DNA of 64,000 nt from Fuerstiella marisgermanici (GTDB lineage Bacteria; Planctomycetota; Planctomycetia; Planctomycetales; Planctomycetaceae). Where the stretch lies: positions 4,216,001 to 4,280,000 of the forward strand of contig NZ_CP017641.1 in the NCBI RefSeq assembly GCF_001983935.1, written 5' to 3'. This document shows, in pieces, positions 1 to 64,000 of this stretch; the stretch's first letter is position 1, and each line of letters begins with the position of its first letter. Below the pieces are notes generated by a model, which saw only the letters and a list, made by a program, of their open reading frames with translations, searched no databases and was not told the origin of the DNA. The translations under genes and the position numbers were made by a program.

Positions 1-1
1 T

Positions 2-2158
2 GCGGGAGTAGTGCCGGGGCAGTCCGATCCATCGACGACGAAAAAATCTTCAATTGTCGAGACCACCTACAGTGTTGAAGTGAATGGGGCTGCCGCCGTC
101 GATTCAGAACGGTTTTCACAGCATCTCATGAAGAGTATTGAGCCAGTCCCAATCGGTGGCAAAGGCCGGTTACGGGTGCTGAAGATTAAACGCGTCGAGG
201 AAGAAGGACCGACGGATAGCTGGGACCTGGACGTTCTACTTACGTTGAGCGGTATGGACGCGTCTGGCGAGCCGACGACTTATACCTCACATGGTCGCAT
301 GCAGTGCCGCTTTGCCGATGACGATGAGATCAAGGCCGGGCGAATTGTCAAATCGTGGCGAATCGATTCCGAGTCACTCCGTAAGAGTCAGCAGACTTTG
401 ATGGAAGAAGTCACGTCGCAGGTCCGCCTGGATCGGCTTGCAATCGAGGACAACTGGACGAATGGCGTGAATGCTGTGCGACAGTATCGCTTTCAGGCAG
501 CAGTCGAAGACTTCGACGGGGACGGGTTCCTGGACATCGCGGCCGCCACCGCAGAAGGGCAACAGTTTGTCTTGAGATGGGACCCGGAACCTGGACAGTA
601 TGTAGACGTGACCGAATCGCTGGGCCTGCCGAGTTCCATTTCGACAAACAACCGTGCCTATCTGGCCAGCTGGTTCGACTTCGACAACGATGGCGATCCC
701 GACCTGCTTTTAGGTGAGTCATTTTTCAGGAACGTTGAAGGCCGTCGCTTCGAACCTTTGGCTGAAAACGGCGGTGCAAAATTCGCGTTCAATCCCATGG
801 GGTGCGTGGTTGCGGACTACGACGCGGACGGGCTGCTCGATTTGTATGTCCTTTACCAACGTGAAAGAGACGCTGACGCGGTTAATAACGGAAAACCACC
901 TGCATGGGTTGGGGATGACGATACCGGGGCCGCCAACCAGTTGTGGCGCAATCTCGGCGGTGGAAAGTTTGAGGAAACGGCCAAATCCGCAAATGCCACC
1001 AGTGGAAAACGCCATAGCTTTGCCGCGACATGGCTGCACGCAAACGACGATCACTATCCGGATCTGTACGTCGCAAACGATTTTGCGAGGAATTCACTGC
1101 TGATCAATCGGGGCGACGGAACATTCGACGACGTCACTGATTCCTCCGACGTTGGCGACTTTGCTACCAGCATGGGAGTCGCATCGGGTGACATCAATGG
1201 AGATGGTACGCCTGAGATCTATATTGCAAACATGTATTCGAAAATGGGGCGTCGAATCATCGCGAATGTGTCTGCGGATGATTACCCCGATGGTGTCTAT
1301 GAGCAGCTTGTCGGCTCTTGTGCTGGAAATCGTCTCTATTCGACGACGGGCAATGTGCAGCAGTACCACGAGCTAAGCGAGCAGCTTGGTATCAACGCGG
1401 TTGGCTGGGCCTATGCACCCGCATTCGCAGATTTCGACAGCGATGGATTGCTGGACATTTACGCAACAACCGGTTTCTTAAGTTTCAACCGCACAAAGCC
1501 CGATGGCTGAACATGCCTTTGGAGGGCTGTCGTGTCACAGCCACTTGACCGCACGTGCAGCATCGAACCGCTCGGTGATATCGATTCATCAGCTGGTGAA
1601 TTCTGGACGCACCCGTTCGCAATGCTGCGAAATGGAGACAACCTGAGTGCTTACGAAACGAATTGCTTATTCCTGAATGTTGACGGCAACCAATTTTTGG
1701 ATGCTTCGTTCGCATCCAACGCGAATATCGACGCGGATTCCCGGTCGGTAATGGTAGGGGACTTCGATGGAAACCTGACGCCGGATCTTCTTGTTGGATC
1801 TGTCGGAGGAGGCCCCTTGCGTTTGTTCCTGAATCGGTTCCCTGACGCCAATCACCGTGTAGACTTTCGGTTGCAAGGTGTCGAGAGCAATCGCTCAGCG
1901 ATCGGAGCACGAGTGATTGTCGAAGCCGGAGGCAAACAAATCTATCGCGATCTGTTCGCCGCAAACGGATTTATGGGGCAGAGTCCGGCTCGACTAAACA
2001 TCGGCGTCGGGACGGCTGAAAGCGTCGACAGGCTGACCATAATCTGGCCATCAGGCAGCAAGCAGGAATTTCAAAATCTTCCGGTCGATGGCACAATCGA
2101 AATTACTGAAGGCACTCAGAAATTCGACGTCGTCATGCCAGCAGCTACTGAGAAATAA
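2..2158 (+). CDS. CRTAC1-type FG-GAP/UnbV protein, 5' partial, probable selenoprotein (in-frame TGA)
   Basis: The reading frame is open at the left edge, so the N-terminus, including any export signal, is missing. Calcium-binding FG-GAP/VCBS motifs recur (DFDGDGFLD, DFDNDGDPD, DYDADGLLD, DINGDGTPE, DFDSDGLLD, DFDGNLTPD), and the last ~130 residues are an ASPIC/UnbV domain (IGARVIVEAGG, LTIIWPSGS). A single TGA at 1508-1510 splits this otherwise continuous frame. Homology-like sequence runs straight through it (KPDG-[TGA]-TCLWRAVVSQP), giving a U-T-C motif, and a SECIS-like hairpin follows at once. Decoding as selenocysteine therefore fits better than termination. A nonsense mutation or sequencing error cannot be excluded. 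It was read as one gene because both halves share the frame and the second half alone has no convincing start. The product is probably extracytoplasmic; its role is unknown. Confidence 0.8.
1508..1556 (+). promoter_or_regulatory. Candidate bacterial SECIS element directly after the in-frame TGA
   Basis: After TGA (1508-1510), GGCTGT (1525-1530) pairs perfectly with ACAGCC (1537-1542), closing the six-base loop CGTGTC. The loop begins 20 bases after the TGA and has G at its second position. This matches the published bacterial SECIS pattern: loop 16-37 bases from UGA, a G among the first two loop bases, and a stem of at least 4 pairs. A weaker lower stem joins ACATGC (1511-1516) with GCACGT (1551-1556), with one mismatch. 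Binding by SelB is an inference; no selA, selB, selC or selD gene lies in the window. Confidence 0.6.
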
Positions 2159-2204
2159 CAATAGCCGGCAAACACACCGCCGAACGAGACGCACGAGCTG
2201 GGTT

Positions 2205-5204
2205 TCAGTTTGCCTCGCCGGTTCGATAACGAAGACGATCATCAGCTTCGACGGATTCCATCATCCACGGAGTCGGGCGACCTTCCACCAACGTGTACTT
2301 CCTGCCAGCCGCAAGATGGTCCCACACCTGAATTGCACCGGAGGGCCATGTGACCTGAAGCGTATCGACAGTTTCGTGCGGACCAAGACCGATCTTTACA
2401 TCGTTTTCATTTGCGGCCATGAATCCCCCGTCGGAACTGTTTTGAAAGCACGTCGTGCGGCCGCCTGCCGTGATCGACAGCCGCGCCGCTTGAGCCTGCC
2501 GAGGCGATTGCGTGCCGATCAGGCGCACAGCCATGCGATTTGCATCCGGATGGCGGTTTGCAAGTAGCGCGGAAGGACTGTTGAGGAAACTCACTGCCAA
2601 ATCCGCGGCCAGGTCGCAGTTCCAATCGACAACTGCAACGCTGCGTCCAAACTTCTTCGTTTGAAAGAACGGGCCAGCCTTGTCGGAAGCATCTACAAAC
2701 TCGCCCGATTGATTCAGAAACAGCTGCGAGCGCATAGGCACGTCATACAGGTGTCCATTGGCGACAAACAGGTCTCGATCTCGGTCAGCATCGAGATCGA
2801 TAAACTGAACTCCCCAGCCTAGCATCGGCCGACTTGCAGCTGCGAGGCCAACGCGATGGGTGCGGTCTTCGAACCCAAGGCCGCCAAGGTTAGTGTAGAA
2901 CGTATTCGTCTCATCTTCGTAGTTTGAAATGAAGAGATCGAAAAGCCCATCATGGTTGAGGTCTTCGGACGCGATTCCCATGCATGCTTCTCCTTTTCCA
3001 TCGCGATTGAACGCAACGCCAACCAGGACGGCCGTTTCGCTGAAGCCACGCCATGCCGACTTTTCCCTTCGGGGCACATCCTCCCCAAGGTTTCGAAACA
3101 GGAAGTTTCCTGTTGTGTCGTTTCCGACAAACAAATCGACCCAGCCATCATTGTCAACGTCGGATGAGATTACGCCCAGGCCTTTTCCGTCGGCTGCCAT
3201 AAGCCCTGCGTCAGCCGTTAGATCCTGAAATGAACCATCGCCCATATTGAGCTGAAAAACATCCTGCTCTGCCGGAAAATCCATCACGCGACAGGGCCCG
3301 TGATAGTTGCCGTTTCGGCACACCCCCAGCCTGCCGTCCGGTATTCGAACGTAATTTGTGTTGTAGAGGTCGAGGTCGCCATCGCGGTCAAAATCTGCGA
3401 ACGATGCGCTCGTACTCCATTGCACGCCAGTCAGCCCCGCCTCTTTTGTCACGTCACAAAATGTTCCATCTCCATTGTTTCGATAGATTACGTTCGCACC
3501 ACGGGTGCAGACATACAGATCGGGAAATCCGTCATTATCTATGTCTGCGACAGCACAGCCGTGCCCGTAGCCGTGGTGATTCACGGCGGCCACAGCGGTG
3601 GCGTCGACTGCTGCACCGCCTCGGAAGTTTCTGAACAAGCGATCGGAAAGTGGGCTGCCAGGTTCACCCGGCTGTGGGTTGCTTTGGGTCAAAAACAGAT
3701 CCGGCCAACCGTCCAAATCGAAGTCAACAACCCCGATCCCTCCCCCCAAAGTTTCCGTCAGAGAATCCTGCTGACCACCGCTTTGATAATATGTGAACCC
3801 GAGGCCAATTTCGGTCGCAATATCAACAAGAGCCAGAGGTTGCGATGGGCCTGCCGCATCTGGCCTTATTCCGGTGTCAGTAGATTGCGCAACAGCGATC
3901 CGGGGGGCTCCAACGAGGGATACAGAATGGTCGAGATCCTTTGAACTTGCCACAAGCAAACAATGTTGGGGATTGGCGTTCTGCCGAGTGTCTTTTACCA
4001 AGCGTCTGGCTTCTGCACCAAATTCGATGTGATCGGTGAGGGCTTTGAAGCAGATGACTGCAGCTCTGTGTTGTTCGAGCCTACTCAGAATCCGCCCCAT
4101 CTGCATCACCGTTTTTGCAGCCGGGCCTTGAGGTTCCAACGGTTTCGCGTGGCTTAAGATTTGCCACAGCTCACCATTTAGCTGTGCACGGTGAGCCCAC
4201 TTCGCAGCTTCGCCGTGATCTTCCTGATGCGTCAGCAGACGCGATAACGCAGCCACCGGCTCTGGGTCGAAGGGGCTTAGCAGCGAAGCATTTTTGTAGG
4301 CAACAATCGCGGAGGCGGTATCTCCTTGCTCCGTAAAAATCTGAGCTTGTGCCAGCCACGTCCTCAAGTTGGCATCACCCACTGGCGGCAGCTGCGACAG
4401 TTCAGTGCGTGCACGCTGAAAATTTCCCCGATCCAGATGGACCTCGGCCACCCCCAAATTGAGACGCCAACTTTCGAACCCGGACCTGGAAAAGTCAGAA
4501 TCTTGCAACAGCGAGTTTGCACGCGCCAGCTGGCCTTCCAGCCTGTGGTAGTAGGCGAGCGCTGTACGTGCCAGACAATCATCGGGGGATTTTTGCACCG
4601 AGGCCTTCAACCATTCCAGGTGCGAGTTGTCTTCCCAATAGAAGTTCCTTCCAACACAGTACAATGCTATGTCTGCCGGAGATGCCTGTCCAAGCTGGTC
4701 GAGCTCGGCGACATGAGCGAACATTGCTTCCCACCGCGTCAGGATCAATTCCAGATGCATCAGCAATCTTCGAGCTGCTGAGTGATCAGGACGAAGTTGC
4801 AAACAGTGATTGAGACACTCACGTGCATCGCTGGGGCGATTCCATTGCATGGCAAGTTGCGCACCACGATACGCGGCATCAACCGCGCTCTGCGGAGCTG
4901 AAACAGGGACATTTTGCAGCCATTCCAAAGCCGCTTCTTCATCGCCCTCCAGGATGCATACTTCAGCAAGCGTCTCAACGACCTCAGCGTTCTCCGGTTG
5001 AAGCTGTTGCAGTTTGGCAAGGACCAGCCGGGCAGATTCCAGGTCTCCCTCCTTGATCAGCTCGTACGCCTGAGATGTCAGAGCGTCTGGATCGAGCTGT
5101 TGGCTTTGTACCCAAGTCACACCAACTGCGACAGCCACACAAACAGCTATGGCTGCGAGCAGTATGCGTGGTCGAAACAACCATTGGAACGATGGGCGTG
5201 TCAT
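2205..5204 (-). CDS. TPR-CRTAC1 fusion protein (TPR repeats + FG-GAP + ASPIC/UnbV)
   Basis: This 999-residue protein starts with a short basic stretch and one hydrophobic segment (residues ~12-30), a signal anchor or uncleaved signal. Residues ~40-370 are helical TPR-like repeats (EGDLESARLVLAKL, DRGNFQRARTELSQL, QGDTASAIVAYKNA). Residues ~450-850 carry FG-GAP motifs (DFDLDGWPDL, DIDNDGFPDL, DFDRDGDLDL, DVDNDGWVDL, DLNHDGLFDL), and the C-terminal ~130 are ASPIC/UnbV. Frequent Cys residues may form disulfides after export. It converges on the candidate selenoprotein gene with a 46-base gap, and the two share the C-terminal architecture. The function is unknown; a protein-protein scaffold at the cell surface or in the periplasm is a guess. 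Confidence 0.88.
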   Translation of the reverse strand: MTRPSFQWLFRPRILLAAIAVCVAVAVGVTWVQSQQLDPDALTSQAYELIKEGDLESARLVLAKLQQLQPENAEVVETLAEVCILEGDEEAALEWLQNVPVSAPQSAVDAAYRGAQLAMQWNRPSDARECLNHCLQLRPDHSAARRLLMHLELILTRWEAMFAHVAELDQLGQASPADIALYCVGRNFYWEDNSHLEWLKASVQKSPDDCLARTALAYYHRLEGQLARANSLLQDSDFSRSGFESWRLNLGVAEVHLDRGNFQRARTELSQLPPVGDANLRTWLAQAQIFTEQGDTASAIVAYKNASLLSPFDPEPVAALSRLLTHQEDHGEAAKWAHRAQLNGELWQILSHAKPLEPQGPAAKTVMQMGRILSRLEQHRAAVICFKALTDHIEFGAEARRLVKDTRQNANPQHCLLVASSKDLDHSVSLVGAPRIAVAQSTDTGIRPDAAGPSQPLALVDIATEIGLGFTYYQSGGQQDSLTETLGGGIGVVDFDLDGWPDLFLTQSNPQPGEPGSPLSDRLFRNFRGGAAVDATAVAAVNHHGYGHGCAVADIDNDGFPDLYVCTRGANVIYRNNGDGTFCDVTKEAGLTGVQWSTSASFADFDRDGDLDLYNTNYVRIPDGRLGVCRNGNYHGPCRVMDFPAEQDVFQLNMGDGSFQDLTADAGLMAADGKGLGVISSDVDNDGWVDLFVGNDTTGNFLFRNLGEDVPRREKSAWRGFSETAVLVGVAFNRDGKGEACMGIASEDLNHDGLFDLFISNYEDETNTFYTNLGGLGFEDRTHRVGLAAASRPMLGWGVQFIDLDADRDRDLFVANGHLYDVPMRSQLFLNQSGEFVDASDKAGPFFQTKKFGRSVAVVDWNCDLAADLAVSFLNSPSALLANRHPDANRMAVRLIGTQSPRQAQAARLSITAGGRTTCFQNSSDGGFMAANENDVKIGLGPHETVDTLQVTWPSGAIQVWDHLAAGRKYTLVEGRPTPWMMESVEADDRLRYRTGEAN

Positions 5205-5888
5205 CAGAATCTCCTGGCATTTTCAGGGAAACCTCAAAGATGACTTAGAACGTCAAACAAGACCGGGGTGAGCCGCGACGTTTGGGTTTACGTTTCAGGG
5301 TGCGCCATTTCCGCTCGATGACATTTGTCGACGCATGATTCTTCCTTGCATCTTGACTACTGTCGGCAAAACGCGGCTCAGCTGGTTTTTATTTCGGGCG
5401 TTCTTAGCCTGCGGCGAAGCTGTGGATTTCGAGTACCGGCCAAACTTCTCAGCACAAAGCCGCCAAACACTGAAGTGGATACACGTAATTCGAGCTACGA
5501 AAATGAGAACCCCTCCGGCGATGCTGGGGCCGTACCTTGAGCATCGAACAGGAGATTCTTCAGCCCCGTCCGCGACTGCGTCCTTTCCAGGGTGAAAAGG
5601 GCCTGGACTGCATCCTGAATTCGGCCAGTGGAACAACGGACAAAGAACTAACCTGATCGCCGAGCTGTCCACGCGTCGACAAAACGAAGCTCAGGAAAGA
5701 AGGACTCCAGCGGGTAGGCAGTCCCGTATCTAACAGAAATTTGCAACACGATGTTGGGCGAAAGGCAGCCGAACACGCTGCCCTCCAGGGGCGTCATCGC
5801 GAAGAGAAGTCAGATCTGAACGGCAGAAACCCAGTGTCGTTAGACACTGGGTTTCTGGTTGCCTGCTAACGTTCGGGAAATCCGACTG
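5205..5888. other. Gene-poor spacer of ~680 bases
   Basis: No gene can be supported. Open frames exist on both strands, the longest about 125 codons on the minus strand (5295-5672), but none has a recognisable domain, signal peptide or convincing ribosome-binding site. Parts could be remnants of a decayed gene. The only clear structure is the perfect hairpin near its right end, listed separately. Confidence 0.5.
5824..5857 (-). terminator. Perfect 15-bp hairpin downstream of the DUF1559 gene
   Basis: Bases 5824-5838 and 5843-5857 are exact inverted repeats around the loop GTTA. The hairpin lies 31 bases past the stop of the minus-strand DUF1559 gene, the expected place for a terminator. There is no clear U-tract on the minus strand, so termination efficiency is uncertain. 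Confidence 0.6.
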
Positions 5889-6932
5889 CTAGAACTGCAT
5901 GTTTTCGACTTCTCCACCACTCATAGTACCAGCACCCCGCCAGACACCTGTGTCGATGTTTTCATTGACGAAATGTACAGCACCGTCCCCAAACAGGACT
6001 TGAGCTCCACCAGTGTGTGCGCTCGACACGCCTCTAGCTCCTGGCTCGTTGGGGGCAAGGTCATCGACCCACGATACCTGATCCGCGCACGGCCCCTGAC
6101 CGCTCTGGCAACCGGTGTCATTGGCCGCGCCATTCTGAGGAGCCGTTTGACCGATGTTGTTGCCCTTTCTTGGAGCAGCAGCGTTTGGCGGCCAGTAGGT
6201 GTCGGCATGGCAGAAGCCGGATTCGGCGGCCCACCACTTACATCTTTGGCCGGTAATATTGCTGGGACCACCGCTGTAGCGATTGAACAACACACCGCGA
6301 TGCACTTCACCAACCATCGCCGTGTTACTTGTGCCATCCACAACGTCCCGAATTCGGGCACCGCGAAAAGTCAACATTCCCTGACGGTCCTGGGGATCTC
6401 GATCGCCATGGCTGTTCGCCGCATTGTCGCCACCACCGCTGATACCCGGATAGTTCGTCGGCTTTTCTGCCCCGACGAAGAGCGTGGCATCACTCGGGCA
6501 AAGATAAGCGGCAATGGCTGTTCTCAGCAACATAAGTCGTCTGTCTCTCGCCGGTTGATTACCGAATGAACCACAGGTGGTAATGCTCGTATCATCCGTT
6601 GCATTGGCCTGATAAAGCGGAGCCTGTTCGATCATCGGCAGGATCGCCACACGCCAGCTGAAGCCTGACCCATTAATCCAACCCGGGCAGCCAGGGTATC
6701 GGATGTTCCTGTCAACAACCTTCCCCTGCGGGAACATGGAATACACATCATGGTAATTGTGCAGCGCGACGCCGAGTTGCTTGAGATTGTTTTTGCATTG
6801 CGTTCGCCGAGCGGCTTCGCGTGCCTGTTGTACTGCCGGAAGCAGTAGTGCGATTAAGATCGCGATAATTGCAATCACGACCAATAATTCGATGAGCGTA
6901 AAGCCTCGCCGAATTCGTAAAGAAAGCTTCAT
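5889..6932 (-). CDS. DUF1559 prepilin-like secreted protein
   Basis: The N-terminus [17 protein letters not shown] is a type IV prepilin/type II pseudopilin leader with the cleavage site G-FTLIE at residues 10-11. A long hydrophobic helix follows, then the family signature [20 protein letters not shown]. The C-terminal part has the usual DUF1559 block ([22 protein letters not shown]). The length of 347 residues is typical. Planctomycetes carry many copies of this family; they are thought to be pseudopilin-like surface or secretion components, but individual roles are unknown. The gene appears to be alone: 156 bases separate it from the upstream gene, and a hairpin follows it. Confidence 0.95.
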
Positions 6933-7088
6933 TTAGGACCTCCCAAAAAACGCAACAGTAAAAATGGGGGGCGTAATCAGCCTCCCCTGTGCGACAGCAC
7001 CTTCCCATGATCGAAAATCATTCACAAAAAATCAAGGCAACTTCACTTTCTCAAAGAAAATTGCCAACGAAACTAAAAAACTCCAAAA

Positions 7089-8171
7089 CTACGACAGAGT
7101 AGCCTGAGGTCGGTTTCCGTCTGAAACTGCCTCGACGACGCGACGGTTAATGTCGCCACGACGCAGTTTCCAGATATAGCCATCAACGATGAAGTGATGG
7201 ATGTTAATTGCGGCTATCACCAGCAACACGCTTTCCGCTGCCCCAAATCCCAGCATTTGATACCCGTAGGGGAGGCAGTTGAACAACGCGTATCCAAGCA
7301 CGAGGCACATTCCGTAGAACCAAAGCACGTGAAACGCCACACTGCGGCGGTTTTCCGGAAGGGCCACTCGATCGCGCACATGAAAAATCATGACAATCGC
7401 AAGGTACTGGACGCCATGAAAAATGGTTGTCCAGATGAAACCGTCAATCAATGGAAACACCACGAACCACACGCCGTTTGTCATGATTATCAGGAGGCTG
7501 ATCACAGGCATGCTGCGATGGTGACTGCGCCATACGATTCCAAACAGCGCAACAGGTAAGAACATTGCCATGACGCCAAGTATTCTTCCGGCGATATCGA
7601 CTCCTGTTCGCCAGTCGACGTCACTCCAGAGCAGGTATTCCGGCATGTGCCACGAAACGAGGTGTTTCGAGACTGCGACCAAAAGTACCTTGAAGAAGGG
7701 AAGCAGCGCGATCCACCACAGCGCCTTTTTTTGATTTGTGCTGAGGATGCAACCAGAGCGTACGCAATACATCACGGCGAGACCGTACGCCTGAGCGGCA
7801 TAGTGATATGGCGACCAGGAAAGATAGAGCAATTGGATGTATCGACCGACAACGTCCGCCTCAAAGATACACAGCGTTAAGACGCACAAGGTCACCAGCG
7901 GGAAGACCATCGTCAGGAATGGAAGTGCTTCCCGCGAGCCGGATTTCGTATAGAGTCGAACTGTTGACGCGGCAAAATGAGCACTGTTGCTGAACAGGAT
8001 GAACCATGGCAGAACGCTGAAATCCGCCATAACTGGCGGGCCGCCAAACAGAAAGACGGCTGGAATAACGATCAAGCTAAGACCGCCACCGATTAACAGG
8101 TAGTCGAAGACCGGGTGAACGAAGCAGCGTCCGATCAATCCGGCTGAACGCGATGTGGAACCACTCGCCAT
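7089..8171 (-). CDS. Polytopic membrane protein with conserved HHFIVDGYIWK motif
   Basis: The 360-residue product has about eight to nine hydrophobic segments spread from residue ~22 to ~325, so it is an inner-membrane protein. Polar and histidine-rich positions stand near several helices (SNSAHFAAST, WSPYHYAAQAYG, FHGVQYLAIVMIFH), and the protein ends with NIHHFIVDGYIWKLRRGD. I associate this His-His-Phe-x-x-Asp-Gly pattern with uncharacterised bacterial membrane proteins; whether the histidines bind metal or heme is open. It is the last gene of a minus-strand run containing an Sco domain and a subunit-II-like protein, so a link to respiration or copper is possible but unproven. Confidence 0.8.
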   Translation of the reverse strand: MASGSTSRSAGLIGRCFVHPVFDYLLIGGGLSLIVIPAVFLFGGPPVMADFSVLPWFILFSNSAHFAASTVRLYTKSGSREALPFLTMVFPLVTLCVLTLCIFEADVVGRYIQLLYLSWSPYHYAAQAYGLAVMYCVRSGCILSTNQKKALWWIALLPFFKVLLVAVSKHLVSWHMPEYLLWSDVDWRTGVDIAGRILGVMAMFLPVALFGIVWRSHHRSMPVISLLIIMTNGVWFVVFPLIDGFIWTTIFHGVQYLAIVMIFHVRDRVALPENRRSVAFHVLWFYGMCLVLGYALFNCLPYGYQMLGFGAAESVLLVIAAINIHHFIVDGYIWKLRRGDINRRVVEAVSDGNRPQATLS

Positions 8172-8224
8172 TTCGCGATCTTCCCTCAGACCGCCCTGCG
8201 TTTCAGAGTTGGCGCGGCAATCTG

Positions 8225-8815
8225 TCAGTAATTTTTCAATGGATGGTTCAAAGCACGCTGCGCAGATTCCGAATCCGGTTTGAGCGCCAGCGCCTTCCTG
8301 TAGGCATCCGCAGCTTCCTGCATCCGCCCCATCGCCAGCATGACGGCCCCCAACGTGATCTGCAACTGAGCAGAATCCGGATTAAGTTTGGTGGCAACTT
8401 TGCTGTGGACCAGGGCGTCGTCGAACCGACCGCTATTAAGCAGCACAATCGCAAGTTCACCATGCAGTTCGGAATCGCTGGGAGTATGACTGAGCAGGCC
8501 GTAAAGCCCCTGGAGAATGCTGTCCGTGTCCCCAACCGCGTATCCATTCGACAGCAGTTTTAGCTGCGCGTAACCATCGTCAAAGTTTATTGCAGCAGCG
8601 GTCCGCAGTTCGGGGATCATCTCGACAGGCCGGCGACTTTCCAGCAGCTGCAGATGCTGATCCACATAGCCAAAACGAATCGGCGGCCATTCACCTGTGC
8701 GAAATACAGAATGCGCGATTCCACCGAGAAACAGCAGGAGAAGCAAAGCGATCCCAAAGTAAAACGTTTGCGTCGACAATGCGGAGCGTCGTGGTCTTGG
8801 GGGCAACTGATTCAT
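8225..8815 (-). CDS. Membrane-anchored TPR protein
   Basis: The chosen start (ATG at 8815, MNQLPPRPRR) gives 196 residues and puts a single transmembrane helix at residues ~17-35 after a basic head. The open frame extends upstream without signal-like sequence, so that part was left out. Residues ~90-185 form two to three TPR units (GRFDDALVHSKVATKLNPDS, GRMQEAADAYRKALALKPDS). TPR proteins act as protein-binding scaffolds; no enzymatic motif is visible. It lies 53 bases from the downstream membrane-protein gene and 144 bases from the upstream lipoprotein gene, in the same direction as the Sco-CRTAC1 run. Confidence 0.82.
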   Translation of the reverse strand: MNQLPPRPRRSALSTQTFYFGIALLLLLFLGGIAHSVFRTGEWPPIRFGYVDQHLQLLESRRPVEMIPELRTAAAINFDDGYAQLKLLSNGYAVGDTDSILQGLYGLLSHTPSDSELHGELAIVLLNSGRFDDALVHSKVATKLNPDSAQLQITLGAVMLAMGRMQEAADAYRKALALKPDSESAQRALNHPLKNY

Positions 8816-8959
8816 CGCTCCAACACGTCTTGGAACCGAAGGGATCCGCCCGCCCTTAGCAGTATGCGGACGATGTTTCACAAAATGAGACCGCCGACAC
8901 AGGTGAAGCGGCGTGTCCGCGCCTGTGGACAGCCACCACACCCTATCGTTGCAGCTGGT

Positions 8960-9151
8960 CTACTGTTTCTTGCCGCCACTCAAGTATTCTTCTGTCGTCA
9001 TTTCCCCCATCCCCGCTGCTTCCATGTCTTCTTCAATAGGGGTCTTGTCTTTAACTTCTGCCTCATCAGGGGCATCGATGGATCCTGGTCCACCGCAACC
9101 TACAACAGTCAAGAATGCGAACGCCACAGCTAACCATGAAAAACGAGACAT
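8960..9151 (-). CDS. Small acidic lipoprotein
   Basis: The 63-residue product starts with a hydrophobic signal and a lipobox (TVVGC, Cys near residue 19), so lipid attachment is predicted. The mature part is short and acidic (IDAPDEAEVKDKTPIEEDME) and ends in KKQ. A ribosome-binding site (CTCCTTGAGG on the minus strand) precedes the ATG at 9151. Such mini-lipoproteins are common in planctomycetes and have no assigned function. It sits between the Sco-CRTAC1 gene and the TPR gene. Confidence 0.75.
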   Translation of the reverse strand: MSRFSWLAVAFAFLTVVGCGGPGSIDAPDEAEVKDKTPIEEDMEAAGMGEMTTEEYLSGGKKQ

Positions 9152-9335
9152 CAAAACAGCACCTCAAGGAGTTAAGAGACGAAAACTATCGACCGTTGAA
9201 GGGAATGTTTGAGGAAACAGAGCCCCGGCACGCACGGGTTTATTAGAACGACTGCAGAAAACGAATTCAACTATTCCGACACACCGGCTTTTACTTTAAC
9301 AAGGCAGACGGAAAACCAATTGAATTTTGTGCGGC

Positions 9336-11834
9336 TTACTCAGCATCAGGTTCCGTGATTTCAATCAGTCTGTCTACAGCGATTGGTCCGTCTACTGTTT
9401 GCGACTGCCCGGACGGCCATTGCACTTCAATTTGGTTGACGATGTCCGATGGACCAAGCCCAAAGTACAGAGGACAACTGCTCTGCGACAGATAGCCTGA
9501 CTTGCCGTCATTCACCTTCAAGCAGCTTTGCTTTTCTGTTCGGACGGTCACCAATGCTCCAAGGCCGTCACGATTTGAGGCGTTGCCGGTAAGGTCAACT
9601 TTAAGATAGTGGAACGTGTGCTCCTGCTCTGCCAAATTGCTGACGAGTACCATGGGTTCCGAATTGAAATCGTTTGTGATGATGTCAAGATCACCGTCCT
9701 TGTCCATGTCGAAGATCACGGACGAACGCGTGCCTAAAGCGCCCCAGGCAGTCATCCGAGTCACCTTCGCCCCCCTGCCTCGATACGCTTCAAACAGTGG
9801 GCGGTCTTTTCCCGCCACGTCGAGTTCGAACCATGGAATGGCAGTTCTGTTGGCACGCCGAGGCTCGATCCCCAGAATGTATTCAGCATCCAGAAACTCA
9901 CGGCCTTCGTTATTCAGCAGCACGGAATTGATCGCATAGCGAAACGGAAAATTCATGCTACCCGCCACGAACACGTCCTCGAACCCATCGGCATTCAGGT
10001 CACCAACGCTCAGCCCCCAAGGCCAATAGGTTTCCGCGTTAATGCGATCAGAAATCTCGCGGTAAGTACCGTCCTTCTGCTTTTGGAAAAAAGCATTGCC
10101 AAACACATGGTTACCATCGGAATTCATCATTTCCGGTGCAAACTTCTCTTTCGGTGTCTTTAGCTTTTCCTTTTCGAAGCCGACCGGCCCTGACATGTCG
10201 GTGTGCATGTCGGTCAGATAGATATCGAGTCGACCGTCGTTGTCGAAATCGAAAACCTTGATGCCCATGGCGCCCCACGGAGTTGCTGGAAAAACTTCGC
10301 GACTTTTCTTTACGAAACGGCGACCTTCGTCATTCTCATAGTACTCGTCGTGGCCCTGCATATTCAGCACGTACAGATCCGGCCAGCCGTCTTCGTTGAC
10401 GTCCAGCGGACTGGCATCCCCGGACCACGAAGAATCCTCAAGGCCGACCGCTGAGGAAACATCAACAAACCGGTTGCCGCCCTGATTTTCGAACAGGATG
10501 CTGCTTTCCGCGCGGTCTGGCTTCAAGTGGGCTGCGAATGCATCTGGATTGGCAACCTTGTAGGGGTAGTCACGTTCATCGGCCCCTGTATGACGGTCAT
10601 TCACAACATTGGCCGTTTGATCAGTTGTGTACTCGCCAACATTCACCAGAAACAGATCCAGCCGACCATCGCGGTTGTAGTCGAAAAACACGGCGGACGA
10701 AGAGTGCCCGCTATAGTCGATGCCGGATGTTGATGAAATATCTGTAAACTTGCCCGTGCCATCGTTCTGAAACAGAACGTTCGGGCTGCGGACATTTGTG
10801 ACGTACAGGTCAGCATCTCCGTCATTGTCAATGTCCGCAAACGACGCAGACACACCAATGCGATCTGCAACTGCAACGCCAGCTGCTCTGGTCATTTCCT
10901 GGAACGTTCCGTCGCCTTGATTTTTCCACAGCTCGTTGCCTCCAACCTGTGTCACGAAATACAAGTCCTGCAATCCATCACCGTCCACATCTGCGATCGC
11001 GACGCCCGTCCCATGGTCGTAGTGGCACGGCTTGTGTTCGCGTCCGGCGTCGTCCACGATCCGGTTGCGGAATGTAATGCCACTTTCACGCCGACGATCA
11101 AAGAACCCAAAATCGTGGAACACACTGAACTTATCAGTCGTGCCGAATTGAGCATCACGGCGTTCCTCAACCCAAGCTGGATCCAACAAATCCTGATGAT
11201 ACAGCAGTCGTTCTTCTAAAGTGGTAAAGACATCTGTTTCCAGCTGATCAATTTCCGCCGTGGAACCACTATCGTAGAAGCCTCGGATGTAGCCCTCCGG
11301 TCCGACCAGGACGAACTGAGGACTGTGAGCGACCGAAGCGCCGTCGGCATTCTCGGCTTCCTCCACAGGCAGCCTAAAACCGCGCGTGGTCAGTTCTTTA
11401 ATCGCGTCGTCGGGCCCCGTCAGGAATTTCCAGTGATCCGTGTCTGCATTTGTAGCCTTCGCGTAGTCCATCAATACGTCCGGGGTGTCGTGCGCTGGAT
11501 CGACGGTGATGCTTATCATTCGGATCTCATTCCACGCCGGATTGCTTTCCCATTTCTCCTGAAGCTCCGCCAGCCTCGCGGTCTGCAGTGGACACGTCTC
11601 CTGACACCGCGTGAAGAAAAAGTTCACGATGCAGGCCCTGCCGAGTATGTCATCCGAACCATAATCCTGGCCGGACTGGTCCGTTAAGACGAAATCGGGA
11701 GCCGGCATCAGAACGGGTGGCTTGTCAACCACGGAAACACTTGCGTCGTCGCCGGAAGCCCCGGTTGAATCAGGTGACCTGGAACTGCAGCCAGCGAGCG
11801 GCGCAAGAAGGATGAGTGCGATCAGAGTTCTCAT
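9336..11834 (-). CDS. Sco/SenC-CRTAC1 fusion lipoprotein
   Basis: The 832-residue protein begins with a signal and lipobox (LAPLAGC, Cys16). Residues ~40-210 are an Sco1/SenC thioredoxin-like domain with the copper-binding pair CQETC (Cys77, Cys81) and the partner His170 (VAHSPQFVLV), so all three copper ligands are present. Residues ~245-700 hold FG-GAP motifs (DVDGDGLQDL, DIDNDGDADL, DYNRDGRLDL, DFDNDGRLDI, DLNADGFEDV, DMDKDGDLDI), and the C-terminus is ASPIC/UnbV. Sco proteins deliver copper or electrons to the CuA centre of oxidase subunit II. A subunit-II-like gene lies just upstream, but it has lost most CuA ligands. The fusion implies that thiol/copper chemistry and a propeller scaffold work on one anchored molecule. 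Confidence 0.9.
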   Translation of the reverse strand: MRTLIALILLAPLAGCSSRSPDSTGASGDDASVSVVDKPPVLMPAPDFVLTDQSGQDYGSDDILGRACIVNFFFTRCQETCPLQTARLAELQEKWESNPAWNEIRMISITVDPAHDTPDVLMDYAKATNADTDHWKFLTGPDDAIKELTTRGFRLPVEEAENADGASVAHSPQFVLVGPEGYIRGFYDSGSTAEIDQLETDVFTTLEERLLYHQDLLDPAWVEERRDAQFGTTDKFSVFHDFGFFDRRRESGITFRNRIVDDAGREHKPCHYDHGTGVAIADVDGDGLQDLYFVTQVGGNELWKNQGDGTFQEMTRAAGVAVADRIGVSASFADIDNDGDADLYVTNVRSPNVLFQNDGTGKFTDISSTSGIDYSGHSSSAVFFDYNRDGRLDLFLVNVGEYTTDQTANVVNDRHTGADERDYPYKVANPDAFAAHLKPDRAESSILFENQGGNRFVDVSSAVGLEDSSWSGDASPLDVNEDGWPDLYVLNMQGHDEYYENDEGRRFVKKSREVFPATPWGAMGIKVFDFDNDGRLDIYLTDMHTDMSGPVGFEKEKLKTPKEKFAPEMMNSDGNHVFGNAFFQKQKDGTYREISDRINAETYWPWGLSVGDLNADGFEDVFVAGSMNFPFRYAINSVLLNNEGREFLDAEYILGIEPRRANRTAIPWFELDVAGKDRPLFEAYRGRGAKVTRMTAWGALGTRSSVIFDMDKDGDLDIITNDFNSEPMVLVSNLAEQEHTFHYLKVDLTGNASNRDGLGALVTVRTEKQSCLKVNDGKSGYLSQSSCPLYFGLGPSDIVNQIEVQWPSGQSQTVDGPIAVDRLIEITEPDAE

Positions 11835-11897
11835 ATCTTACCCTGCAAAGACATCGCCCTTGCCCTTATTCAGTGAACGTTCGAGTTCACGTTGCTG

Positions 11898-13076
11898 TTA
11901 TTTTGACTGAGGCCGATAGCCTTTGCCTGAATAGTCTGCCGATTGAGGGGTGTACAAGCTATCGAATTCGGGATCGGACGCATCGAGCGTGTTTAACGAC
12001 GCATCGATTGTCCCCCGCAGATCGCTGGTACTTCCCCCGAAGAGACAGCCTCGCACATTCGAACCGTCCAGAATATCGAGCTCATATCGGGAGCCAGGGG
12101 AGATGCCCCCTGCCTTCGTGTTCATCCAGAAAATTGAATTCGTATACGTATTGCCGGGGCCCTTATCATCAGCACCGTTCCAGTTCTCTGTAAACGTACA
12201 GCGATCAACAGTGACTTTGGAGTCAGGAAATACGGTTAACGCGCCGCACCCATGCTCCTCGTTGTACGGATTCTCCGAACCACCAATGTAGTTCACCCCC
12301 GTATTGGAAACATTGCCCACGAACAGGCAGTTTGTGAGCGTAGCCGAACTGCCCACCAACACGTCGACGGCCGAACCCGTGATCTGGCAACGGTTATTAC
12401 GAAAGACACAGTTGCTGATGCTGACCGGATCGTGATTGTAGCCAGCCTGCTCAATTGAGATTCCGCCACCACAGGGACTGGCGTAATTGTCGGATATTTC
12501 CGTATCTTTAATCGTTGGATACGAGCGTCCGAAGATTTTGATTCCGCCACCGTCTGCGTAGAAAAACAACCCTTTTTGTAGCACGCTGTTCGTTGTGTCC
12601 GGTTCTATGGACTGATCGCCCTCCGTCGTCATGACGTAATTATTCGCGCCCGAAATCTTAAAGCCGGAAATGGAGGTCTTACTTGTGACTCCATCGCCAA
12701 AGAAAACAACGTGATTCACGATGGCGGGAAAGCTTTTAGCAGACTTGTCGGCGATTTCTTCGTTTGCCGCAGTAAGGATCACTGTGCCGTCAGCTTCAAG
12801 AACGACACCATCGTGTTTTCGATTGAACCAAATCAAGGCCTGCCCATGGCTTGATGGGCGGTAAGTTCCGCTATGAACGCGCACTGTCTTTACATCAGGA
12901 TTCGCAGCAGCCGACTCTATCGCGGCCTGGATACTTTCGCCGGGGCGCACGTGATACACACCATCGTTTTCGGGAGAGATCACCGTGAAACGGGAAGGTG
13001 CTGAAGAGCCGGAACATCCACTAAGGAGCCCCAAAGCCAACGTAAACTGAATGACCGCATTGATGGAACTTCTCAT
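11898..13076 (-). CDS. Secreted right-handed beta-helix lipoprotein
   Basis: A signal with lipobox (GLLSGC) leads a 392-residue protein. Near residues 43-75, the pattern HVRPGESIQAAIESA...VRVHSGTYRP marks the start of DUF1565/NosD-like beta-helix proteins. Parallel coils follow with asparagine/glycine turns (ISNCVFRNNRCQITGSA, LTNCLFVGNVSNTG, VDRCTFTENWNG). Such folds occur in polysaccharide lyases and in NosD, the nitrous oxide reductase maturation factor; no lyase active site was recognised. Its ATG overlaps the stop of the subunit-II-like gene by 4 bases, so the two are probably translated together. The Sco-CRTAC1 gene follows after 63 bases. Confidence 0.85.
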   Translation of the reverse strand: MRSSINAVIQFTLALGLLSGCSGSSAPSRFTVISPENDGVYHVRPGESIQAAIESAAANPDVKTVRVHSGTYRPSSHGQALIWFNRKHDGVVLEADGTVILTAANEEIADKSAKSFPAIVNHVVFFGDGVTSKTSISGFKISGANNYVMTTEGDQSIEPDTTNSVLQKGLFFYADGGGIKIFGRSYPTIKDTEISDNYASPCGGGISIEQAGYNHDPVSISNCVFRNNRCQITGSAVDVLVGSSATLTNCLFVGNVSNTGVNYIGGSENPYNEEHGCGALTVFPDSKVTVDRCTFTENWNGADDKGPGNTYTNSIFWMNTKAGGISPGSRYELDILDGSNVRGCLFGGSTSDLRGTIDASLNTLDASDPEFDSLYTPQSADYSGKGYRPQSK

Positions 13077-13576
13077 GGGATCCCTCTGTACCAGGAATCG
13101 AATGCGGATTCAGACTGCACAATGATCTTGCCCATGTCGTCGTCATGCAGCAACCGGACCCCGCACAAAGGGTCTGTGGTAATCACATAGGAACGCTCCT
13201 CGTCACCCCGAAAGTTTAACGGGAACGAAAGCTCCGGAACTGCGATTTGCCTCAGACCAAGATCGGGAATGGTCATCGTGTAGACATAGTCGGCGCTGGT
13301 TATCAGAAAGACGACGTCACGGCCCGAGGGCAGGTGTAGTTCTTTCTCGACGCTGGCGTCATCTATCGTGTTGAACTCACGGTCCGGACCCGGAAATCGG
13401 AATCGCCAAAAAAAGTCTTCCCCGACAACCTCGACCAGGATCGGCGTATCAAGTGCCGTTGGAGACCATGCGGCAGCTGATCCCCGCAACACACCCAGTT
13501 GCCACAGGGAAACAAACGTTACCCCAAAGATGAGTCCAAACACCAATAGTAGTTTTCGTAGGGTTTTCAGCGTCAT
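13073..13576 (-). CDS. Cytochrome c oxidase subunit II-like cupredoxin with degenerate CuA site
   Basis: Residues ~8-28 form one transmembrane helix; canonical subunit II has two. The rest is a cupredoxin domain: VVGEDFFWRFRFPGPD corresponds to the aromatic segment of subunit II, SADYVYTMTIPDLGLRQIAVP to the region carrying the first CuA histidine, and DPLCGVRLLHDDDM to the ligand loop. By eye the first His is Tyr, the first Cys is Thr and the Glu is Pro; the second Cys, a His and a Met remain, but with altered spacing. A binuclear CuA centre is therefore unlikely; a mononuclear copper site or no metal is possible. It is 167 residues long and overlaps the beta-helix gene by 4 bases. Confidence 0.75.
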   Translation of the reverse strand: MTLKTLRKLLLVFGLIFGVTFVSLWQLGVLRGSAAAWSPTALDTPILVEVVGEDFFWRFRFPGPDREFNTIDDASVEKELHLPSGRDVVFLITSADYVYTMTIPDLGLRQIAVPELSFPLNFRGDEERSYVITTDPLCGVRLLHDDDMGKIIVQSESAFDSWYRGIP

Positions 13577-13669
13577 CCAAGTGCCCCCTCACACAAACCG
13601 GCACGTAGTCAGCGACGGAGTTAGAATCGCTTCGCACCGATCGATTCCGTTTGCCAACGGTGCGATCGC

Positions 13670-14470
13670 TTAAGCTGCCTTCTTTCCCTTCCCAATGCCA
13701 GTCGTCGTGAGAGCAATCATAATCGCGCCAACGGCCAGCCAGAGTAACCGACTGGCTCCGGGGTCCGGCATCGCCACTTCTGTTCGTGCACTCGGCAATA
13801 AGACGCTGGACGCCAACGGGAAGATGAGGCCACCAAGTGCGCCGCCAAGCGCGCCGCCCACCACGCAGTTGCCCAGCAGCTGCGGCTGAATTTTGGGTAG
13901 CATAATTGCCAGGCTTAGGCCCAATCCCACTCCCAGACCGACAACTCCCAGAGTAATTACCTGCAGCAAAATCGTCTTAGTAAGCGGGTCTTCCGGCAGT
14001 GATGTCGATGTCGCTAATGAGCCACCTAACATGCCGCCACAAGCTGCCACTCCGGCGGCGACCAGAAAGGCTAACGGCCCGCCCCAGGAGGCGCGGCCAA
14101 TCTGTTTTCGAGACATCAATTCAGCAATCGCTAAGGCCAACGCCAAGAGACCTGCGAGTGTTGCGAACGCAAATGCGGCATTTTTGTGGGACGTCGCTAC
14201 TGACGCTGCCATCAGTTCGTTTTGTTGCTCCTCAGGAGCATTGCCGCTTAGGTCCCGCAAATGAGGCGGCAACTCGAATACGGGCAGCATCACTCTAAGA
14301 GCCCCCCAGACAACCACTGCAGAGACTGCCGCGAGAATTAAGCTGCGGCCCACTGAACCCAACAGCGCTTGCTCTGCGACCGGTGCCTGACTGCTGGCCA
14401 GGTTTTGATCTGAAGAGTTTTCGCCGACTCCTGCATCGTCACCGATTTCCGCTGATTCGTTGTTTGCCAT
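13670..14470 (-). CDS. Glycine/alanine-rich multipass membrane protein
   Basis: The 266-residue protein has a hydrophilic N-terminal tail of ~40 residues, then about six hydrophobic segments separated by a loop (residues ~70-100, HLRDLSGNAPEEQQNEL). The segments are rich in Gly and Ala (VVGGALGGALGGLIFP, VAACGGMLGGSLA), and the protein ends GKGKKAA. No family was recognised. It is the first gene of the minus-strand run that includes the subunit-II-like and Sco-CRTAC1 genes, 93 bases ahead of the former, so it may be a membrane partner in that group. Confidence 0.7.
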   Translation of the reverse strand: MANNESAEIGDDAGVGENSSDQNLASSQAPVAEQALLGSVGRSLILAAVSAVVVWGALRVMLPVFELPPHLRDLSGNAPEEQQNELMAASVATSHKNAAFAFATLAGLLALALAIAELMSRKQIGRASWGGPLAFLVAAGVAACGGMLGGSLATSTSLPEDPLTKTILLQVITLGVVGLGVGLGLSLAIMLPKIQPQLLGNCVVGGALGGALGGLIFPLASSVLLPSARTEVAMPDPGASRLLWLAVGAIMIALTTTGIGKGKKAA

Positions 14471-14930
14471 GATTCACCATAGTTGAAACGTTTTGGCCGC
14501 GAGACAACAACGGCCAGACAGTTTGAAGAGTCTGTCATCAGCCGACTTGAGCTGACAAGAGTAATTCGCCGCAACCCTTCCTCTTCCAAACATTCTGCCA
14601 TTGACGCAAAAGAAAAGCCACTCACAAAATGTTTAACGTCGCATGACTCTAATAAGGCATACTGGGCCGATACCACCGTCCTGGTCCTGGCGGTGCCAAA
14701 AAGTTAACCTGCTTCAAACGGGGCTCGAAATCGCGACCTGATCATTGAGTCTCCGGGAAAGCTTTTCGTTCTGTGGTTTATTGTTTCTCTGAACATCTCC
14801 CGAACGACTAAGCGTACTCATACAACCAAACTCGCCGCCACAGACGTGATGCTGCACGCCGGGGACTCTCACTTGTTTGGTCCTGCTCTCCACAAAATAC
14901 ATGCCGCGCACACCCAACCACGACGATGGA
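14471..14930. other. Divergent intergenic region
   Basis: This ~460-base stretch separates a minus-strand and a plus-strand gene and should hold both promoters. Short open frames on both strands lack domains or ribosome-binding sites. No RNA gene or strong palindrome was seen. Confidence 0.45.
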
Positions 14931-15905
14931 ATGACAATGCAGACCACCCCACTGAACCGCCGCACACTTTTTTGCCGGGTTGCGACCGCTGCGATGACCT
15001 TGCCGATTGCGAAGTCCGCGGTTGCTTTGGACGATGAACGCGACGAGGTGGCTCCGACGAAGTTTCAGCTTGGCTGCATGACGTTGCCGTATGCGGCCTT
15101 TCCGTTACAGCGAGCATTAGAAAGCATCGCCGGGGCCGGCTATCGGCACGTGGCTTGGGGGACAAGTCATCGGGAAACCGATGGCGGCGAAAAAGTCCCC
15201 GTTATGCCGACGGACGCGTCGCCGCAAAAAGCGTCCGAACTGGCGAAGCGATGCCGCGATCTGGAGCTAAATCCGGTGATGATGTTTTCCACCGTCTATC
15301 CGGAGGCGCCTAATGCGATGGAAGTGCTGACTCAACGCATCAAGCAGGCTGAGGCCGCAGGAATCTCTCAGGTTCTGACGTTCGGCCACACCAAAGGTGG
15401 AAACAGGGCGCTGTGGGTCAAACGATTTCAACAACTGGGACCGATCGCACGTGACAACAACGTACTGCTGGTGGTAAAGCAACACGGTGGTTCAACGGGC
15501 ACAGGACGGGCGTGTGCGCAGATCATTCGAGAAGTCAACGACGAGGGCGTGAAAGTGAACTACGACGCGGGCAACGTGATGGATTATCTAAACGTCGACC
15601 CGATTCCGGATATCAAAACGTGCGCCGATGTCGTCCATAGTTTCTGTCTGAAGGATCATCGGAACTGGCCGAAGGATGAGGACTGCGGGCCGGGGTTTGG
15701 GGAGATCGATCATTACAAATTACTGCACCCGGTTGCCTTCACCGGCAGGACGATACCGTTGTGCTGCGAAAACATCTTCGCCCCGAATCTACCACGTCCT
15801 TCAAAGCCGGAGGGAATCGATCGGCTCGCCAAGCAGGTGCGTCAGTACATGGAAGTCGTCATTGCCGGTACGCACCGGCGGGCGGTTGGCGTGGGGGGCG
15901 AGTGA
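14931..15905 (+). CDS. Sugar phosphate isomerase/epimerase-like TIM-barrel protein, probably exported
   Basis: The start at 14931 (MTMQTTPLNRRTLFCRVATAAMTL) gives 324 residues with a twin-arginine-like signal (NRRTLF); ATG codons at 14901 and earlier in frame are possible but would bury the signal. The mature part matches the AP-endonuclease-2/xylose-isomerase-like barrel: FQLGCMTLPYAAFPLQRALESIAGAG at the start, a metal-site-like EVNDEGVKVNYDAGN, the segment SFCLKDHR, and FGEIDHYKLL near the end. Family members isomerise or epimerise sugars with a divalent metal, and exported versions are abundant in planctomycetes. The substrate is unknown. Confidence 0.85.
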   Translation: MTMQTTPLNRRTLFCRVATAAMTLPIAKSAVALDDERDEVAPTKFQLGCMTLPYAAFPLQRALESIAGAGYRHVAWGTSHRETDGGEKVPVMPTDASPQKASELAKRCRDLELNPVMMFSTVYPEAPNAMEVLTQRIKQAEAAGISQVLTFGHTKGGNRALWVKRFQQLGPIARDNNVLLVVKQHGGSTGTGRACAQIIREVNDEGVKVNYDAGNVMDYLNVDPIPDIKTCADVVHSFCLKDHRNWPKDEDCGPGFGEIDHYKLLHPVAFTGRTIPLCCENIFAPNLPRPSKPEGIDRLAKQVRQYMEVVIAGTHRRAVGVGGE

Positions 15906-16057
15906 CGTCAGGAAGGCTGAAGCGCCGGCGGTGCTCCCGGTGGTCGCTGGAGGTGGTGAAGATGCGGGAAGCGCAGTATTCTGCTGGGGTAGCTTCAGCG
16001 CTGTTTTCTCAACGCCGATGATCGGCCGCCCATCTTTGAGTTTCGAAAACCTGATTT

Positions 16058-17446
16058 ATGTCCCGAAGAATTACTTACCTTCTGACCGTCTTCATCGCGT
16101 TGCAGTCGGCCTTGGTTGCTCAGCCAACTCTAAAATACGTGCCTGCCGCAGTCGACAATCCACTGAAGGGGCTCGTGCCCTATTCGGGCCGCGACAAGCG
16201 AGACAACTTTCCGCACAGCATGGAATTCAACTACGTGCCGCTCAGTGATCTGATGACGGGCATGAACGAATTCCGTTGGCAGCCGCTGGAAGAATTGCTC
16301 AACGACGTTGCCAGCCGAGGTCACCAGGCCGTGATTCGCGTCTGGATGGTGTACCCCGGCCGAGACAACGGGATCCCTGAATTTCTTGCGAAGGATGGTT
16401 TGAAGATCACCACTTGGTTGAACACCAACACGGCCCCGCATCCGCCCGAAAAAGTCCACACGCCGGATTACGATGATCCACGCATGAGGATGGCGCTGCG
16501 AAATTTCATCAACGCGATGGGAAAGAAGTACGACTGCGACCCTCGCATCGGTTTCATCACGGCTGGGCTGCTGGGCACCTGGGGCGAATGGCATGAATAT
16601 CCGCGAGAAGACCTGTTCGCGTCGAAGGCGACTCAGGCCGAAGTCATGGACACCTTCGAAGATGCGTTCAAGACCACTCGAGTGCTGCTGCGATACCCCA
16701 GCGGCAAAGATCACTGGCTGTACGCGTCCAACGCCGAACGCCCGTTCGGCTACCACGACGATTCCTTCGCGTGGGCGACGCTGGACACCGGCCGTGAGGA
16801 AGACGACTGGTTCTTCATGCCGTCGTTGAAGGCGGCCGGCAATGCAGCCGTCGAAAAATGGAAGACTCAACCCATCGGCGGCGAAATTCGTCCCGAGTTA
16901 TGGGGCAAGATCTTCGACGACAAAGTCAAACACAAGCAAGCTCAGGATTTTGACCGGCCCGTCAAAGAAACTCATGCGACCTGGCTGATGGATACGGGCA
17001 TGATGGAGAAAAAACAGTCGGCAAAACGAATCGCCAACGCGTCCGCCGCCGTGCAAAAAATGGGGTACGAATTTCACGTATCCACGGCGTCGCTCACGGC
17101 GGCTTCGGCCAAACAGGAACAGCGAGCTGCGAACGTTCGGCTGGAACTGAGGAACACCGGTGTGGCTCCGTTCTATTACGAGTGGCCGATTGTGATCGGG
17201 GCCCTGGACGAATCCGGCCAGGTGTTGAAGCAATGGCCGACCGACTGGACACTGACGGGCCTGCTTCCGGGCGATCCGCCTCGTGTGTGGCAAACGTCCG
17301 TGAAAACGGACCAAATTCCGACCAACGCCAAGCGGTTGGCTATACGAGTCGTCAACCCTTTGAAAAACGGGCTCCCGCTGCGGTTTGCGAATTCGGCCGA
17401 TAGGCAGCAGCCAGACGGCTGGTTTCGGCTGGGAATGCTGCCGTAA
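16058..17446 (+). CDS. DUF4832 secreted glycoside-hydrolase-like protein
   Basis: A cleavable signal peptide (residues 1-21, ending ALVAQP) precedes a 440-residue mature protein. The opening NPLKGLVPYSG and the core motif GFITAGLLGTWGEWHEYP (Glu in a WGEWH context) are typical of DUF4832/DUF4874 proteins, which have a TIM-barrel fold like family-42 glycosidases; the last ~130 residues form a beta-sandwich domain. A role in polysaccharide breakdown is likely but not shown. It lies 152 bases after the isomerase-like gene in the same direction. Confidence 0.85.
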   Translation: MSRRITYLLTVFIALQSALVAQPTLKYVPAAVDNPLKGLVPYSGRDKRDNFPHSMEFNYVPLSDLMTGMNEFRWQPLEELLNDVASRGHQAVIRVWMVYPGRDNGIPEFLAKDGLKITTWLNTNTAPHPPEKVHTPDYDDPRMRMALRNFINAMGKKYDCDPRIGFITAGLLGTWGEWHEYPREDLFASKATQAEVMDTFEDAFKTTRVLLRYPSGKDHWLYASNAERPFGYHDDSFAWATLDTGREEDDWFFMPSLKAAGNAAVEKWKTQPIGGEIRPELWGKIFDDKVKHKQAQDFDRPVKETHATWLMDTGMMEKKQSAKRIANASAAVQKMGYEFHVSTASLTAASAKQEQRAANVRLELRNTGVAPFYYEWPIVIGALDESGQVLKQWPTDWTLTGLLPGDPPRVWQTSVKTDQIPTNAKRLAIRVVNPLKNGLPLRFANSADRQQPDGWFRLGMLP

Positions 17447-17563
17447 AGCCTTCGGCGAATGCACAAACGCCGTATCAGCACAGCTTGACCGCAAATCCTT
17501 TGCCCACCTATACTCCCGCTGAAACTGGTAATCACCGCCCTTAGCCTCCAAGAACCCCGAATT

Positions 17564-18622
17564 ATGTCGGACATCGAACCGTCCACAACACACCGCCACG
17601 ACAACCGAACTGAGCTGGAAAAGCTCCTCATCAAAAGCAAACCGTGGTTTGAACAAAACGGCACGCTGCTGATTTACGGAGTGGCAGCAATTCTGGCAGT
17701 CGCCGCTGTGGTCGTGTACATGAAGCGGGCTCCCGCCGGGGACGTCGAAGCGTCGCGAGATCTACTCACCGCCGTGACACCGGAAGATTACCGCGATCTG
17801 GCCGATGCCCACCCGGACTCAACCATTGCCGTCTGGGCTCGGTTGCGACAGGCCGAACGATTGCTGGACAACGGCGTTGGCAACATGTTCACCAATCGCG
17901 AAGTTGGTGTGGAAGAACTCGATCAGGCCAAAGCCGCCTTCGAACGACTTGAAAGCCGCACAGACATCGACGACCAGGTACGCGAACGCGTGCTGGCTGG
18001 ATTGGCTCGTCTTGCCGAAGCGACTTGCGACGGTGAAGCGAAGTCTGTCAAAGCCGCCGTTGCCGCCTGGCAAAAGGTGCTGGACGATTATCCAGAATCG
18101 CTGATCAAAGAACATGCGGAGGATCGCATCGCAGCCCTGGAATCACCTGAAGCCAAGACGTTTTATGCGTGGTTCAGTAAGCAGAATCCAAAACCAGTCG
18201 ATCCCGGCGCAACGCCGAATCAGTCGCCCGTGCCGACGATTCCGGAATTGCCAGTGCCAGACTTCAGCAACGTGACACCGGAAGGTGATACGCCCAAAGA
18301 AGACGCTAACAAAGATTCGAAAGAAGATAGCGACGCCGCACCAGCGAAGACTGAGTCAGAGGACAAGCCTGCGACGCCTGCCGCTGACGAAAAGGCAAAG
18401 CCGGGAGAAGCGAAGCCGGAACCGAAAGCCGCTGACGCCCCCGCAGCTGAGTCAAAGCCTGACGCGGAGCCGAAAGCTGACGCGAAAGAAGAGTCCGCTC
18501 CGGAAACCGAGCCACAGGAAAAATCAGAAGCAGGGGCCGAAGAAGCAGCGGACAGCAAACCTGAAGCTGCGGCTGAAGGCGAAGCGAAAGCAGAACCTAA
18601 GCCGGAAGGCGACGCCAAATGA
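17564..18622 (+). CDS. YfgM-like membrane-anchored TPR protein with charged low-complexity tail
   Basis: The 352-residue protein has an N-terminal cytoplasmic stretch, one transmembrane helix (residues ~34-52) and a TPR-like domain to ~residue 205 (SRDLLTAVTPEDYRDLADAHP, AVWARLRQAERLL). This resembles YfgM-type proteins that assist periplasmic chaperones at the Sec translocon. Residues ~215-352 are a repetitive Glu/Lys/Ala/Pro-rich tail (PGEAKPEPKAADAPAAESKP), likely disordered. Its stop overlaps the ATG of the pseudouridine synthase gene (ATGA at 18619-18622), so the two are probably coupled. The tail is longer than usual for the family. Confidence 0.85.
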   Translation: MSDIEPSTTHRHDNRTELEKLLIKSKPWFEQNGTLLIYGVAAILAVAAVVVYMKRAPAGDVEASRDLLTAVTPEDYRDLADAHPDSTIAVWARLRQAERLLDNGVGNMFTNREVGVEELDQAKAAFERLESRTDIDDQVRERVLAGLARLAEATCDGEAKSVKAAVAAWQKVLDDYPESLIKEHAEDRIAALESPEAKTFYAWFSKQNPKPVDPGATPNQSPVPTIPELPVPDFSNVTPEGDTPKEDANKDSKEDSDAAPAKTESEDKPATPAADEKAKPGEAKPEPKAADAPAAESKPDAEPKADAKEESAPETEPQEKSEAGAEEAADSKPEAAAEGEAKAEPKPEGDAK

Positions 18623-19698
18623 CCGGAAACGATCGCTCTGACGAGCGATCAGAGTCCGGCATTGACGCCGACGACATTGACGAAGCATCGCTAGAAACGG
18701 CTGCCGGAAACGGCGACGGATCCAGCGGCATCGACGCGGCGGAGCCCGTGGATTTGACGGTCGAATCGCGAGCCCACGGGTGGCGGCTGGACCATTATCT
18801 GACGCGAATCTTCGGCAATCACAGCCGAGCGCAACTGCAGAAGGCGATCGACGCCAGCCAGGTCACGGTCAACGGCTTAACCGTCAAGCCGTCACGGCGA
18901 CTTCGCGTGAACGATCGGATACACGTGGAACTTCAGTCGGCGGACAGTGAACGCTGCTTCGAGGCGGAAGACATTCCACTCGACATTCTGTACGAAGACG
19001 ATGCGATTGTCGTGGTGAACAAAGCGGCAGGCATGGTTGTGCATCCGGGGCGAGGCACGTATTCCGGAACTCTGGCCGCCGCGTTGCAGTTCCACTTTGA
19101 TCAGCTTAGCGACATCGGCGGTCGTCACCGACCGGGCATCGTGCATCGGCTGGACCGCGACACCACCGGCGTGATTCTGATCGCGAAGAACAATCAGATT
19201 CATCAACGCGTCAGCAGCCAGTTCGAACAGCGCGAAGTGAAAAAAGAATACCGTGCCATCGTGCGAGGAGTTCCGGAACTCGACGCCGACTTTATTCGCA
19301 CGCACGTCTGCGTTCACAACCGAGTTCGCGAAAAAATGATGGTGTGTGCTCCGGGTGGCAGGTCGCGAGAAGCCGTCACTTTTTACGAAACGAAAGAACG
19401 CTTCAAGGGCCACGCACTGCTGGCGTTTCATCCGCACACAGGACGAACTCATCAGCTGCGAGTCCATGCTCAACACATCGGCACACCGATCATCGCCGAC
19501 AAACAGTATATCGGCGAGCATCATTTCACGACTGGACATCTATCGGGTTCACCGGGGAAAGGTGAGGTCCTGATCGGACGGCAGGCGTTACATGCATTTC
19601 GTTTAACAATTTCGCACCCGGTCAGTGGAAAACCGATCACGTTTGAAGCACCATTACCGCCGGACTTCCAAGCCACCCTGACGGCCCTCCGCAGTTGA
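18619..19698 (+). CDS. rluD: RluD-family 23S rRNA pseudouridine synthase
   Basis: After an acidic ~45-residue extension, residues ~50-110 form an S4 RNA-binding domain (WRLDHYLTRIFGNHSRAQLQ). The catalytic domain follows with VVHPGRGTYSGTL and HRLDRDTTGVILIAKN, where the Asp after RL is the invariant catalytic residue, then HTGRTHQLRVHAQHIGTPI. RluA/RluD enzymes isomerise uridines in large-subunit rRNA; RluD modifies helix 69 in Escherichia coli. The exact target here is inferred from the S4 domain, which RluA lacks. It is translationally coupled to the upstream TPR gene by a 4-base overlap. Confidence 0.93.
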   Translation: MTGNDRSDERSESGIDADDIDEASLETAAGNGDGSSGIDAAEPVDLTVESRAHGWRLDHYLTRIFGNHSRAQLQKAIDASQVTVNGLTVKPSRRLRVNDRIHVELQSADSERCFEAEDIPLDILYEDDAIVVVNKAAGMVVHPGRGTYSGTLAAALQFHFDQLSDIGGRHRPGIVHRLDRDTTGVILIAKNNQIHQRVSSQFEQREVKKEYRAIVRGVPELDADFIRTHVCVHNRVREKMMVCAPGGRSREAVTFYETKERFKGHALLAFHPHTGRTHQLRVHAQHIGTPIIADKQYIGEHHFTTGHLSGSPGKGEVLIGRQALHAFRLTISHPVSGKPITFEAPLPPDFQATLTALRS

Positions 19699-19731
19699 CT
19701 GGCAATTATTCGAACCAGAAAGCACCGACCC

Positions 19732-20598
19732 TTGAAGCTTGCAAGAATTCGAAACAGTGACGGGACTCAATCCGTAGCCGCCGTGCATGCGGAATCCGTT
19801 CAGCCACTCGACCTGACTCAAATCAACAACTGCCATTCGCTAAGCGACATTCTGCACGCGGACGACCCCGCGGGGCTGGCCCGATTTCTGCTCCGTCCGG
19901 ACACACCGCCGATCCCGTTATCGAAGGTCGAATTCCTCGCTCCGGTCGATCAGCAGGAAGTTTGGGCAGCGGGCGTCACCTACAAACGCAGCCAGGTGGC
20001 TCGCATGGAAGAATCCGAGAGCGGCGCTTCTCACTATGACAAAGTCTACGACGCCGATCGTCCGGAACTGTTTCTAAAAGCCACGCCGTCGCGAGTGTCC
20101 GGGCCGGGACAGTCGGTGCGAGTCCGCAGTGACAGCAACTGGTCAGTGCCGGAACCGGAATTCACTCTGGCGATTAACCCGGACGGAAAAATCGTCGGGT
20201 ACACCATCGGCAACGACATGTCGGCTCGCGATATCGAAGGCGAAAACCCACTGTATCTGCCTCAGGCTAAGGTGTACCGTCAGTGTGCCGGACTCGGCCC
20301 CTGTGTTCTACTGGCCGACGGCCCGCTCGATCTTGAGGGCACTCAAATTGAACTCATCATCGAACGTTCGGGCAGCAGGATATTCACCGGCACCACAGAC
20401 CTGGGACAACTCCATCGCAAGCTGGATGATCTTGCCACGTGGCTGTACCGCGAGAGTGAATTTCCCAACGGCGCATTCCTGATGACGGGCACGGGCATCG
20501 TGCCAGACGATGATTTCACTCTGGAAGATGGCGATACGGTATCGATCACGATCGCAGGCATCGGTACGCTGACGAATCCGGTTGTCAAAGCAAAGTAA
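19732..20598 (+). CDS. Fumarylacetoacetate hydrolase family protein
   Basis: The start is a TTG at 19732, followed by KLARIRNSDGTQSVAAVH; no ATG lies nearby in frame. The 288-residue product has the family core: VWAAGVTYKRSQ near residue 80, VPEPEFTLAINPDGKIVGYTIGND with the metal-binding Glu pair, and SARDIEGENPLYLPQAK. The IEGENPLYLPQAK block resembles members annotated as 2-keto-3-deoxy-sugar-acid dehydratases, so a sugar-acid pathway is as likely as aromatic catabolism. The metal should be Mg2+ or Mn2+. It is 33 bases after the pseudouridine synthase gene. Confidence 0.88.
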   Translation: MKLARIRNSDGTQSVAAVHAESVQPLDLTQINNCHSLSDILHADDPAGLARFLLRPDTPPIPLSKVEFLAPVDQQEVWAAGVTYKRSQVARMEESESGASHYDKVYDADRPELFLKATPSRVSGPGQSVRVRSDSNWSVPEPEFTLAINPDGKIVGYTIGNDMSARDIEGENPLYLPQAKVYRQCAGLGPCVLLADGPLDLEGTQIELIIERSGSRIFTGTTDLGQLHRKLDDLATWLYRESEFPNGAFLMTGTGIVPDDDFTLEDGDTVSITIAGIGTLTNPVVKAK

Positions 20599-20701
20599 GT
20601 CGGCAGTCGGCGTCAACGAAATCTCTGCTGAGGTGCTGCATCCAGCCGATGTTGAAGCCAGGCTGATCGCCGCCGCGGCTACCGGTCGCAATGACATCTT
20701 C

Positions 20702-21325
20702 ATGAAATACAAACTGGTACTCTGGGATTTCGACGGCACGCTGGCCGACACCCTGTCTGTCGCACTGGATGTGTACAACCAGCTTGCCGCAAAAAAGGGC
20801 TTCAAACCGGTAGAAGATCCCTTTGCCGTCCGCGACATGAGTATGAGTGAATTCCTGAAGTCGCATGGCATTCCCGCGCATCGAGTGCCGTTTGCGTTCT
20901 CCGCGTTTCTGAAACAGGTGCGAAGTCAGGCGTCGGACGTATCGTTGATGGACGGCGTGGCTGAATTGGTGCCGAAGATTTCAGAACTTGGCCTGCAGCA
21001 GGGCGTGATTTCGTCGAACAGCACCGACAACATTCAGCAGTGTCTCACGGCCAATCAGATCGCGAGGCACTTCCAGTTTCTAAAAGGCACGTCGCGGATT
21101 TTCGGCAAAGAATCCACCATTCGAGCCACAATCAAGCAGGCTGGGTTAGTTGCCGAGCAGGTATTGTATGTCGGCGACGAAATTCGCGACATCGACGCTG
21201 CTCGCGCCGCCGGTGTCGATATCGCCTGCGTGACGTGGGGACTGAATTCCGCCAAGGCGCTGCTGCGCCACAATCCGGATCATGTCATCGCGAATGCAGG
21301 CGATCTGCTTGACATTTTAGCATAG
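20702..21325 (+). CDS. HAD-family hydrolase, phosphoglycolate phosphatase-like
   Basis: The start at 20702 gives MKYKLVLWDFDGTLADT, placing the HAD motif I (DFDGT, nucleophile Asp at residue ~9) at the usual position; the frame stays open upstream but without homology. Motif II is SSNS (residue ~105), the Lys of motif III lies before residue 140, and motif IV is GDEIRDIDAARAAG. The 207-residue length and a helical cap between motifs I and II fit the Gph/PpaX group, which dephosphorylates small phosphate esters such as 2-phosphoglycolate. It follows the FAH-family gene by ~100 bases. Confidence 0.9.
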   Translation: MKYKLVLWDFDGTLADTLSVALDVYNQLAAKKGFKPVEDPFAVRDMSMSEFLKSHGIPAHRVPFAFSAFLKQVRSQASDVSLMDGVAELVPKISELGLQQGVISSNSTDNIQQCLTANQIARHFQFLKGTSRIFGKESTIRATIKQAGLVAEQVLYVGDEIRDIDAARAAGVDIACVTWGLNSAKALLRHNPDHVIANAGDLLDILA

Positions 21326-21370
21326 CGACGGATGTGAATTAACGAATTAAGGCTCTTCGATGGCTAAAGC

Positions 21371-21545
21371 TTGCACCTCTCCCCAGCGAAGCTGAGGGGG
21401 AGGTCGGACGAGCCAAGCAACGTCCGGGAGGGGGCTGCGAGCGGACAGCCTGTGAACAGAATACTCGTCCCACCTGCGATCCGCCCTCCCGCGAAATGGC
21501 TACGCTCGGTCGCGCGCTCCCGCAATAAATTGCGTGAGGCGTGCA
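21371..21545. repeat. GC-rich palindromic intergenic repeat
   Basis: The region contains ACCTCTCCCC facing GGGGGAGGT, a GGGAGGGGG block, a CCCTCCCG block, and the palindrome CAATAAATTG twice (ending near 21530 and 21559). The same CCCTCCC/GGGAGGG theme recurs at 44423-44452 and 53462-53490. It looks like a dispersed intergenic repeat placed between convergent genes. Its full boundaries are unclear. Confidence 0.5.
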
Positions 21546-21614
21546 TGTGGCAATAAATTGATTTACGTCCCGAGACTAAGGGCGACTATCGAGCAGGCAA
21601 TTCGCGTTCGCGCC

Positions 21615-22055
21615 TCATTCCGCATCATGACGTCGCAGCACATACACGGCGCAGTTGGCGTAGCGAATGATGCGTTCCGCGACTGAGCCCAGCAGCAAGT
21701 GCTTCACCCCGTGATAGCCATGAGAAGGGACCATGATCAGATCGGCGTTCTTTTTCTTTGCGAAGTCGACAACGCGAGTTCCCGGATCTCCGATAAGAAT
21801 GCTGACGTTGACGCCCTCAATGGCATGTTTGCTCAGGAACTCACGCGTGTACTTTTCGGCTGCGGTTTTCCGAGTGTCATCGGTGACATTGCCGAAGAGT
21901 ACGCCGGGCGAAACGGAATCGAGGTCAGCCAGCACATGCACCACGTGCACGCAATCGGGCGACTTTGCCATGCTCAACCCTTCTCGAATCGCCGGAACAG
22001 CCGATTCAGAAAAGTCGATGGGGACGACGACGCACTGCTTGGCTTGCCATGACAT
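21615..22055 (-). CDS. Universal stress protein (UspA family)
   Basis: The start at 22055 (MSWQAKQCVVVPIDFSESA) gives 146 residues, the normal length of a single Usp domain. The ATP-binding loop is visible as MVPSHGYHGVKHLLLGS: the second Gly, the nine-residue gap and the closing GS agree with the G-2X-G-9X-G(S/T) pattern, while the first Gly is replaced by Pro. The family binds ATP or acts as a stress-responsive regulator. A frame extension to 22091 is possible but adds nothing family-like. Confidence 0.92.
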   Translation of the reverse strand: MSWQAKQCVVVPIDFSESAVPAIREGLSMAKSPDCVHVVHVLADLDSVSPGVLFGNVTDDTRKTAAEKYTREFLSKHAIEGVNVSILIGDPGTRVVDFAKKKNADLIMVPSHGYHGVKHLLLGSVAERIIRYANCAVYVLRRHDAE

Positions 22056-22227
22056 AACTTCAACTCCGATATCCCGATGTAGAGGTTCCACCGCTGCTGC
22101 TGAAATTCATATTCCGCATCAAAGATGCGCCAGCAAAAAAGTTCAGCAGCATATCGTAACAAACCGACCGGAAATCCGCTGGGGGTAGCAGAAGGAAACT
22201 TAACCACTAGATAAAGGGAGCGGAACA

Positions 22228-22341
22228 ATGCCAGACGGAAGCCGAAAACGACGATTTGCGACCGATCCGGCCAAACGCAGCTGGTACGCTGAGCACCGAG
22301 CTCGCCGATTTGCCCGTCGCTTTGGCGGCGCTGCGAATTAG
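22228..22341 (+). CDS. Arg-rich 37-residue micro-protein
   Basis: The ATG at 22228 is preceded by AAAGGGAGCGGAACA, a strong Shine-Dalgarno match (GGGAG) at good distance. The 37-residue product begins MPDGSRKRRF and contains KRSWYAEHRARRF; about ten of its residues are Arg, with several aromatic residues, so it could bind nucleic acid or the ribosome. It lies between divergently oriented neighbours, a universal stress gene and a HEAT-like gene. No family was recognised and it could be chance. Confidence 0.45.
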   Translation: MPDGSRKRRFATDPAKRSWYAEHRARRFARRFGGAAN

Positions 22342-22663
22342 CATCCACCACTGCCGCTCCCGCACACTGCTTGCCCGCGGTCGCCGGAACAGCTAACGCT
22401 GCCGTGCTGACACGAACCCTGCACCTTAGGGGTGAATTTGAGCCCGGATCGTCCGACGTCACTCTGATCAGTCCAGCCTGCGGCTTTGCAGCTGAAATCG
22501 CCGCGCCAGCGGTCGCTTTCCCCAAATACGATCGCCAAGCTCGAAAAAACCGGGGGTTCCGCGGTGAATGAACCTTTCATCAGGTCTAAAACACGATAGA
22601 TAAATGTGGTGAAAGCGTCTGAGTCAGCGAGAGACCAATTCCGACACCTGAATTCCCGCCCCA
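22342..22663. other. Intergenic region without a supported gene
   Basis: About 320 bases precede the HEAT-like gene. Frames of 66-108 codons exist on both strands, but none has a domain or ribosome-binding site. No hairpin terminator or RNA gene was recognised. Confidence 0.4.
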
Positions 22664-23836
22664 ATGAGCTGGCAGCTGAACAAAAACGGGCCGCAACGAA
22701 TACCAGCCATTTTGCTGTCGATCATGGTATGCGCTATCGCGGCTGGCACATCCGCGGCCGCTCAGGAATCAACGTCAGAAAAACCGGACGAAGCCAACCT
22801 CGCCAAATTAATCGGCGATTTGGGAGCACCCGATTTTAGTGCTCGCCAGGCAGCCGCCGTCGCACTTCGAAAAGCGGGCGATGTCGCAATCGCACCGCTG
22901 CGGAAAGCCCTGGAGAATGGGTCGCTCGAACAGAAGCTACTGATTCGATCGATCCTGAAAGAGTTGGAGCGGAACTCGTTCTCAGCCCGCGTCGCAGAAC
23001 TGGAAAAGTCACCATCAGCACGAGCCGCCACCGGGCTGCCGGAATGGGACCGGTTCAGTAAGCTGGTCGGCGCGGATGTAGCGGCCGTGCAGTTGTATGT
23101 GCGACTGCTTAAGGCTGAGCCGAAATTATTTTCCGCGGCTTTGAAATCGCCGAGTGAACTGCCAGACCTGCTGGAAGCTCGTTCGGCCGCGTTGCTGCGA
23201 ACAACTCGCCCTTCGCCAGTGATGTTGGAACAGTTCTCCGCCGATTCCTGTGCAGCTCTGCTACTGTTCGGCGGCAATGACAAGAATCGGCTGCCGCGAG
23301 CGACCTCAACTTCCATCAGCGCGATGCTCGATTACCAGCCATTCCGCAACTCCGTTGAAGCCGACAAACGATACCTTCGTCTGGCAGGCGGTTACATTCT
23401 GCGCAAACGAATCGCCGTCACCGGGCCGCTTGAGTTCGCTCGGCAGTATCCGATGCCAGAAGGCTTAACGCTGGCTCGAAACGTCCTGAAAACGGCTCTG
23501 CGTGGTGAGAACGGTCGGCCGGCGATGATGCTGATTCGCGAACAGGGGACAGCAGAAGACATCGCCTTGCTGGAATCGCTCTTCGACAACCGTGGAATCC
23601 TGTTTCGCGGTCGTAAGCCCGCCGCCACAGCGCAGAAATACGCGGTCTATAACGGCGACCTCGCATTGGCCGTCGCTATCGTTGTGCGAGGCAAGGACCC
23701 GCGGGACTACGGTTTTCCCGCCGTGGATTCCCGCCCACAGCCTTTCCGTTTCGCGATGGAAACAGTTGGATTCCCGTCCGACAAAGAACGCCAGGCCGCT
23801 CACGATTTGTATGTGGCAGAATTTCCGAAGAAGTAA
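22664..23836 (+). CDS. Secreted HEAT-repeat-like protein, planctomycete-type
   Basis: A signal peptide (to about AGTSAAAQ, residue ~34) leads to an N-terminal helical region (residues ~45-105, LAKLIGDLGAPDFSARQAAAVALRKAGDVAI), which looks like HEAT/armadillo repeats and is often found in this phylum. The remaining ~280 residues are helical with no recognised domain. No catalytic motif was seen. The protein is probably periplasmic and binds other proteins. It ends ~80 bases before the asparagine synthetase gene on the same strand. Confidence 0.75.
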   Translation: MSWQLNKNGPQRIPAILLSIMVCAIAAGTSAAAQESTSEKPDEANLAKLIGDLGAPDFSARQAAAVALRKAGDVAIAPLRKALENGSLEQKLLIRSILKELERNSFSARVAELEKSPSARAATGLPEWDRFSKLVGADVAAVQLYVRLLKAEPKLFSAALKSPSELPDLLEARSAALLRTTRPSPVMLEQFSADSCAALLLFGGNDKNRLPRATSTSISAMLDYQPFRNSVEADKRYLRLAGGYILRKRIAVTGPLEFARQYPMPEGLTLARNVLKTALRGENGRPAMMLIREQGTAEDIALLESLFDNRGILFRGRKPAATAQKYAVYNGDLALAVAIVVRGKDPRDYGFPAVDSRPQPFRFAMETVGFPSDKERQAAHDLYVAEFPKK

Positions 23837-23917
23837 CTTCGGCGCGGCCTTTGGTGATTGCCCGGCGGCCTGCTACAACTCGTTCCTGGCAGAATTCTTT
23901 AAACGGGAAAGCAGGTT

Positions 23918-25858
23918 GTGTGCGGTATTGCAGGAGCGGTCTGGTGGGAGCCATCAAAGCGGATTGACCGCGATGTCCTGCAGCGGATGACGGATGCGAT
24001 TCAGCATCGGGGCCCCGACGCGGAAGGTCACTGGCAAGCTGAACCCAACGACAGCCATGAATGCGGCGTGGCTCTGGGGCACCGTCGACTGTCGATCATC
24101 GATGTGGCCGGCAGTGCCCAGCCACTCGGCAACCATGACGGCTCGATCCAGATCGTCTTCAATGGTGAAATTTATAACTACCGTGAACTACGGCAGGATC
24201 TGATTGCGGCAGGGCACCTGTTCCGTACCGAAGGCGATACAGAAGTTATCGTGCACCTGTACGAACGCCACGGGCTGAACTTCGTGGATCATCTGCGAGG
24301 CATGTTTGCTCTGGCCATTTGGGACAGTCGCGAACAGCAACTGGTGGTGGCTCGCGATCGTCTGGGGCAAAAGCCATTCTTCTATCGCATGGATGACGGA
24401 CGGTTTAGCTTTGCCAGCGAACTAAAGGCACTGTTGCAGATTCCCGGCATACCACGGCAATTGAACCGACGGTCGGTCCTTAGCTACCTGATGCTGCAAT
24501 ATGTGCCCGCACCTCATTCGATTCTGGAAGGCTTCCAGCGTCTGCCACCAGCATCTTTGGGCGTCGTGAAGAACGGCGAATTCACCATCAAAAGATTCTG
24601 GACGCCGCCGTACGACCAGCCGCAATCCAGCAAAAACACCATCAACGACTGGCGAGAAGAGCTGCGTCACGAAATGACCGAAGCCGTCCGACTGCGGCTG
24701 CGCAGCGATGTGCCACTGGGCGCGTTTCTATCCGGCGGGATCGATTCGACAGTGATCACCGGCCTGATGCAGCAGCAACTTGATCAACCCGTACAGACGT
24801 TTTCGATCGGCTTTCCCGTGGCCGCCTACGACGAACGTCACTACGCGCGGCAGGCGTCCGAAATGCTGGGCACCGATCATCACGAAGCCGTCGTGAATCC
24901 GGACGCACTCAGTATTCTGCCGCAACTGATCTGGCACTATGACGAACCGTTCAGCGACAGCTCGGCCATTCCGACCATATACCTGTCTCGCATGACGCGA
25001 GAACACGTCACAGTGGCATTAACGGGCGACGCGGGGGACGAACTGTTTTGCGGATACGATCGCTACCGAGCCGTTCGGATGGCTCACAAGATGGATCTCA
25101 CGCCACGTGCGATTCGCAAACTGGCCGCGTCGGCGGCCGCTTACCTGCCGACATCGGTGCGACAGAAATCCTTTCTCCGCAGACTAAAACGCCTGTTGGA
25201 AACGATGGGGCAAAACGAAGAAGAACGCTATTTGAACTGGATCAGTATTTTCAGTCGCAGTCGCCTTCAGCAACTTGTCAGCCCTGAATTGCATTCGCTG
25301 ACTGCCAACCACGATCCGGCAGCGTGTCTCTTCGACGCCTACAAAATGTTCCCAAATCGCGACCTGGTAACGCGCACGACAGCAGTCGACGTCGAAACAT
25401 ACCTGCCGAATGACCTGCTCACCAAAGTCGACATCGCCAGCATGCATGTTGGTCTGGAATGCCGCAGCCCAATGCTTGACCACAAGGTCGTGGAACTGGC
25501 GGCCCGCATGCCTCTGGCCGTGAAGCAGTCGGTGCGACAGGGAAAGCTGGTGTTGACCGAAACTTTCCGCGATCTCATTCCACCAGACATTCAGACTCGC
25601 AAAAAAATGGGCTTCGGTGTTCCCATTGACCACTGGATGCGAAACGAATTGAAGCCGCTACTGTACGACGTGTTGCTGTCAAAGAAGTGCGAAGAACGAG
25701 GCTTACTGAATCCGGCGGCTGTGCGTCAATTGGTGGAAGAACACACGTCATCAAAATTTGATCACGCTTACCGATTGTGGAACCTGCTGTGCCTTGAGCT
25801 CTGGCACCGCACCTACCTGGACGATGTTCCCCCGTTGACGGCTCCGACAAGCCTGTAG
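23918..25858 (+). CDS. asnB: Asparagine synthetase (glutamine-hydrolysing)
   Basis: The GTG start at 23918 gives MCGIAGAVWW, so Cys2 becomes the N-terminal nucleophile of the glutaminase domain after Met removal. GHRRLSIIDVAG and FNGEIYNYRELR follow in that domain. The synthetase half carries the PP-loop ATP site FLSGGIDSTVITG and the segment GDAGDELFCGYDRY. The length of 646 residues is normal for the AsnB group. Aspartate plus glutamine and ATP yield asparagine; relatives also amidate surface glycans or peptides, which the sequence alone cannot rule out. It converges on the diadenylate cyclase gene, with 7 bases between them. Confidence 0.94.
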   Translation: MCGIAGAVWWEPSKRIDRDVLQRMTDAIQHRGPDAEGHWQAEPNDSHECGVALGHRRLSIIDVAGSAQPLGNHDGSIQIVFNGEIYNYRELRQDLIAAGHLFRTEGDTEVIVHLYERHGLNFVDHLRGMFALAIWDSREQQLVVARDRLGQKPFFYRMDDGRFSFASELKALLQIPGIPRQLNRRSVLSYLMLQYVPAPHSILEGFQRLPPASLGVVKNGEFTIKRFWTPPYDQPQSSKNTINDWREELRHEMTEAVRLRLRSDVPLGAFLSGGIDSTVITGLMQQQLDQPVQTFSIGFPVAAYDERHYARQASEMLGTDHHEAVVNPDALSILPQLIWHYDEPFSDSSAIPTIYLSRMTREHVTVALTGDAGDELFCGYDRYRAVRMAHKMDLTPRAIRKLAASAAAYLPTSVRQKSFLRRLKRLLETMGQNEEERYLNWISIFSRSRLQQLVSPELHSLTANHDPAACLFDAYKMFPNRDLVTRTTAVDVETYLPNDLLTKVDIASMHVGLECRSPMLDHKVVELAARMPLAVKQSVRQGKLVLTETFRDLIPPDIQTRKKMGFGVPIDHWMRNELKPLLYDVLLSKKCEERGLLNPAAVRQLVEEHTSSKFDHAYRLWNLLCLELWHRTYLDDVPPLTAPTSL

Positions 25859-25865
25859 ATGCAGG

Positions 25866-27101
25866 CTACGGCTTGTTAGTCGGCGGTTTGGCGGTTGCTG
25901 GTTTATTCGCGGCTGGCTTGGTTTCAACGGGAACTGCCGCCACGCGGATCCAGCGAGGTTCAATAGCCGACACGCGGAGGTTGTCCGGCCGTTTAACTGA
26001 TTCTTCATTCACGGGAAAGATCTGATTGCCGCCCGCCACACCGCTGAGATCAATCATGACATCCAGCGATCCCGGCGGAAGTAACGCGAAGGCGCCCTCT
26101 GATCCCACCAAGGTCACTCGAACGTCCTGCGTGAGTGTTTCCGCAAGACGAAAATTTTTCGGGACGTTCCGATACTGCACCGGAACAAGAAACGTGCGAT
26201 AGACGTCCGCCGAATTGTGCGTTGTCAGCAGCCAGCACGAAACAGCGATCGCAACGGCAACAAACTTCAATGTTAGCCTTTCGCGGAACAATCTGCGAAC
26301 GGTGACGACACGCTCGTTCTGTCGGCAGTAGTCATCGAATTCCCTCAGCTGTCGCGACAGCGTTCCGGAATCACTGACCTCCGTCAAAGTGTCTCCCTTC
26401 GCGACCGACACCACGCCGCGTTCTTCAGAAACGACCAGCACGAGTGCGTCGCTGCAGCCGGCCAGCCCCAGCGCCGCATGATGCCTGGTGCCAAAGTGGT
26501 ATTTCTCGGTGCTTTTTGCCAACGGAAGGTGTGCGGCGAATCGAGCAATCCGGCCATCTTCCAAAATAACGGCTCCGTCATGGCCGGGTGAAGCGCTGTC
26601 GAACAGACTGTAAATCAGTGGCTCGCTGACGGCGGCTCCGATTTCGATCCCGCCATCGATCATTCGTTCCAAGGCGTCGCGGCCACGAATGACGATCAGC
26701 GCGCCCGTTTTTTGATCGGCCATGCGGAACACGGCCCGGACCAGGGTGTCGTTGACGGAATTCGGTGCCGATGCCGCTCGACGAGTGTCACCGAACAGCC
26801 ACCGTCCGACTCGTTCGGCCGCCGTTCGAACGTCTTCCTGGTAGACGATGACCAGCGAGACGATGATCGCCGTAAATCCGATCCGAAACGCGATCAAAGA
26901 CAGTGGCATCTGCCACCGTTGAGCCGCCAGATAGACGGCTCCCAGCAGCAGGATTGCGATCAGCCCGCGTTTCGAACCGTGCCGCACGGCGAGCGCGAGA
27001 ATAGCGTAGACCGCAAGGGCAAAAATGCCGATATCAGCCGCGTCAATCAATGTCAGTCGTGGAAGGTCGTCAAGCATCGTGATGCTAACGGTATCCTGCA
27101 A
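25866..27101 (-). CDS. cdaA: Diadenylate cyclase fused to a YbbR domain (CdaA-CdaR type)
   Basis: Residues ~20-90 hold three transmembrane helices, and residues ~95-255 are the DAC domain that makes cyclic di-AMP from two ATP. The DGA motif is at residues 175-177 (SPGHDGAVILEDG). The partner motif, usually RHR, reads RHH at 206-208 (FGTRHHAALGLAG). A fourth helix near 278-294 leads to a YbbR-like domain (~298-385), then a Lys/Pro/Ala tail. In Bacillus the cyclase and the YbbR regulator CdaR are separate proteins, so this is a fusion. The gene starts 9 bases after the ATP-grasp gene and looks like the last member of that operon. Confidence 0.88.
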   Translation of the reverse strand: MQDTVSITMLDDLPRLTLIDAADIGIFALAVYAILALAVRHGSKRGLIAILLLGAVYLAAQRWQMPLSLIAFRIGFTAIIVSLVIVYQEDVRTAAERVGRWLFGDTRRAASAPNSVNDTLVRAVFRMADQKTGALIVIRGRDALERMIDGGIEIGAAVSEPLIYSLFDSASPGHDGAVILEDGRIARFAAHLPLAKSTEKYHFGTRHHAALGLAGCSDALVLVVSEERGVVSVAKGDTLTEVSDSGTLSRQLREFDDYCRQNERVVTVRRLFRERLTLKFVAVAIAVSCWLLTTHNSADVYRTFLVPVQYRNVPKNFRLAETLTQDVRVTLVGSEGAFALLPPGSLDVMIDLSGVAGGNQIFPVNEESVKRPDNLRVSAIEPRWIRVAAVPVETKPAANKPATAKPPTNKP

Positions 27102-27110
27102 CCCGATGTT

Positions 27111-28157
27111 TCACAACGTCGCCAGCTCTGCATTACGAATGCCGGCCCCGTAGTACTGCTTGTACTTCACCTTGCGTTCCAGGTCGCGAATGATGGCTTC
27201 CGTAAAGTCAACGCCGGTGTGCTTCTGACTGCTTCCCAAGCCGCCGGGACTGAAGACGTTAATCTCCATCAGCTTGTCGTCCACGATGTCCAGGCCGACC
27301 AGAAACATCCCGTCGCGAATGAGCTTTGGGCGCACCATTTCCACAAGCTGCAACATTTCGTCCGTCACTTCCGCTTCGACACTTTCGCCGCCCGAATGCA
27401 TGTTGCTGCGAGCGTCGCCCGTCTTGTTGACTCGTCGGAACGCTGCATACTTTCCTTCGTGCTGCAACGCTCGACCGTTCATGACGAACAATCGCACATC
27501 ACCGTCTTTGGCACCGGGCAGATATTCCTGAGCGATGCAGTAACCGTCGCGAGTCACCGCCTCAATCATTTGATTTAGATTTGCCTGTTCGTCTTCGTCG
27601 ATCAGAAACACACTTTGTCCGCCGGATCCCTGCAGAGGCTTGATCACCACTTTGTCGTGCTGCTGTTCGATAAACGCCTTGATTTCGCCGATATCGCGGC
27701 TGATACAGGTTTTCGGGCGCACCTGTTCCGGGAAGTGTTGAAAGTACGTCTTGTTGATTGCGTTCGCCAGATTTTCCGGATCGTTCAGAACGATCGTCCC
27801 TCGAGCCGCCGCCAGCTGGCCGAACAGAATCCCGCTGGTTTGAGCCCACGCGCGTTCTGCGGCATCGTCGGATGGGTCATTCCGCAGCAGCAACACATCA
27901 AGGTCATCGACTGTGATGGTTTCTGTTTCGGTTTCCGGCCCCTGCAATTCTTCAAGATAGTCTTTGAGCGAATCGTAACTCGCCCCGGACACGGACCGAG
28001 CTCGCGCGTGGATCGATCCGTCCGGGGCATACACGAAGTCGCCAACTCCCAGCACGTAACACTTGTGTCCCATGTTAACCGCCGTCATGGCCAGGCGAGT
28101 TGTCGTGAAGACGGCTTGTTCCGTCATCACATCGTTCACTACGAATCCAATTTTCAT
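27111..28157 (-). CDS. Glutathione-synthetase-like ATP-grasp ligase
   Basis: The 348-residue product has the GshB layout: a Rossmann-like start (MKIGFVVNDVMTEQAVFTTT), the ATP-grasp lysine region (DKVVIKPLQGSGGQSVFLI), DVRLFVMNGRALQHEGKYAAFRR, then VGLDIVDDKLMEINVFSPGG with the magnesium-binding Glu/Asn. Family enzymes join an amino acid to a carboxylate through an acyl phosphate. A gamma-glutamylcysteine substrate is possible, but no gshA gene is nearby. Its ATG overlaps the stop of the DUF1704 gene (ATGA), so it is coupled to a putative carboxypeptidase. The substrate may therefore be a peptide or protein C-terminus. Confidence 0.85.
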   Translation of the reverse strand: MKIGFVVNDVMTEQAVFTTTRLAMTAVNMGHKCYVLGVGDFVYAPDGSIHARARSVSGASYDSLKDYLEELQGPETETETITVDDLDVLLLRNDPSDDAAERAWAQTSGILFGQLAAARGTIVLNDPENLANAINKTYFQHFPEQVRPKTCISRDIGEIKAFIEQQHDKVVIKPLQGSGGQSVFLIDEDEQANLNQMIEAVTRDGYCIAQEYLPGAKDGDVRLFVMNGRALQHEGKYAAFRRVNKTGDARSNMHSGGESVEAEVTDEMLQLVEMVRPKLIRDGMFLVGLDIVDDKLMEINVFSPGGLGSSQKHTGVDFTEAIIRDLERKVKYKQYYGAGIRNAELATL

Positions 28158-30067
28158 CGTTCATTCTCCACAAGGTCCGGAACAGTCAATCCGCGGCACG
28201 CTTCAAGACGATCGCGCAAGCCATCGTCGTCCCAGAACCGAGGTAAAACGCCAGGCGCATCAAGGATGCCTCGGCGACGCATTTCCTGAATATACGGCAA
28301 GTGATGCAGACCAATCTTGCCCACATACAACGGCTCGATATCGTGCCCGCCGCTCAGGTAATCCAGCACGCCCTTCAGGCCGCGCAGGTAGATAAAGTCT
28401 TTGGTCAACCCGCCGCCACGAAACACTCGCAGAGTGGTGACGAACGCCTGCCTCGCCGAAAACTGCAGGCCGTAGTGCAGGCGAGAGAATGTTTCAGTAA
28501 AGGACGCACCAGAGATCATCGAACGCACTGCGATGACTCGCCCCGCCACGCTGCGTAGGCGGTTGGCCGTTAACCCGCCGGTCAAATACTCAGACATAAT
28601 GGCCAGCCCTTCCTGCAGCTCGTCATAACCTGCCAGCCCGGAATACAGCTGCCGAAACGGCTGGCAGCGGCCGTTAAAGTAGGTCAGCAAATGAGTACCA
28701 ATTTCGTGGTGCATCAACGCTTCGAGGCGGTCCGGCTGCAGTTTGACATTCGGAGAAATCAGCAGACGATCTCCCGATACCATCATGCCGGATGCAATCT
28801 GATCGCAGACTTCCACCTTCGCATTGAACTCGTGCATCTGCTGGTGATAGTGGTCAATCTCCTCACGCGATCGTTCAACAATCGTGTCTATTGACACGCA
28901 ACCTTCGTCCCCCGTGGCAGCCGTCGGTTCGGGAAATCGTTGCAGAATTGTCTCCGCCAGTTTGACCAACGAATCGTCCGGAGCGCCGTAAAGTTGCAAA
29001 CTGCTGTGCACAAAGTGGGGCGTATTGATATCTCGCAGCGCGGTCAGCTGGCGGTCGATTTCTTCCTGTTTTTCCCAGCACAAATGACCGAGCGTCGCGT
29101 CTTCGATTCTTTCGATCTCGATGTCAAACACGCGACGCTTCAACAAGCTCGTGTGCCACGGCAACGGTCGATAGTGCAGGTTCGGTTCCTGCTGATAGCC
29201 ATGTTCCTGAAACTCTTCCCAGGCTGCTTCCGAATTCACCGGCGTGACCTGCAACAGGAAGTCAAATGATTCGGCGACTTCGCAAAGTTGTTGATCAATT
29301 AGACGAGCCGCCTTGACCAGTGATGTGGGGCCGAGAGACTCAAAGTGGGCGCCGTCCGCAGAAGATTCTAACCCTGCAAATTGAGCAATCGCTTTTCGCA
29401 GCGCGCGGGAAAGCTGCCAGCGGAGATCCCGCAGGATCATTGGAAACGTCACGCCGGACTGCGGGTCTCGATAAATCGGTCGCACGGCCAGTCCGATTGT
29501 GCAGCAGCCAACGGGCGAGGCCTCCGGACAGATATGATTGAGCGGTTGCAGCCCCGGTGGAGCGACTTCGTCACAGTGCTGGCTGGACACGACAGCGTCG
29601 TGACCGTCGATATTGACAGCAGCCAGTGCAGCAGTGAAGGCTTCGATCGTGGACGGCATGCTGTCGAAGTCCGGCGTGAATATCTCAAACGCCGGTTGAG
29701 CGGTCGATTGAACTTCGTGTTGACCGCAATTGCTGTCGGCCCAAATCTCAAGCGATAGGAACGTACCAAAGTGTTCCTGAAGAGTCGCAGTGATTTGCTG
29801 GCAGAGTTTCAGCAAACCCTCGTGGAATTCGCGTTTCCCCGAGGCAAATAAATAAGCAGCTTCGGACGTCACCAGTTGCCGAGTTCCTGCATCGTCATGA
29901 TCGGGAGTACGGTGAATGCACAAAAACGGCAGCTGCCGGTCAATGCGCAGTCGTCCGTGGCCGGGTAGGGTTCGACGCACGCGTTCGTTTTTCGCCAATC
30001 GATCACAGACGGCGTCTGTAATATCGGCGAACGAATCAGCGTTGGACGTCGTCTTATCAATGCTCAC
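28154..30067 (-). CDS. DUF1704/QEGLA-motif zinc peptidase, MATCAP-related
   Basis: The 637-residue product starts at a GTG (30067) that overlaps the stop of the upstream gene by four bases (GTGA). The longer frame to 30160 would overlap the upstream gene by 97 bases and was rejected. Near residue 454 is HEIGTH, the HExxxH zinc motif, and near 485 is LQEGLAIMSE, the QEGLA motif that names the family. Residues ~1-200 resemble an N-formylglutamate-amidohydrolase-like region without recognised catalytic residues. The human relative MATCAP (KIAA0895L) removes the C-terminal tyrosine of alpha-tubulin, so a carboxypeptidase activity is plausible. The bacterial substrate is unknown. Confidence 0.85.
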   Translation of the reverse strand: MSIDKTTSNADSFADITDAVCDRLAKNERVRRTLPGHGRLRIDRQLPFLCIHRTPDHDDAGTRQLVTSEAAYLFASGKREFHEGLLKLCQQITATLQEHFGTFLSLEIWADSNCGQHEVQSTAQPAFEIFTPDFDSMPSTIEAFTAALAAVNIDGHDAVVSSQHCDEVAPPGLQPLNHICPEASPVGCCTIGLAVRPIYRDPQSGVTFPMILRDLRWQLSRALRKAIAQFAGLESSADGAHFESLGPTSLVKAARLIDQQLCEVAESFDFLLQVTPVNSEAAWEEFQEHGYQQEPNLHYRPLPWHTSLLKRRVFDIEIERIEDATLGHLCWEKQEEIDRQLTALRDINTPHFVHSSLQLYGAPDDSLVKLAETILQRFPEPTAATGDEGCVSIDTIVERSREEIDHYHQQMHEFNAKVEVCDQIASGMMVSGDRLLISPNVKLQPDRLEALMHHEIGTHLLTYFNGRCQPFRQLYSGLAGYDELQEGLAIMSEYLTGGLTANRLRSVAGRVIAVRSMISGASFTETFSRLHYGLQFSARQAFVTTLRVFRGGGLTKDFIYLRGLKGVLDYLSGGHDIEPLYVGKIGLHHLPYIQEMRRRGILDAPGVLPRFWDDDGLRDRLEACRGLTVPDLVENER

Positions 30068-30849
30068 AATCGTTTCAATTCCGCTTCGACGCCGGGCACC
30101 GTAGAACGCAGGGCTCCGTAAATGGCGTCCACCTCGTCTGGATCTTCTTCGCCCGTCCATTCGTTCATGAAGAACTTCTTAAACTCAATCGCAATCGCGC
30201 AAACCTGCTCGGGAAACCGATTGTGGATCCATTCACCGAAGTAACCGCCCTGAAATTTCACGTTCTCTCGAACATCCAGATGCCGTCCGTGAAAGTCATA
30301 CCGACGCAGGTCTTTCACAAATCGATCAACGACCGGAGCCCAAAAGTCTCGGTCCATCGTGCCGGTGCCAATGTTGACTTCCGGATTGGCAACCTCATCC
30401 GCAGGCGGATGACCATCGCCGTCCCGCAAATGGTTGTATGAATGCAGGTCATAAACCACGACCTTACCGAACTCGTCGACCAGTTCCGTCAGCAACTCAT
30501 CCACCGCCGCGTAGAAGTCGTCGTACTCCTTTAGTGAAGCAGCGATCATGTCTTCGTCCGGCGGAGCGTCCCAAACCTCCAGCCCCCATGCATCCTCCGG
30601 CTTCTTGTACACGGATTTGTCTCGCGGCCGATTCAGGTCCACTTCGAATCGTGACCGTAAACCAACGATCTGCGTTCGAGCCACCTGTGACCATTCGCCG
30701 GTGATCGGATCTTCTTCGCGTAGCCGAGCGTCGTCGCTTAGCAACAGATGTCGTTCGACTCGCTTGCGAGTGTCGTGGCCGTTGTGCACCGCTGCGGCAA
30801 CGACGGGGCTGCGCCCACGTTGAAAGATGCAGTAAGGAGTAATTGCCAT
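30064..30849 (-). CDS. N-formylglutamate amidohydrolase-like protein
   Basis: The 261-residue protein opens with SPVVAAAVHNGHD, the N-terminal histidine segment of the family. It has VVVYDLHSYNH in the middle, with an Asp-His-Ser-Tyr pattern at the metal site, and FGEWIHNRFPEQVCAIAIEFKKFFM, where the final Glu is a likely ligand. Such enzymes hydrolyse N-formylglutamate in histidine degradation. No other hut gene is present, and the gene is coupled to DUF1704 and ATP-grasp genes, so an amidohydrolase role in another pathway is more likely. It is the first gene of the operon; the divergent DUF892 gene lies 510 bases away. Confidence 0.85.
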   Translation of the reverse strand: MAITPYCIFQRGRSPVVAAAVHNGHDTRKRVERHLLLSDDARLREEDPITGEWSQVARTQIVGLRSRFEVDLNRPRDKSVYKKPEDAWGLEVWDAPPDEDMIAASLKEYDDFYAAVDELLTELVDEFGKVVVYDLHSYNHLRDGDGHPPADEVANPEVNIGTGTMDRDFWAPVVDRFVKDLRRYDFHGRHLDVRENVKFQGGYFGEWIHNRFPEQVCAIAIEFKKFFMNEWTGEEDPDEVDAIYGALRSTVPGVEAELKRL

Positions 30850-31359
30850 GACGAAGTCTCACCGTGGAGGAAGCCAAGGGCAAAACGCCCGCAGCATGTC
30901 GGCTTCAGAATGCAATCGCTGTGCCGAGACTCTAAACGCAACTCGGTAGTGCTTGCTGGCCCCCACACGCGTTGTCGGCGTCCAGGCTGAGCGTTCAGTG
31001 ACCGCGCTTTGGCTGATTCTTCATGGGCTGATCGGGTAGATGGCGCAGTGCGGTAGCGTGCACGGACCACGTCGGCAGCGCGACACTTGATCGTATGCGG
31101 CTGTCACAAGCTGTGGTTCCTCGGCAACAACCACAAATCCGATGCTGCCGGTGCTATCCGACGAGCGAACAACGTCCTGCGCGGCGGCTGTGAAATCAGC
31201 GAAACGCTCGCGACGAGTCAGGCTTCACACGCGCATCCGAATAAATCAGCGGAATCGAAATCTTCGGCGCTCTGGTACGCGCCGTGCAACATTGACTGGG
31301 TGGACACAACAGGTGGCCGCTCAACCGAACACAACTCCACGAAGAACGTGAGGCTCTCA
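30850..31359. other. Divergent intergenic region of ~510 bases
   Basis: The stretch separates the amidohydrolase operon (minus strand) from the DUF892 gene (plus strand) and should contain both promoters. The DUF892 reading frame stays open into it but without family-like sequence. Nothing else is supported. Confidence 0.45.
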
Positions 31360-31860
31360 ATGAAACTTGATTCACTCGAAAAACTATACGTCCAGGAACT
31401 GAAGGATTTGCACAGCGCAGAAACGCAGCTTCTGGACGCCATTCCAAAGATGGAAGCGGCAGCCACAGACAAAGGTCTGAAGGAAGCCTTCGCCCATCAT
31501 CTGAAGGAAACACAAACGCACGTGACTCGCCTTGAATCCATCTTCGAAGGCATGGACTTCGAGCCCGGTGGGCACCGCTGCACCGCAATGGAAGGGATCA
31601 TCAAAGAGGGCGCCGAACTGATTAACAGTGACACGCTGCCCAAGGTGCTGGATGCGGGATTAGTAGCAGCAGCTCAACGCGTTGAGCACTACGAAATAGC
31701 CGGCTACGGAACGGCCCGAGCCTACGCAGAAAAGCTGGGTAATCATGAGGCCGCCGAGGTTCTTCAAAAAACGCTGGAAGAAGAAGGTGCTGCGAACCGC
31801 ACGCTGACTCGGCTGGCAGAACGACACATTAACTTCCTGGCGACAGTGCCAGGTAAATAG
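31360..31860 (+). CDS. DUF892 ferritin-like protein (YciE/YciF family)
   Basis: The ATG at 31360 starts MKLDSLEKLYVQELKDLHSAE, the conserved opening of the DUF892 family, and gives 166 residues, the normal size. The protein is a four-helix bundle with Glu/His positions for a dimetal site (ELKDLHSAETQLL, HHLKETQTHVTRLE, VEHYEIAGYGTARAYAE). Related YciE and YciF of E. coli are induced by osmotic or general stress. It is the first gene of a cassette of stress-type genes; CsbD follows 68 bases later. Confidence 0.92.
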   Translation: MKLDSLEKLYVQELKDLHSAETQLLDAIPKMEAAATDKGLKEAFAHHLKETQTHVTRLESIFEGMDFEPGGHRCTAMEGIIKEGAELINSDTLPKVLDAGLVAAAQRVEHYEIAGYGTARAYAEKLGNHEAAEVLQKTLEEEGAANRTLTRLAERHINFLATVPGK

Positions 31861-31875
31861 TGAACGACTGAAAAC

Positions 31876-31898
31876 ATCGTCGCTACGTTGGCGGCGAT
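31876..31898 (+). terminator. Short hairpin between DUF892 and CsbD genes
   Basis: ATCGTCGC (31876-31883) pairs with GCGGCGAT (31891-31898), including one G-T pair, around a seven-base loop. It lies 15 bases after the DUF892 stop. There is no T-tract, so it may only stabilise mRNA or weakly attenuate. Confidence 0.35.
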
Positions 31899-31928
31899 TC
31901 AATAACCATCAAATTAGGGAGAGACGCA

Positions 31929-32132
31929 ATGAACTGGGATCAAATTAAGGGCAAGTGGAAACAAGCCAAAGGGCAGTGCCAGCAGAAATGGGGCAAGCTG
32001 ACCGAGGACGAGCTGGACGTCATTGACGGCAGGCGAGAAGAGCTTGTCGGCAAAGTCCAGGAGCGTTACGGCATTGCCAAAGAAGAAGCCGAGAAGCAGG
32101 TCTCGGAATTTGAGAGTTCGTGCACCTGCTAG
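31929..32132 (+). CDS. CsbD-family general stress protein
   Basis: The 67-residue protein MNWDQIKGKWKQAKGQCQQK contains the CsbD core (W-x-Q-I-K-G-K-W-K-Q), a central LTEDELDVIDGRREELVGKVQERYG, and a charged tail. It is short, hydrophilic and helical. CsbD is a sigma-B-controlled stress protein in Bacillus; relatives are widespread and their function is unknown. The C-terminal CTC after SSCT adds cysteines that many homologs lack. A GGGAGAG ribosome-binding site precedes the ATG. Confidence 0.92.
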   Translation: MNWDQIKGKWKQAKGQCQQKWGKLTEDELDVIDGRREELVGKVQERYGIAKEEAEKQVSEFESSCTC

Positions 32133-32300
32133 CTTTGAGTCCCAAATTGGCACGCGAGCTTTCGCACCGACGAACGCTCCGATCCACGCCATTCAACCGA
32201 AATCACAAACCTTTACACAGAGAACGTCACCAAGCAGCCAGGGCGCGTCGCCATGGCTGGCGTGACAGTGAATCTAACAATTCAATTGAAGAGTAGAACG

Positions 32301-32921
32301 ATGAAAAAGTATTCCATGATGACAGCCGGTGTGGCCACGTTGATGTGCGCGACGATGGTCCTGAGTCCGTCATCAGCTGATGACGACGTTAAGGTGAAAA
32401 ACCAGACTCGCAACAATCGCTCGCAGGCAGGTAGCCTCGACGATAAGACTTCGGGCTCCGCCATTCGGGTTAGCCAGTTGCTGGGAATGAATATCCAGAA
32501 CTCCAAAGGCGAAGGCGTCGGCGAAATTAACGACATTGTGCTGGACGCCAACACAGGCCGAGTGAAGTACGCTGCTGTGACCTATGGCGGCCTACTGGGT
32601 GTCGGTAACAAAATGTTCGCCGTACCTTTCGAAGCGTTCAAATGTCAGCAGGATCCGGATGACCGTGACGAACACGTCATGGTTCTCAACGTCACTCAAA
32701 AACAACTTGAGGGGCAAACGGGATTCGACGAAGACCACTGGCCAAACTTCGCAGATCGCAAGTTCACAGCAGATCTCGACAAGCGCTATGGTGTCGAACG
32801 CAAAATGCGAAACCGTGACCGACTTCGTAACCGCGACGGTGACAAAGACGTGGATGTGAAGGTCGGGAAAGATGGAGTCGACGTTGATGTCGACGACAAA
32901 CCGGATCGCGATGACAAATAG
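32301..32921 (+). CDS. Secreted PRC-barrel-domain protein
   Basis: The ATG at 32301 (MKKYSMMTAGVATLMCATMV) begins a signal peptide, cleaved near PSSADDD; upstream codons add a non-signal extension. Residues ~55-140 form a PRC-barrel (RVSQLLGMNIQNSKGEGVGEINDIVLDANTGRVKYAAV). The last ~50 residues are highly charged with Asp/Lys/Arg repeats (RNRDGDKDVDVKVGKDGVDV). PRC-barrels bind RNA or proteins and occur in envelope stress proteins. It is 168 bases after CsbD in the same cassette. Confidence 0.88.
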   Translation: MKKYSMMTAGVATLMCATMVLSPSSADDDVKVKNQTRNNRSQAGSLDDKTSGSAIRVSQLLGMNIQNSKGEGVGEINDIVLDANTGRVKYAAVTYGGLLGVGNKMFAVPFEAFKCQQDPDDRDEHVMVLNVTQKQLEGQTGFDEDHWPNFADRKFTADLDKRYGVERKMRNRDRLRNRDGDKDVDVKVGKDGVDVDVDDKPDRDDK

Positions 32922-33503
32922 TTTGTCGTGGCGAATGGTGTGGGAAGGCCTTCGCCGGGAAGTAACGTTCCCGGCCAGCCTGACAAACACATAATTGCTG
33001 GCGATGCGAAGTTGCGTGCCAGCAACCCCAACTAGGGCTCGAACTGAGCCACCCAAATATCGTCAAGTACTGAGCATCAGAATCGGCGTCCACGTTTCAC
33101 TGAACAGTGAACCGTGTGGCCTGATGATGCTTTGCTTGGCGATTTTTCATTTGAGGAACCAAGCTTCGTTCATTCCCGCAACGGCTCCAGCAGTGAGCTC
33201 AAAACCAGCAGTATTTCGGCATCGGCGATAAGGCCGGAACATTGCTCGAGTAGTTCAGCCCCGTGCCGTACGCCGGCCAATGCTGGAGCAACCGGCAGTT
33301 CGAACGGCAATCGACCGCGCTGGCATGCGATCAGCCAGAAGCGAAGAACGCTCAGCCTGAGGCCAACGCCGTAAGTCCAGTCGCTGGCCTTGCTGGTTTA
33401 GAAAAACAGACGACCGGCATGAACGTTGCAGATTCCGACCGGCGACGCAGCTTCGCAACTTCAGCGAAACGTGCTGTTTCCTTTCGTAAGAGGAATAACC
33501 GTC
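32922..33503. other. Intergenic region of ~580 bases
   Basis: No gene is supported; open frames on both strands lack domains. Two short inverted repeats are visible: GCCGGGAA/TTCCCGGC (32954-32975), possibly a terminator of the PRC-barrel gene, and TTCACTG/CAGTGAA (33096-33111). The rest may be promoter sequence for the next gene. Confidence 0.4.
32954..32975 (+). terminator. Candidate terminator hairpin after the PRC-barrel gene
   Basis: GCCGGGAA (32954-32961) and TTCCCGGC (32968-32975) are perfect complements around GTAACG. The hairpin is ~33 bases past the stop codon. No T-run follows, so it may act with Rho or only protect the mRNA. Confidence 0.45.
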
Positions 33504-33800
33504 ATGCCGAAATGGTCTGCCAAAGACAAACGCCAGTACGAACACATTCAGGATAGTGAGCTGAAGAGTGGATCATCGGAAGATGAGGCCGCTGAGATCG
33601 CTGCTCGTACCGTCAACAAACAGCGCCGTAAAGAAGGGCGCACGCCGAACAAGACAACTCAAGGAACCGGCAACCCCAACACGCCGCTCAGTGACCGCAC
33701 GGTGAACGAGCTCCGAAATATGGCTTCTGAACTGAAAATCGATGGCCGCAGCAAAATGAACAAGGCCGAGTTGGTCAAGGCTATCCGTCAGAAGTCCTAG
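33504..33800 (+). CDS. Small Rho-N-domain (SAP-like) stress protein
   Basis: The ATG at 33504 has the ribosome-binding sequence AAGAGG upstream and encodes 98 residues: MPKWSAKDKRQYEHIQDSEL, a central TVNKQRRKEGRTPNKTTQGT, and a C-terminal Rho-N/SAP-like helix pair (RTVNELRNMASELKIDGRSK, KAELVKAIRQKS). Homologs in other bacteria are annotated as Rho termination factor N-domain or plasmid-stabilisation proteins. The C-terminal module probably binds nucleic acid. The protein is short and soluble; the frame upstream of this ATG is not family-like. Confidence 0.85.
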   Translation: MPKWSAKDKRQYEHIQDSELKSGSSEDEAAEIAARTVNKQRRKEGRTPNKTTQGTGNPNTPLSDRTVNELRNMASELKIDGRSKMNKAELVKAIRQKS

Positions 33801-33828
33801 ACATCAAAAATCCTCAAAGGTGACCTTT

Positions 33829-35238
33829 ATGAAACTCAAACTATCAGCCCCAACGATTTGTTTGGTTGCCATCAGCCTGGCATCCGTGCCCACTTTGGCT
33901 CAGGAAAAAGACAGCGACCGTACCGGTCCCGCCCCAAAAACCTATATGCCCGTAGTAGGCGACGAGAGTTTTGAAACTGTCAAAGACAAGGATGCCGAGC
34001 AAAAACCAACGGTGATGCAACAGCAGCAAGAGTTGCTCAAACGCCGCTACGATCTTAGTGACCAACCTGGCGACGTGAAGATGTCGGCTGGGCGGAAGGC
34101 CGTTCAACAGGGAGTTCGAGTCAAACTGTCGGAGGGTGCCACGTGGGCAGAACTGAGCCAAATGGCGCCACAGGAAATCCGCGAAAAGAACCTGTTCCCT
34201 GAAGGATTCCGTCCGCTGCCTCATGCGAAACACCCGACTGGCGGGATGGTGTTTCCGAAAGTGCAGATCGATGCCATCATGAAGGCAGAGTACCGAGACC
34301 TGAAACGGTTCGACGTCGACTTTGATCTGCCGGACCATCTAACTCCCGAGTTTCCGCCGCCCTTGTTTTTGACAACTCGTCCGGAACTCGGCGATGTGAC
34401 CAACGGCGAGGTGCTGACAATAAAGAACTACTTCCGCCTGCTAAAGGGCAAGCTGACTCCGGTTCAGATGGAGGGCATGCGGCTGCTTCTGACGCCAAAC
34501 CCGCAACAACAGTCCAATCAAACGGATGATCGCAAAGTCGCGGAACCGTCTTTGGGAGTCAGCTGCCTCGACTGCCATGTGAATGGGCACACCAACGCAA
34601 CGTTCCATTTGAACCCAGACACACGGCCGCAGCAAAACCGCTTTCGGATTGACACGGTTAGCCTACGTGGCCTGTTCAATCAACAGATCCATGGTTCGAA
34701 ACGTTCACTTCGGTCCGTCGAAGACTTCACGGAATTCGAACAACGCACGGCCTACTTCGACGGCGATCACGTGACCGCTGCCAAGAAGGGTGTCTTCCTG
34801 CCAAACCGTTCTGATCAGGTTTCGATGATGGCCCAGATGCAAAACATCATCGACTTCCCTCCAACGCCCAAGCTGGACGTATACGGCAAACTCATTGCAG
34901 AAAAGGCGACAGAACAGGAACTGAAAGGGCAGGAACTATTCTTCGGAAAGGCTATGTGCGCGACATGCCATCCGGCTCCGTTTTATCTCGACGACAAAAT
35001 GCACGATCTCAATCTGGGACAGTTCTACGAACCCAAAATGGTGCATGGGCACTACGACGTCCCAGCCGGGCCAATCAAGACATTTACCTTACGAGGCATC
35101 AAGGATTCACCGCCGTATCTACACGACGGTCGTTTGTTGACGCTGGACGACACCGTCGCTTTCTTCAACGTGGTACTCGGCCTGAAGCTGACCGACGAAG
35201 AAAGTCAGGCGTTAGTGGCGTTCATGCGTTGTCTATAA
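33829..35238 (+). CDS. Secreted diheme cytochrome c peroxidase-like protein
   Basis: The ATG at 33829 follows AAAGGTGA and begins a signal peptide (to about LAQEK), giving 469 residues. Two heme-c motifs are visible: CLDCH near residue ~246 and CATCH near ~376, with a likely axial Met or His after the second (MVHGHYDVPAGPIKTF). The C-terminal segment LRGIKDSPPYLHDGRLLTLDDT is typical of the cytochrome c peroxidase/MauG group. The family reduces peroxide or oxidises amino-acid side chains in the periplasm. Which activity applies here is not known. It lies 28 bases after the Rho-N protein gene. Confidence 0.88.
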   Translation: MKLKLSAPTICLVAISLASVPTLAQEKDSDRTGPAPKTYMPVVGDESFETVKDKDAEQKPTVMQQQQELLKRRYDLSDQPGDVKMSAGRKAVQQGVRVKLSEGATWAELSQMAPQEIREKNLFPEGFRPLPHAKHPTGGMVFPKVQIDAIMKAEYRDLKRFDVDFDLPDHLTPEFPPPLFLTTRPELGDVTNGEVLTIKNYFRLLKGKLTPVQMEGMRLLLTPNPQQQSNQTDDRKVAEPSLGVSCLDCHVNGHTNATFHLNPDTRPQQNRFRIDTVSLRGLFNQQIHGSKRSLRSVEDFTEFEQRTAYFDGDHVTAAKKGVFLPNRSDQVSMMAQMQNIIDFPPTPKLDVYGKLIAEKATEQELKGQELFFGKAMCATCHPAPFYLDDKMHDLNLGQFYEPKMVHGHYDVPAGPIKTFTLRGIKDSPPYLHDGRLLTLDDTVAFFNVVLGLKLTDEESQALVAFMRCL

Positions 35239-35274
35239 GTCCCAACCCTGAAAAAGAATGAAGGAGAAAACCAA

Positions 35275-35409
35275 ATGTCGAAACCTAAAGCTGGCGACAA
35301 ATTGAAGTGCAGTGAATGTGGCATGGAGATTGAAGTTAAGACACCGTGCAAGTGCAAGGATCACGAACCGCAATTCGAATGCTGCGGAAAAGCTCTGCAA
35401 AGCTGTTGA
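35275..35409 (+). CDS. 44-residue Cys-rich zinc-ribbon-like protein
   Basis: The ATG at 35275 has the strong ribosome-binding site AAGGAG seven bases upstream. The product MSKPKAGDKLKCSECGMEIE continues with CKCKDHEPQFECCGKALQSC: eight cysteines in a short chain, arranged as C-x2-C, C-x-C and CC-type pairs. The first pair, CSECG, resembles desulforedoxin/zinc-ribbon knuckles. It probably binds zinc or iron. It lies between the cytochrome and BON-domain genes, 36 bases after the former, so it belongs to the same cassette. Confidence 0.75.
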   Translation: MSKPKAGDKLKCSECGMEIEVKTPCKCKDHEPQFECCGKALQSC

Positions 35410-35536
35410 TCCAAAACGAAGGCAGCGATGGCGATTTGCTATCGCTGCTGGTTTGAACCAAGTGGCTCACGGCACACGTCGAAACTTTGACGCACCAACG
35501 GCCGCACATAAAAGTGAATTTTAGCCGAGGTGTACG

Positions 35537-36790
35537 ATGCAAATTTCAACTAGTCTGACCGTGGCTGCGTGCCTCGTCTTTCTCCAAATCCCGTCGGGCG
35601 AGACCGCACTGGGTGGTCCGCCATCGCACGACGAGCTTAAGGAACAGGTTTGTGAAGCTCTCAAGCATGACTTCCGACTGAAAGACGAACCCATCATCGT
35701 TAGCGTTAGTGATGGCCGTGTCACCTTGACGGGAACTGTCGGCAGCCCTATCCACAAACTGCGTGCCAACAGGCTTGCACGTGACATCCAGGGCGTCGAA
35801 AGCGTACTTAACCGCATACAAGTAAGTCTCGGGGAAGAAGAAGGAACTAATCCCGCAGCCGATGTGACCGGGCGCTGGAATGAGGACAGCCTGCTTCGCA
35901 GCAAGAGCATCAAAGTCGTTAGTGACGGTGCCGTTCTCACGCTGAGTGGCACTGTCGACACGACCTTTCAAAAACGCCGAGCGGAACGGCTGGCGAAAGA
36001 GACGCGGGGCGTCCACACAGTTCGAAATAATATCGTTGTTGCGGATTCAGACGATGCGGACACCACAACAGTTGCGCCGGCCGACAGACTGATCAGCCAG
36101 GCTGTCACGGATGCCCTGCAACGAGACGTGCAGCTTTCCCTGCTACCGATTCAGTCCATTGTTAAAGATGGCGTGGTCACGCTTTCCGGCGAAGTCAACA
36201 CACTGAACCAGCGGCGACGAGCAATCACGCGAGTTCGGCGCGTCCCTGGTGTTCGAGATGTGAACGAAAAACTGATGCTTGCCGGCGTCGCCACATCTTC
36301 CATTCCAATTTCCACAGATGAACAGCCGCAGTCCGACGATGCCAACGGCACTCGTCCCCGCCTCGGCAAACAGGTTAAAACGGAACTTGATCGCGCTCCG
36401 GCCCTTGAGGCAGGCGGTATCTCTGCGACCGACGCGTGGGGTATCGTCGTGCTTCGTGGGAAAGTACCGAACTTGTACCAAAAACTGCGAGCGACTCGGC
36501 TGGCACGACAAGTGGCCGGAGTGCGTGCCGTTGAAAATCGGCTCACCGTGGCTGAGGAGCCTCGCAGTGACACAGAAATTCTGCACGGTGTGAAAACGAC
36601 ACTTGCCAGCGACGCGCTGATTAATGCCGAAGGCGTCAAAGTTTCTGTGAAAGATGGTAAGGTCGAGCTGACTGGCCGCGTCGAGTTTATTGCGGAACAG
36701 CAGCGCGCCCGCCGACTGGCTGCTCGCATCGCTGGCGTCCGCAGCATTCGAAATCGAATCGAAGTGACACCAACGCAATCGTTGGAGTAA
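35537..36790 (+). CDS. Secreted protein with five BON domains
   Basis: A signal peptide (residues ~1-22) precedes five tandem BON domains of ~65 residues each. Their hallmark is V-x-L-x-G-x-V followed by ARLA-x-x-x-x-GV-x-x-V-x-N: VTLTGTVGSP, LTLSGTVDTT, VTLSGEVNTL, VVLRGKVPNL, VELTGRVEFI. BON modules bind phospholipid or tether proteins to the envelope, as in OsmY, which is induced by osmotic shock. Five copies in one 417-residue chain is many for this family. It is 128 bases after the Cys-rich gene and continues the stress cassette. Confidence 0.9.
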   Translation: MQISTSLTVAACLVFLQIPSGETALGGPPSHDELKEQVCEALKHDFRLKDEPIIVSVSDGRVTLTGTVGSPIHKLRANRLARDIQGVESVLNRIQVSLGEEEGTNPAADVTGRWNEDSLLRSKSIKVVSDGAVLTLSGTVDTTFQKRRAERLAKETRGVHTVRNNIVVADSDDADTTTVAPADRLISQAVTDALQRDVQLSLLPIQSIVKDGVVTLSGEVNTLNQRRRAITRVRRVPGVRDVNEKLMLAGVATSSIPISTDEQPQSDDANGTRPRLGKQVKTELDRAPALEAGGISATDAWGIVVLRGKVPNLYQKLRATRLARQVAGVRAVENRLTVAEEPRSDTEILHGVKTTLASDALINAEGVKVSVKDGKVELTGRVEFIAEQQRARRLAARIAGVRSIRNRIEVTPTQSLE

Positions 36791-36902
36791 GTCTGAATTC
36801 CGCAGCAGTGGCATGCGGTTTGCCGTGTAGGCAGAAGACACTCACTGATTTGCAGCCGCCTAAGCGCGGCTGAACAACCTCAGAAGGAAAGAAAGAGTTA
36901 CC

Positions 36903-37220
36903 ATGAAAACGAAACTCACCATAACAGCTCTCGCATCCATCGCGATTTTATTCGCCGCAGCGGCCGCGCCCGCGGATGCTGGCAATCGTAATCGCTCGTG
37001 GCATCAGCGCTACCGCGGTCTGAATCGAAACTACCGCAGCCTGCAGCGCGACTATCGCAGCCTGAATCGTGGCTACCGTAACTACGGTCGTAGCTACAAT
37101 TATAACCGACCGGGCCGCAACTATTCGCCGTACCGATATGGGTACCCCAGCTACCGGAATCGGTACCGAGGAGGCTCAGGATTCGGCATCAACCGTGGTG
37201 GCATTTACTTTCAGTTTTAG
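36903..37220 (+). CDS. Secreted Arg/Tyr/Asn-rich repetitive protein
   Basis: A clear signal peptide (MKTKLTITALASIAILFAAA, cleavage near ADAG) leads a mature part of ~80 residues made almost only of Arg, Tyr, Asn, Gly and Ser, with an RxYRxLxRxYRS-type repeat (residues ~35-65). Such sequences are strongly basic and aromatic and are probably disordered. A ribosome-binding AAGGAAAGAAAG precedes the ATG. The function is unknown; binding to polysaccharide, nucleic acid or the outer surface is a guess. It is the last gene of the cassette and converges on the Uma2-like gene. Confidence 0.8.
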   Translation: MKTKLTITALASIAILFAAAAAPADAGNRNRSWHQRYRGLNRNYRSLQRDYRSLNRGYRNYGRSYNYNRPGRNYSPYRYGYPSYRNRYRGGSGFGINRGGIYFQF

Positions 37221-37248
37221 ACGAGCGATGCGAACGCCAAGTGAACGC

Positions 37249-37836
37249 TTACCGTCCGGTCCACCACTCGGGCTGGACAAAGATGTCTGACACTTTCAGG
37301 CGGAAGTCGACTAACGACTCGCCGCCGTCCAGCGTTTGCCATTCGCCCAACGAAAGCGTGTGGTTGCCTCGTCCGATGACCTGAACTTCCTTCTTCATCG
37401 GGTCGGGCACCCACACCGTCTTTACGCCCGCATCCATGTAGAACAACGTGCGTCGCCGCATTTCCTGACGTCGATCGTTGGCGGATGCAATGTCGATCAC
37501 CAGCTTCGGAAGTTGATCGGCGACCATCTTTTCGGTTTCTTCGAACTGTTGACCAGAATCGAAAAAGCTGATGGCCGGACACAGCACAGTGTCTGGTTCG
37601 CTGGCCACTTTCAGGCCAATCTCGTGACACGCGTAGCCGACTGACTGCTCCGTGCGAGCCTTGAACCATTCCGCCAACGCTCGCGACAGATTAAGGACCG
37701 CATTACCGTGGCTGTCGTCTGGTGCCTCCATCACGACAGGCTGGCCTTCGTGCAGTTCGTGCCAACGACCGCCGTCCGGGAGTTCATTTTTACGACGCGC
37801 GAATTCTTCCGCCGTCATGCGCGTGTCCATCAACAT
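37249..37836 (-). CDS. Uma2-family (DUF820) putative endonuclease
   Basis: The 195-residue protein opens MLMDTRMTAEEFARRKNELP and contains a PD-(D/E)XK-like core: an EPDTVLCPAISFFD strand and LVIDIASANDRRQEMRRRTL, followed by YMDAGVKTVWVPDP. Family members usually have Glu in the second strand (VVEVLSP), so the Asp here is a variation. Uma2 proteins are predicted restriction-type nucleases with no known biological role and are abundant in planctomycetes and cyanobacteria. It follows thrS by 18 bases, so the two may be cotranscribed. Confidence 0.85.
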   Translation of the reverse strand: MLMDTRMTAEEFARRKNELPDGGRWHELHEGQPVVMEAPDDSHGNAVLNLSRALAEWFKARTEQSVGYACHEIGLKVASEPDTVLCPAISFFDSGQQFEETEKMVADQLPKLVIDIASANDRRQEMRRRTLFYMDAGVKTVWVPDPMKKEVQVIGRGNHTLSLGEWQTLDGGESLVDFRLKVSDIFVQPEWWTGR

Positions 37837-37854
37837 GATGAGTGCCTCCCGGAA

Positions 37855-40053
37855 TCAATACTCGTTGGCTTCTTCCTCGCTGTCGTCCACCGCCGAAAAC
37901 GTTGACTTCACAACCTGGCGAATCGTCTGATTGTCGCGCTCTTCGGTCAGTTTCTGCAGGGCATCGTCGAACGACATCACGCCTTGATCACCGTCGATCC
38001 GACAGCGCACAGCCACGGCATTTTGTTCTGCTTCTTTTGGTCCGACAACCAGCATATACGGAATTAAGTCCATTTGAGCGTCCCGAATCTTGGCCTGCAA
38101 CTTCGCGCTTTGCAGGTCGGTGGTGACTCGGAACCCGTTCTGACGCAGCCGCGCGGCCACGTCTTTAGCATAGTCGTCAGACTTTTCGCTCAGCGGCAGC
38201 ACGCGAATCTGTTCCGGAGCCAGCCACAGCGGAAACGCGCCCGCGAAGTGTTCGATCAACACGCCGACGAAACGCTCCATTGAACCGAAGGGGGCTCGGT
38301 GAATCATGACGGGGCGATGAGGCTTATTGTCGCTGCCTGTGTACTCGAGGTCGAAACGGTTCGGCAAATTGTAGTCCAACTGCACCGTACCCAGTTGCCA
38401 TTCTCGGCCCAGACAGTCCTTCACCATGAAGTCTGTTTTCGGTCCGTAGAACGCCGCATCGCCGGGCGATTCGACGAACTCCAGGCCTTCTTCGGTTAGC
38501 ACTTTACGCAGCACAGATTCCGCGTTGTCCCAAAGTTCCTCGCTGCCCACGTACTTGTCAGAATTCGGATCGCGAGTCGAAAGCTGCACGCGATAGTCTT
38601 CCAGACCGACCGCTTCCAGCACATATTTGACCAGGCCCAAGGTCTCCTTGAATTCCTGTTCAACCTGGTCGGGCGTGCAAAATAGGTGAGCGTCATCCTG
38701 AGTCAGACCGCGAACGCGCAGCAGCCCGTTTAGTTCGCCCGATTGTTCGTGACGGTAGACCGTGCCGAATTCGGCCAACTTAACCGGCAGGTCGCGATAA
38801 CTGCGCGGGATGGCTTTGTACATCTGTACGTGGTGAGGGCAGTTCATGGGCTTCAGCAGATAACGTTCCTGCTGCTTTTCCCACTTGCGAAGGACGGCTC
38901 GCTTCTCTTCGGCCGAACCGTTTTTCGGGAAGTCTTCCACGCTGAAACCCAGCACCAGCGCGGCATCCAGCAACTTGGCTTCGTCCTCAGCCGACGGCGG
39001 TTGCAGTTCTTCATCCTGTGAATCCAGGCAACGGATCCAGTAGTCCACAAGCTGCCCGGCCGAATGCCCAAACAACGGTGCAAACTGCGAATCGCGGTAG
39101 TAAGGAAAATGGCCGCTGGTTTCGTAAAGCTCAACTCGACCAATGTGCGGCGAATACACGGGTTCGTATCCGCGTCGAGTCAACTCCTGCTTGATGAAGT
39201 CTTCCAGCGTCGCTCGGATCGTGGCCCCTTTCGGCAGCCATAGACACAATCCCTGGCCGACATCCGGATTGATCGTGAACAACTGCAGGCGGTTGCCGAG
39301 AACTCGATGATCGCGTTTCTTGGCTTCTTCCAGCTGTTCCAGATACGCCTTCAGTTCCTTCTTGTCGAAGAACGCCGTGCCGTAGACTCGTTGCAGTCCA
39401 CGATTGCTGACGTCACCTTTCCAATGCGACCCTGCGACGCTCAGAATCTTGAACGCCTTGACCATGCCTGCATGAGGAATATGCGGGCCTCGACACAGGT
39501 CGACAAACTCGCCCTGGCGGTAAAAGCTGAGCGAATCGTGATCGGCCAGCCCGGTGCGAATGTGTTCGACCTTCAATTCCTGATTCAGGTCTTCGCAAAA
39601 CTGAATCGATTCGTCGCGGTTCATCGTGAAACGTTCGAAGGCTTCGCCCTCTTTCACGATCTTTTTCATCTCCGCTTCGATTTTCGGAAAGTCGTCCTCG
39701 CTGATGGTCGTGGCCAAATCAAAGTCGTAGTAAAACGTGTTGCCTTTCACTGGCCCAAACGCCAGGCCGACTCCCTCATACAGCCGCATGATGGCTCGCG
39801 CCATGATGTGAGCACAACTGTGCCGCATGACGGCCGCCGCCGCCGCGTCGCGGGTGGTGAGAAGTTGCAATGGGACCGGCCGCAGATCGGTCAGTTCCTT
39901 CAGCGGTCGCATGGCGTCAACCGTATTGCCGTCGATGACTGCGGCCGCGGTGGCTCGGGCGAGGCCTTCGCTGATGCCTTTGGCGACATCCAAAGCTGTG
40001 GCGTTGTCGTCGTGTTCTACTGTGTTACCGTCGGGAAGCTGGACCTGAATCAT
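37855..40053 (-). CDS. thrS: Threonyl-tRNA synthetase
   Basis: The ATG at 40053 ([14 protein letters not shown]) starts a TGS domain and gives 732 residues; the upstream frame lacks homology. The editing SAD domain carries HSCAHIM (~78-84), and the class II core contains [19 protein letters not shown] (motif 1, ~280), [10 protein letters not shown] (~401-410) with the zinc-ligand Cys, and the C-terminal anticodon-binding domain. Compared with E. coli, about 65 extra residues lie between YYRDSQF (~320) and YLLKPMNCP (~398). The enzyme charges tRNA-Thr. No T-box leader was recognised upstream. Confidence 0.95.
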
Positions 40054-40558
40054 GGAACTTGGATATCCGTAGCGTCTTGACACGCGGGCAGGTGACCTGA
40101 ACAAATGGCCCCCTTTTCGAAGCAAAATCCGCCCCGTTGTCGATGGAACGCGGGTTATAACGTGGCAGCATTGACGCGACAACGGGGCCTGAGTTCGGTC
40201 CCTGCCGGGGGAATTCAGCGGAAACGACAGGTGCCCCGAAAAAAGGGAGAATGGCGGCCTCCATGCCTCGTCTGCCGCCCACAGCCGCAGGCTCACGGGA
40301 ACCGCTTTCGCAGCCGCCGCTTTTTCGAGGCTTCCTTCGCCCCATAAACTTTGCCCAAAGACCGACGTTTTTCCATTTGTCGAGGGAAAACTGGGGCGCG
40401 ACGGGCAAAAAACAGGAAAGGGCCGCTTTGTAATCAGCTAATGCGCTCAAACACTACACAAGGCATTGCAGTTGCCCTTATCCTATCCAGACCTCCTATC
40501 CGGTAAATTTTACCGCAGCGGCACTGGAGGTTAGATTCCGCCTGTCGTCGCGTCGAAG
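40054..40558. other. Divergent intergenic region
   Basis: About 500 bases separate thrS (minus) from the large surface-protein gene (plus). No leader peptide, T-box-like structure or RNA gene was recognised; promoters for both genes should lie here. Confidence 0.4.
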
Positions 40559-43500
40559 ATGTTGGAAACCAGCGTTTTGTCTCAGAAAGATTTGGGTCGC
40601 ATGAACATTCGAAAATTCTTTTCCGGTCGCACTTCGGCTCGCCGCTTCAAAGCTCGTCGCCAGGGAATGCAGCATTTGGCAGCTCGACGGCTTTCGTCGT
40701 CCCGCATGGAACGGCTGGAAGATCGAATGATGCTGGCCGGAAACGTGACGGCTCAATTTATTGGCCAAAACGCCTTCGTGAGCGGTGACGATGCGGCCAA
40801 CTCCGTCGAAATCCTCGTCGACGGCGGCAACCTGATCGCTCGCGGCACTGACGGCACCACCATCAACGGCAGCGCGGATGACTTCGTCCTGAGGACGGGA
40901 AGTGCGTCATTGGGCCGCAGCCTGTTTGTGTCGCTGGGTGGCGGCGACGATGCGTTGACGATGACCGGCGTGACGGTGAACCGTAACTTGACCATCAACG
41001 GCGGCTCAGGCAACGATCTGATTGGCATCACAGAATCGTCCAGCATCGGCCGCAATCTCTGGGTCCGCGGAGGCAGCGGGAACGACACTGTCAGCCTGCA
41101 GGATTCGACTGTTGGCCGCAACGCGCACCTTTCCGGCAACCGGGGCAACGACCTGTTGATTGTTTCCGCGTCCACCGTGGGCCGGCACCTGACAGTTTGG
41201 GGCGGAGGCGGTGCTGACGATGTGATGATCGACGATTCGGACGTCAGTCGAGACGCGCGAGTTGCTGGACGCGGTGGCTCGGACGACATCATCGTACGCA
41301 ACTCACAAATCGGCGACGACATGCGAATTGTGGGCAACACTGGCAACGACATCGTCATGGTCGACTCGTCAGAGATCGCCGACAAGACTCGCGTTCGAGG
41401 CGGCTATGGCTCAGACAATGTGATTGTGGAAGGTGCGTCAGAATTTGGCGACAAGGCGCGAGCGTACGGCGGCCCAGGCTCGGACAATATTCAGATCTCC
41501 GACGATGCCGTCTTCCAGGACGGATCAAAGCAACGCCGCTTCGAAGGTTCCACAGCCAATGCCGCCGTCGTTGACGCTCGCGTCACTGACGACACCACCG
41601 GAGCTATCGCGGCAGCCACTGAGGTCGTTGAAGCCTTCGGCGGGACCGTGAGCTCTACGTCTGACCTGAGCCTCAGCATCGACAACTCGTCGGTGTCGGA
41701 AGGAGCAGGGGATGGAGCGGCCACGATCACCGTGACCCGCAGCGGCGACACGACCGAAGATCTGGTGGTGACACTCACATCGTCTGATGACACGAAACTG
41801 CAGTTGGAACAGTCCACGGTCACCATTCTGGCCGGTCAGACAACCGCCAACGTTCTGGTGAACCCTCAGGACGACACCGACCTTAACGAACCGACCAGCG
41901 TCATCGTAACGGCGTCAGCGACCGGCCTGGACGATGCCACCATTAACGTCGTCATCACAGACGACGACGGAGCCACTCTAACAGTGGTGGCCAGCCAGAG
42001 TTCCATTCTGGAAGACAGCGGCAACATTTCCACGATCGGAGCCCCCAACGGCTTCACCTATACAATTTCGCGTAACGGCGACACTACTGAAGACCAGGTT
42101 GTGTCTCTGATCACTTCTGTCAGCGGCGTGATTTCGGTGCCCGCAACCGCCACAATTCCGGCCGGTTCTGCCAGCGTGGTTGTGGACGCTCAAACTGTGG
42201 CTGATGGTGATGCCGAAGCAGACGTCACCGTGACACTCACCGCCGCCGCTCCGGGTTTCACCGCTGGCACCGATTCGATTCTTGTGCAGGATAACGATGG
42301 ACCTCGACTGACTGTTGAGTTTGCAACTCCAACCGTCGGCGAAACGGGCGTCGACAAAGAGTCGACTATCACGATCACTCGCAACACAGACACGACAGCC
42401 GCCTTACCTGTCAACCTGACGTCGACGGATCCGACCAGTTTACTGGTCGATGGCTTGTCCAGTATTGACGTGGTAATTCCGGCTGGCCAGACGTCGATCA
42501 CGATCGATGTTGAGGGCGTGGAAGAGGACATCGACGACGGCGACGTTTCTGTCGGCGTGATCGCAACCGCCACCGGCTTTGTCGACGGGTCTGACACGAT
42601 TGTCGTCACGGACGATGATTCGCCCGCTCTGTCCGTCACGTTCCCATCCGGCAGCAGTGTGTCCGAAGACGGTGGTGCGGACGCGATCACAGCGACGATT
42701 TCGCGAAATACGACCGACACTTCTGCGGCTCTGAGCGTGGCACTCAGCTATTCGGGCGATGCTCGGCTAACTGGCGATTCCACGGTCACAATTCCGGCTG
42801 GTGCCAGTTCGGTCAACGTGCAGTTCGACACGATCGACAACAACATCGTGGACCAACCTGCCAACGGCACGGCCACCGTGACAGGAACGGCGGCTGGATT
42901 TACGGCGGTCACGATCAACATCACCGTGACCAACGACGACGCGGCTTCGATTCAACTGTCGCCAGCCAGCTTTTCGGTACAGGAAAACGCAGGAGCCGCC
43001 GCCATTACGGTTTCGCGGACGGACTCCTCCGCCGCCGAATCCATCTCGTTGGCGTATTCCAACGCTTCGCTAATCACCGGCCCCGCAACTGTCGATTTTG
43101 CGGCGGGCGAAACGTCGAAGTCAGTCGCCTTAACGGTTATCGACAATGACCTGTATGCTGACAACGCGGGCGTCACCGTGACAGCCAGCGGAACGAACCA
43201 CGCCGACGTGACAACGTCAATCGCCGTGATCAACGATGAAGTGCTGTCACTCACCACCAACATTTCATCCAATACCACGGAACAGTCCGTTGGCGCTTTG
43301 CTGACGCGTCAGGAAACGTTCACGGTGACTGGCGTGACGGCACCTGGAGCCACCGTGCAAGGTGACAATGATGGCGAACTTGACTTCAACGAAGCCACCA
43401 CTACGGCTGACGCCAACGGCAACTACAGTATCGATATCCCACTGACTCACGACGACGACCACTACGGTTTGAACGCCATCCAGTTGCGTGCGGTGATTGC

Positions 43501-44386
43501 GTCGGAAGGTGTCAGCACCATGTCCGACGTCACCAACGTGCATCGAGCCATCGGAACGGTGGTGCGGTTTACGACCAATCAGGACTTTGATCAGGATGCC
43601 GCCAATACGCCTGATTTCTACGACGTGGAACTACTGGACGCTGATGCACCGATTACGGTAGCAAACTTCCTTAGCTATACCACTGATACAGCCACCGGTA
43701 CGGAACGGTTCGATAACCTTCTGGCTCAACGGCTTGACGACAACTTCATTGTTCAGGCAGGCCGCTACAACGTGACGGGGCAGTCCATCACGGAAGTCGA
43801 TCGTGACGCTGACAATGACGGTTCAAGTGACACAATTCAAAACGAATTCCTCACGGCGAACTCCAACCTCCGTGGCACTTTGTCGATGGCTTTGCCAGCG
43901 AACACACCTAACGGCGGCAGCAGCGAATGGTTCATCAATATCGTTGACAATGCGTTTCTGGACAACGCTCAACACACGGTCTTCGGCCGCGTGATCGCAG
44001 ACGGTATGGATGTGGTTGACGCGATCAACCTGCTGCCGGTTCTGGATATCACAGCTCCGTCTGGTCAGGGAGCGCTCGGTGAGACACCATTCGCGAGCCT
44101 GCCGCTAAGCGACTCGCCGCTGGCTGGAACGATCGCCATCGCAGCGGGTAGCTCACTGGCCGTGGGAACGGGAACTCAGTTCACAACGCAATTGAGTGTC
44201 GGTGACTACATCTCGCTCGGTAACACGATTGTGCGAGTGGATTCGATCGCATCTGATACCCAACTTACGCTCGGCTTCCAGTCCAGTGCCAACCAGTCAA
44301 ATCTGAGCTACAGCCTGTACTCAACACCAGAAAACGACGACTACGTGATCTTCACGGACATCGGAAAAATCCTGGACAACGTATAG
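40559..44386 (+). CDS. Large LEPR-type surface protein with Calx-beta repeats and C-terminal cyclophilin domain
   Basis: The 1,275-residue protein has a basic N-terminus with MERLEDRMMLAGN (~50-62), the LEPR-XLL-like sorting motif of planctomycete giant surface proteins. Residues ~65-330 are Gly/Asp-rich turns resembling haemolysin-type calcium repeats (GGSGNDLIG, GGSGNDTVS). Residues ~365-890 hold about five Calx-beta units (SVSEGAGDGAATITVTRSGD, VSEDGGADAITATISRN). Residues ~1000-1160 form a cyclophilin-type peptidyl-prolyl isomerase domain (FDNLLAQRLDDNFIVQAG, GGSSEWFINIVDNAFLD). An in-frame ATG at 40601 is an alternative start. It is probably secreted and attached to the cell surface. Confidence 0.85.
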   Translation: MLETSVLSQKDLGRMNIRKFFSGRTSARRFKARRQGMQHLAARRLSSSRMERLEDRMMLAGNVTAQFIGQNAFVSGDDAANSVEILVDGGNLIARGTDGTTINGSADDFVLRTGSASLGRSLFVSLGGGDDALTMTGVTVNRNLTINGGSGNDLIGITESSSIGRNLWVRGGSGNDTVSLQDSTVGRNAHLSGNRGNDLLIVSASTVGRHLTVWGGGGADDVMIDDSDVSRDARVAGRGGSDDIIVRNSQIGDDMRIVGNTGNDIVMVDSSEIADKTRVRGGYGSDNVIVEGASEFGDKARAYGGPGSDNIQISDDAVFQDGSKQRRFEGSTANAAVVDARVTDDTTGAIAAATEVVEAFGGTVSSTSDLSLSIDNSSVSEGAGDGAATITVTRSGDTTEDLVVTLTSSDDTKLQLEQSTVTILAGQTTANVLVNPQDDTDLNEPTSVIVTASATGLDDATINVVITDDDGATLTVVASQSSILEDSGNISTIGAPNGFTYTISRNGDTTEDQVVSLITSVSGVISVPATATIPAGSASVVVDAQTVADGDAEADVTVTLTAAAPGFTAGTDSILVQDNDGPRLTVEFATPTVGETGVDKESTITITRNTDTTAALPVNLTSTDPTSLLVDGLSSIDVVIPAGQTSITIDVEGVEEDIDDGDVSVGVIATATGFVDGSDTIVVTDDDSPALSVTFPSGSSVSEDGGADAITATISRNTTDTSAALSVALSYSGDARLTGDSTVTIPAGASSVNVQFDTIDNNIVDQPANGTATVTGTAAGFTAVTINITVTNDDAASIQLSPASFSVQENAGAAAITVSRTDSSAAESISLAYSNASLITGPATVDFAAGETSKSVALTVIDNDLYADNAGVTVTASGTNHADVTTSIAVINDEVLSLTTNISSNTTEQSVGALLTRQETFTVTGVTAPGATVQGDNDGELDFNEATTTADANGNYSIDIPLTHDDDHYGLNAIQLRAVIASEGVSTMSDVTNVHRAIGTVVRFTTNQDFDQDAANTPDFYDVELLDADAPITVANFLSYTTDTATGTERFDNLLAQRLDDNFIVQAGRYNVTGQSITEVDRDADNDGSSDTIQNEFLTANSNLRGTLSMALPANTPNGGSSEWFINIVDNAFLDNAQHTVFGRVIADGMDVVDAINLLPVLDITAPSGQGALGETPFASLPLSDSPLAGTIAIAAGSSLAVGTGTQFTTQLSVGDYISLGNTIVRVDSIASDTQLTLGFQSSANQSNLSYSLYSTPENDDYVIFTDIGKILDNV

Positions 44387-44422
44387 GCGGCCACCTCTTG
44401 GGTTCGGCATCTCGTTATTGAT

Positions 44423-44452
44423 GCCCCTCCCCCAGTTTATTGCGGGAGGGGC
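44423..44452. terminator. Palindrome CCCCTCCC/GGGAGGGG between convergent genes
   Basis: GCCCCTCCC (44423-44431) and GGGAGGGGC (44444-44452) pair perfectly around a 12-base loop. It stands between the convergent surface-protein and TolB-like genes and could end both. The same CCCTCCC/GGGAGGG theme occurs at 21371-21545 and 53462-53490, so it is also a dispersed repeat. Confidence 0.5.
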
Positions 44453-44516
44453 CGGTTGAAGACGGCAGGGTCGCGCGAGAGCTCTTCGGCGTGTGATTGA
44501 TGCATTGCCTGCAACG

Positions 44517-46631
44517 CTACGGCTTCACCGGTCGGCTGATGTAGATCAAAGTCTTTCCGTCCGGCATCCACGACGCTCCCAGATTGCGGCGGCCGGGAAA
44601 CTGGCCTGGAACCGTCGCCGCAGTTTCACCCTCTGCGACCAGCATATGCAGCTGTTCGTACTTTGTTTGAGGCGTCGCTGACGCAAATACGATTGCTTCC
44701 GAATGTCGCTGCCATGCGACGCCCGATGCTGGTTGCCTGATTTCCGACAGCAGTGTGGTTAAGCGAGCTTTGCCGTACGCCTTCAGGCTTAGCAGGGTGG
44801 CCGCTTCGTCTGCACCGCCCTGCTTACGTGACGCGGTGAAGGCCAACTGAGTAGAATCGGACGACCATGCGAACTGTTGCGGGTGTGAAAGGCCGAGTTT
44901 CGACAACGCCGCATTCAGTGGGCTGCGAAATGTATCTTCGGCCAGGTCGAACACGCGAATATCACCCGTCGCAGTGGATGTATCCGCATACGCAATCATG
45001 CGACCATCGGGAGACCACGCCGCCCCCCAACCGGATTCGTCGATCAGTTGTCGATTTGTTCCGTCGGCTCGCATAATCCAAACGCCTCGAGCGGGCGAAA
45101 AACGGCTGTACGCAAGTCGGCCGCCTCCCGGCGACCACGATGGCAACGTGCCTTTGCCCAGTGAGCGAATACTCCGGCCGTCCATGGTCGCGACGTAGAT
45201 TTCGGTGTCGGACGTGACCGCCTGACCGGGCAGAGCGGCCACGATGGCGATGCTGTTTCCGTCCGGAGCAACCGCCGCTGCCGTGGCCGCCTGAAACGTT
45301 GGCAGAGTGAACAGCAGCTTCGATTCTTCGGTTTCTGAATCCCACTGACAAACCCAGATCTGACCCGCGACAGATGCGCGGTCCTTGATGTCGGCTGCAG
45401 GCTGAATTTTGACGGCACTCGCTGGCGACACGGGTTCTGGTTCGCTGGCGCCGGCGTTTTGAGGCAGCGACGTTGTCTGGTATCGTCGTTCGAATTCTTC
45501 GGCTGATTCGCGGCCGAGAATCTCTCGGGCTTCCGCATCAAGTCCGCGAGCGAACAATTCGTGACCGACGATCTGCGTCTGCCCGATCTCAATACCTGAT
45601 GGCCAGACCCCGAAGCGCCCCTTCACTTTCAGCTTGCGATATTCACCCAAAAGCTTGACGCCATTTTCGCGCCGACCGGCTTCAAACTGAGCCCGCGCGG
45701 CCGCCAGCACGATGGCTCGCGCAGATGAATTCGCGACGGGTTCGTTGCGGTTCATAGCCGCGATCACGGTGGCGGCTCGCTGCAACAAATCGGCGACCGC
45801 ATCGCGATGCCGGGACTGGCGTCCGATCGTGACAGCCTGCAACGCAACCAGTTCGACTGACGCGCGATCGGTACCAGCTCGCAGTGAATTCACCAGCAAA
45901 TCAGTTTGACGGCGTAGCAAATCGTCATCACCCAGCGCATCGGCCACCAGTAGAGTCAGAATCGCTCGTTCGATCGTATCTCCATCACGCGGCGAACCAA
46001 GCTGCTGGCGGAGTGCGCCGAGCTTATTGGCGTGCCTGGCACAATTTATCAGCCGGTGACCGATACTATCGACGACGGGAAATCGGTGAGGCTGCAACGT
46101 GTCGAATTCGACCGGCAGGCTGTACAGAAACGCTTCCTGGTTGCGATGTTCGGGCAGGACGATACTTCGCAGCGTTTCGTAGATTTGAACGGAGTTCGCT
46201 TCCGCCTTCCAGCCCTCCAGCAGCCGCATGACGAGACGCGGAATGCGCAGCTGATTTGATTCCAGAGCCGTCGGCGGAAATTCTCGCGACGTGTCAACTC
46301 GCGCATTGGACATGCGGAGCTTCGCGCCGTCGTCTCTGGTGTTGGATACCGTAGGCGGCCCGAACTGCAGCGATCGGCGCACGGCCGATTGAGACAAATC
46401 GGTCATTCCATGCCGAGCTGCCTTTTCCGCGATGTCTAGCGCCTGGTTGACCTGTTCGACTGTCGGTGGCGCAGCAAACGCCGCCGAACTGGCCGACGCG
46501 CAAGCGATCAGCAGAAGAATCCGAACGGAGTGTCGACTGGAGATTTGAGTCTGTCCTGTAAACGACAAAGTGCAGTGACTTCGAATGGGGACCACGCCCA
46601 GAACGGCGCGGCCGCTCCCCTCCGCAACCAA
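44517..46631 (-). CDS. Secreted TolB-like beta-propeller protein
   Basis: The 704-residue frame begins MVAEGSGRAVLGV; the real start may lie ~35 codons later, where a signal-like segment (RILLLIACASASSAAFAA) sits. Residues ~50-390 are helical with no recognised family (VNQALDIAEKAARHG). Residues ~430-700 form WD40-like/PD40 repeats of the TolB type: SWSPGGGRLAY, AWSPDGRMIAY, AWSSDSTQLAF, SWMPDGKTLIY. Such propellers bind other proteins in the periplasm. No catalytic motif is present. Confidence 0.8.
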   Translation of the reverse strand: MVAEGSGRAVLGVVPIRSHCTLSFTGQTQISSRHSVRILLLIACASASSAAFAAPPTVEQVNQALDIAEKAARHGMTDLSQSAVRRSLQFGPPTVSNTRDDGAKLRMSNARVDTSREFPPTALESNQLRIPRLVMRLLEGWKAEANSVQIYETLRSIVLPEHRNQEAFLYSLPVEFDTLQPHRFPVVDSIGHRLINCARHANKLGALRQQLGSPRDGDTIERAILTLLVADALGDDDLLRRQTDLLVNSLRAGTDRASVELVALQAVTIGRQSRHRDAVADLLQRAATVIAAMNRNEPVANSSARAIVLAAARAQFEAGRRENGVKLLGEYRKLKVKGRFGVWPSGIEIGQTQIVGHELFARGLDAEAREILGRESAEEFERRYQTTSLPQNAGASEPEPVSPASAVKIQPAADIKDRASVAGQIWVCQWDSETEESKLLFTLPTFQAATAAAVAPDGNSIAIVAALPGQAVTSDTEIYVATMDGRSIRSLGKGTLPSWSPGGGRLAYSRFSPARGVWIMRADGTNRQLIDESGWGAAWSPDGRMIAYADTSTATGDIRVFDLAEDTFRSPLNAALSKLGLSHPQQFAWSSDSTQLAFTASRKQGGADEAATLLSLKAYGKARLTTLLSEIRQPASGVAWQRHSEAIVFASATPQTKYEQLHMLVAEGETAATVPGQFPGRRNLGASWMPDGKTLIYISRPVKP

Positions 46632-46658
46632 TTGGCTGGAGGGGTGGCCCGGGCTTCG

Positions 46659-47579
46659 TTACACAAGTTCTCGCAGTGTCTTCAGATACTTTGGAATCTC
46701 TTCGAGCGGTTTTGTTTCTTCAAATTCGAGCGTCACGTAGCCTCGGTAGCCGGCCTTCTTCAGGATGCCAATGATCTTTGGCATGTCAGCCGGATACTTT
46801 TTGCCTTCCGGCGACTTCATCGACACTTTGATCTGAGCGTTGACCGCGTACGGCGCGATGATGGCGAGGTCTCGATAAGGATCGTCTGTGCTGAAGTTGC
46901 CGCTGTCGAAATTGACGCCGAACCAGGGCGACGGTTTGACGGCATCAATAATTTTCATCATTTGAGCCGGCGTGGCCGTGATGCCGCCGTGATTTTCAAG
47001 AGCCAGAAAGACGCCCTTCTTTGCGGCATAGTTCAGGCTCTGGTTGATGCCGTCCACACAGCGTTCAATGGCGGCTTCTTCGTTGTCGCCCTTGGGGACT
47101 CGGCCCGCAAAAATTCGAATCGCGGGGGCACCCATGATGGCTGCGTAGTCGATCCAGTCCTGACAGTCCTGAAGTTGCTGGTCGCGTGCTTCGCCCTCTG
47201 GCAGGCAGAAATCGTTGCCAATGGCCGTGCCGGAAATATCCAAACCCAGCCGATGCGTTCGCTGACGAATGCTTAGCAGGTATTCGGTGGTGATGTCTTT
47301 CGGGAAGTAGTATCCCGTCAACTCAACCGCCCCTAACTGCTGTTCAGCACCGTAGTCGATGAACTTTTCCAGCGTCATTTCCGCCTTCGCGATTTGGTCG
47401 GGCGTGCCTCGGCGAGCGAACATTTTGTTGAAGCTGTAGGCGGCCAGACTTAGCTTCAAAAGCGGTTCACCGCTGCGTTTGGGCGGGTCGGCCGCGTGCA
47501 GTACGGACGAACCTGTCAGAGCGGGCGCTGCGGCGATAGCTCCGAGGCTGGTGAGGAATTTTCGACGAGGGTGGATCAT
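46659..47579 (-). CDS. Sugar phosphate isomerase/epimerase-like protein, Tat-exported
   Basis: The N-terminus MIHPRRKFLTSLGAIAAAPA is a typical twin-arginine signal (RRKFLTS). The mature part is an AP-endonuclease-2/xylose-isomerase-like barrel of 306 residues: SLAAYSFNKMF, AVELTGYYFPKDI, FLALENHGGITATPAQM, FGVNFDSGNF and YVTLEFEETKPLEEI, the last with a metal-site Glu. It resembles the protein at 14,931-15,905 in fold and export signal but differs in sequence. The substrate is unknown; cyclitols or rare sugars are common for the family. The TolB-like gene follows 27 bases downstream on the same strand. Confidence 0.88.
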   Translation of the reverse strand: MIHPRRKFLTSLGAIAAAPALTGSSVLHAADPPKRSGEPLLKLSLAAYSFNKMFARRGTPDQIAKAEMTLEKFIDYGAEQQLGAVELTGYYFPKDITTEYLLSIRQRTHRLGLDISGTAIGNDFCLPEGEARDQQLQDCQDWIDYAAIMGAPAIRIFAGRVPKGDNEEAAIERCVDGINQSLNYAAKKGVFLALENHGGITATPAQMMKIIDAVKPSPWFGVNFDSGNFSTDDPYRDLAIIAPYAVNAQIKVSMKSPEGKKYPADMPKIIGILKKAGYRGYVTLEFEETKPLEEIPKYLKTLRELV

Positions 47580-47811
47580 AGATGGGCGACCGTAAAAAAA
47601 AGGGATATTGAGGCGGGACAGAGTGTGTACCAGTTAAATCAGGCGAGACGATTTTGTCCAGCGAAGCCACCAAACGCGGCCGGGAAACCTTCAAACAATC
47701 GAAAACTCAGGTTTTGTCAGATGGGAATCACGGCTAAACTGGGCAAGCCTCGCAAACGGACGGATTCGTTGCCGGGCCTGAAAATCCGATCCCTCGTAAC
47801 CTGACACTTCG

Positions 47812-49206
47812 ATGATACATGACGTTATTGTCCTTGGCGGCGGTCCGGCAGGAAGTACGGCCGCTACGCTGCTTTCTCAGCAGGGATTCGATTGTGTGGT
47901 CGTCGAAAAAGACCACTTTCCGCGATTCCATATCGGTGAATCGCTGCTGCCGGCGACGGTGCGAATTTTCGAACGCCTGGGCGTTCATGAACAGATTCGC
48001 GATGTTTTCATCCGCAAACCGGGCGGCAAATGGCTGTACGGCGACATTGCCGTGCCCGGCGACTTTGCCAAACCGGATCGCCACGCCACGTTTCGAGACT
48101 GCCCGTACTCCTACTTAGTGGAACGCTCAGTCTTCGATAAAATCCTGATCGATCGGTCCATCGATGGCGGCGCCGACGTGCGTTTTGGCACCGAAGTGGT
48201 GGACGTGCTGACAGCAGAGCGGGCGGATGAATCGCATGCTTCTGCAGCGCCCAAAAAAAATTCGCACGGTGTCGCGGGAGTCAGGTGCCGCACGGAATCT
48301 GGTAAGGAATACGATCTTCGCGCGCGACTGGTGATTGATGCGAGCGGCCTGCGTTCGCTGATTCCTTCAAAACTGCGATTGCGAAAGCTGACCGAACCGC
48401 ATCGCATGGGCATCTACGCTCAATACGCTGCGTCGCCGACGCGTGACGACGTGAAAGCCGGGTGGTTTATCGGCCAGATGTTCTACGACGGCTGGACCTG
48501 GCTGCTGAGACTTCCCGGCAACCGGTTTTCCGTGGGCGTGGTTTTGACGGTCGACCGGTTTCGCAAAAGCGGTCTTTCGCCGACCGAACTGCTGGAACGC
48601 ATGGTGGAAGAAAATCCGCTGCTGAACGACGGGATGACGATCGACCGCAAACGGATTTCTGACGTGATGGTGACGGGCAACATGGGCAATTCTTCCGAGA
48701 GCCTGGCCGGCGACGGCTGGGTTGCGGTTGGCGACGCCGCCTACTTTATCGACCCGTGCTATTCATCCGGCGTGCACTTGGCAATGAAGAGTGCTGAAAT
48801 GGTGGCGGACCTCGTCGCCGGCCATGCTCGAGACACCCCAATCACACCTGCACTGTTCGACCAGTACCAGAAGGACATGCGACAGCACGAAAAATCGGTG
48901 CAGCGGATGGTGGACACGTTTTACATCGCGAGTCGCAATACGTCGGTCCAGAAGATGGTCACGTCGCTGCAGGGCGGTTACTTCAGCCGTAAGTTTGTGA
49001 CGTTTGTGGGCGGCGACTTCGACCGGAACAGTTCGTATATCGCTCGGATCAAGCTGTATTCCAACTGCGCAGCGGTGATGTTTGGAAACGACGCGAAGCG
49101 GGCACCGGCCAACAGCCCCAACTATTTGCACAAGGTGCCGAGTTCCGACGATGAATCACGGATAGATGCGGATCGACACGAATCAGAACAGTTTTCCACC
49201 GTCTAA
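47812..49206 (+). CDS. Tryptophan-halogenase-like FAD-dependent oxidoreductase
   Basis: The 464-residue protein opens with the FAD-binding fold MIHDVIVLGGGPAGSTAATL and has FHIGESLLPATVRIFERLG, the segment typical of flavin-dependent halogenases and geranylgeranyl-reductase-like enzymes. GDGWVAVGDAAYFIDPCYSSG closes the FAD site. The halogenase signature WxWxIP is only approximate (GWTWLLRLPG), so halogenation is not assured; a reductase or hydroxylase role is equally possible. It is divergent from the Tat-exported isomerase gene with 232 bases between them, and has no nearby biosynthetic cluster. Confidence 0.8.
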   Translation: MIHDVIVLGGGPAGSTAATLLSQQGFDCVVVEKDHFPRFHIGESLLPATVRIFERLGVHEQIRDVFIRKPGGKWLYGDIAVPGDFAKPDRHATFRDCPYSYLVERSVFDKILIDRSIDGGADVRFGTEVVDVLTAERADESHASAAPKKNSHGVAGVRCRTESGKEYDLRARLVIDASGLRSLIPSKLRLRKLTEPHRMGIYAQYAASPTRDDVKAGWFIGQMFYDGWTWLLRLPGNRFSVGVVLTVDRFRKSGLSPTELLERMVEENPLLNDGMTIDRKRISDVMVTGNMGNSSESLAGDGWVAVGDAAYFIDPCYSSGVHLAMKSAEMVADLVAGHARDTPITPALFDQYQKDMRQHEKSVQRMVDTFYIASRNTSVQKMVTSLQGGYFSRKFVTFVGGDFDRNSSYIARIKLYSNCAAVMFGNDAKRAPANSPNYLHKVPSSDDESRIDADRHESEQFSTV

Positions 49207-49381
49207 ATCTGTCGCCATTCGTGGCGATTCTTACGCAGTCACAGGCGAATCGTTGTGGTGAGAGAAATCCGCGGAGCGGCCCGTGCCCTTTCGCCGTTAG
49301 AGCCACGATGCTACATTGCACGTAGACAGAATCACATCAACACGGACCTTCTCTATACCGCTGCCGAAAGCGGGCCTATCA

Positions 49382-49585
49382 ATGCCACGACTGACTTACT
49401 TTCTCACGTGCCTCGCACTTTCCATGCCCGCTGTGATGGCTCATCCCGGACACGGAAATCCTGCCGCGCAGGACGGAATCTGGCACTACGTCACGTCGCC
49501 AACGCACGCTGGCCCGGTGGTAGCATTAGCTATCCTGGTCGCGATGGGAATCGCGTATCTGCAGAAGCGAAAGTCTCAGCGGTAG
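49382..49585 (+). CDS. Small membrane protein with His-rich exported N-terminus
   Basis: The ATG at 49382 (MPRLTYFLTCLALSMPAVMA) gives 67 residues with a signal peptide, a short polar segment AHPGHGNPAAQDGIWHYVTS and one membrane helix (VVALAILVAMGIAYL) before a basic end. The His cluster after the signal could bind metal. It lies 175 bases after the halogenase-like gene. No family was recognised. Confidence 0.6.
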   Translation: MPRLTYFLTCLALSMPAVMAHPGHGNPAAQDGIWHYVTSPTHAGPVVALAILVAMGIAYLQKRKSQR

Positions 49586-49919
49586 CTGACGCGGCCTTAT
49601 TTTGATTGGCTCTTTCCTGCACCGTTTGCCGCGTGAGTTCCGCCGTTTCTGCGTTGCAGCGCGTACGTCAGCGGGATATCAATTTTCGGAATTCACAGCC
49701 AGCAGACATATTTCTGCCAGGACACGGCATTCTCCAGCGAATAACTGGCTGGCGCAATATCTCCATTACGACGCGGTGTGTGAGCAGATTGCCGGGCAAA
49801 TCCGGCGGAACGCGGCCAACATCTGGGCTGTGGCCATTGCCGAAGTGGCAACACTCCGCCACAATCACGTGAATCCAACGTGACCTAAAATCACTTTACT
49901 CAAACAGCAGGTAAGTTTG
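49586..49919. other. Intergenic region of ~330 bases
   Basis: Several overlapping frames of 60-90 codons on both strands lack domains and ribosome-binding sites. No hairpin or RNA gene was recognised. It probably carries the promoter of the following gene. Confidence 0.4.
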
Positions 49920-51674
49920 ATGCTTAGAGCTCAATTGACTCAATTACTGGCCGCATCAGCGATGATCGTTGCCAGTCTGCCCGTGCAGGCTCAGACGGCG
50001 GTGGCTTCCAAAGTCATCAGCGATCAGATTCTTCCCAAAGACACGTTTCTGTACGTTTCGTTTCCGAACGTGACTCAGTTCAAGACGTTTGTCACCCAAT
50101 CGTCACTCGGAAAGCTCTGGCAGGATCCAGCTCTGGATGCATTCAAGTCAGAAGTGCAGACCGCGTTTGAAAACGAACTGGACGAAGGGTTCGCGAAGTT
50201 CCAGGAAAACCTTGGCGTCAGCGTAGAAGAGTTTCTTCAGATTCCAACCGGCGAAGTTTCCTTCGCGTTTTCCGGCGGCCCTGGCAACACAATGGGAGCC
50301 GTCATCTTTTTGGACTTCGGCGACAGCGAAGCAGTCGTTCAGGACCTGCTGGACAAAGCGGCTGGCGAACTGTCCAAGGCTCCGAAACTTGCATTGGAAG
50401 ATGAGAGCTTTGACGGCACGGAATTGACCATGTTTCGGATCCAGTATCCTGGCCAGCCTCCCACACCACTGGCTAAAGAATTCGGTTGGTTCATCAAAGA
50501 CCAACGACTGGTAATCAGTAACCGCATCGAACTGCTGCAGTCGGCACTGACAAACTGGGAAGGTGAGGGCGAATCATTCAAGAGCAACGAAACCTACTCT
50601 TACATCATGGGACGCTGCCAGTCGGCCGAACGTTCTGCACTGACAACGGTCTACTTTGACCCCATCGGTTTGTTCACAAAGCTGGTACAGACTGGCTCAC
50701 TTGGCCAGCAGGCCAGCATGGGTGCTGGAATGGCACTCGGATTTCTGCCGACCCTGGGCTTGACTCAGCTAAAAGCCATGGGCGCGGTTTCGGAAGCCGG
50801 CAGCGGCGACTTCGAAGCTGTGTCTCGATCGTTGATCTACGCCGATCAACCTCCGACAGGACTGATGCGAGCCATGCAGTTGGATCAGATTGAACAGGCC
50901 CCGCCAAGCTGGGTCAAAGAAGACGTTCATGCGTACGCAGCAATGAAGTGGAAAATCGGCGAAGCCTACGAAGCAGTCGAAAGCATCGTGGACATGTTTT
51001 CCGGAGCCGGTGCCACAGCCGATCAGCTTGACCGGTTGGCGGAGCGACCACCTGGAATTCACCTGAAGCACGACATCATCGACCAGCTGACAGGCGAACT
51101 ACGATTCATCACAGCGGCTGGTAGTGCCGAAGGTGGTGGCTACGGTGGCGATCAAATTCTAATTGCGTTGGGCGTTCGAGACAGCCAGTCAGCAGGTGAT
51201 GTCCTGGCGAAAGTCGCTGAACAAACCGGCCTGGAAACTCGCGAATTCCGCGGTGCGACCGTGTATGAATTCAATGCACCAGGAGCTGGCCAGGCGATCG
51301 GCGTGACCATTTCTGATGGTCGAATGCTGATCTGCATCGGCAGCACACTGCTGGATCAGGTGTTAAGAAATGACAGCGACATGAAGCCACTGGCTGAATC
51401 TGAAGAGTACCAGCGAGTAGCTCAGCACTTCCCGGCTGACGCACTGTCCGTCCAATTCACGCGTCCAGCCGAACAGTACCGATCGATGTACGAAATGGTT
51501 CGGTCCGGGACTGCTGCCGAGCAGTTCCCAGGCAGCCAGGAAATCTTCGAGAAGATCGATTTCACAACGCTTCCGCCGTTCGAAACGATTTCGAAGTACA
51601 TCCACCCCACCGGTGGCTATTCGGTGAAGGATGACAATGGCGTGTTCATGGAAGCGTTCCAGTTAAAGAACTAA
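49920..51674 (+). CDS. DUF3352-like secreted protein
   Basis: A signal peptide (MLRAQLTQLLAASAMIVASL) precedes a 560-residue mature protein. It contains DTFLYVSFPNVTQFKTFVTQ at the start, LPKDTFLYV-type strands, and FQENLGVSVEEFLQIPTGEV, a pattern typical of DUF3352 proteins (large secreted proteins of unknown function common in planctomycetes). No catalytic residues were recognised. The ATG at 49920 is preferred over the TTG at 49917. A strong terminator follows at 51705-51744. Confidence 0.8.
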   Translation: MLRAQLTQLLAASAMIVASLPVQAQTAVASKVISDQILPKDTFLYVSFPNVTQFKTFVTQSSLGKLWQDPALDAFKSEVQTAFENELDEGFAKFQENLGVSVEEFLQIPTGEVSFAFSGGPGNTMGAVIFLDFGDSEAVVQDLLDKAAGELSKAPKLALEDESFDGTELTMFRIQYPGQPPTPLAKEFGWFIKDQRLVISNRIELLQSALTNWEGEGESFKSNETYSYIMGRCQSAERSALTTVYFDPIGLFTKLVQTGSLGQQASMGAGMALGFLPTLGLTQLKAMGAVSEAGSGDFEAVSRSLIYADQPPTGLMRAMQLDQIEQAPPSWVKEDVHAYAAMKWKIGEAYEAVESIVDMFSGAGATADQLDRLAERPPGIHLKHDIIDQLTGELRFITAAGSAEGGGYGGDQILIALGVRDSQSAGDVLAKVAEQTGLETREFRGATVYEFNAPGAGQAIGVTISDGRMLICIGSTLLDQVLRNDSDMKPLAESEEYQRVAQHFPADALSVQFTRPAEQYRSMYEMVRSGTAAEQFPGSQEIFEKIDFTTLPPFETISKYIHPTGGYSVKDDNGVFMEAFQLKN

Positions 51675-51704
51675 CGTTTCAGCGTTGAGACAACCTCTCG
51701 TGTG

Positions 51705-51744
51705 AGAAGCCCGGCAACTCCGAAAAGCCGGGCTTCTTTTATTT
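51705..51744 (+). terminator. Strong Rho-independent terminator
   Basis: AGAAGCCCGGC (51705-51715) and GCCGGGCTTCT (51727-51737) are perfect complements, 11 bp, followed by TTTATTT. It is 31 bases past the stop of the DUF3352-like gene and ahead of gltX. Confidence 0.92.
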
Positions 51745-51777
51745 GCCGCCCGGTAAACCATTTTCCTGCAAACTCCA

Positions 51778-53361
51778 ATGCCAACTGTACGCACCCGCTT
51801 CGCTCCCAGCCCGACCGGTTACATGCACATCGGTGGGATGAGAACCGCTTTATTTAACTGGCTATGGGCCAGAAAAAACGGTGGCCAGTTCATCCTGAGA
51901 ATCGACGACACCGACCAGCAGCGGAATATGGAAGAAGCCTTGCAGCCGATTCTGGATGCCTTCCGCTGGCTGGGCCTGGATTGGGACGAAGGGCCGGAAG
52001 TCGGCGGAGAATTCGGGCCGTACTTTCAGTCCGAACGCCGACCTCTGCATGACGCTGCTTTGGCAAAGCTGCTGGAAAGCAAAGCCGCCTATCGCGACTT
52101 CGAACCTCCGGAAGAAACGAAAGCTCAACGCGAAGCCGCCGAAAAACAGAAAGTCGTCTACACCAGCAGCCGCACATCACTGAACCTGTCCGATGACGAA
52201 GTCGCTGCAAAGCTGGAAGCTGGCGATGCTCACGTCGTACGTTTTCTTGTGCCTCGCGATCGCAAAGTGGCGATCGACGACAACGTGCGTGGCCATATCG
52301 AATGGGACTGCAGCCTCATGGTCGACCCCGTGATCGCTCGCGGTGACGGCTCGCCGCTGTACAACTTCGCAACCGCGGTCGACGACGGTCAGCTGCAAAT
52401 CTCACACGTAATTCGAGCGGAGGAACACCTTTCCAACACGCCGATTCAGGTGCTGCTGCACGAAGCATTGGGCAATACGCTGCCGCAGTTTGCTCACATT
52501 CCATTCGTGGCAGCTCCCGGCGGAAAGAAGAAGCTCAGCAAGCGAGACATCGACAAGTACCGCAAGAGTCCCGCCTTCCAGAAGCTGTTTCAACTGGGCG
52601 ACGAAGTCCTCAGCAAACTCGGAATCGACGCCGGTGACCAGGCTTTGTCGCCGGTGATGGTGGCCTACTATCGCGAAGTCGGTTTTCTGCCAGCCGGAGT
52701 CCTCAACGGGCTGTCGCGACTAGGCTGGTCACTGGACGACGAGACCGAAAATATGTCACTGGAAACAGTGCAGGAAAACTTCTCGCTGCAGCGAGTCGTC
52801 AAGGCGTCAGCCAGTTTGGATCCGGACAAGCTGATGAGCTACCAGAGTCACTGGATGCACAAGCTGGCCGACGACGAACGACTGGCGGGCTGCGTGGCAA
52901 TGCTGGTGAAGGCCGAGCTGCTGCCCGCCGAGCCGGATCAGCAAATGCTGGATATGGTCGCGAAAGTGGTTTCACTGGCGGCCGACCGCCTCCGCGTGTT
53001 CGGCGACATTCTGGGCATGGACGAATTCTTCGTTTCGGCGGACACTCTGCAGTACGACACGAAAGAATTCCAAAAGCGAGTGGTCAAGCCGGACACCGCG
53101 CTGGACTTACTGGCCGCTCTACGAAAGCAGTTCGCGGATCAGGATTCCTTCAAGGCAGAGCCACTGCACGATCTCGTTCAATCCTTTGTGGAAGACCAGC
53201 AGATCAAGTTCGGCCAGATCGCCCCCGCCTTGCGACTGTCTGTGACTGGCAAAGCCAAGGGAGCAGACCTGTTTCCGACGCTGGAGCTGCTCGGTCAGGA
53301 CGAATGCCTGCAACGCATCGACCGAGCCATCGGAATGGCAGAATCAATGCGAGTGGTGTAA
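51778..53361 (+). CDS. gltX: Glutamyl-tRNA synthetase
   Basis: The 527-residue protein starts MPTVRTRFAPSPTGYMHIGG; the HIGH-type motif is the MHIGGMRTALFNWL block (~16-29) and the KMSKS-type motif is KKKLSKRD (~250). The catalytic domain includes FILRIDDTDQQRN and VIRAEEHLSNTPIQVLLHEA. The size is typical. It charges tRNA-Glu and, in organisms lacking GlnRS, also tRNA-Gln; which applies here is not visible. It stands alone after a terminator. Confidence 0.95.
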   Translation: MPTVRTRFAPSPTGYMHIGGMRTALFNWLWARKNGGQFILRIDDTDQQRNMEEALQPILDAFRWLGLDWDEGPEVGGEFGPYFQSERRPLHDAALAKLLESKAAYRDFEPPEETKAQREAAEKQKVVYTSSRTSLNLSDDEVAAKLEAGDAHVVRFLVPRDRKVAIDDNVRGHIEWDCSLMVDPVIARGDGSPLYNFATAVDDGQLQISHVIRAEEHLSNTPIQVLLHEALGNTLPQFAHIPFVAAPGGKKKLSKRDIDKYRKSPAFQKLFQLGDEVLSKLGIDAGDQALSPVMVAYYREVGFLPAGVLNGLSRLGWSLDDETENMSLETVQENFSLQRVVKASASLDPDKLMSYQSHWMHKLADDERLAGCVAMLVKAELLPAEPDQQMLDMVAKVVSLAADRLRVFGDILGMDEFFVSADTLQYDTKEFQKRVVKPDTALDLLAALRKQFADQDSFKAEPLHDLVQSFVEDQQIKFGQIAPALRLSVTGKAKGADLFPTLELLGQDECLQRIDRAIGMAESMRVV

Positions 53362-53411
53362 GAAGCCACTCAATACAAAACACTTTGTTCACCAGAGAAC
53401 TCACGGGGTGG

Positions 53412-53429
53412 CACAGCCTGAGGGCTGTG
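53412..53429. repeat. Short hairpin CACAGCC/GGCTGTG
   Basis: CACAGCC (53412-53418) and GGCTGTG (53423-53429) pair around TGAG, ~50 bases after the gltX stop. It may contribute to termination of gltX; no T-tract follows directly. Confidence 0.4.
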
Positions 53430-53461
53430 TTGCAAGGAACGTGGGATTTACAACTTGCGTT

Positions 53462-53490
53462 TTCACCCTCCCGTGAAACGGGAGGGTGAA
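53462..53490. repeat. Palindromic repeat TTCACCCTCCCG/CGGGAGGGTGAA
   Basis: The 12-base arms at 53462-53473 and 53479-53490 are exact complements around TGAAA. The core CCCTCCCG/CGGGAGGG also appears at 21371-21545 and 44423-44452, marking a dispersed intergenic palindrome. There is no T-run. Confidence 0.6.
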
Positions 53491-53689
53491 GATACTCTGT
53501 CAAACAATCGATAGCATCAACAACTTAGAAATCGCACGTCCAGCGGCACACACTAACTTCGTGGTTGCGTCACCCGCTCCGGGCGCGTACTACCAGCCTC
53601 AAACCCAGCCTGTTACAGTTCGGCAGCGAGTTACGGCAGATCACTGCCGTGTTCACAATACCTCACAGCTATTTGCGATTCGATTCACT

Positions 53690-54628
53690 ATGCCCACAGT
53701 ACTCGTAACCGGCGGTGCCGGATTTCTTGGTAGTCATCTTTGCGACCGTCTTATCGAACGCGGCGACGACGTGATCTGCCTGGACAACTTCTTTACCGGC
53801 AACAAAGAAAACATTCGCCACTTGCTGGGCCATGAACGCTTCGAACTGGTACGGCACGACATCGTGCATCCGTTTTATCTGGAAGTGGATCGCATCTTCA
53901 ACCTGGCCTGCCCCGCGTCGCCGGAAGCGTACCAGTACAATCCCATCAAGACGATTAAGACCTCGACCGTGGGAATGGTCAACGTCATGGGGCTGGCCAA
54001 ACGTTGTGGAGCTCGCGTGCTGCACGCATCAACATCCGAAGTCTACGGCGACCCTCAGGTACATCCGCAAACGGAAGACTATTGGGGGCACGTGAATCCG
54101 ATTGGACCTCGCAGTTGCTACGACGAAGGCAAACGTATTGCCGAATCGCTGCTAATGAACTACCACGAAGCTCACGGCATGGAAGTTCGCATCATCCGCA
54201 TCTTCAACACGTACGGGCCGAGAATGGACCCGAATGATGGCCGAGTGATCTCCAACTTTATCACTCAGGCCTTGCGTAACGAAGACATCACCGTTTACGG
54301 CGAAGGCACTCAAACTCGTTCGTTTTGCTACTGCAGCGACCTGATCGAAGGCATGCTGAGATTGATGGACAACGACGAACACACCGGCCCGGTCAACATC
54401 GGCAACCCTGTGGAAAACACAATGCTGGAACTGGCCGAAGCCGTGATTGCAGCCGTGGGCAGTAAGTCCAAAGTGACTCACATGCCACTCCCCAAAGACG
54501 ACCCACAACGCCGCTGCCCGGATATCACTCGAGCGAAAAAATGGCTGGGCTGGGAACCGCAGGTCGCATTGAAGGACGGGCTGCAGAATACGATTGACTG
54601 GTATCGGAAGCTGATTGAACAGGGCTAG
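53690..54628 (+). CDS. UDP-glucuronate decarboxylase-like SDR enzyme
   Basis: The ATG at 53690 ([20 protein letters not shown]) gives 312 residues with the NAD-binding GxxGxxG. Typical UXS features follow: [38 protein letters not shown], the catalytic Tyr-x-x-x-Lys in [14 protein letters not shown], and [22 protein letters not shown] converts UDP-glucuronate to UDP-xylose and CO2. It is one of two nucleotide-sugar enzymes in this stretch; both may use UDP-glucuronate. Confidence 0.9.
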
Positions 54629-54646
54629 ATATTGAGATTCAGGAAC

Positions 54647-54718
54647 AACCACGAAAGTCACGAAACGCACGAAAATTCCGGAGCATACGTTTTCTTGTGT
54701 TTTGTGACTTTCGTGGTT
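54647..54718. repeat. Long imperfect palindrome with AACCACGAAAGTCAC arms
   Basis: AACCACGAAAGTCAC (54647-54661) and GTGACTTTCGTGGTT (54704-54718) are perfect complements, and the inner parts continue as imperfect pairs. Repeats of the type ACGAAAGNCACGAAA are known in several bacterial genomes. Its role is unknown; it may fold in the RNA after the decarboxylase gene. Confidence 0.6.
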
Positions 54719-54793
54719 AACAATGCCGCCTCTACTTGCCGACGTGAACATGAATGTGAATGACCAAGGTAACCAACGGAGCGAGGTGTGATG

Positions 54794-54855
54794 AAGCGAG
54801 TAGGATGGGCATCGCCCATCAACTAACCGTTGGTGGGCAGTGCCCACCCTACTTC
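54794..54855. repeat. Imperfect palindrome with TGGGCA/TGCCCA arms
   Basis: GTAGGATGGGCATCGCCCATCA and TGGTGGGCAGTGCCCACCCTAC face each other across ~9 bases with several mismatches, so both arms and internal parts can fold. GTAGGGTGGGCA-type repeats are scattered in planctomycete genomes. It lies just upstream of the small membrane-protein gene. Confidence 0.5.
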
Positions 54856-54897
54856 ATTTTTAATTCGAACGACTGCTGTTCGAGGTGAGGGCCAAAC

Positions 54898-55296
54898 ATG
54901 TCAACTGATCCCTATCTATTGTTGCTTATTTATGCCCCGGTCATGGTTCAGTTGGTCTTCACGCCAGGGTTGTTCTTCTATACGTGGATGAAGCCACCAG
55001 TTAGCAGTTCCGCCAGATACTACGCGTTGCTGGGACTAGGCATTCTCGCGGCCGCTCCACTCGTGGAAGTCGGATATCAATTTCTGTTTGTTCGATGGAC
55101 CACCCCTAGTTCCTCGAATGCTGTGCTTGCTGCCATTAGCGTCGCACACTTGGTCCTGACTCTGTTTAAACTTGCAGCGCTAAGCCTTCTTGTTGCTGCT
55201 GCGTTTACGGGCAGATCGCCTCAGACAACAGTATCGAGTCTGCCGTACAGATCAATCGTCGATAGCAACAACCCATATCAACCACCTTCCAACTAA
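54898..55296 (+). CDS. Small membrane protein with NPYQPP C-terminus
   Basis: The 132-residue protein has three to four hydrophobic segments (YLLLLIYAPVMVQLVFTPGLFFY, YALLGLGILAAAPLVEVGYQF, AISVAHLVLTLFKLAALSLLV) and ends NNPYQPPSN. NPYQPP-type tails recur at the C-termini of planctomycete membrane proteins, but no function is assigned. It lies between the two nucleotide-sugar genes; the second begins 11 bases after its stop, so coupling is likely. Confidence 0.65.
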   Translation: MSTDPYLLLLIYAPVMVQLVFTPGLFFYTWMKPPVSSSARYYALLGLGILAAAPLVEVGYQFLFVRWTTPSSSNAVLAAISVAHLVLTLFKLAALSLLVAAAFTGRSPQTTVSSLPYRSIVDSNNPYQPPSN

Positions 55297-55306
55297 ATAG
55301 AAACTC

Positions 55307-56314
55307 ATGGCAAAGATCCTCGTCACCGGAGCCGCTGGCTTTATTGGAATGCACACGGCAACCAGCCTGCTGGAACGCGGCGATGAAGTTGTGGGGCTGG
55401 ATAATATCAACGACTACTACAGCCTGAAGCTGAAGCATGACCGTATGGCCACTCTGGAAGGCCGCGATGGCTTTACCTTCGCAAAGCTGGGGCTGGAAGA
55501 TCGTGACGGCGTGGCGAAGCTGTTTGCCGATCAGAAATTCGATAGCGTGATTCACCTGGCCGCTCAGGCAGGAGTTCGCTATTCGCTTGAGAACCCGCAC
55601 GCCTACGTGGATTCGAACCTGGTGGGCTTCGTGAACATCCTGGAAGCCTGCCGTCATAACAACGTCGGTCACCTGGCCTACGCATCCAGCAGCTCAGTTT
55701 ACGGCGCGAACAAGAACAAACCGTTTCGGGTGTCGGATCGAGTCGACCATCCGGTCAGTTTGTACGCCGCGTCAAAAAAAGCGAACGAACTGATGGCTCA
55801 TACCTACAGCCACCTGTTCGGGCTGCCGACGACCGGGCTGAGGTTCTTCACCGTCTACGGGCCGTGGGGCCGACCGGACATGGCGTTGTGGCTGTTCACA
55901 GAAGCGATCCTCAACGGCAAGCCGATCAATGTGTTCAACCACGGCAAAATGAGACGCGACTTCACGTACGTAGACGACATCGTGGAAGGCGTAATTCGAG
56001 TCAACGACAACGTGCCCACGCCGAATCCGGACAAAGATCCGCTGGACGATTCCACCACGGCCGCTCCGTATCGAATCTACAACATCGGCAACAACCAGCC
56101 GGTGGAATTGATGCACATGATTGAAACGCTCGAAAAGTGCCTGGGCCGCACCGCCGAGAAGAATATGATGGACATCCAGCAGGGTGACGTGCCGGAAACC
56201 TTCGCAGACATCGACGCCCTGCAGGCTGACGTCGGCTTCCGGCCGGATACTTCAATTGAAAGCGGCATCGAGCGGTTCGTGGACTGGTACAAGACGTATC
56301 ACGATCTGTCTTAG
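55307..56314 (+). CDS. UDP-glucuronate 4-epimerase-like NAD-dependent epimerase
   Basis: The 335-residue protein opens [20 protein letters not shown] with the NAD motif GxxGxxG. It then shows [15 protein letters not shown], the catalytic triad region [13 protein letters not shown] plus YAASKKANE, and [20 protein letters not shown], the last close to UDP-glucuronate/galacturonate epimerases. It interconverts nucleotide sugars at C4; the UDP-glucuronate assignment rests on these motifs. It starts 11 bases after the small membrane-protein gene. Confidence 0.9.
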
Positions 56315-56709
56315 CAGGGCAGCACGCCGTTCGGCCCCACGCCGCCACTCGTGAACCATGCTCTTGGCGAGCGTTCGGCCCCAGATTGTGGGGAGCCTTC
56401 TGCCTTCGCGATTTCCGCGACCGCTCCTTGATTTCAGCAGCTGCAGCACCGTCCCGGCCCACGTCTGCTAGTGCAGCGGCGGCGACTCAGCCTGCCACTG
56501 CCATCACCTGCCAAATCGACTGCCAACGGTGCCCGCCAAAAGCTCGCTGGCGGCGGCAATTTCCCTAAACCACTTTTGCGACGCGACTTATGTACTGCCG
56601 ACACTTTCGGCACGCCGTTCGCATCTAAGCCCGCGGTCGAGGCAAATCGCTGCCAGATAGACACTGAAATTGCGCAATTCCGAAGTCGGTAATATTTCGA
56701 GGAGAACCT
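56315..56709. other. Region upstream of groEL
   Basis: No gene is supported. A perfect CIRCE inverted repeat (TTAGCACTC-N9-GAGTGCTAA) was looked for and not found. A short GCCGACACTTTCGGC hairpin lies near 56598-56612. The groEL promoter should be here. Confidence 0.4.
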
Positions 56710-58419
56710 GTGGCTAAGTTACTAACGTTCGACGAAGAAGCTCGTAAAGGGCTGCTGTCCGGCGTTTCCAAGCTTTCCCGTGCCGTGTCCAGCACTCTTG
56801 GACCGCGCGGCCGAAACGCTGTACTCGACAAAGGTTGGGGAGCTCCCAAGGTCACCAAAGACGGCGTGACCGTTGCGGAAGACATCGAGCTGGAAGACCC
56901 CTATGAAAACGTGGCCGTGCAGCTTGTCAAAGAAGCCGCATCCAAAACCAATGATGTCGCGGGTGACGGAACCACGACTGCCACGGTTTTGGCAGAAGCC
57001 ATTTACAAGCAGGGCCTGAAGTACATCGCGGCCGGTGCTGGAGCAATGTCTCTGACTCGCGGTGCTCAGAAGGCCGTCGATGCTGTCACTGAGCAGCTCG
57101 CCAAGATGTCTAAGCCTGTGAAGGCCAACGACAAAGAGCAAATCGCTCGCGTTGCTTCGATCGCTGGTAACAACGATCCGGAAGTGGGCCAGATCTTGGC
57201 CGATGCGTTGCTGAAGGTTGGCAAAGACGGCGTGATTACCGTTGAAGAAGGCCGCAACGTAAACACTGAAGTGACCCTGGTTGAAGGGATGCAATTTGAT
57301 CGAGGCTACCTGTCTCCTCACTTCATCACCAACGAAGACGATCAGGAATGCGTGTTCGAAAACTGCCGAATCCTTATTCACGAAGAAAAGATTTCTTCGG
57401 CCAAGGACCTGGTACCGCTGCTGGAAGCGATTTCCAAAGACGGTTCACCGCTGCTGATCATTGCTGAAGATATCGACGGCGAAGCACTGGCAACTCTGGT
57501 TGTCAACAAAATGCGTGGCATCGTCAAAGTCGCTGCTGTGAAGGCTCCGGGCTACGGCGATCGTCGTAAAGCCATGCTGGAAGACATTGCTGTGCTGACT
57601 GGCGGCAAGGCATTCTTCAAAGATCTGGGCATCAAGCTGGACAACGTACAGCTGTCCGACTTGGGCAAAGCCAAGTCGATTCGCATCGACGCCGACAAAA
57701 CAATCATCGTCGAAGGCGATGGCAAGAAGTCGGACATCAATGGTCGAGCCGATCAGATTCGTCGCGAAATCGAAACGACGGACAGCGAATACGATCGCGA
57801 AAAGCTTCAGGAACGTCTGGCCAAACTGGCTGGCGGCGTGGCTCAGATCAAAGTCGGTGCAGCCACTGAAACCGAAATGAAAGAACGCAAAGACCTCGTC
57901 GACGATGCACTGGCCGCAACGCGGGCAGCCATCGAAGAAGGTATTGTGCCTGGCGGCGGCGTTGCACTGCTTCGCTGTGCGGCCGCTTTGGAAGACCTGA
58001 AACTCAAGGGCGACGAAGCTCTGGGTGCCGAATTGATCGGCAATGTCCTTGAAATGCCTCTTCGCATGATCGCCGACAACGCGGGCCTTGACGGTGCCGT
58101 CGTTGCAAACCGAGTCAAGAAAGAGAAGAAGGCATCTTACGGCTACGACGCCTTGAACAACGAATATGGCGACATGATCAGCTTCGGCGTGGTCGATCCT
58201 GCCAAGGTTGTTCGCACGTCTCTGCAAAACGCCACCAGCGTCGCGTCTCTGCTTCTCACCACCGATTGCATTATCGTGGAAGAACCAGTGGAAGAAGAAG
58301 CGGGCGGCGACGATCACCATCATGACCACGACGGAATGGGTGGCATGGGCGGAATGGGTGGCATGGGCGGCGGAATGCCGGGCATGGGAGGAATGGGCGG
58401 CATGCCGGGCATGATGTAA
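56710..58419 (+). CDS. groEL: Chaperonin GroEL, copy 1 (GGM and His-rich C-terminal tail)
   Basis: A GTG start after AGGAG opens the 569-residue protein [19 protein letters not shown]. The ATP site is present ([10 protein letters not shown] with the conserved Asp near 87), as are [18 protein letters not shown] and the hydrolysis region [20 protein letters not shown]. It forms tetradecamers that fold proteins with GroES. The C-terminus is long and unusual: an acidic stretch, DDHHHDHDG, then repeated GGM units. It diverges from the second GroEL in several conserved places (ENVAVQ instead of ENMGA), so the two have probably specialised. It is the first of the groEL-groES-groEL2 group. Confidence 0.96.
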
Positions 58420-58580
58420 GCGGTTTTAACCGCCAGCGGCTTCGAACCACTCTTCGGAAATCGTTTCCGTTGGTGGTTCCGAAAACGCAGCCCCACGTTG
58501 CTCGCGATAGTTAAAAACATCTTTGCCCGATTGGGCGATCTTCAAACATAATCAAAATCATACGCACGGAGTTTCCAACG

Positions 58581-58868
58581 ATGAAAATCAATCCTCTCGA
58601 CGACCGAATCGTAGTCAAAGCTGACGACGCAGAAGAAACCACAGCCGGCGGCATCGTGCTGCCAGACGCTGCCAAGGAAAAGCCACAACGTGGTACTGTT
58701 GTTGCCGTTGGTCCGGGTCGTCTGCTGGATAGTGGCGAACGAGCGTCTATCAGCGTCGAAGTCGGCGACAAGGTGCTGTTCGGCAAGTACGGCGGTACAG
58801 AGATCGAAGTCGATGGCGAAGAAGTCAAGATTCTTCGCGAAAGCGACATTCTGGCAAAGGTTGTTTAG
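58581..58868 (+). CDS. groES: Co-chaperonin GroES
   Basis: The 95-residue protein starts [20 protein letters not shown] and shows the GroES core GTVVAVGPG and [21 protein letters not shown]. The length is normal. It caps the GroEL ring. It lies 161 bases after the first groEL and 137 bases before the second, so it can serve either. This order, with the large subunit first, is unusual; groES usually precedes groEL. Confidence 0.96.
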
Positions 58869-58883
58869 TCGCAAGTTTTCCGT

Positions 58884-58929
58884 TGGCAGTTTTCAGTTCT
58901 CGGCAAATCGCTAACAACTGAAACTGCCA
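58884..58929 (+). promoter_or_regulatory. Stem-loop between groES and the second groEL
   Basis: TGGCAGTTTTCAGTT (58884-58898) pairs with AACTGAAACTGCCA (58916-58929) with one bulged T. It lies 15 bases after the groES stop. It may process or attenuate the transcript so that the two chaperonin genes are expressed differently; that is inference. Confidence 0.45.
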
Positions 58930-59005
58930 GCGATAAACACACGCTGCTTAAACCAACTGAACACCGAAAACCGAACACAGAAATCTACTCCGAAGGAAAT
59001 TGAAC

Positions 59006-60622
59006 GTGGCTAAGCAACTTTTGTTTGACGATCCAGCACGCCTAAAGCTGCAGGATGGCGTTGAAACTCTCGCCAAGGCCGTCGCCGTCACAATGGGACC
59101 GACTGGTCGCAATGTGATTATCGACAAGAGCTTCGGCAATCCTCTCGTCACAAAGGACGGCGTGACGGTCAGCAAGGAAGTCGAGCTGGAAGATCCGTTT
59201 GAGAACATGGGTGCCAAGCTGGTCAACGAAGTCGCCAGCAAAACCAGCGATCTGGCGGGCGATGGAACGACCACGGCCACCGTGTTGGCACGTGCCATCT
59301 TCAAGGAAGGCCTTCGCGGCATTTCTCTTGGTGCAAACCCAACTGTCGTTCGACGAGGAATCGACAAGGGTGTCGAAGCGGCTTTGGCCAGCATCGAAAA
59401 ACTTGCGAAGCCTGTCGAATCGAAGGAGCAGGTTGCTCAGGTCGGTGCGATCTCAGCTAACAACGACCGAGCCATCGGCGACATGATCGCGGATGCCATG
59501 GAACGAGTCGGTCGTGACGGCGTGATTACTGTCGAAGAAGGCAAAGCCAACGACACCACGTTGGACTTCGCCGAAGGTATGCAGTTTGACAAGGGATACA
59601 TTTCTCCGTACTTCGTCACCAGTGCCGAAGACATGAAATGCATCATGGAAGACTGTCTGATCCTGCTGTTCGAAAAGAAGATTTCGAACCTGCGTGAGAT
59701 GGTACCACTGCTTGAAAAAGTGGCTCAAACCGGCAAGGAATTGCTGATCATCGCAGAAGACGTCGACAGCGAAGCATTGACCGCCCTGGTCATTAACAAG
59801 CTGCGTGGCATCCTGAAAGTCTGTGCTGTGAAGGCACCTGGCTTCGGTGATCGTCGTAAAGCTATGCTTGGCGATATGGCCGTCCTGACTGGCGGTACGC
59901 TGATTTCTGAAGACCTCGGGATCAAACTGGACACCGTTGAGCTCGCTCAACTCGGTTCAGCTCGCAAGGTTGAAGTTGGCAAAGACAGCACCACGATCAT
60001 CGAAGGTGCTGGCGAGACCAAAGCGATTAAGGCACGAGTTCAACAGATTCGTGATCACATCGAGAAGACTGACAGCGACTACGATCGCGAGAAGTTTCAG
60101 GAACGTCTGGCGAAGCTGACGGGCGGCGTTGCCGTGATTTCTGTGGGTGCTGCCACAGAAACCGAAATGAAGCAGACCAAGGCGCGAATGGAAGACGCGT
60201 TGCATGCGACACGAGCGGCTGTGGAAGAAGGCATTCTTCCCGGCGGTGGTGTTGCGTTGCTTCGAGCCATCGAAGACGTTGAGAAGGTCAAAGGCAACGG
60301 CGACGAAGCCATCGGTGTACAGATCGTCGCCAGAGCTTTGCAGGCACCGCTGCGACAGATCGCATCAAACTGCGGCATGGACGGTGCTGTTGTGGCTGAC
60401 GAAGTCCGCCAGCTTAAAGGTGCTGAAGGCTTCAATGCTGCGACAGGCGAGTACACAGACATGCTGAAGGCTGGGATCCTTGATCCTGCCAAGGTGGTCC
60501 GCAGTGCACTGTCTCACGCATCTTCGATTGCCGGCCTGATGTTGACGACTCAGGTTCTGGTCACACGAACCGATGATCCTGATGGTGGAGCCAAGTCGAA
60601 AATTGCTGGTGCCGTACGCTAG
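59006..60622 (+). CDS. groEL2: Chaperonin GroEL, copy 2 (no GGM tail)
   Basis: The GTG at 59006 follows the ribosome-binding AAGGAA and starts [20 protein letters not shown], a 538-residue protein; the TTG at 59000 is an alternative. It has [47 protein letters not shown] and [20 protein letters not shown], all typical. Unlike copy 1 it ends [16 protein letters not shown], without a GGM repeat. It lies 137 bases after groES and is followed by a strong terminator. Confidence 0.95.
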
Positions 60623-60695
60623 TCGTCTGACAAACTTTTGACAGGCAACTTTGACAACTCAGTGTTGTCAGTACAGCCAGCGACAATCCAGATAG

Positions 60696-60728
60696 CGGGA
60701 CACCAGATTTTGGTGTCCCGTTTTAATT
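60696..60728 (+). terminator. Strong Rho-independent terminator after groEL2
   Basis: CGGGACACCA (60696-60705) and TGGTGTCCCG (60711-60720) form a perfect 10-bp stem around GATTT, followed by TTTTAATT. It closes the chaperonin unit ahead of dnaJ. Confidence 0.92.
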
Positions 60729-60895
60729 AGAGCATTGCATCAATTATTGGAGATGCTTCTGGCTCGCGGGACCAGGCTTTCTGCTATCGAAAATACTGCC
60801 CCGCAGCCACAAGTCAGCGAACGTCGCTGTAGGTGACAGGTGGGCCGCCCGTCGTAAGACACACTCACGCCGAAGAATTCAACGAGGAACCCCCG

Positions 60896-62065
60896 GTGAC
60901 GATGGCAACTCAGACTTGCTACTACGAAGTTCTCAGCGTCTCGCGCACAGCGTCGGCGGGCGAGATTAAAAAGGCGTACCGAAAGCTCGCGCTGAAGTAT
61001 CACCCGGATAGAAATCAGGGTGACGACGAAGCGATAACAAAGTTCAAGGAAGCTTCCGAAGCGTTCGACGTCCTTGGCGACGAAGAAAAGCGAGCTCGCT
61101 ACGATCAGTTTGGCCATGCCGGTGTACAAGGTGCAGCAGGCCGAAGTGGCGGAGGCGGCTTTCAGGATGTCAACGACATCTTCAGCGCCTTTGGTGACAT
61201 CTTTGAAGGCTTCGGCTTTGGTGGCGGCGGAGGAGGCGGCAGTCGCCGTGGCCGCGGCGGTGCTCGACGCGGCGCTTCGCTGGAAACGACCATCGTTCTG
61301 GAACTTCCGGAAGCAGCGTCAGGTTGCTCCCGCGAACTGGAGATCAGCCGTCGCGAAGAATGCGACACCTGTCATGGCAGCGGTGCGAAGGCGGGAAGCG
61401 ATTCCACCAATTGTTCCACGTGTGGCGGGCACGGCCAGGTGATTCAGTCACAGGGCTTTTTCCGCGTTCAAACGACATGCCCGGCCTGCCGTGGCGAAGG
61501 CAAAGTCATTAAAGATCCCTGCCAGAATTGCTCGGGCAGTGGTCGAGTGATGAAGAAGTCGACGCTGAAGATCAACATCCCCGCAGGCGTTGACAACGGC
61601 ATGCAGATGCCGATCCGTGGCGAAGGCGAAGCCGGAATCAAAGGCGGGCCTCGCGGAGACCTGCACGTCAACTTCAAGGTGAAAGAACATCCACTGTTCG
61701 AACGACACGGCCAGGACCTGCTGTGTCGCCTACCGATTTCGTATTCGCAGGCGGCTTTGGGAGCCGAAGTCGAAATCCCGACGCTGACCGGTCGCGATAC
61801 ATTGACCATCAAACCGGGAACTCAGCCTGGCGAAGTCAAACGCCTGCGACACAAGGGCATGCCCGATCCCAACGGACGTCACCATGTCGGCGATCTGATG
61901 GTTGAAATTCAGGTGGAAGTCCCGAAGAGTGTGTCTGGTCGGCAGGAAGAGTTACTTCGAGAACTGGCGGGGCTCGAGGACGCAGCCGTGATGCCTCACC
62001 AGCAATCCTTCTTCGACAAAGTGAAGCACTTTTTCTCCGGCGATGATGATGAGGATGACAGTTAA
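60896..62065 (+). CDS. dnaJ: Chaperone DnaJ
   Basis: A GTG at 60896 is chosen because GAGG lies eight bases upstream; the ATG at 60902 is an alternative. The 389-residue protein has the J domain (YYEVLSVSRTASAGEIKKAY, then HPD in LKYHPDRN), a Gly/Phe-rich linker (GFGFGGGGGGGSRRGRGG), four CxxCxGxG zinc repeats (CDTCHGSG, CSTCGGHG, CPACRGEG, CQNCSGSG) and the C-terminal substrate-binding part. It stimulates DnaK ATPase activity. dnaK itself is not in the window. It is 168 bases after the groEL2 terminator, and grpE follows after 154 bases. Confidence 0.95.
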   Translation: MTMATQTCYYEVLSVSRTASAGEIKKAYRKLALKYHPDRNQGDDEAITKFKEASEAFDVLGDEEKRARYDQFGHAGVQGAAGRSGGGGFQDVNDIFSAFGDIFEGFGFGGGGGGGSRRGRGGARRGASLETTIVLELPEAASGCSRELEISRREECDTCHGSGAKAGSDSTNCSTCGGHGQVIQSQGFFRVQTTCPACRGEGKVIKDPCQNCSGSGRVMKKSTLKINIPAGVDNGMQMPIRGEGEAGIKGGPRGDLHVNFKVKEHPLFERHGQDLLCRLPISYSQAALGAEVEIPTLTGRDTLTIKPGTQPGEVKRLRHKGMPDPNGRHHVGDLMVEIQVEVPKSVSGRQEELLRELAGLEDAAVMPHQQSFFDKVKHFFSGDDDEDDS

Positions 62066-62219
62066 ACCCAGTTCGATTTAGGTTTCGTCCAATGTCTTTT
62101 GAGGCGATGGACAGCCCTACCATTGTCTTCGCGGTCAGTTACACAGATCGAAAAATGGTTTCGGATTTCGCCGCATAGATCTGCTTTCCAGGTTTCATCC
62201 ATAACCGTGTTCAAAAATC

Positions 62220-62792
62220 ATGAGTACTCCAGAAAACGAAAACACACCAACCGACGCTGACGTGTCTGAAGACGCACCGCAGGAAGCTCCGCCTGAGGAA
62301 CAGCTCGATACGTCAACCACGGAACCGGAAGATATGTCGCAGCAACTTCGCAGTGAGAACGCCGACCTGCAGGATCGCCTGTTGCGAACTCAGGCGGAAC
62401 TTGAAAACTTCCGTCGCCGCACACAAAAAGAAGCGATCGATGCGATCAAGTATCAGGCGCTGCCGATCATCCGCGACTTCCTGCCGGGCGTTGACAATCT
62501 GAATCGCGCCATTGATGCGGCCGAACAGACGGGCGATACGCAAACTCTGATCGACGGCATCAAAATGGTGGCTCAGCAGTTCAAAGATGCTTTGAAGGCT
62601 CATTCTGCTGAGCTTATCGATCCGCTGGGAGACGCCTTCGATCCGAATCTGCACGAAGCCCTCAGCCAGGTGCCGTCCGCCGATCACGATCCGATGACCG
62701 TACTGCAGGTTGTTGAACCAGGATATCGAATTCACGATCGCGTGATCCGTCCGGCCAAAGTGATCGTTACGAGTGCCCCGCCAGCCGAATAA
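62220..62792 (+). CDS. grpE: Nucleotide exchange factor GrpE
   Basis: The 190-residue protein has an acidic, disordered N-terminal ~40 residues, then a coiled-coil (LQDRLLRTQAELENFRRRTQ) and the GrpE head with AIKYQALPIIRDFLPGVDNL, DPLGDAFDPNLHEALSQVPS and VVEPGYRIHDRVIRPAKVIV. It exchanges nucleotide on DnaK. It follows dnaJ in the same direction. Confidence 0.95.
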   Translation: MSTPENENTPTDADVSEDAPQEAPPEEQLDTSTTEPEDMSQQLRSENADLQDRLLRTQAELENFRRRTQKEAIDAIKYQALPIIRDFLPGVDNLNRAIDAAEQTGDTQTLIDGIKMVAQQFKDALKAHSAELIDPLGDAFDPNLHEALSQVPSADHDPMTVLQVVEPGYRIHDRVIRPAKVIVTSAPPAE

Positions 62793-62842
62793 CAGTCGGT
62801 GCTCGCCTTTTAACATTCCTATTGATCTTCCGGAACAAGCCG

Positions 62843-63154
62843 ATGCCAACATACGAATACCGCTGCGACGCATGCGAACACGAGTGGGAAGAATTTAAGT
62901 CGATCACTGCCAAGCCGACGAAAAAGTGCCCCGAATGTAAAAAGCAGAAGGCAAAACGCATCATCAGTGCGGGCGGCGGCCTGATCTTTAAAGGGTCGGG
63001 TTTCTACCAAACTGACTACCGCAGCGACTCCTATAAAAAGGGTGCTTCCGCAGAGAAGAAAGCGTCCGAATCGAAGGCCTCTGATTCGTCAACGTCGAGC
63101 AGCTCTTCGTCAAAAAAATCGGATTCATCTACAAAATCCGCAGCCAGCGAGTAG
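62843..63154 (+). CDS. FmdB-family zinc-ribbon protein
   Basis: The ATG at 62843 (MPTYEYRCDACEHEWEEF) starts a 103-residue protein. The first ~60 residues are the FmdB zinc ribbon with CDAC and CPEC knuckles (PTKKCPECKKQKAKRIISAG), which bind one zinc, and GLIFKGSGFYQTDY follows. The C-terminal ~45 residues are Ser/Lys-rich and disordered. FmdB was first described as a regulator of formamidase genes; most members have no known role. It lies 50 bases after grpE. Confidence 0.92.
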   Translation: MPTYEYRCDACEHEWEEFKSITAKPTKKCPECKKQKAKRIISAGGGLIFKGSGFYQTDYRSDSYKKGASAEKKASESKASDSSTSSSSSSKKSDSSTKSAASE

Positions 63155-63421
63155 GTTGCAGGGATTGTTCCGGTGGCTATTGGCGCGTCCTGGTGGTGAT
63201 GGCCGCAATCGTGGCAAGGGAAGCAAGTCACTAGGGTTATCTACGATAGTGCAGGGGTGAATCGCGATCCGGATGGCCGGATTGCTCCGTCCGTTTCGGC
63301 GGTTCACAGCAACCCCTGGAAGAAGTCGTACATCGCTTTGCCGCAACCAACGCGGGTAGGCGAGTGGCTGGCGTGTGTCACTGAAAGACACCGCTAAGCT
63401 TGCCACTTCGGAGCCATCAGG
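63155..63421. other. Intergenic region before the EAL-HDOD gene
   Basis: About 270 bases hold no supported gene or hairpin; short frames on both strands have no domains. It should carry the promoter of the next gene. Confidence 0.35.
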
Positions 63422-64000
63422 ATGCCCTGCACGTTTATTGGCTGTCAGCCGATCTACAAATCAAATCTGGATGTTGCGGCGTACGAAATCCTGTATCGCA
63501 GCGGCACCGATAACGCAGCTTCGTTTGCTGATGGCGACCAGGCCACTGCCGAATTGATTCTCAACACGTTCACCGACATCGGGCTGGACCAGGTTGTGGG
63601 TGAACATCCGGCGTTCATCAACGTCACGCGTAAATTCATCCTCGATCACCACGCGTACACACTGCCCAAAGAACGAGTGGTCCTTGAAGTCCTGGAAGAC
63701 ATTCAGCCGGAACCGGAAATTCTGGAAGCGTTACAGGGACTGTCCGAAAGCGGCTACACGATCGCATTGGACGACTTCGTCTACGCTCCGCACATGCAGC
63801 CTTTGGTCGACCTGGCCAACATTATTAAGGTCGAACTGCCCGCCATTGACGCTGCCGAATTGCCGCGACACGTGGAACTATTAAGACACAGCAACGCTCA
63901 ACTGCTGGCTGAAAAAATCGAAACACACGAAGAATTCGAACGCTGCCGCGAGCTTGGTTTCGACCTATATCAGGGCTACTTTCTTAGCAAACCGAATGTC
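63422..64000 (+). CDS. EAL-HDOD (YuxH-type) signalling protein, 3' partial
   Basis: The ATG at 63422 starts a protein that runs off the right edge after 193 residues. MPCTFIGCQPIYKSNLDVAA continues as YEILYRS, the opening of YuxH-type EAL domains, in which the catalytic EAL signature is degenerate (YEILYR). EVLED, IALDDFVYAP, IIKVELPAID, LAEKIETHEEFERC and LYQGYFLSKP follow in order. Such domains usually no longer degrade cyclic di-GMP and act as signalling scaffolds, with an HDOD domain expected beyond the window. Its gene follows FmdB by 267 bases. Confidence 0.88.
   Translation, partial: MPCTFIGCQPIYKSNLDVAAYEILYRSGTDNAASFADGDQATAELILNTFTDIGLDQVVGEHPAFINVTRKFILDHHAYTLPKERVVLEVLEDIQPEPEILEALQGLSESGYTIALDDFVYAPHMQPLVDLANIIKVELPAIDAAELPRHVELLRHSNAQLLAEKIETHEEFERCRELGFDLYQGYFLSKPNV

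Follow-up and report, generated by a model that had tools for sequence, protein, structure and literature searches.

We consider it very probable, on comparative sequence evidence, that the in-frame UGA at positions 1508–1510 of the window (the whole stretch of 64,000 nucleotides of Fuerstiella marisgermanici DNA that was analysed) is read as selenocysteine (Sec), and that CRTAC1-type proteins of this Sec form make up a selenoprotein family. The initial annotation had put the gene forward as a candidate selenoprotein, a reading that is now strongly supported by a TGA fixed in one alignment column, a covarying hairpin and the presence of the sel genes. The gene product would be an extracytoplasmic CRTAC1-type protein composed of an N-terminal domain, a seven-bladed FG-GAP β-propeller and an ASPIC domain, and its UGA would be decoded as Sec by SelB and tRNA-Sec, which the downstream hairpin is proposed to recruit.

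The Sec-containing CRTAC1/ASPIC-type gene occupies window positions 1–2158 on the plus strand, in phase with base 2. Its frame is open from base 2 to the TAA at 2156–2158 and is interrupted, as first described, by a single TGA at 1508–1510, with no second stop before the end. The genome, a single contig of 8.92 Mb, extends the open frame by about 320 nt upstream of the window start, and the start codon is likely the ATG at C1:4215711, which precedes the window by about 290 nt and from which the UGA is numbered Sec600. The N-terminus that follows this ATG, MKRQSLPIAVLLICLAGIGWW, looks like a signal or membrane anchor. Around the TGA the frame reads KPDG-U-TC-LWRAVVSQP. FG-GAP repeats lie 5′ of this site, the best scoring of four FG-GAP_3 stretches (PF13517, E = 5.6e-36) at 1043–1225 on the plus strand (P0001 residues 348–408), and UnbV_ASPIC (PF07593, E = 2.4e-19) lies 3′ of it at 1898–2098 on the same strand (P0001 residues 633–699), an order that corresponds to the CRTAC1-type architecture. 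PF13517, PF01839 and PF07593 are matched by all 59 aligned family members. The closest named relative is a Fuerstiella MAG (71% identical), and the genome's second copy, a paralog with 39% identity, has exactly one in-frame TGA and a lipobox-like sequence, LLLLAGCG. The window itself holds a convergent, 999-residue non-Sec relative without an in-frame stop at 2205–5204 on the minus strand, similar over the ASPIC region, and another relative at about 9348–10940, also on the minus strand.

When fetched loci were aligned to the profile with TGA read as U, the column of the UGA contained U in 72 of 89 sequences of the first set (the others being E 5, A 3, N 2, Q 2, C 2, and R, D and I 1 each), in 12 of 15 of the second (with one S, one D and one H) and in 28 of 32 of the third, counts that include a few overlapping loci of one gene, such as L009, L011 and L034 in the first set. 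The alignment of homologs thus places TGA at the position singled out initially, and Cys rarely (two copies in one genome). Homologs with TGA at this fixed column are 30–71% identical. A search of 58 relatives (genera of the same family) gave strong matches in nine genomes, and each of the 19 matches contains one TGA. In a sample of 392 Planctomycetota genomes, 89 have a match at E ≤ 1e-60, most matches contain one TGA, and the TGA form is present in about 81 genomes, roughly a fifth. Among the matches listed, none has a TAA or TAG without an accompanying TGA, and three have extra TAA or TAG stops besides the TGA. Compared with a same-genus relative, amino-acid identity is 69% and 73% on the two sides of the TGA, and 59% and 62% of the changes fall at third positions; both flanks evolve as coding sequence in the same frame.

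Members with the TGA form occur in Planctomycetota, Verrucomicrobiota (Roseibacillus, Akkermansiaceae), Acidobacteriota (one of them on the complete chromosome CP070717.1), Latescibacterota and Poribacteria, and they fall into two subfamilies, PDG-U, to which the gene in the window belongs, and the larger D[LT]-U-SFFWRQVV. The U-T-C motif noted at the outset holds for the window's subfamily, as UxC, whereas the larger subfamily lacks a Cys at +2; across the alignment this Cys is found in 25 of 59 rows, among them nearly all of the window's subfamily, which rules out UxC as a family-wide redox pair. Copy number varies among genomes. The Akkermansiaceae bacterium UBA7890 MAG, of about 5 Mb, carries about 18 separate Sec-type CRTAC1 genes (G439; L119, L230, L238–L251), Roseibacillus SP242 (G437) has about nine TGA copies, and in a Planctomycetota MAG with seven TGA copies in total three Sec-type CRTAC1 genes, each with its own TGA, stand in tandem (L113:1010–7974).

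The hairpin lies at 1525–1542 on the plus strand and starts 14 nt downstream of the UGA. Its stem of six base pairs is formed by GGCTGT (1525–1530) and ACAGCC (1537–1542), and the six-nucleotide apical loop, CGTGTC (CGUGUC in the RNA; 1531–1536), is 20 nt from the UGA, with G at its second position followed by U; the stem-loop alone has a predicted stability of −7.8 kcal/mol. Published constraints on bacterial SECIS (bSECIS) elements are a loop of 3–9 nt, a stem of 4–16 bp, a spacing of 16–37 nt, a G within the first two loop positions and a minimum free energy (MFE) of at most −7.5 kcal/mol (PMC13188914), and the window hairpin satisfies them in loop, stem, G, spacing and MFE. Against shuffled sequences its stability is within chance (z = −0.58 for a stretch of 46 nt and −2.32 for one of 26 nt), and other cases of an open stretch such as the 215 codons that follow the TGA exist in the same window. 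Neither the hairpin by itself nor the long extension past the stop is exceptional; it is the comparison among homologs that carries the case, and this comparison is decisive. Inspected by eye, the other long TGA read-through frames of the window show no domain split like that of the CRTAC1-type gene.

Both subfamilies preserve the hairpin through compensatory change. In PDG-U (31 sequences) 98.9% of the cells are paired and double changes occur at three of the six pairs, and in D[LT]-U-SFFWRQVV (38 sequences) 97.8% are paired, with four double-change pairs (A-U/G-C, C-G/G-C, G-U/C-G/A-U/G-C and C-G/U-A); in both subfamilies the score for covariation is higher than in every one of 500 shuffles. 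RNAalifold recovers the same hairpins unaided in both alignments. Some of the compensations couple an amino-acid change with a synonymous one, for example Gln CAG to Arg CGG together with Ala GCT to GCC. Every sequence of the D[LT]-U-SFFWRQVV subfamily has GU in the loop, as do 78 of the 79 sequences taken together. Each of the 79 Sec members has some hairpin whose stem, loop, G and spacing lie within bSECIS limits, a few of these hairpins being weak, and all six pairs are intact in 66 of the 79 as against none of 19 non-Sec homologs. The proposal that the hairpin fits the bacterial SECIS consensus is thereby borne out, both by the constraints and by covariation in two subfamilies.

All four genes of the Sec machinery that the initial annotation had wanted traced are found in the host genome, with scores of 79.7 bits for selC, 336 for selB, 506 for selA and 263 for selD. 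The selA and selD genes lie close together, and selD is contained in an open frame of 772 residues, longer than SelD alone, that adjoins selA (C1:1587774–1588730, minus strand) and possibly encodes a fusion protein. At a threshold of E ≤ 1e-65, selB is present in 74 of the 81 TGA-form genomes compared with 160 of the 311 others in the Planctomycetota sample of 392, an association whose Fisher p = 3e-12 is inflated by shared ancestry. Several of the seven TGA-form genomes without selB at this threshold are incomplete MAGs, and one is G117. Among the ten genomes behind the named loci, nine have selB.

If a sense codon had mutated or been misread to TGA, the result would be a broken gene, and ORF calling by standard rules does split the gene into two separate ORFs at the TGA, as a broken gene would look; in addition, the relative in G117 has extra TAG stops and no detected selB in its genome. 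This pseudogene or sequencing-error explanation, which we regard as having a negligible probability, is refuted by the conserved TGA column, the same TGA being present in more than 100 homologous genes of several phyla, and by the covariation of the hairpin, and protein-coding constraint in the same frame on both flanks argues against it as well. A reassignment of UGA throughout the genome is unlikely, given the sel genes, the SECIS hairpin and the fact that 12 of the window's 42 long open frames end in UGA.

It is likewise highly improbable, if less remote than a broken gene, that the UGA terminates translation and the second half is produced by a restart at GTG 1532, or that the codon is read through at a low level, with Trp, Gly or Cys inserted and no selenium involved. 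A GTG start codon is indeed present 21 nt past the TGA, and a stem-loop 3′ of a stop codon can promote read-through that does not involve Sec. However, this GTG falls in the hairpin loop and is a conserved Val codon of the continuous protein, and homologs with a sense codon at the site cross it without restart; moreover, the hairpin has the bSECIS properties including the loop GU, and the TGA form follows selB across the phylum, with all four sel genes present in the host.

Pairs of Cys and Sec homologs are the usual hallmark of selenoproteins, and their near absence here speaks against the Sec reading. In this family Cys at the Sec column is confined to L079 and L080 of one genome (G132), the sole Cys homologs found, with DYCTHFW and DYCTQFW, respectively, and both are without the hairpin. 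The other non-Sec homologs of the fetched set (17 of 19) have E, A, Q, N, D, R, I, S or H at this column, and even those with a nearly identical peptide, such as L109 (SSFFWRQVV), use other codons and have lost the hairpin. Homologs with neither Cys nor TGA, which the initial annotation had regarded as evidence against Sec, thus do occur; however, as they are scattered over the tree in clusters and the hairpin is lost, they look more like secondary replacements than like evidence against the Sec reading. An unrooted tree of 97 domains, in which the direction of change is inferred, shows at least eight changes of the Sec/non-Sec label, six of them forced by well-supported branches, compared with a mean of 17.5 for shuffled labels. 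The sequences suggest that Sec has been replaced repeatedly, mostly by residues other than Cys. One further gene, L039 (G117:C36:100368–102665), combines the conserved TGA with two TAG stops in a genome with no detected selB, and looks like a case of decay after loss of Sec decoding.

An AlphaFold model obtained from the 59-member alignment has a pLDDT of 92, and its top structural match is mouse CRTAC1 (PDB 9etn; Z 35.5, rmsd 2.5, 456 residues); 9etn_A also ranks first in Foldseek (E 1.4e-25), and the next row by Z scores 29.2. In the model, Sec appears as the first residue of a short helix (599–608), within roughly 90 residues that are inserted between the propeller blades that we read as the sixth and seventh. 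Asp598, Trp604, Glu649, Asp676 and Arg678 in and around the insertion are almost strictly conserved in Sec members, as is Ser510 on a different blade. Asp598 and Ser510 are coupled to Sec, being present in 100% of Sec members versus 74% and 79%, respectively, of the others. The 59-row alignment contains no partner cysteine conserved across the whole family.

The role of Sec is probably in extracytoplasmic redox or metal chemistry. We tentatively assign to it a redox-type function as the reactive centre of an exported protein, an assignment to which we give slightly less than even probability. Sec would be the reactive residue either of a redox enzyme that is exported or of a site that handles metal. 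The N-terminal end of the helix and acidic or basic neighbours would activate it, and its resolution might fall to the UxC cysteine in PDG-U proteins and to an external thiol in the others. Most selenoproteins whose function is known are redox enzymes, and many have Sec at the N-terminus of a helix; this precedent, together with the UxC pair that nearly every member of the window's subfamily has, speaks against a Sec that is genuinely decoded but acts as a structural or metal ligand, for the propeller calcium or another metal, and not as a redox catalyst. That alternative, which we judge possible but clearly short of even probability, draws on the missing cysteine partner in the larger subfamily, on replacements among which Glu, Ala, Gln, Asn and Asp predominate and Cys is rare, with Glu, Gln, Asn and Asp able to act as metal ligands, and on the acidic nature of Asp598, Glu649 and Asp676; FG-GAP propellers, furthermore, bind calcium.

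BLASTP clustering of 40 neighbourhoods and of eight named loci revealed no recurrent partner genes other than further CRTAC1 copies. A CRTAC1 FG-GAP gene lies in hydrazine-synthase (HZS)-like gene clusters of some Planctomycetota (PMC12758564), and counts of CxxCH motifs in the first neighbourhood set, made with regard to this link, gave no clear pattern.

The initial annotation was unaware of any description of this family as a selenoprotein, and we arrive at the same result in the inventory, model and literature sources consulted. The 119 families and subfamilies of prokaryotic selenoproteins inventoried in 2026, through which the families of Haft (2023, 2025) were covered, include no FG-GAP, ASPIC or CRTAC1 member (PMC13188914). 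The window's gene product matches no NCBIfam family at E 0.01, and the 59 members yield an XAC2610-related model (21 members) and single weak matches but no convincing selenoprotein model, the sole one matched being SaoC (NF040734; E = 0.01, one member). In the open-access literature, with the supplement of PMC4807772 on planctomycete selenoprotein candidates outside the search, we found no paper that links selenocysteine to FG-GAP or UnbV, and for the combination of selenoprotein and CRTAC1 the papers listed were all medical. The Sec form of the CRTAC1-type family appears undescribed, as do its fold class and copy number, while the decoding itself is standard. The family has been missed by searches for Cys/Sec pairs because Cys homologs are nearly absent, and gene callers hide its genes by splitting each in two.

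We think it probable that these proteins represent a large unrecognised superfamily of exported Sec propeller proteins in several phyla, with lineage-specific expansions, a fold new for Sec and no conserved partner cysteine, which gene callers split and which may help to keep the Sec machinery in place. If so, CRTAC1-type Sec proteins may be one reason why the host lineages retain this machinery, and would help to explain continued selenium use by these bacteria. In some Verrucomicrobiota the family is strongly expanded, and the selenoproteome of bacteria would gain a large group with it. Proteins of the CRTAC1 type are common in the host phyla and occur in animals too, and the strictly conserved Sec points to a first chemical handle on the function of the bacterial ones.

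Compared with known systems, the Sec protein shares domain order and fold with the CRTAC1/ASPIC-UnbV family (PF13517 and PF07593; mouse CRTAC1, 9etn), to which it adds the Sec insertion between blades 6 and 7, falling between the aligned stretches in the profile alignment to 9etn, and an N-terminal domain of about 200 residues. The U/Cys spacing of the window's U-T-C recurs in the UxC/CxU selenoproteins of the SO_0444 family Cu/Zn efflux transporter and thioredoxin-like Sec.2 (PMC13188914); both are, however, unrelated to CRTAC1-type proteins, and the larger CRTAC1 subfamily lacks that cysteine. With bSECIS selenoproteins such as E. coli FdhF it has in common the in-frame UGA, the GU-loop hairpin, the spacing and selA–D, but it differs in belonging to a protein family and fold absent from the 2026 inventory, in having neither a thioredoxin-like fold nor a CxxU or UxxC pair, in the near absence of Cys homologs, and in reaching up to about 18 copies per genome.
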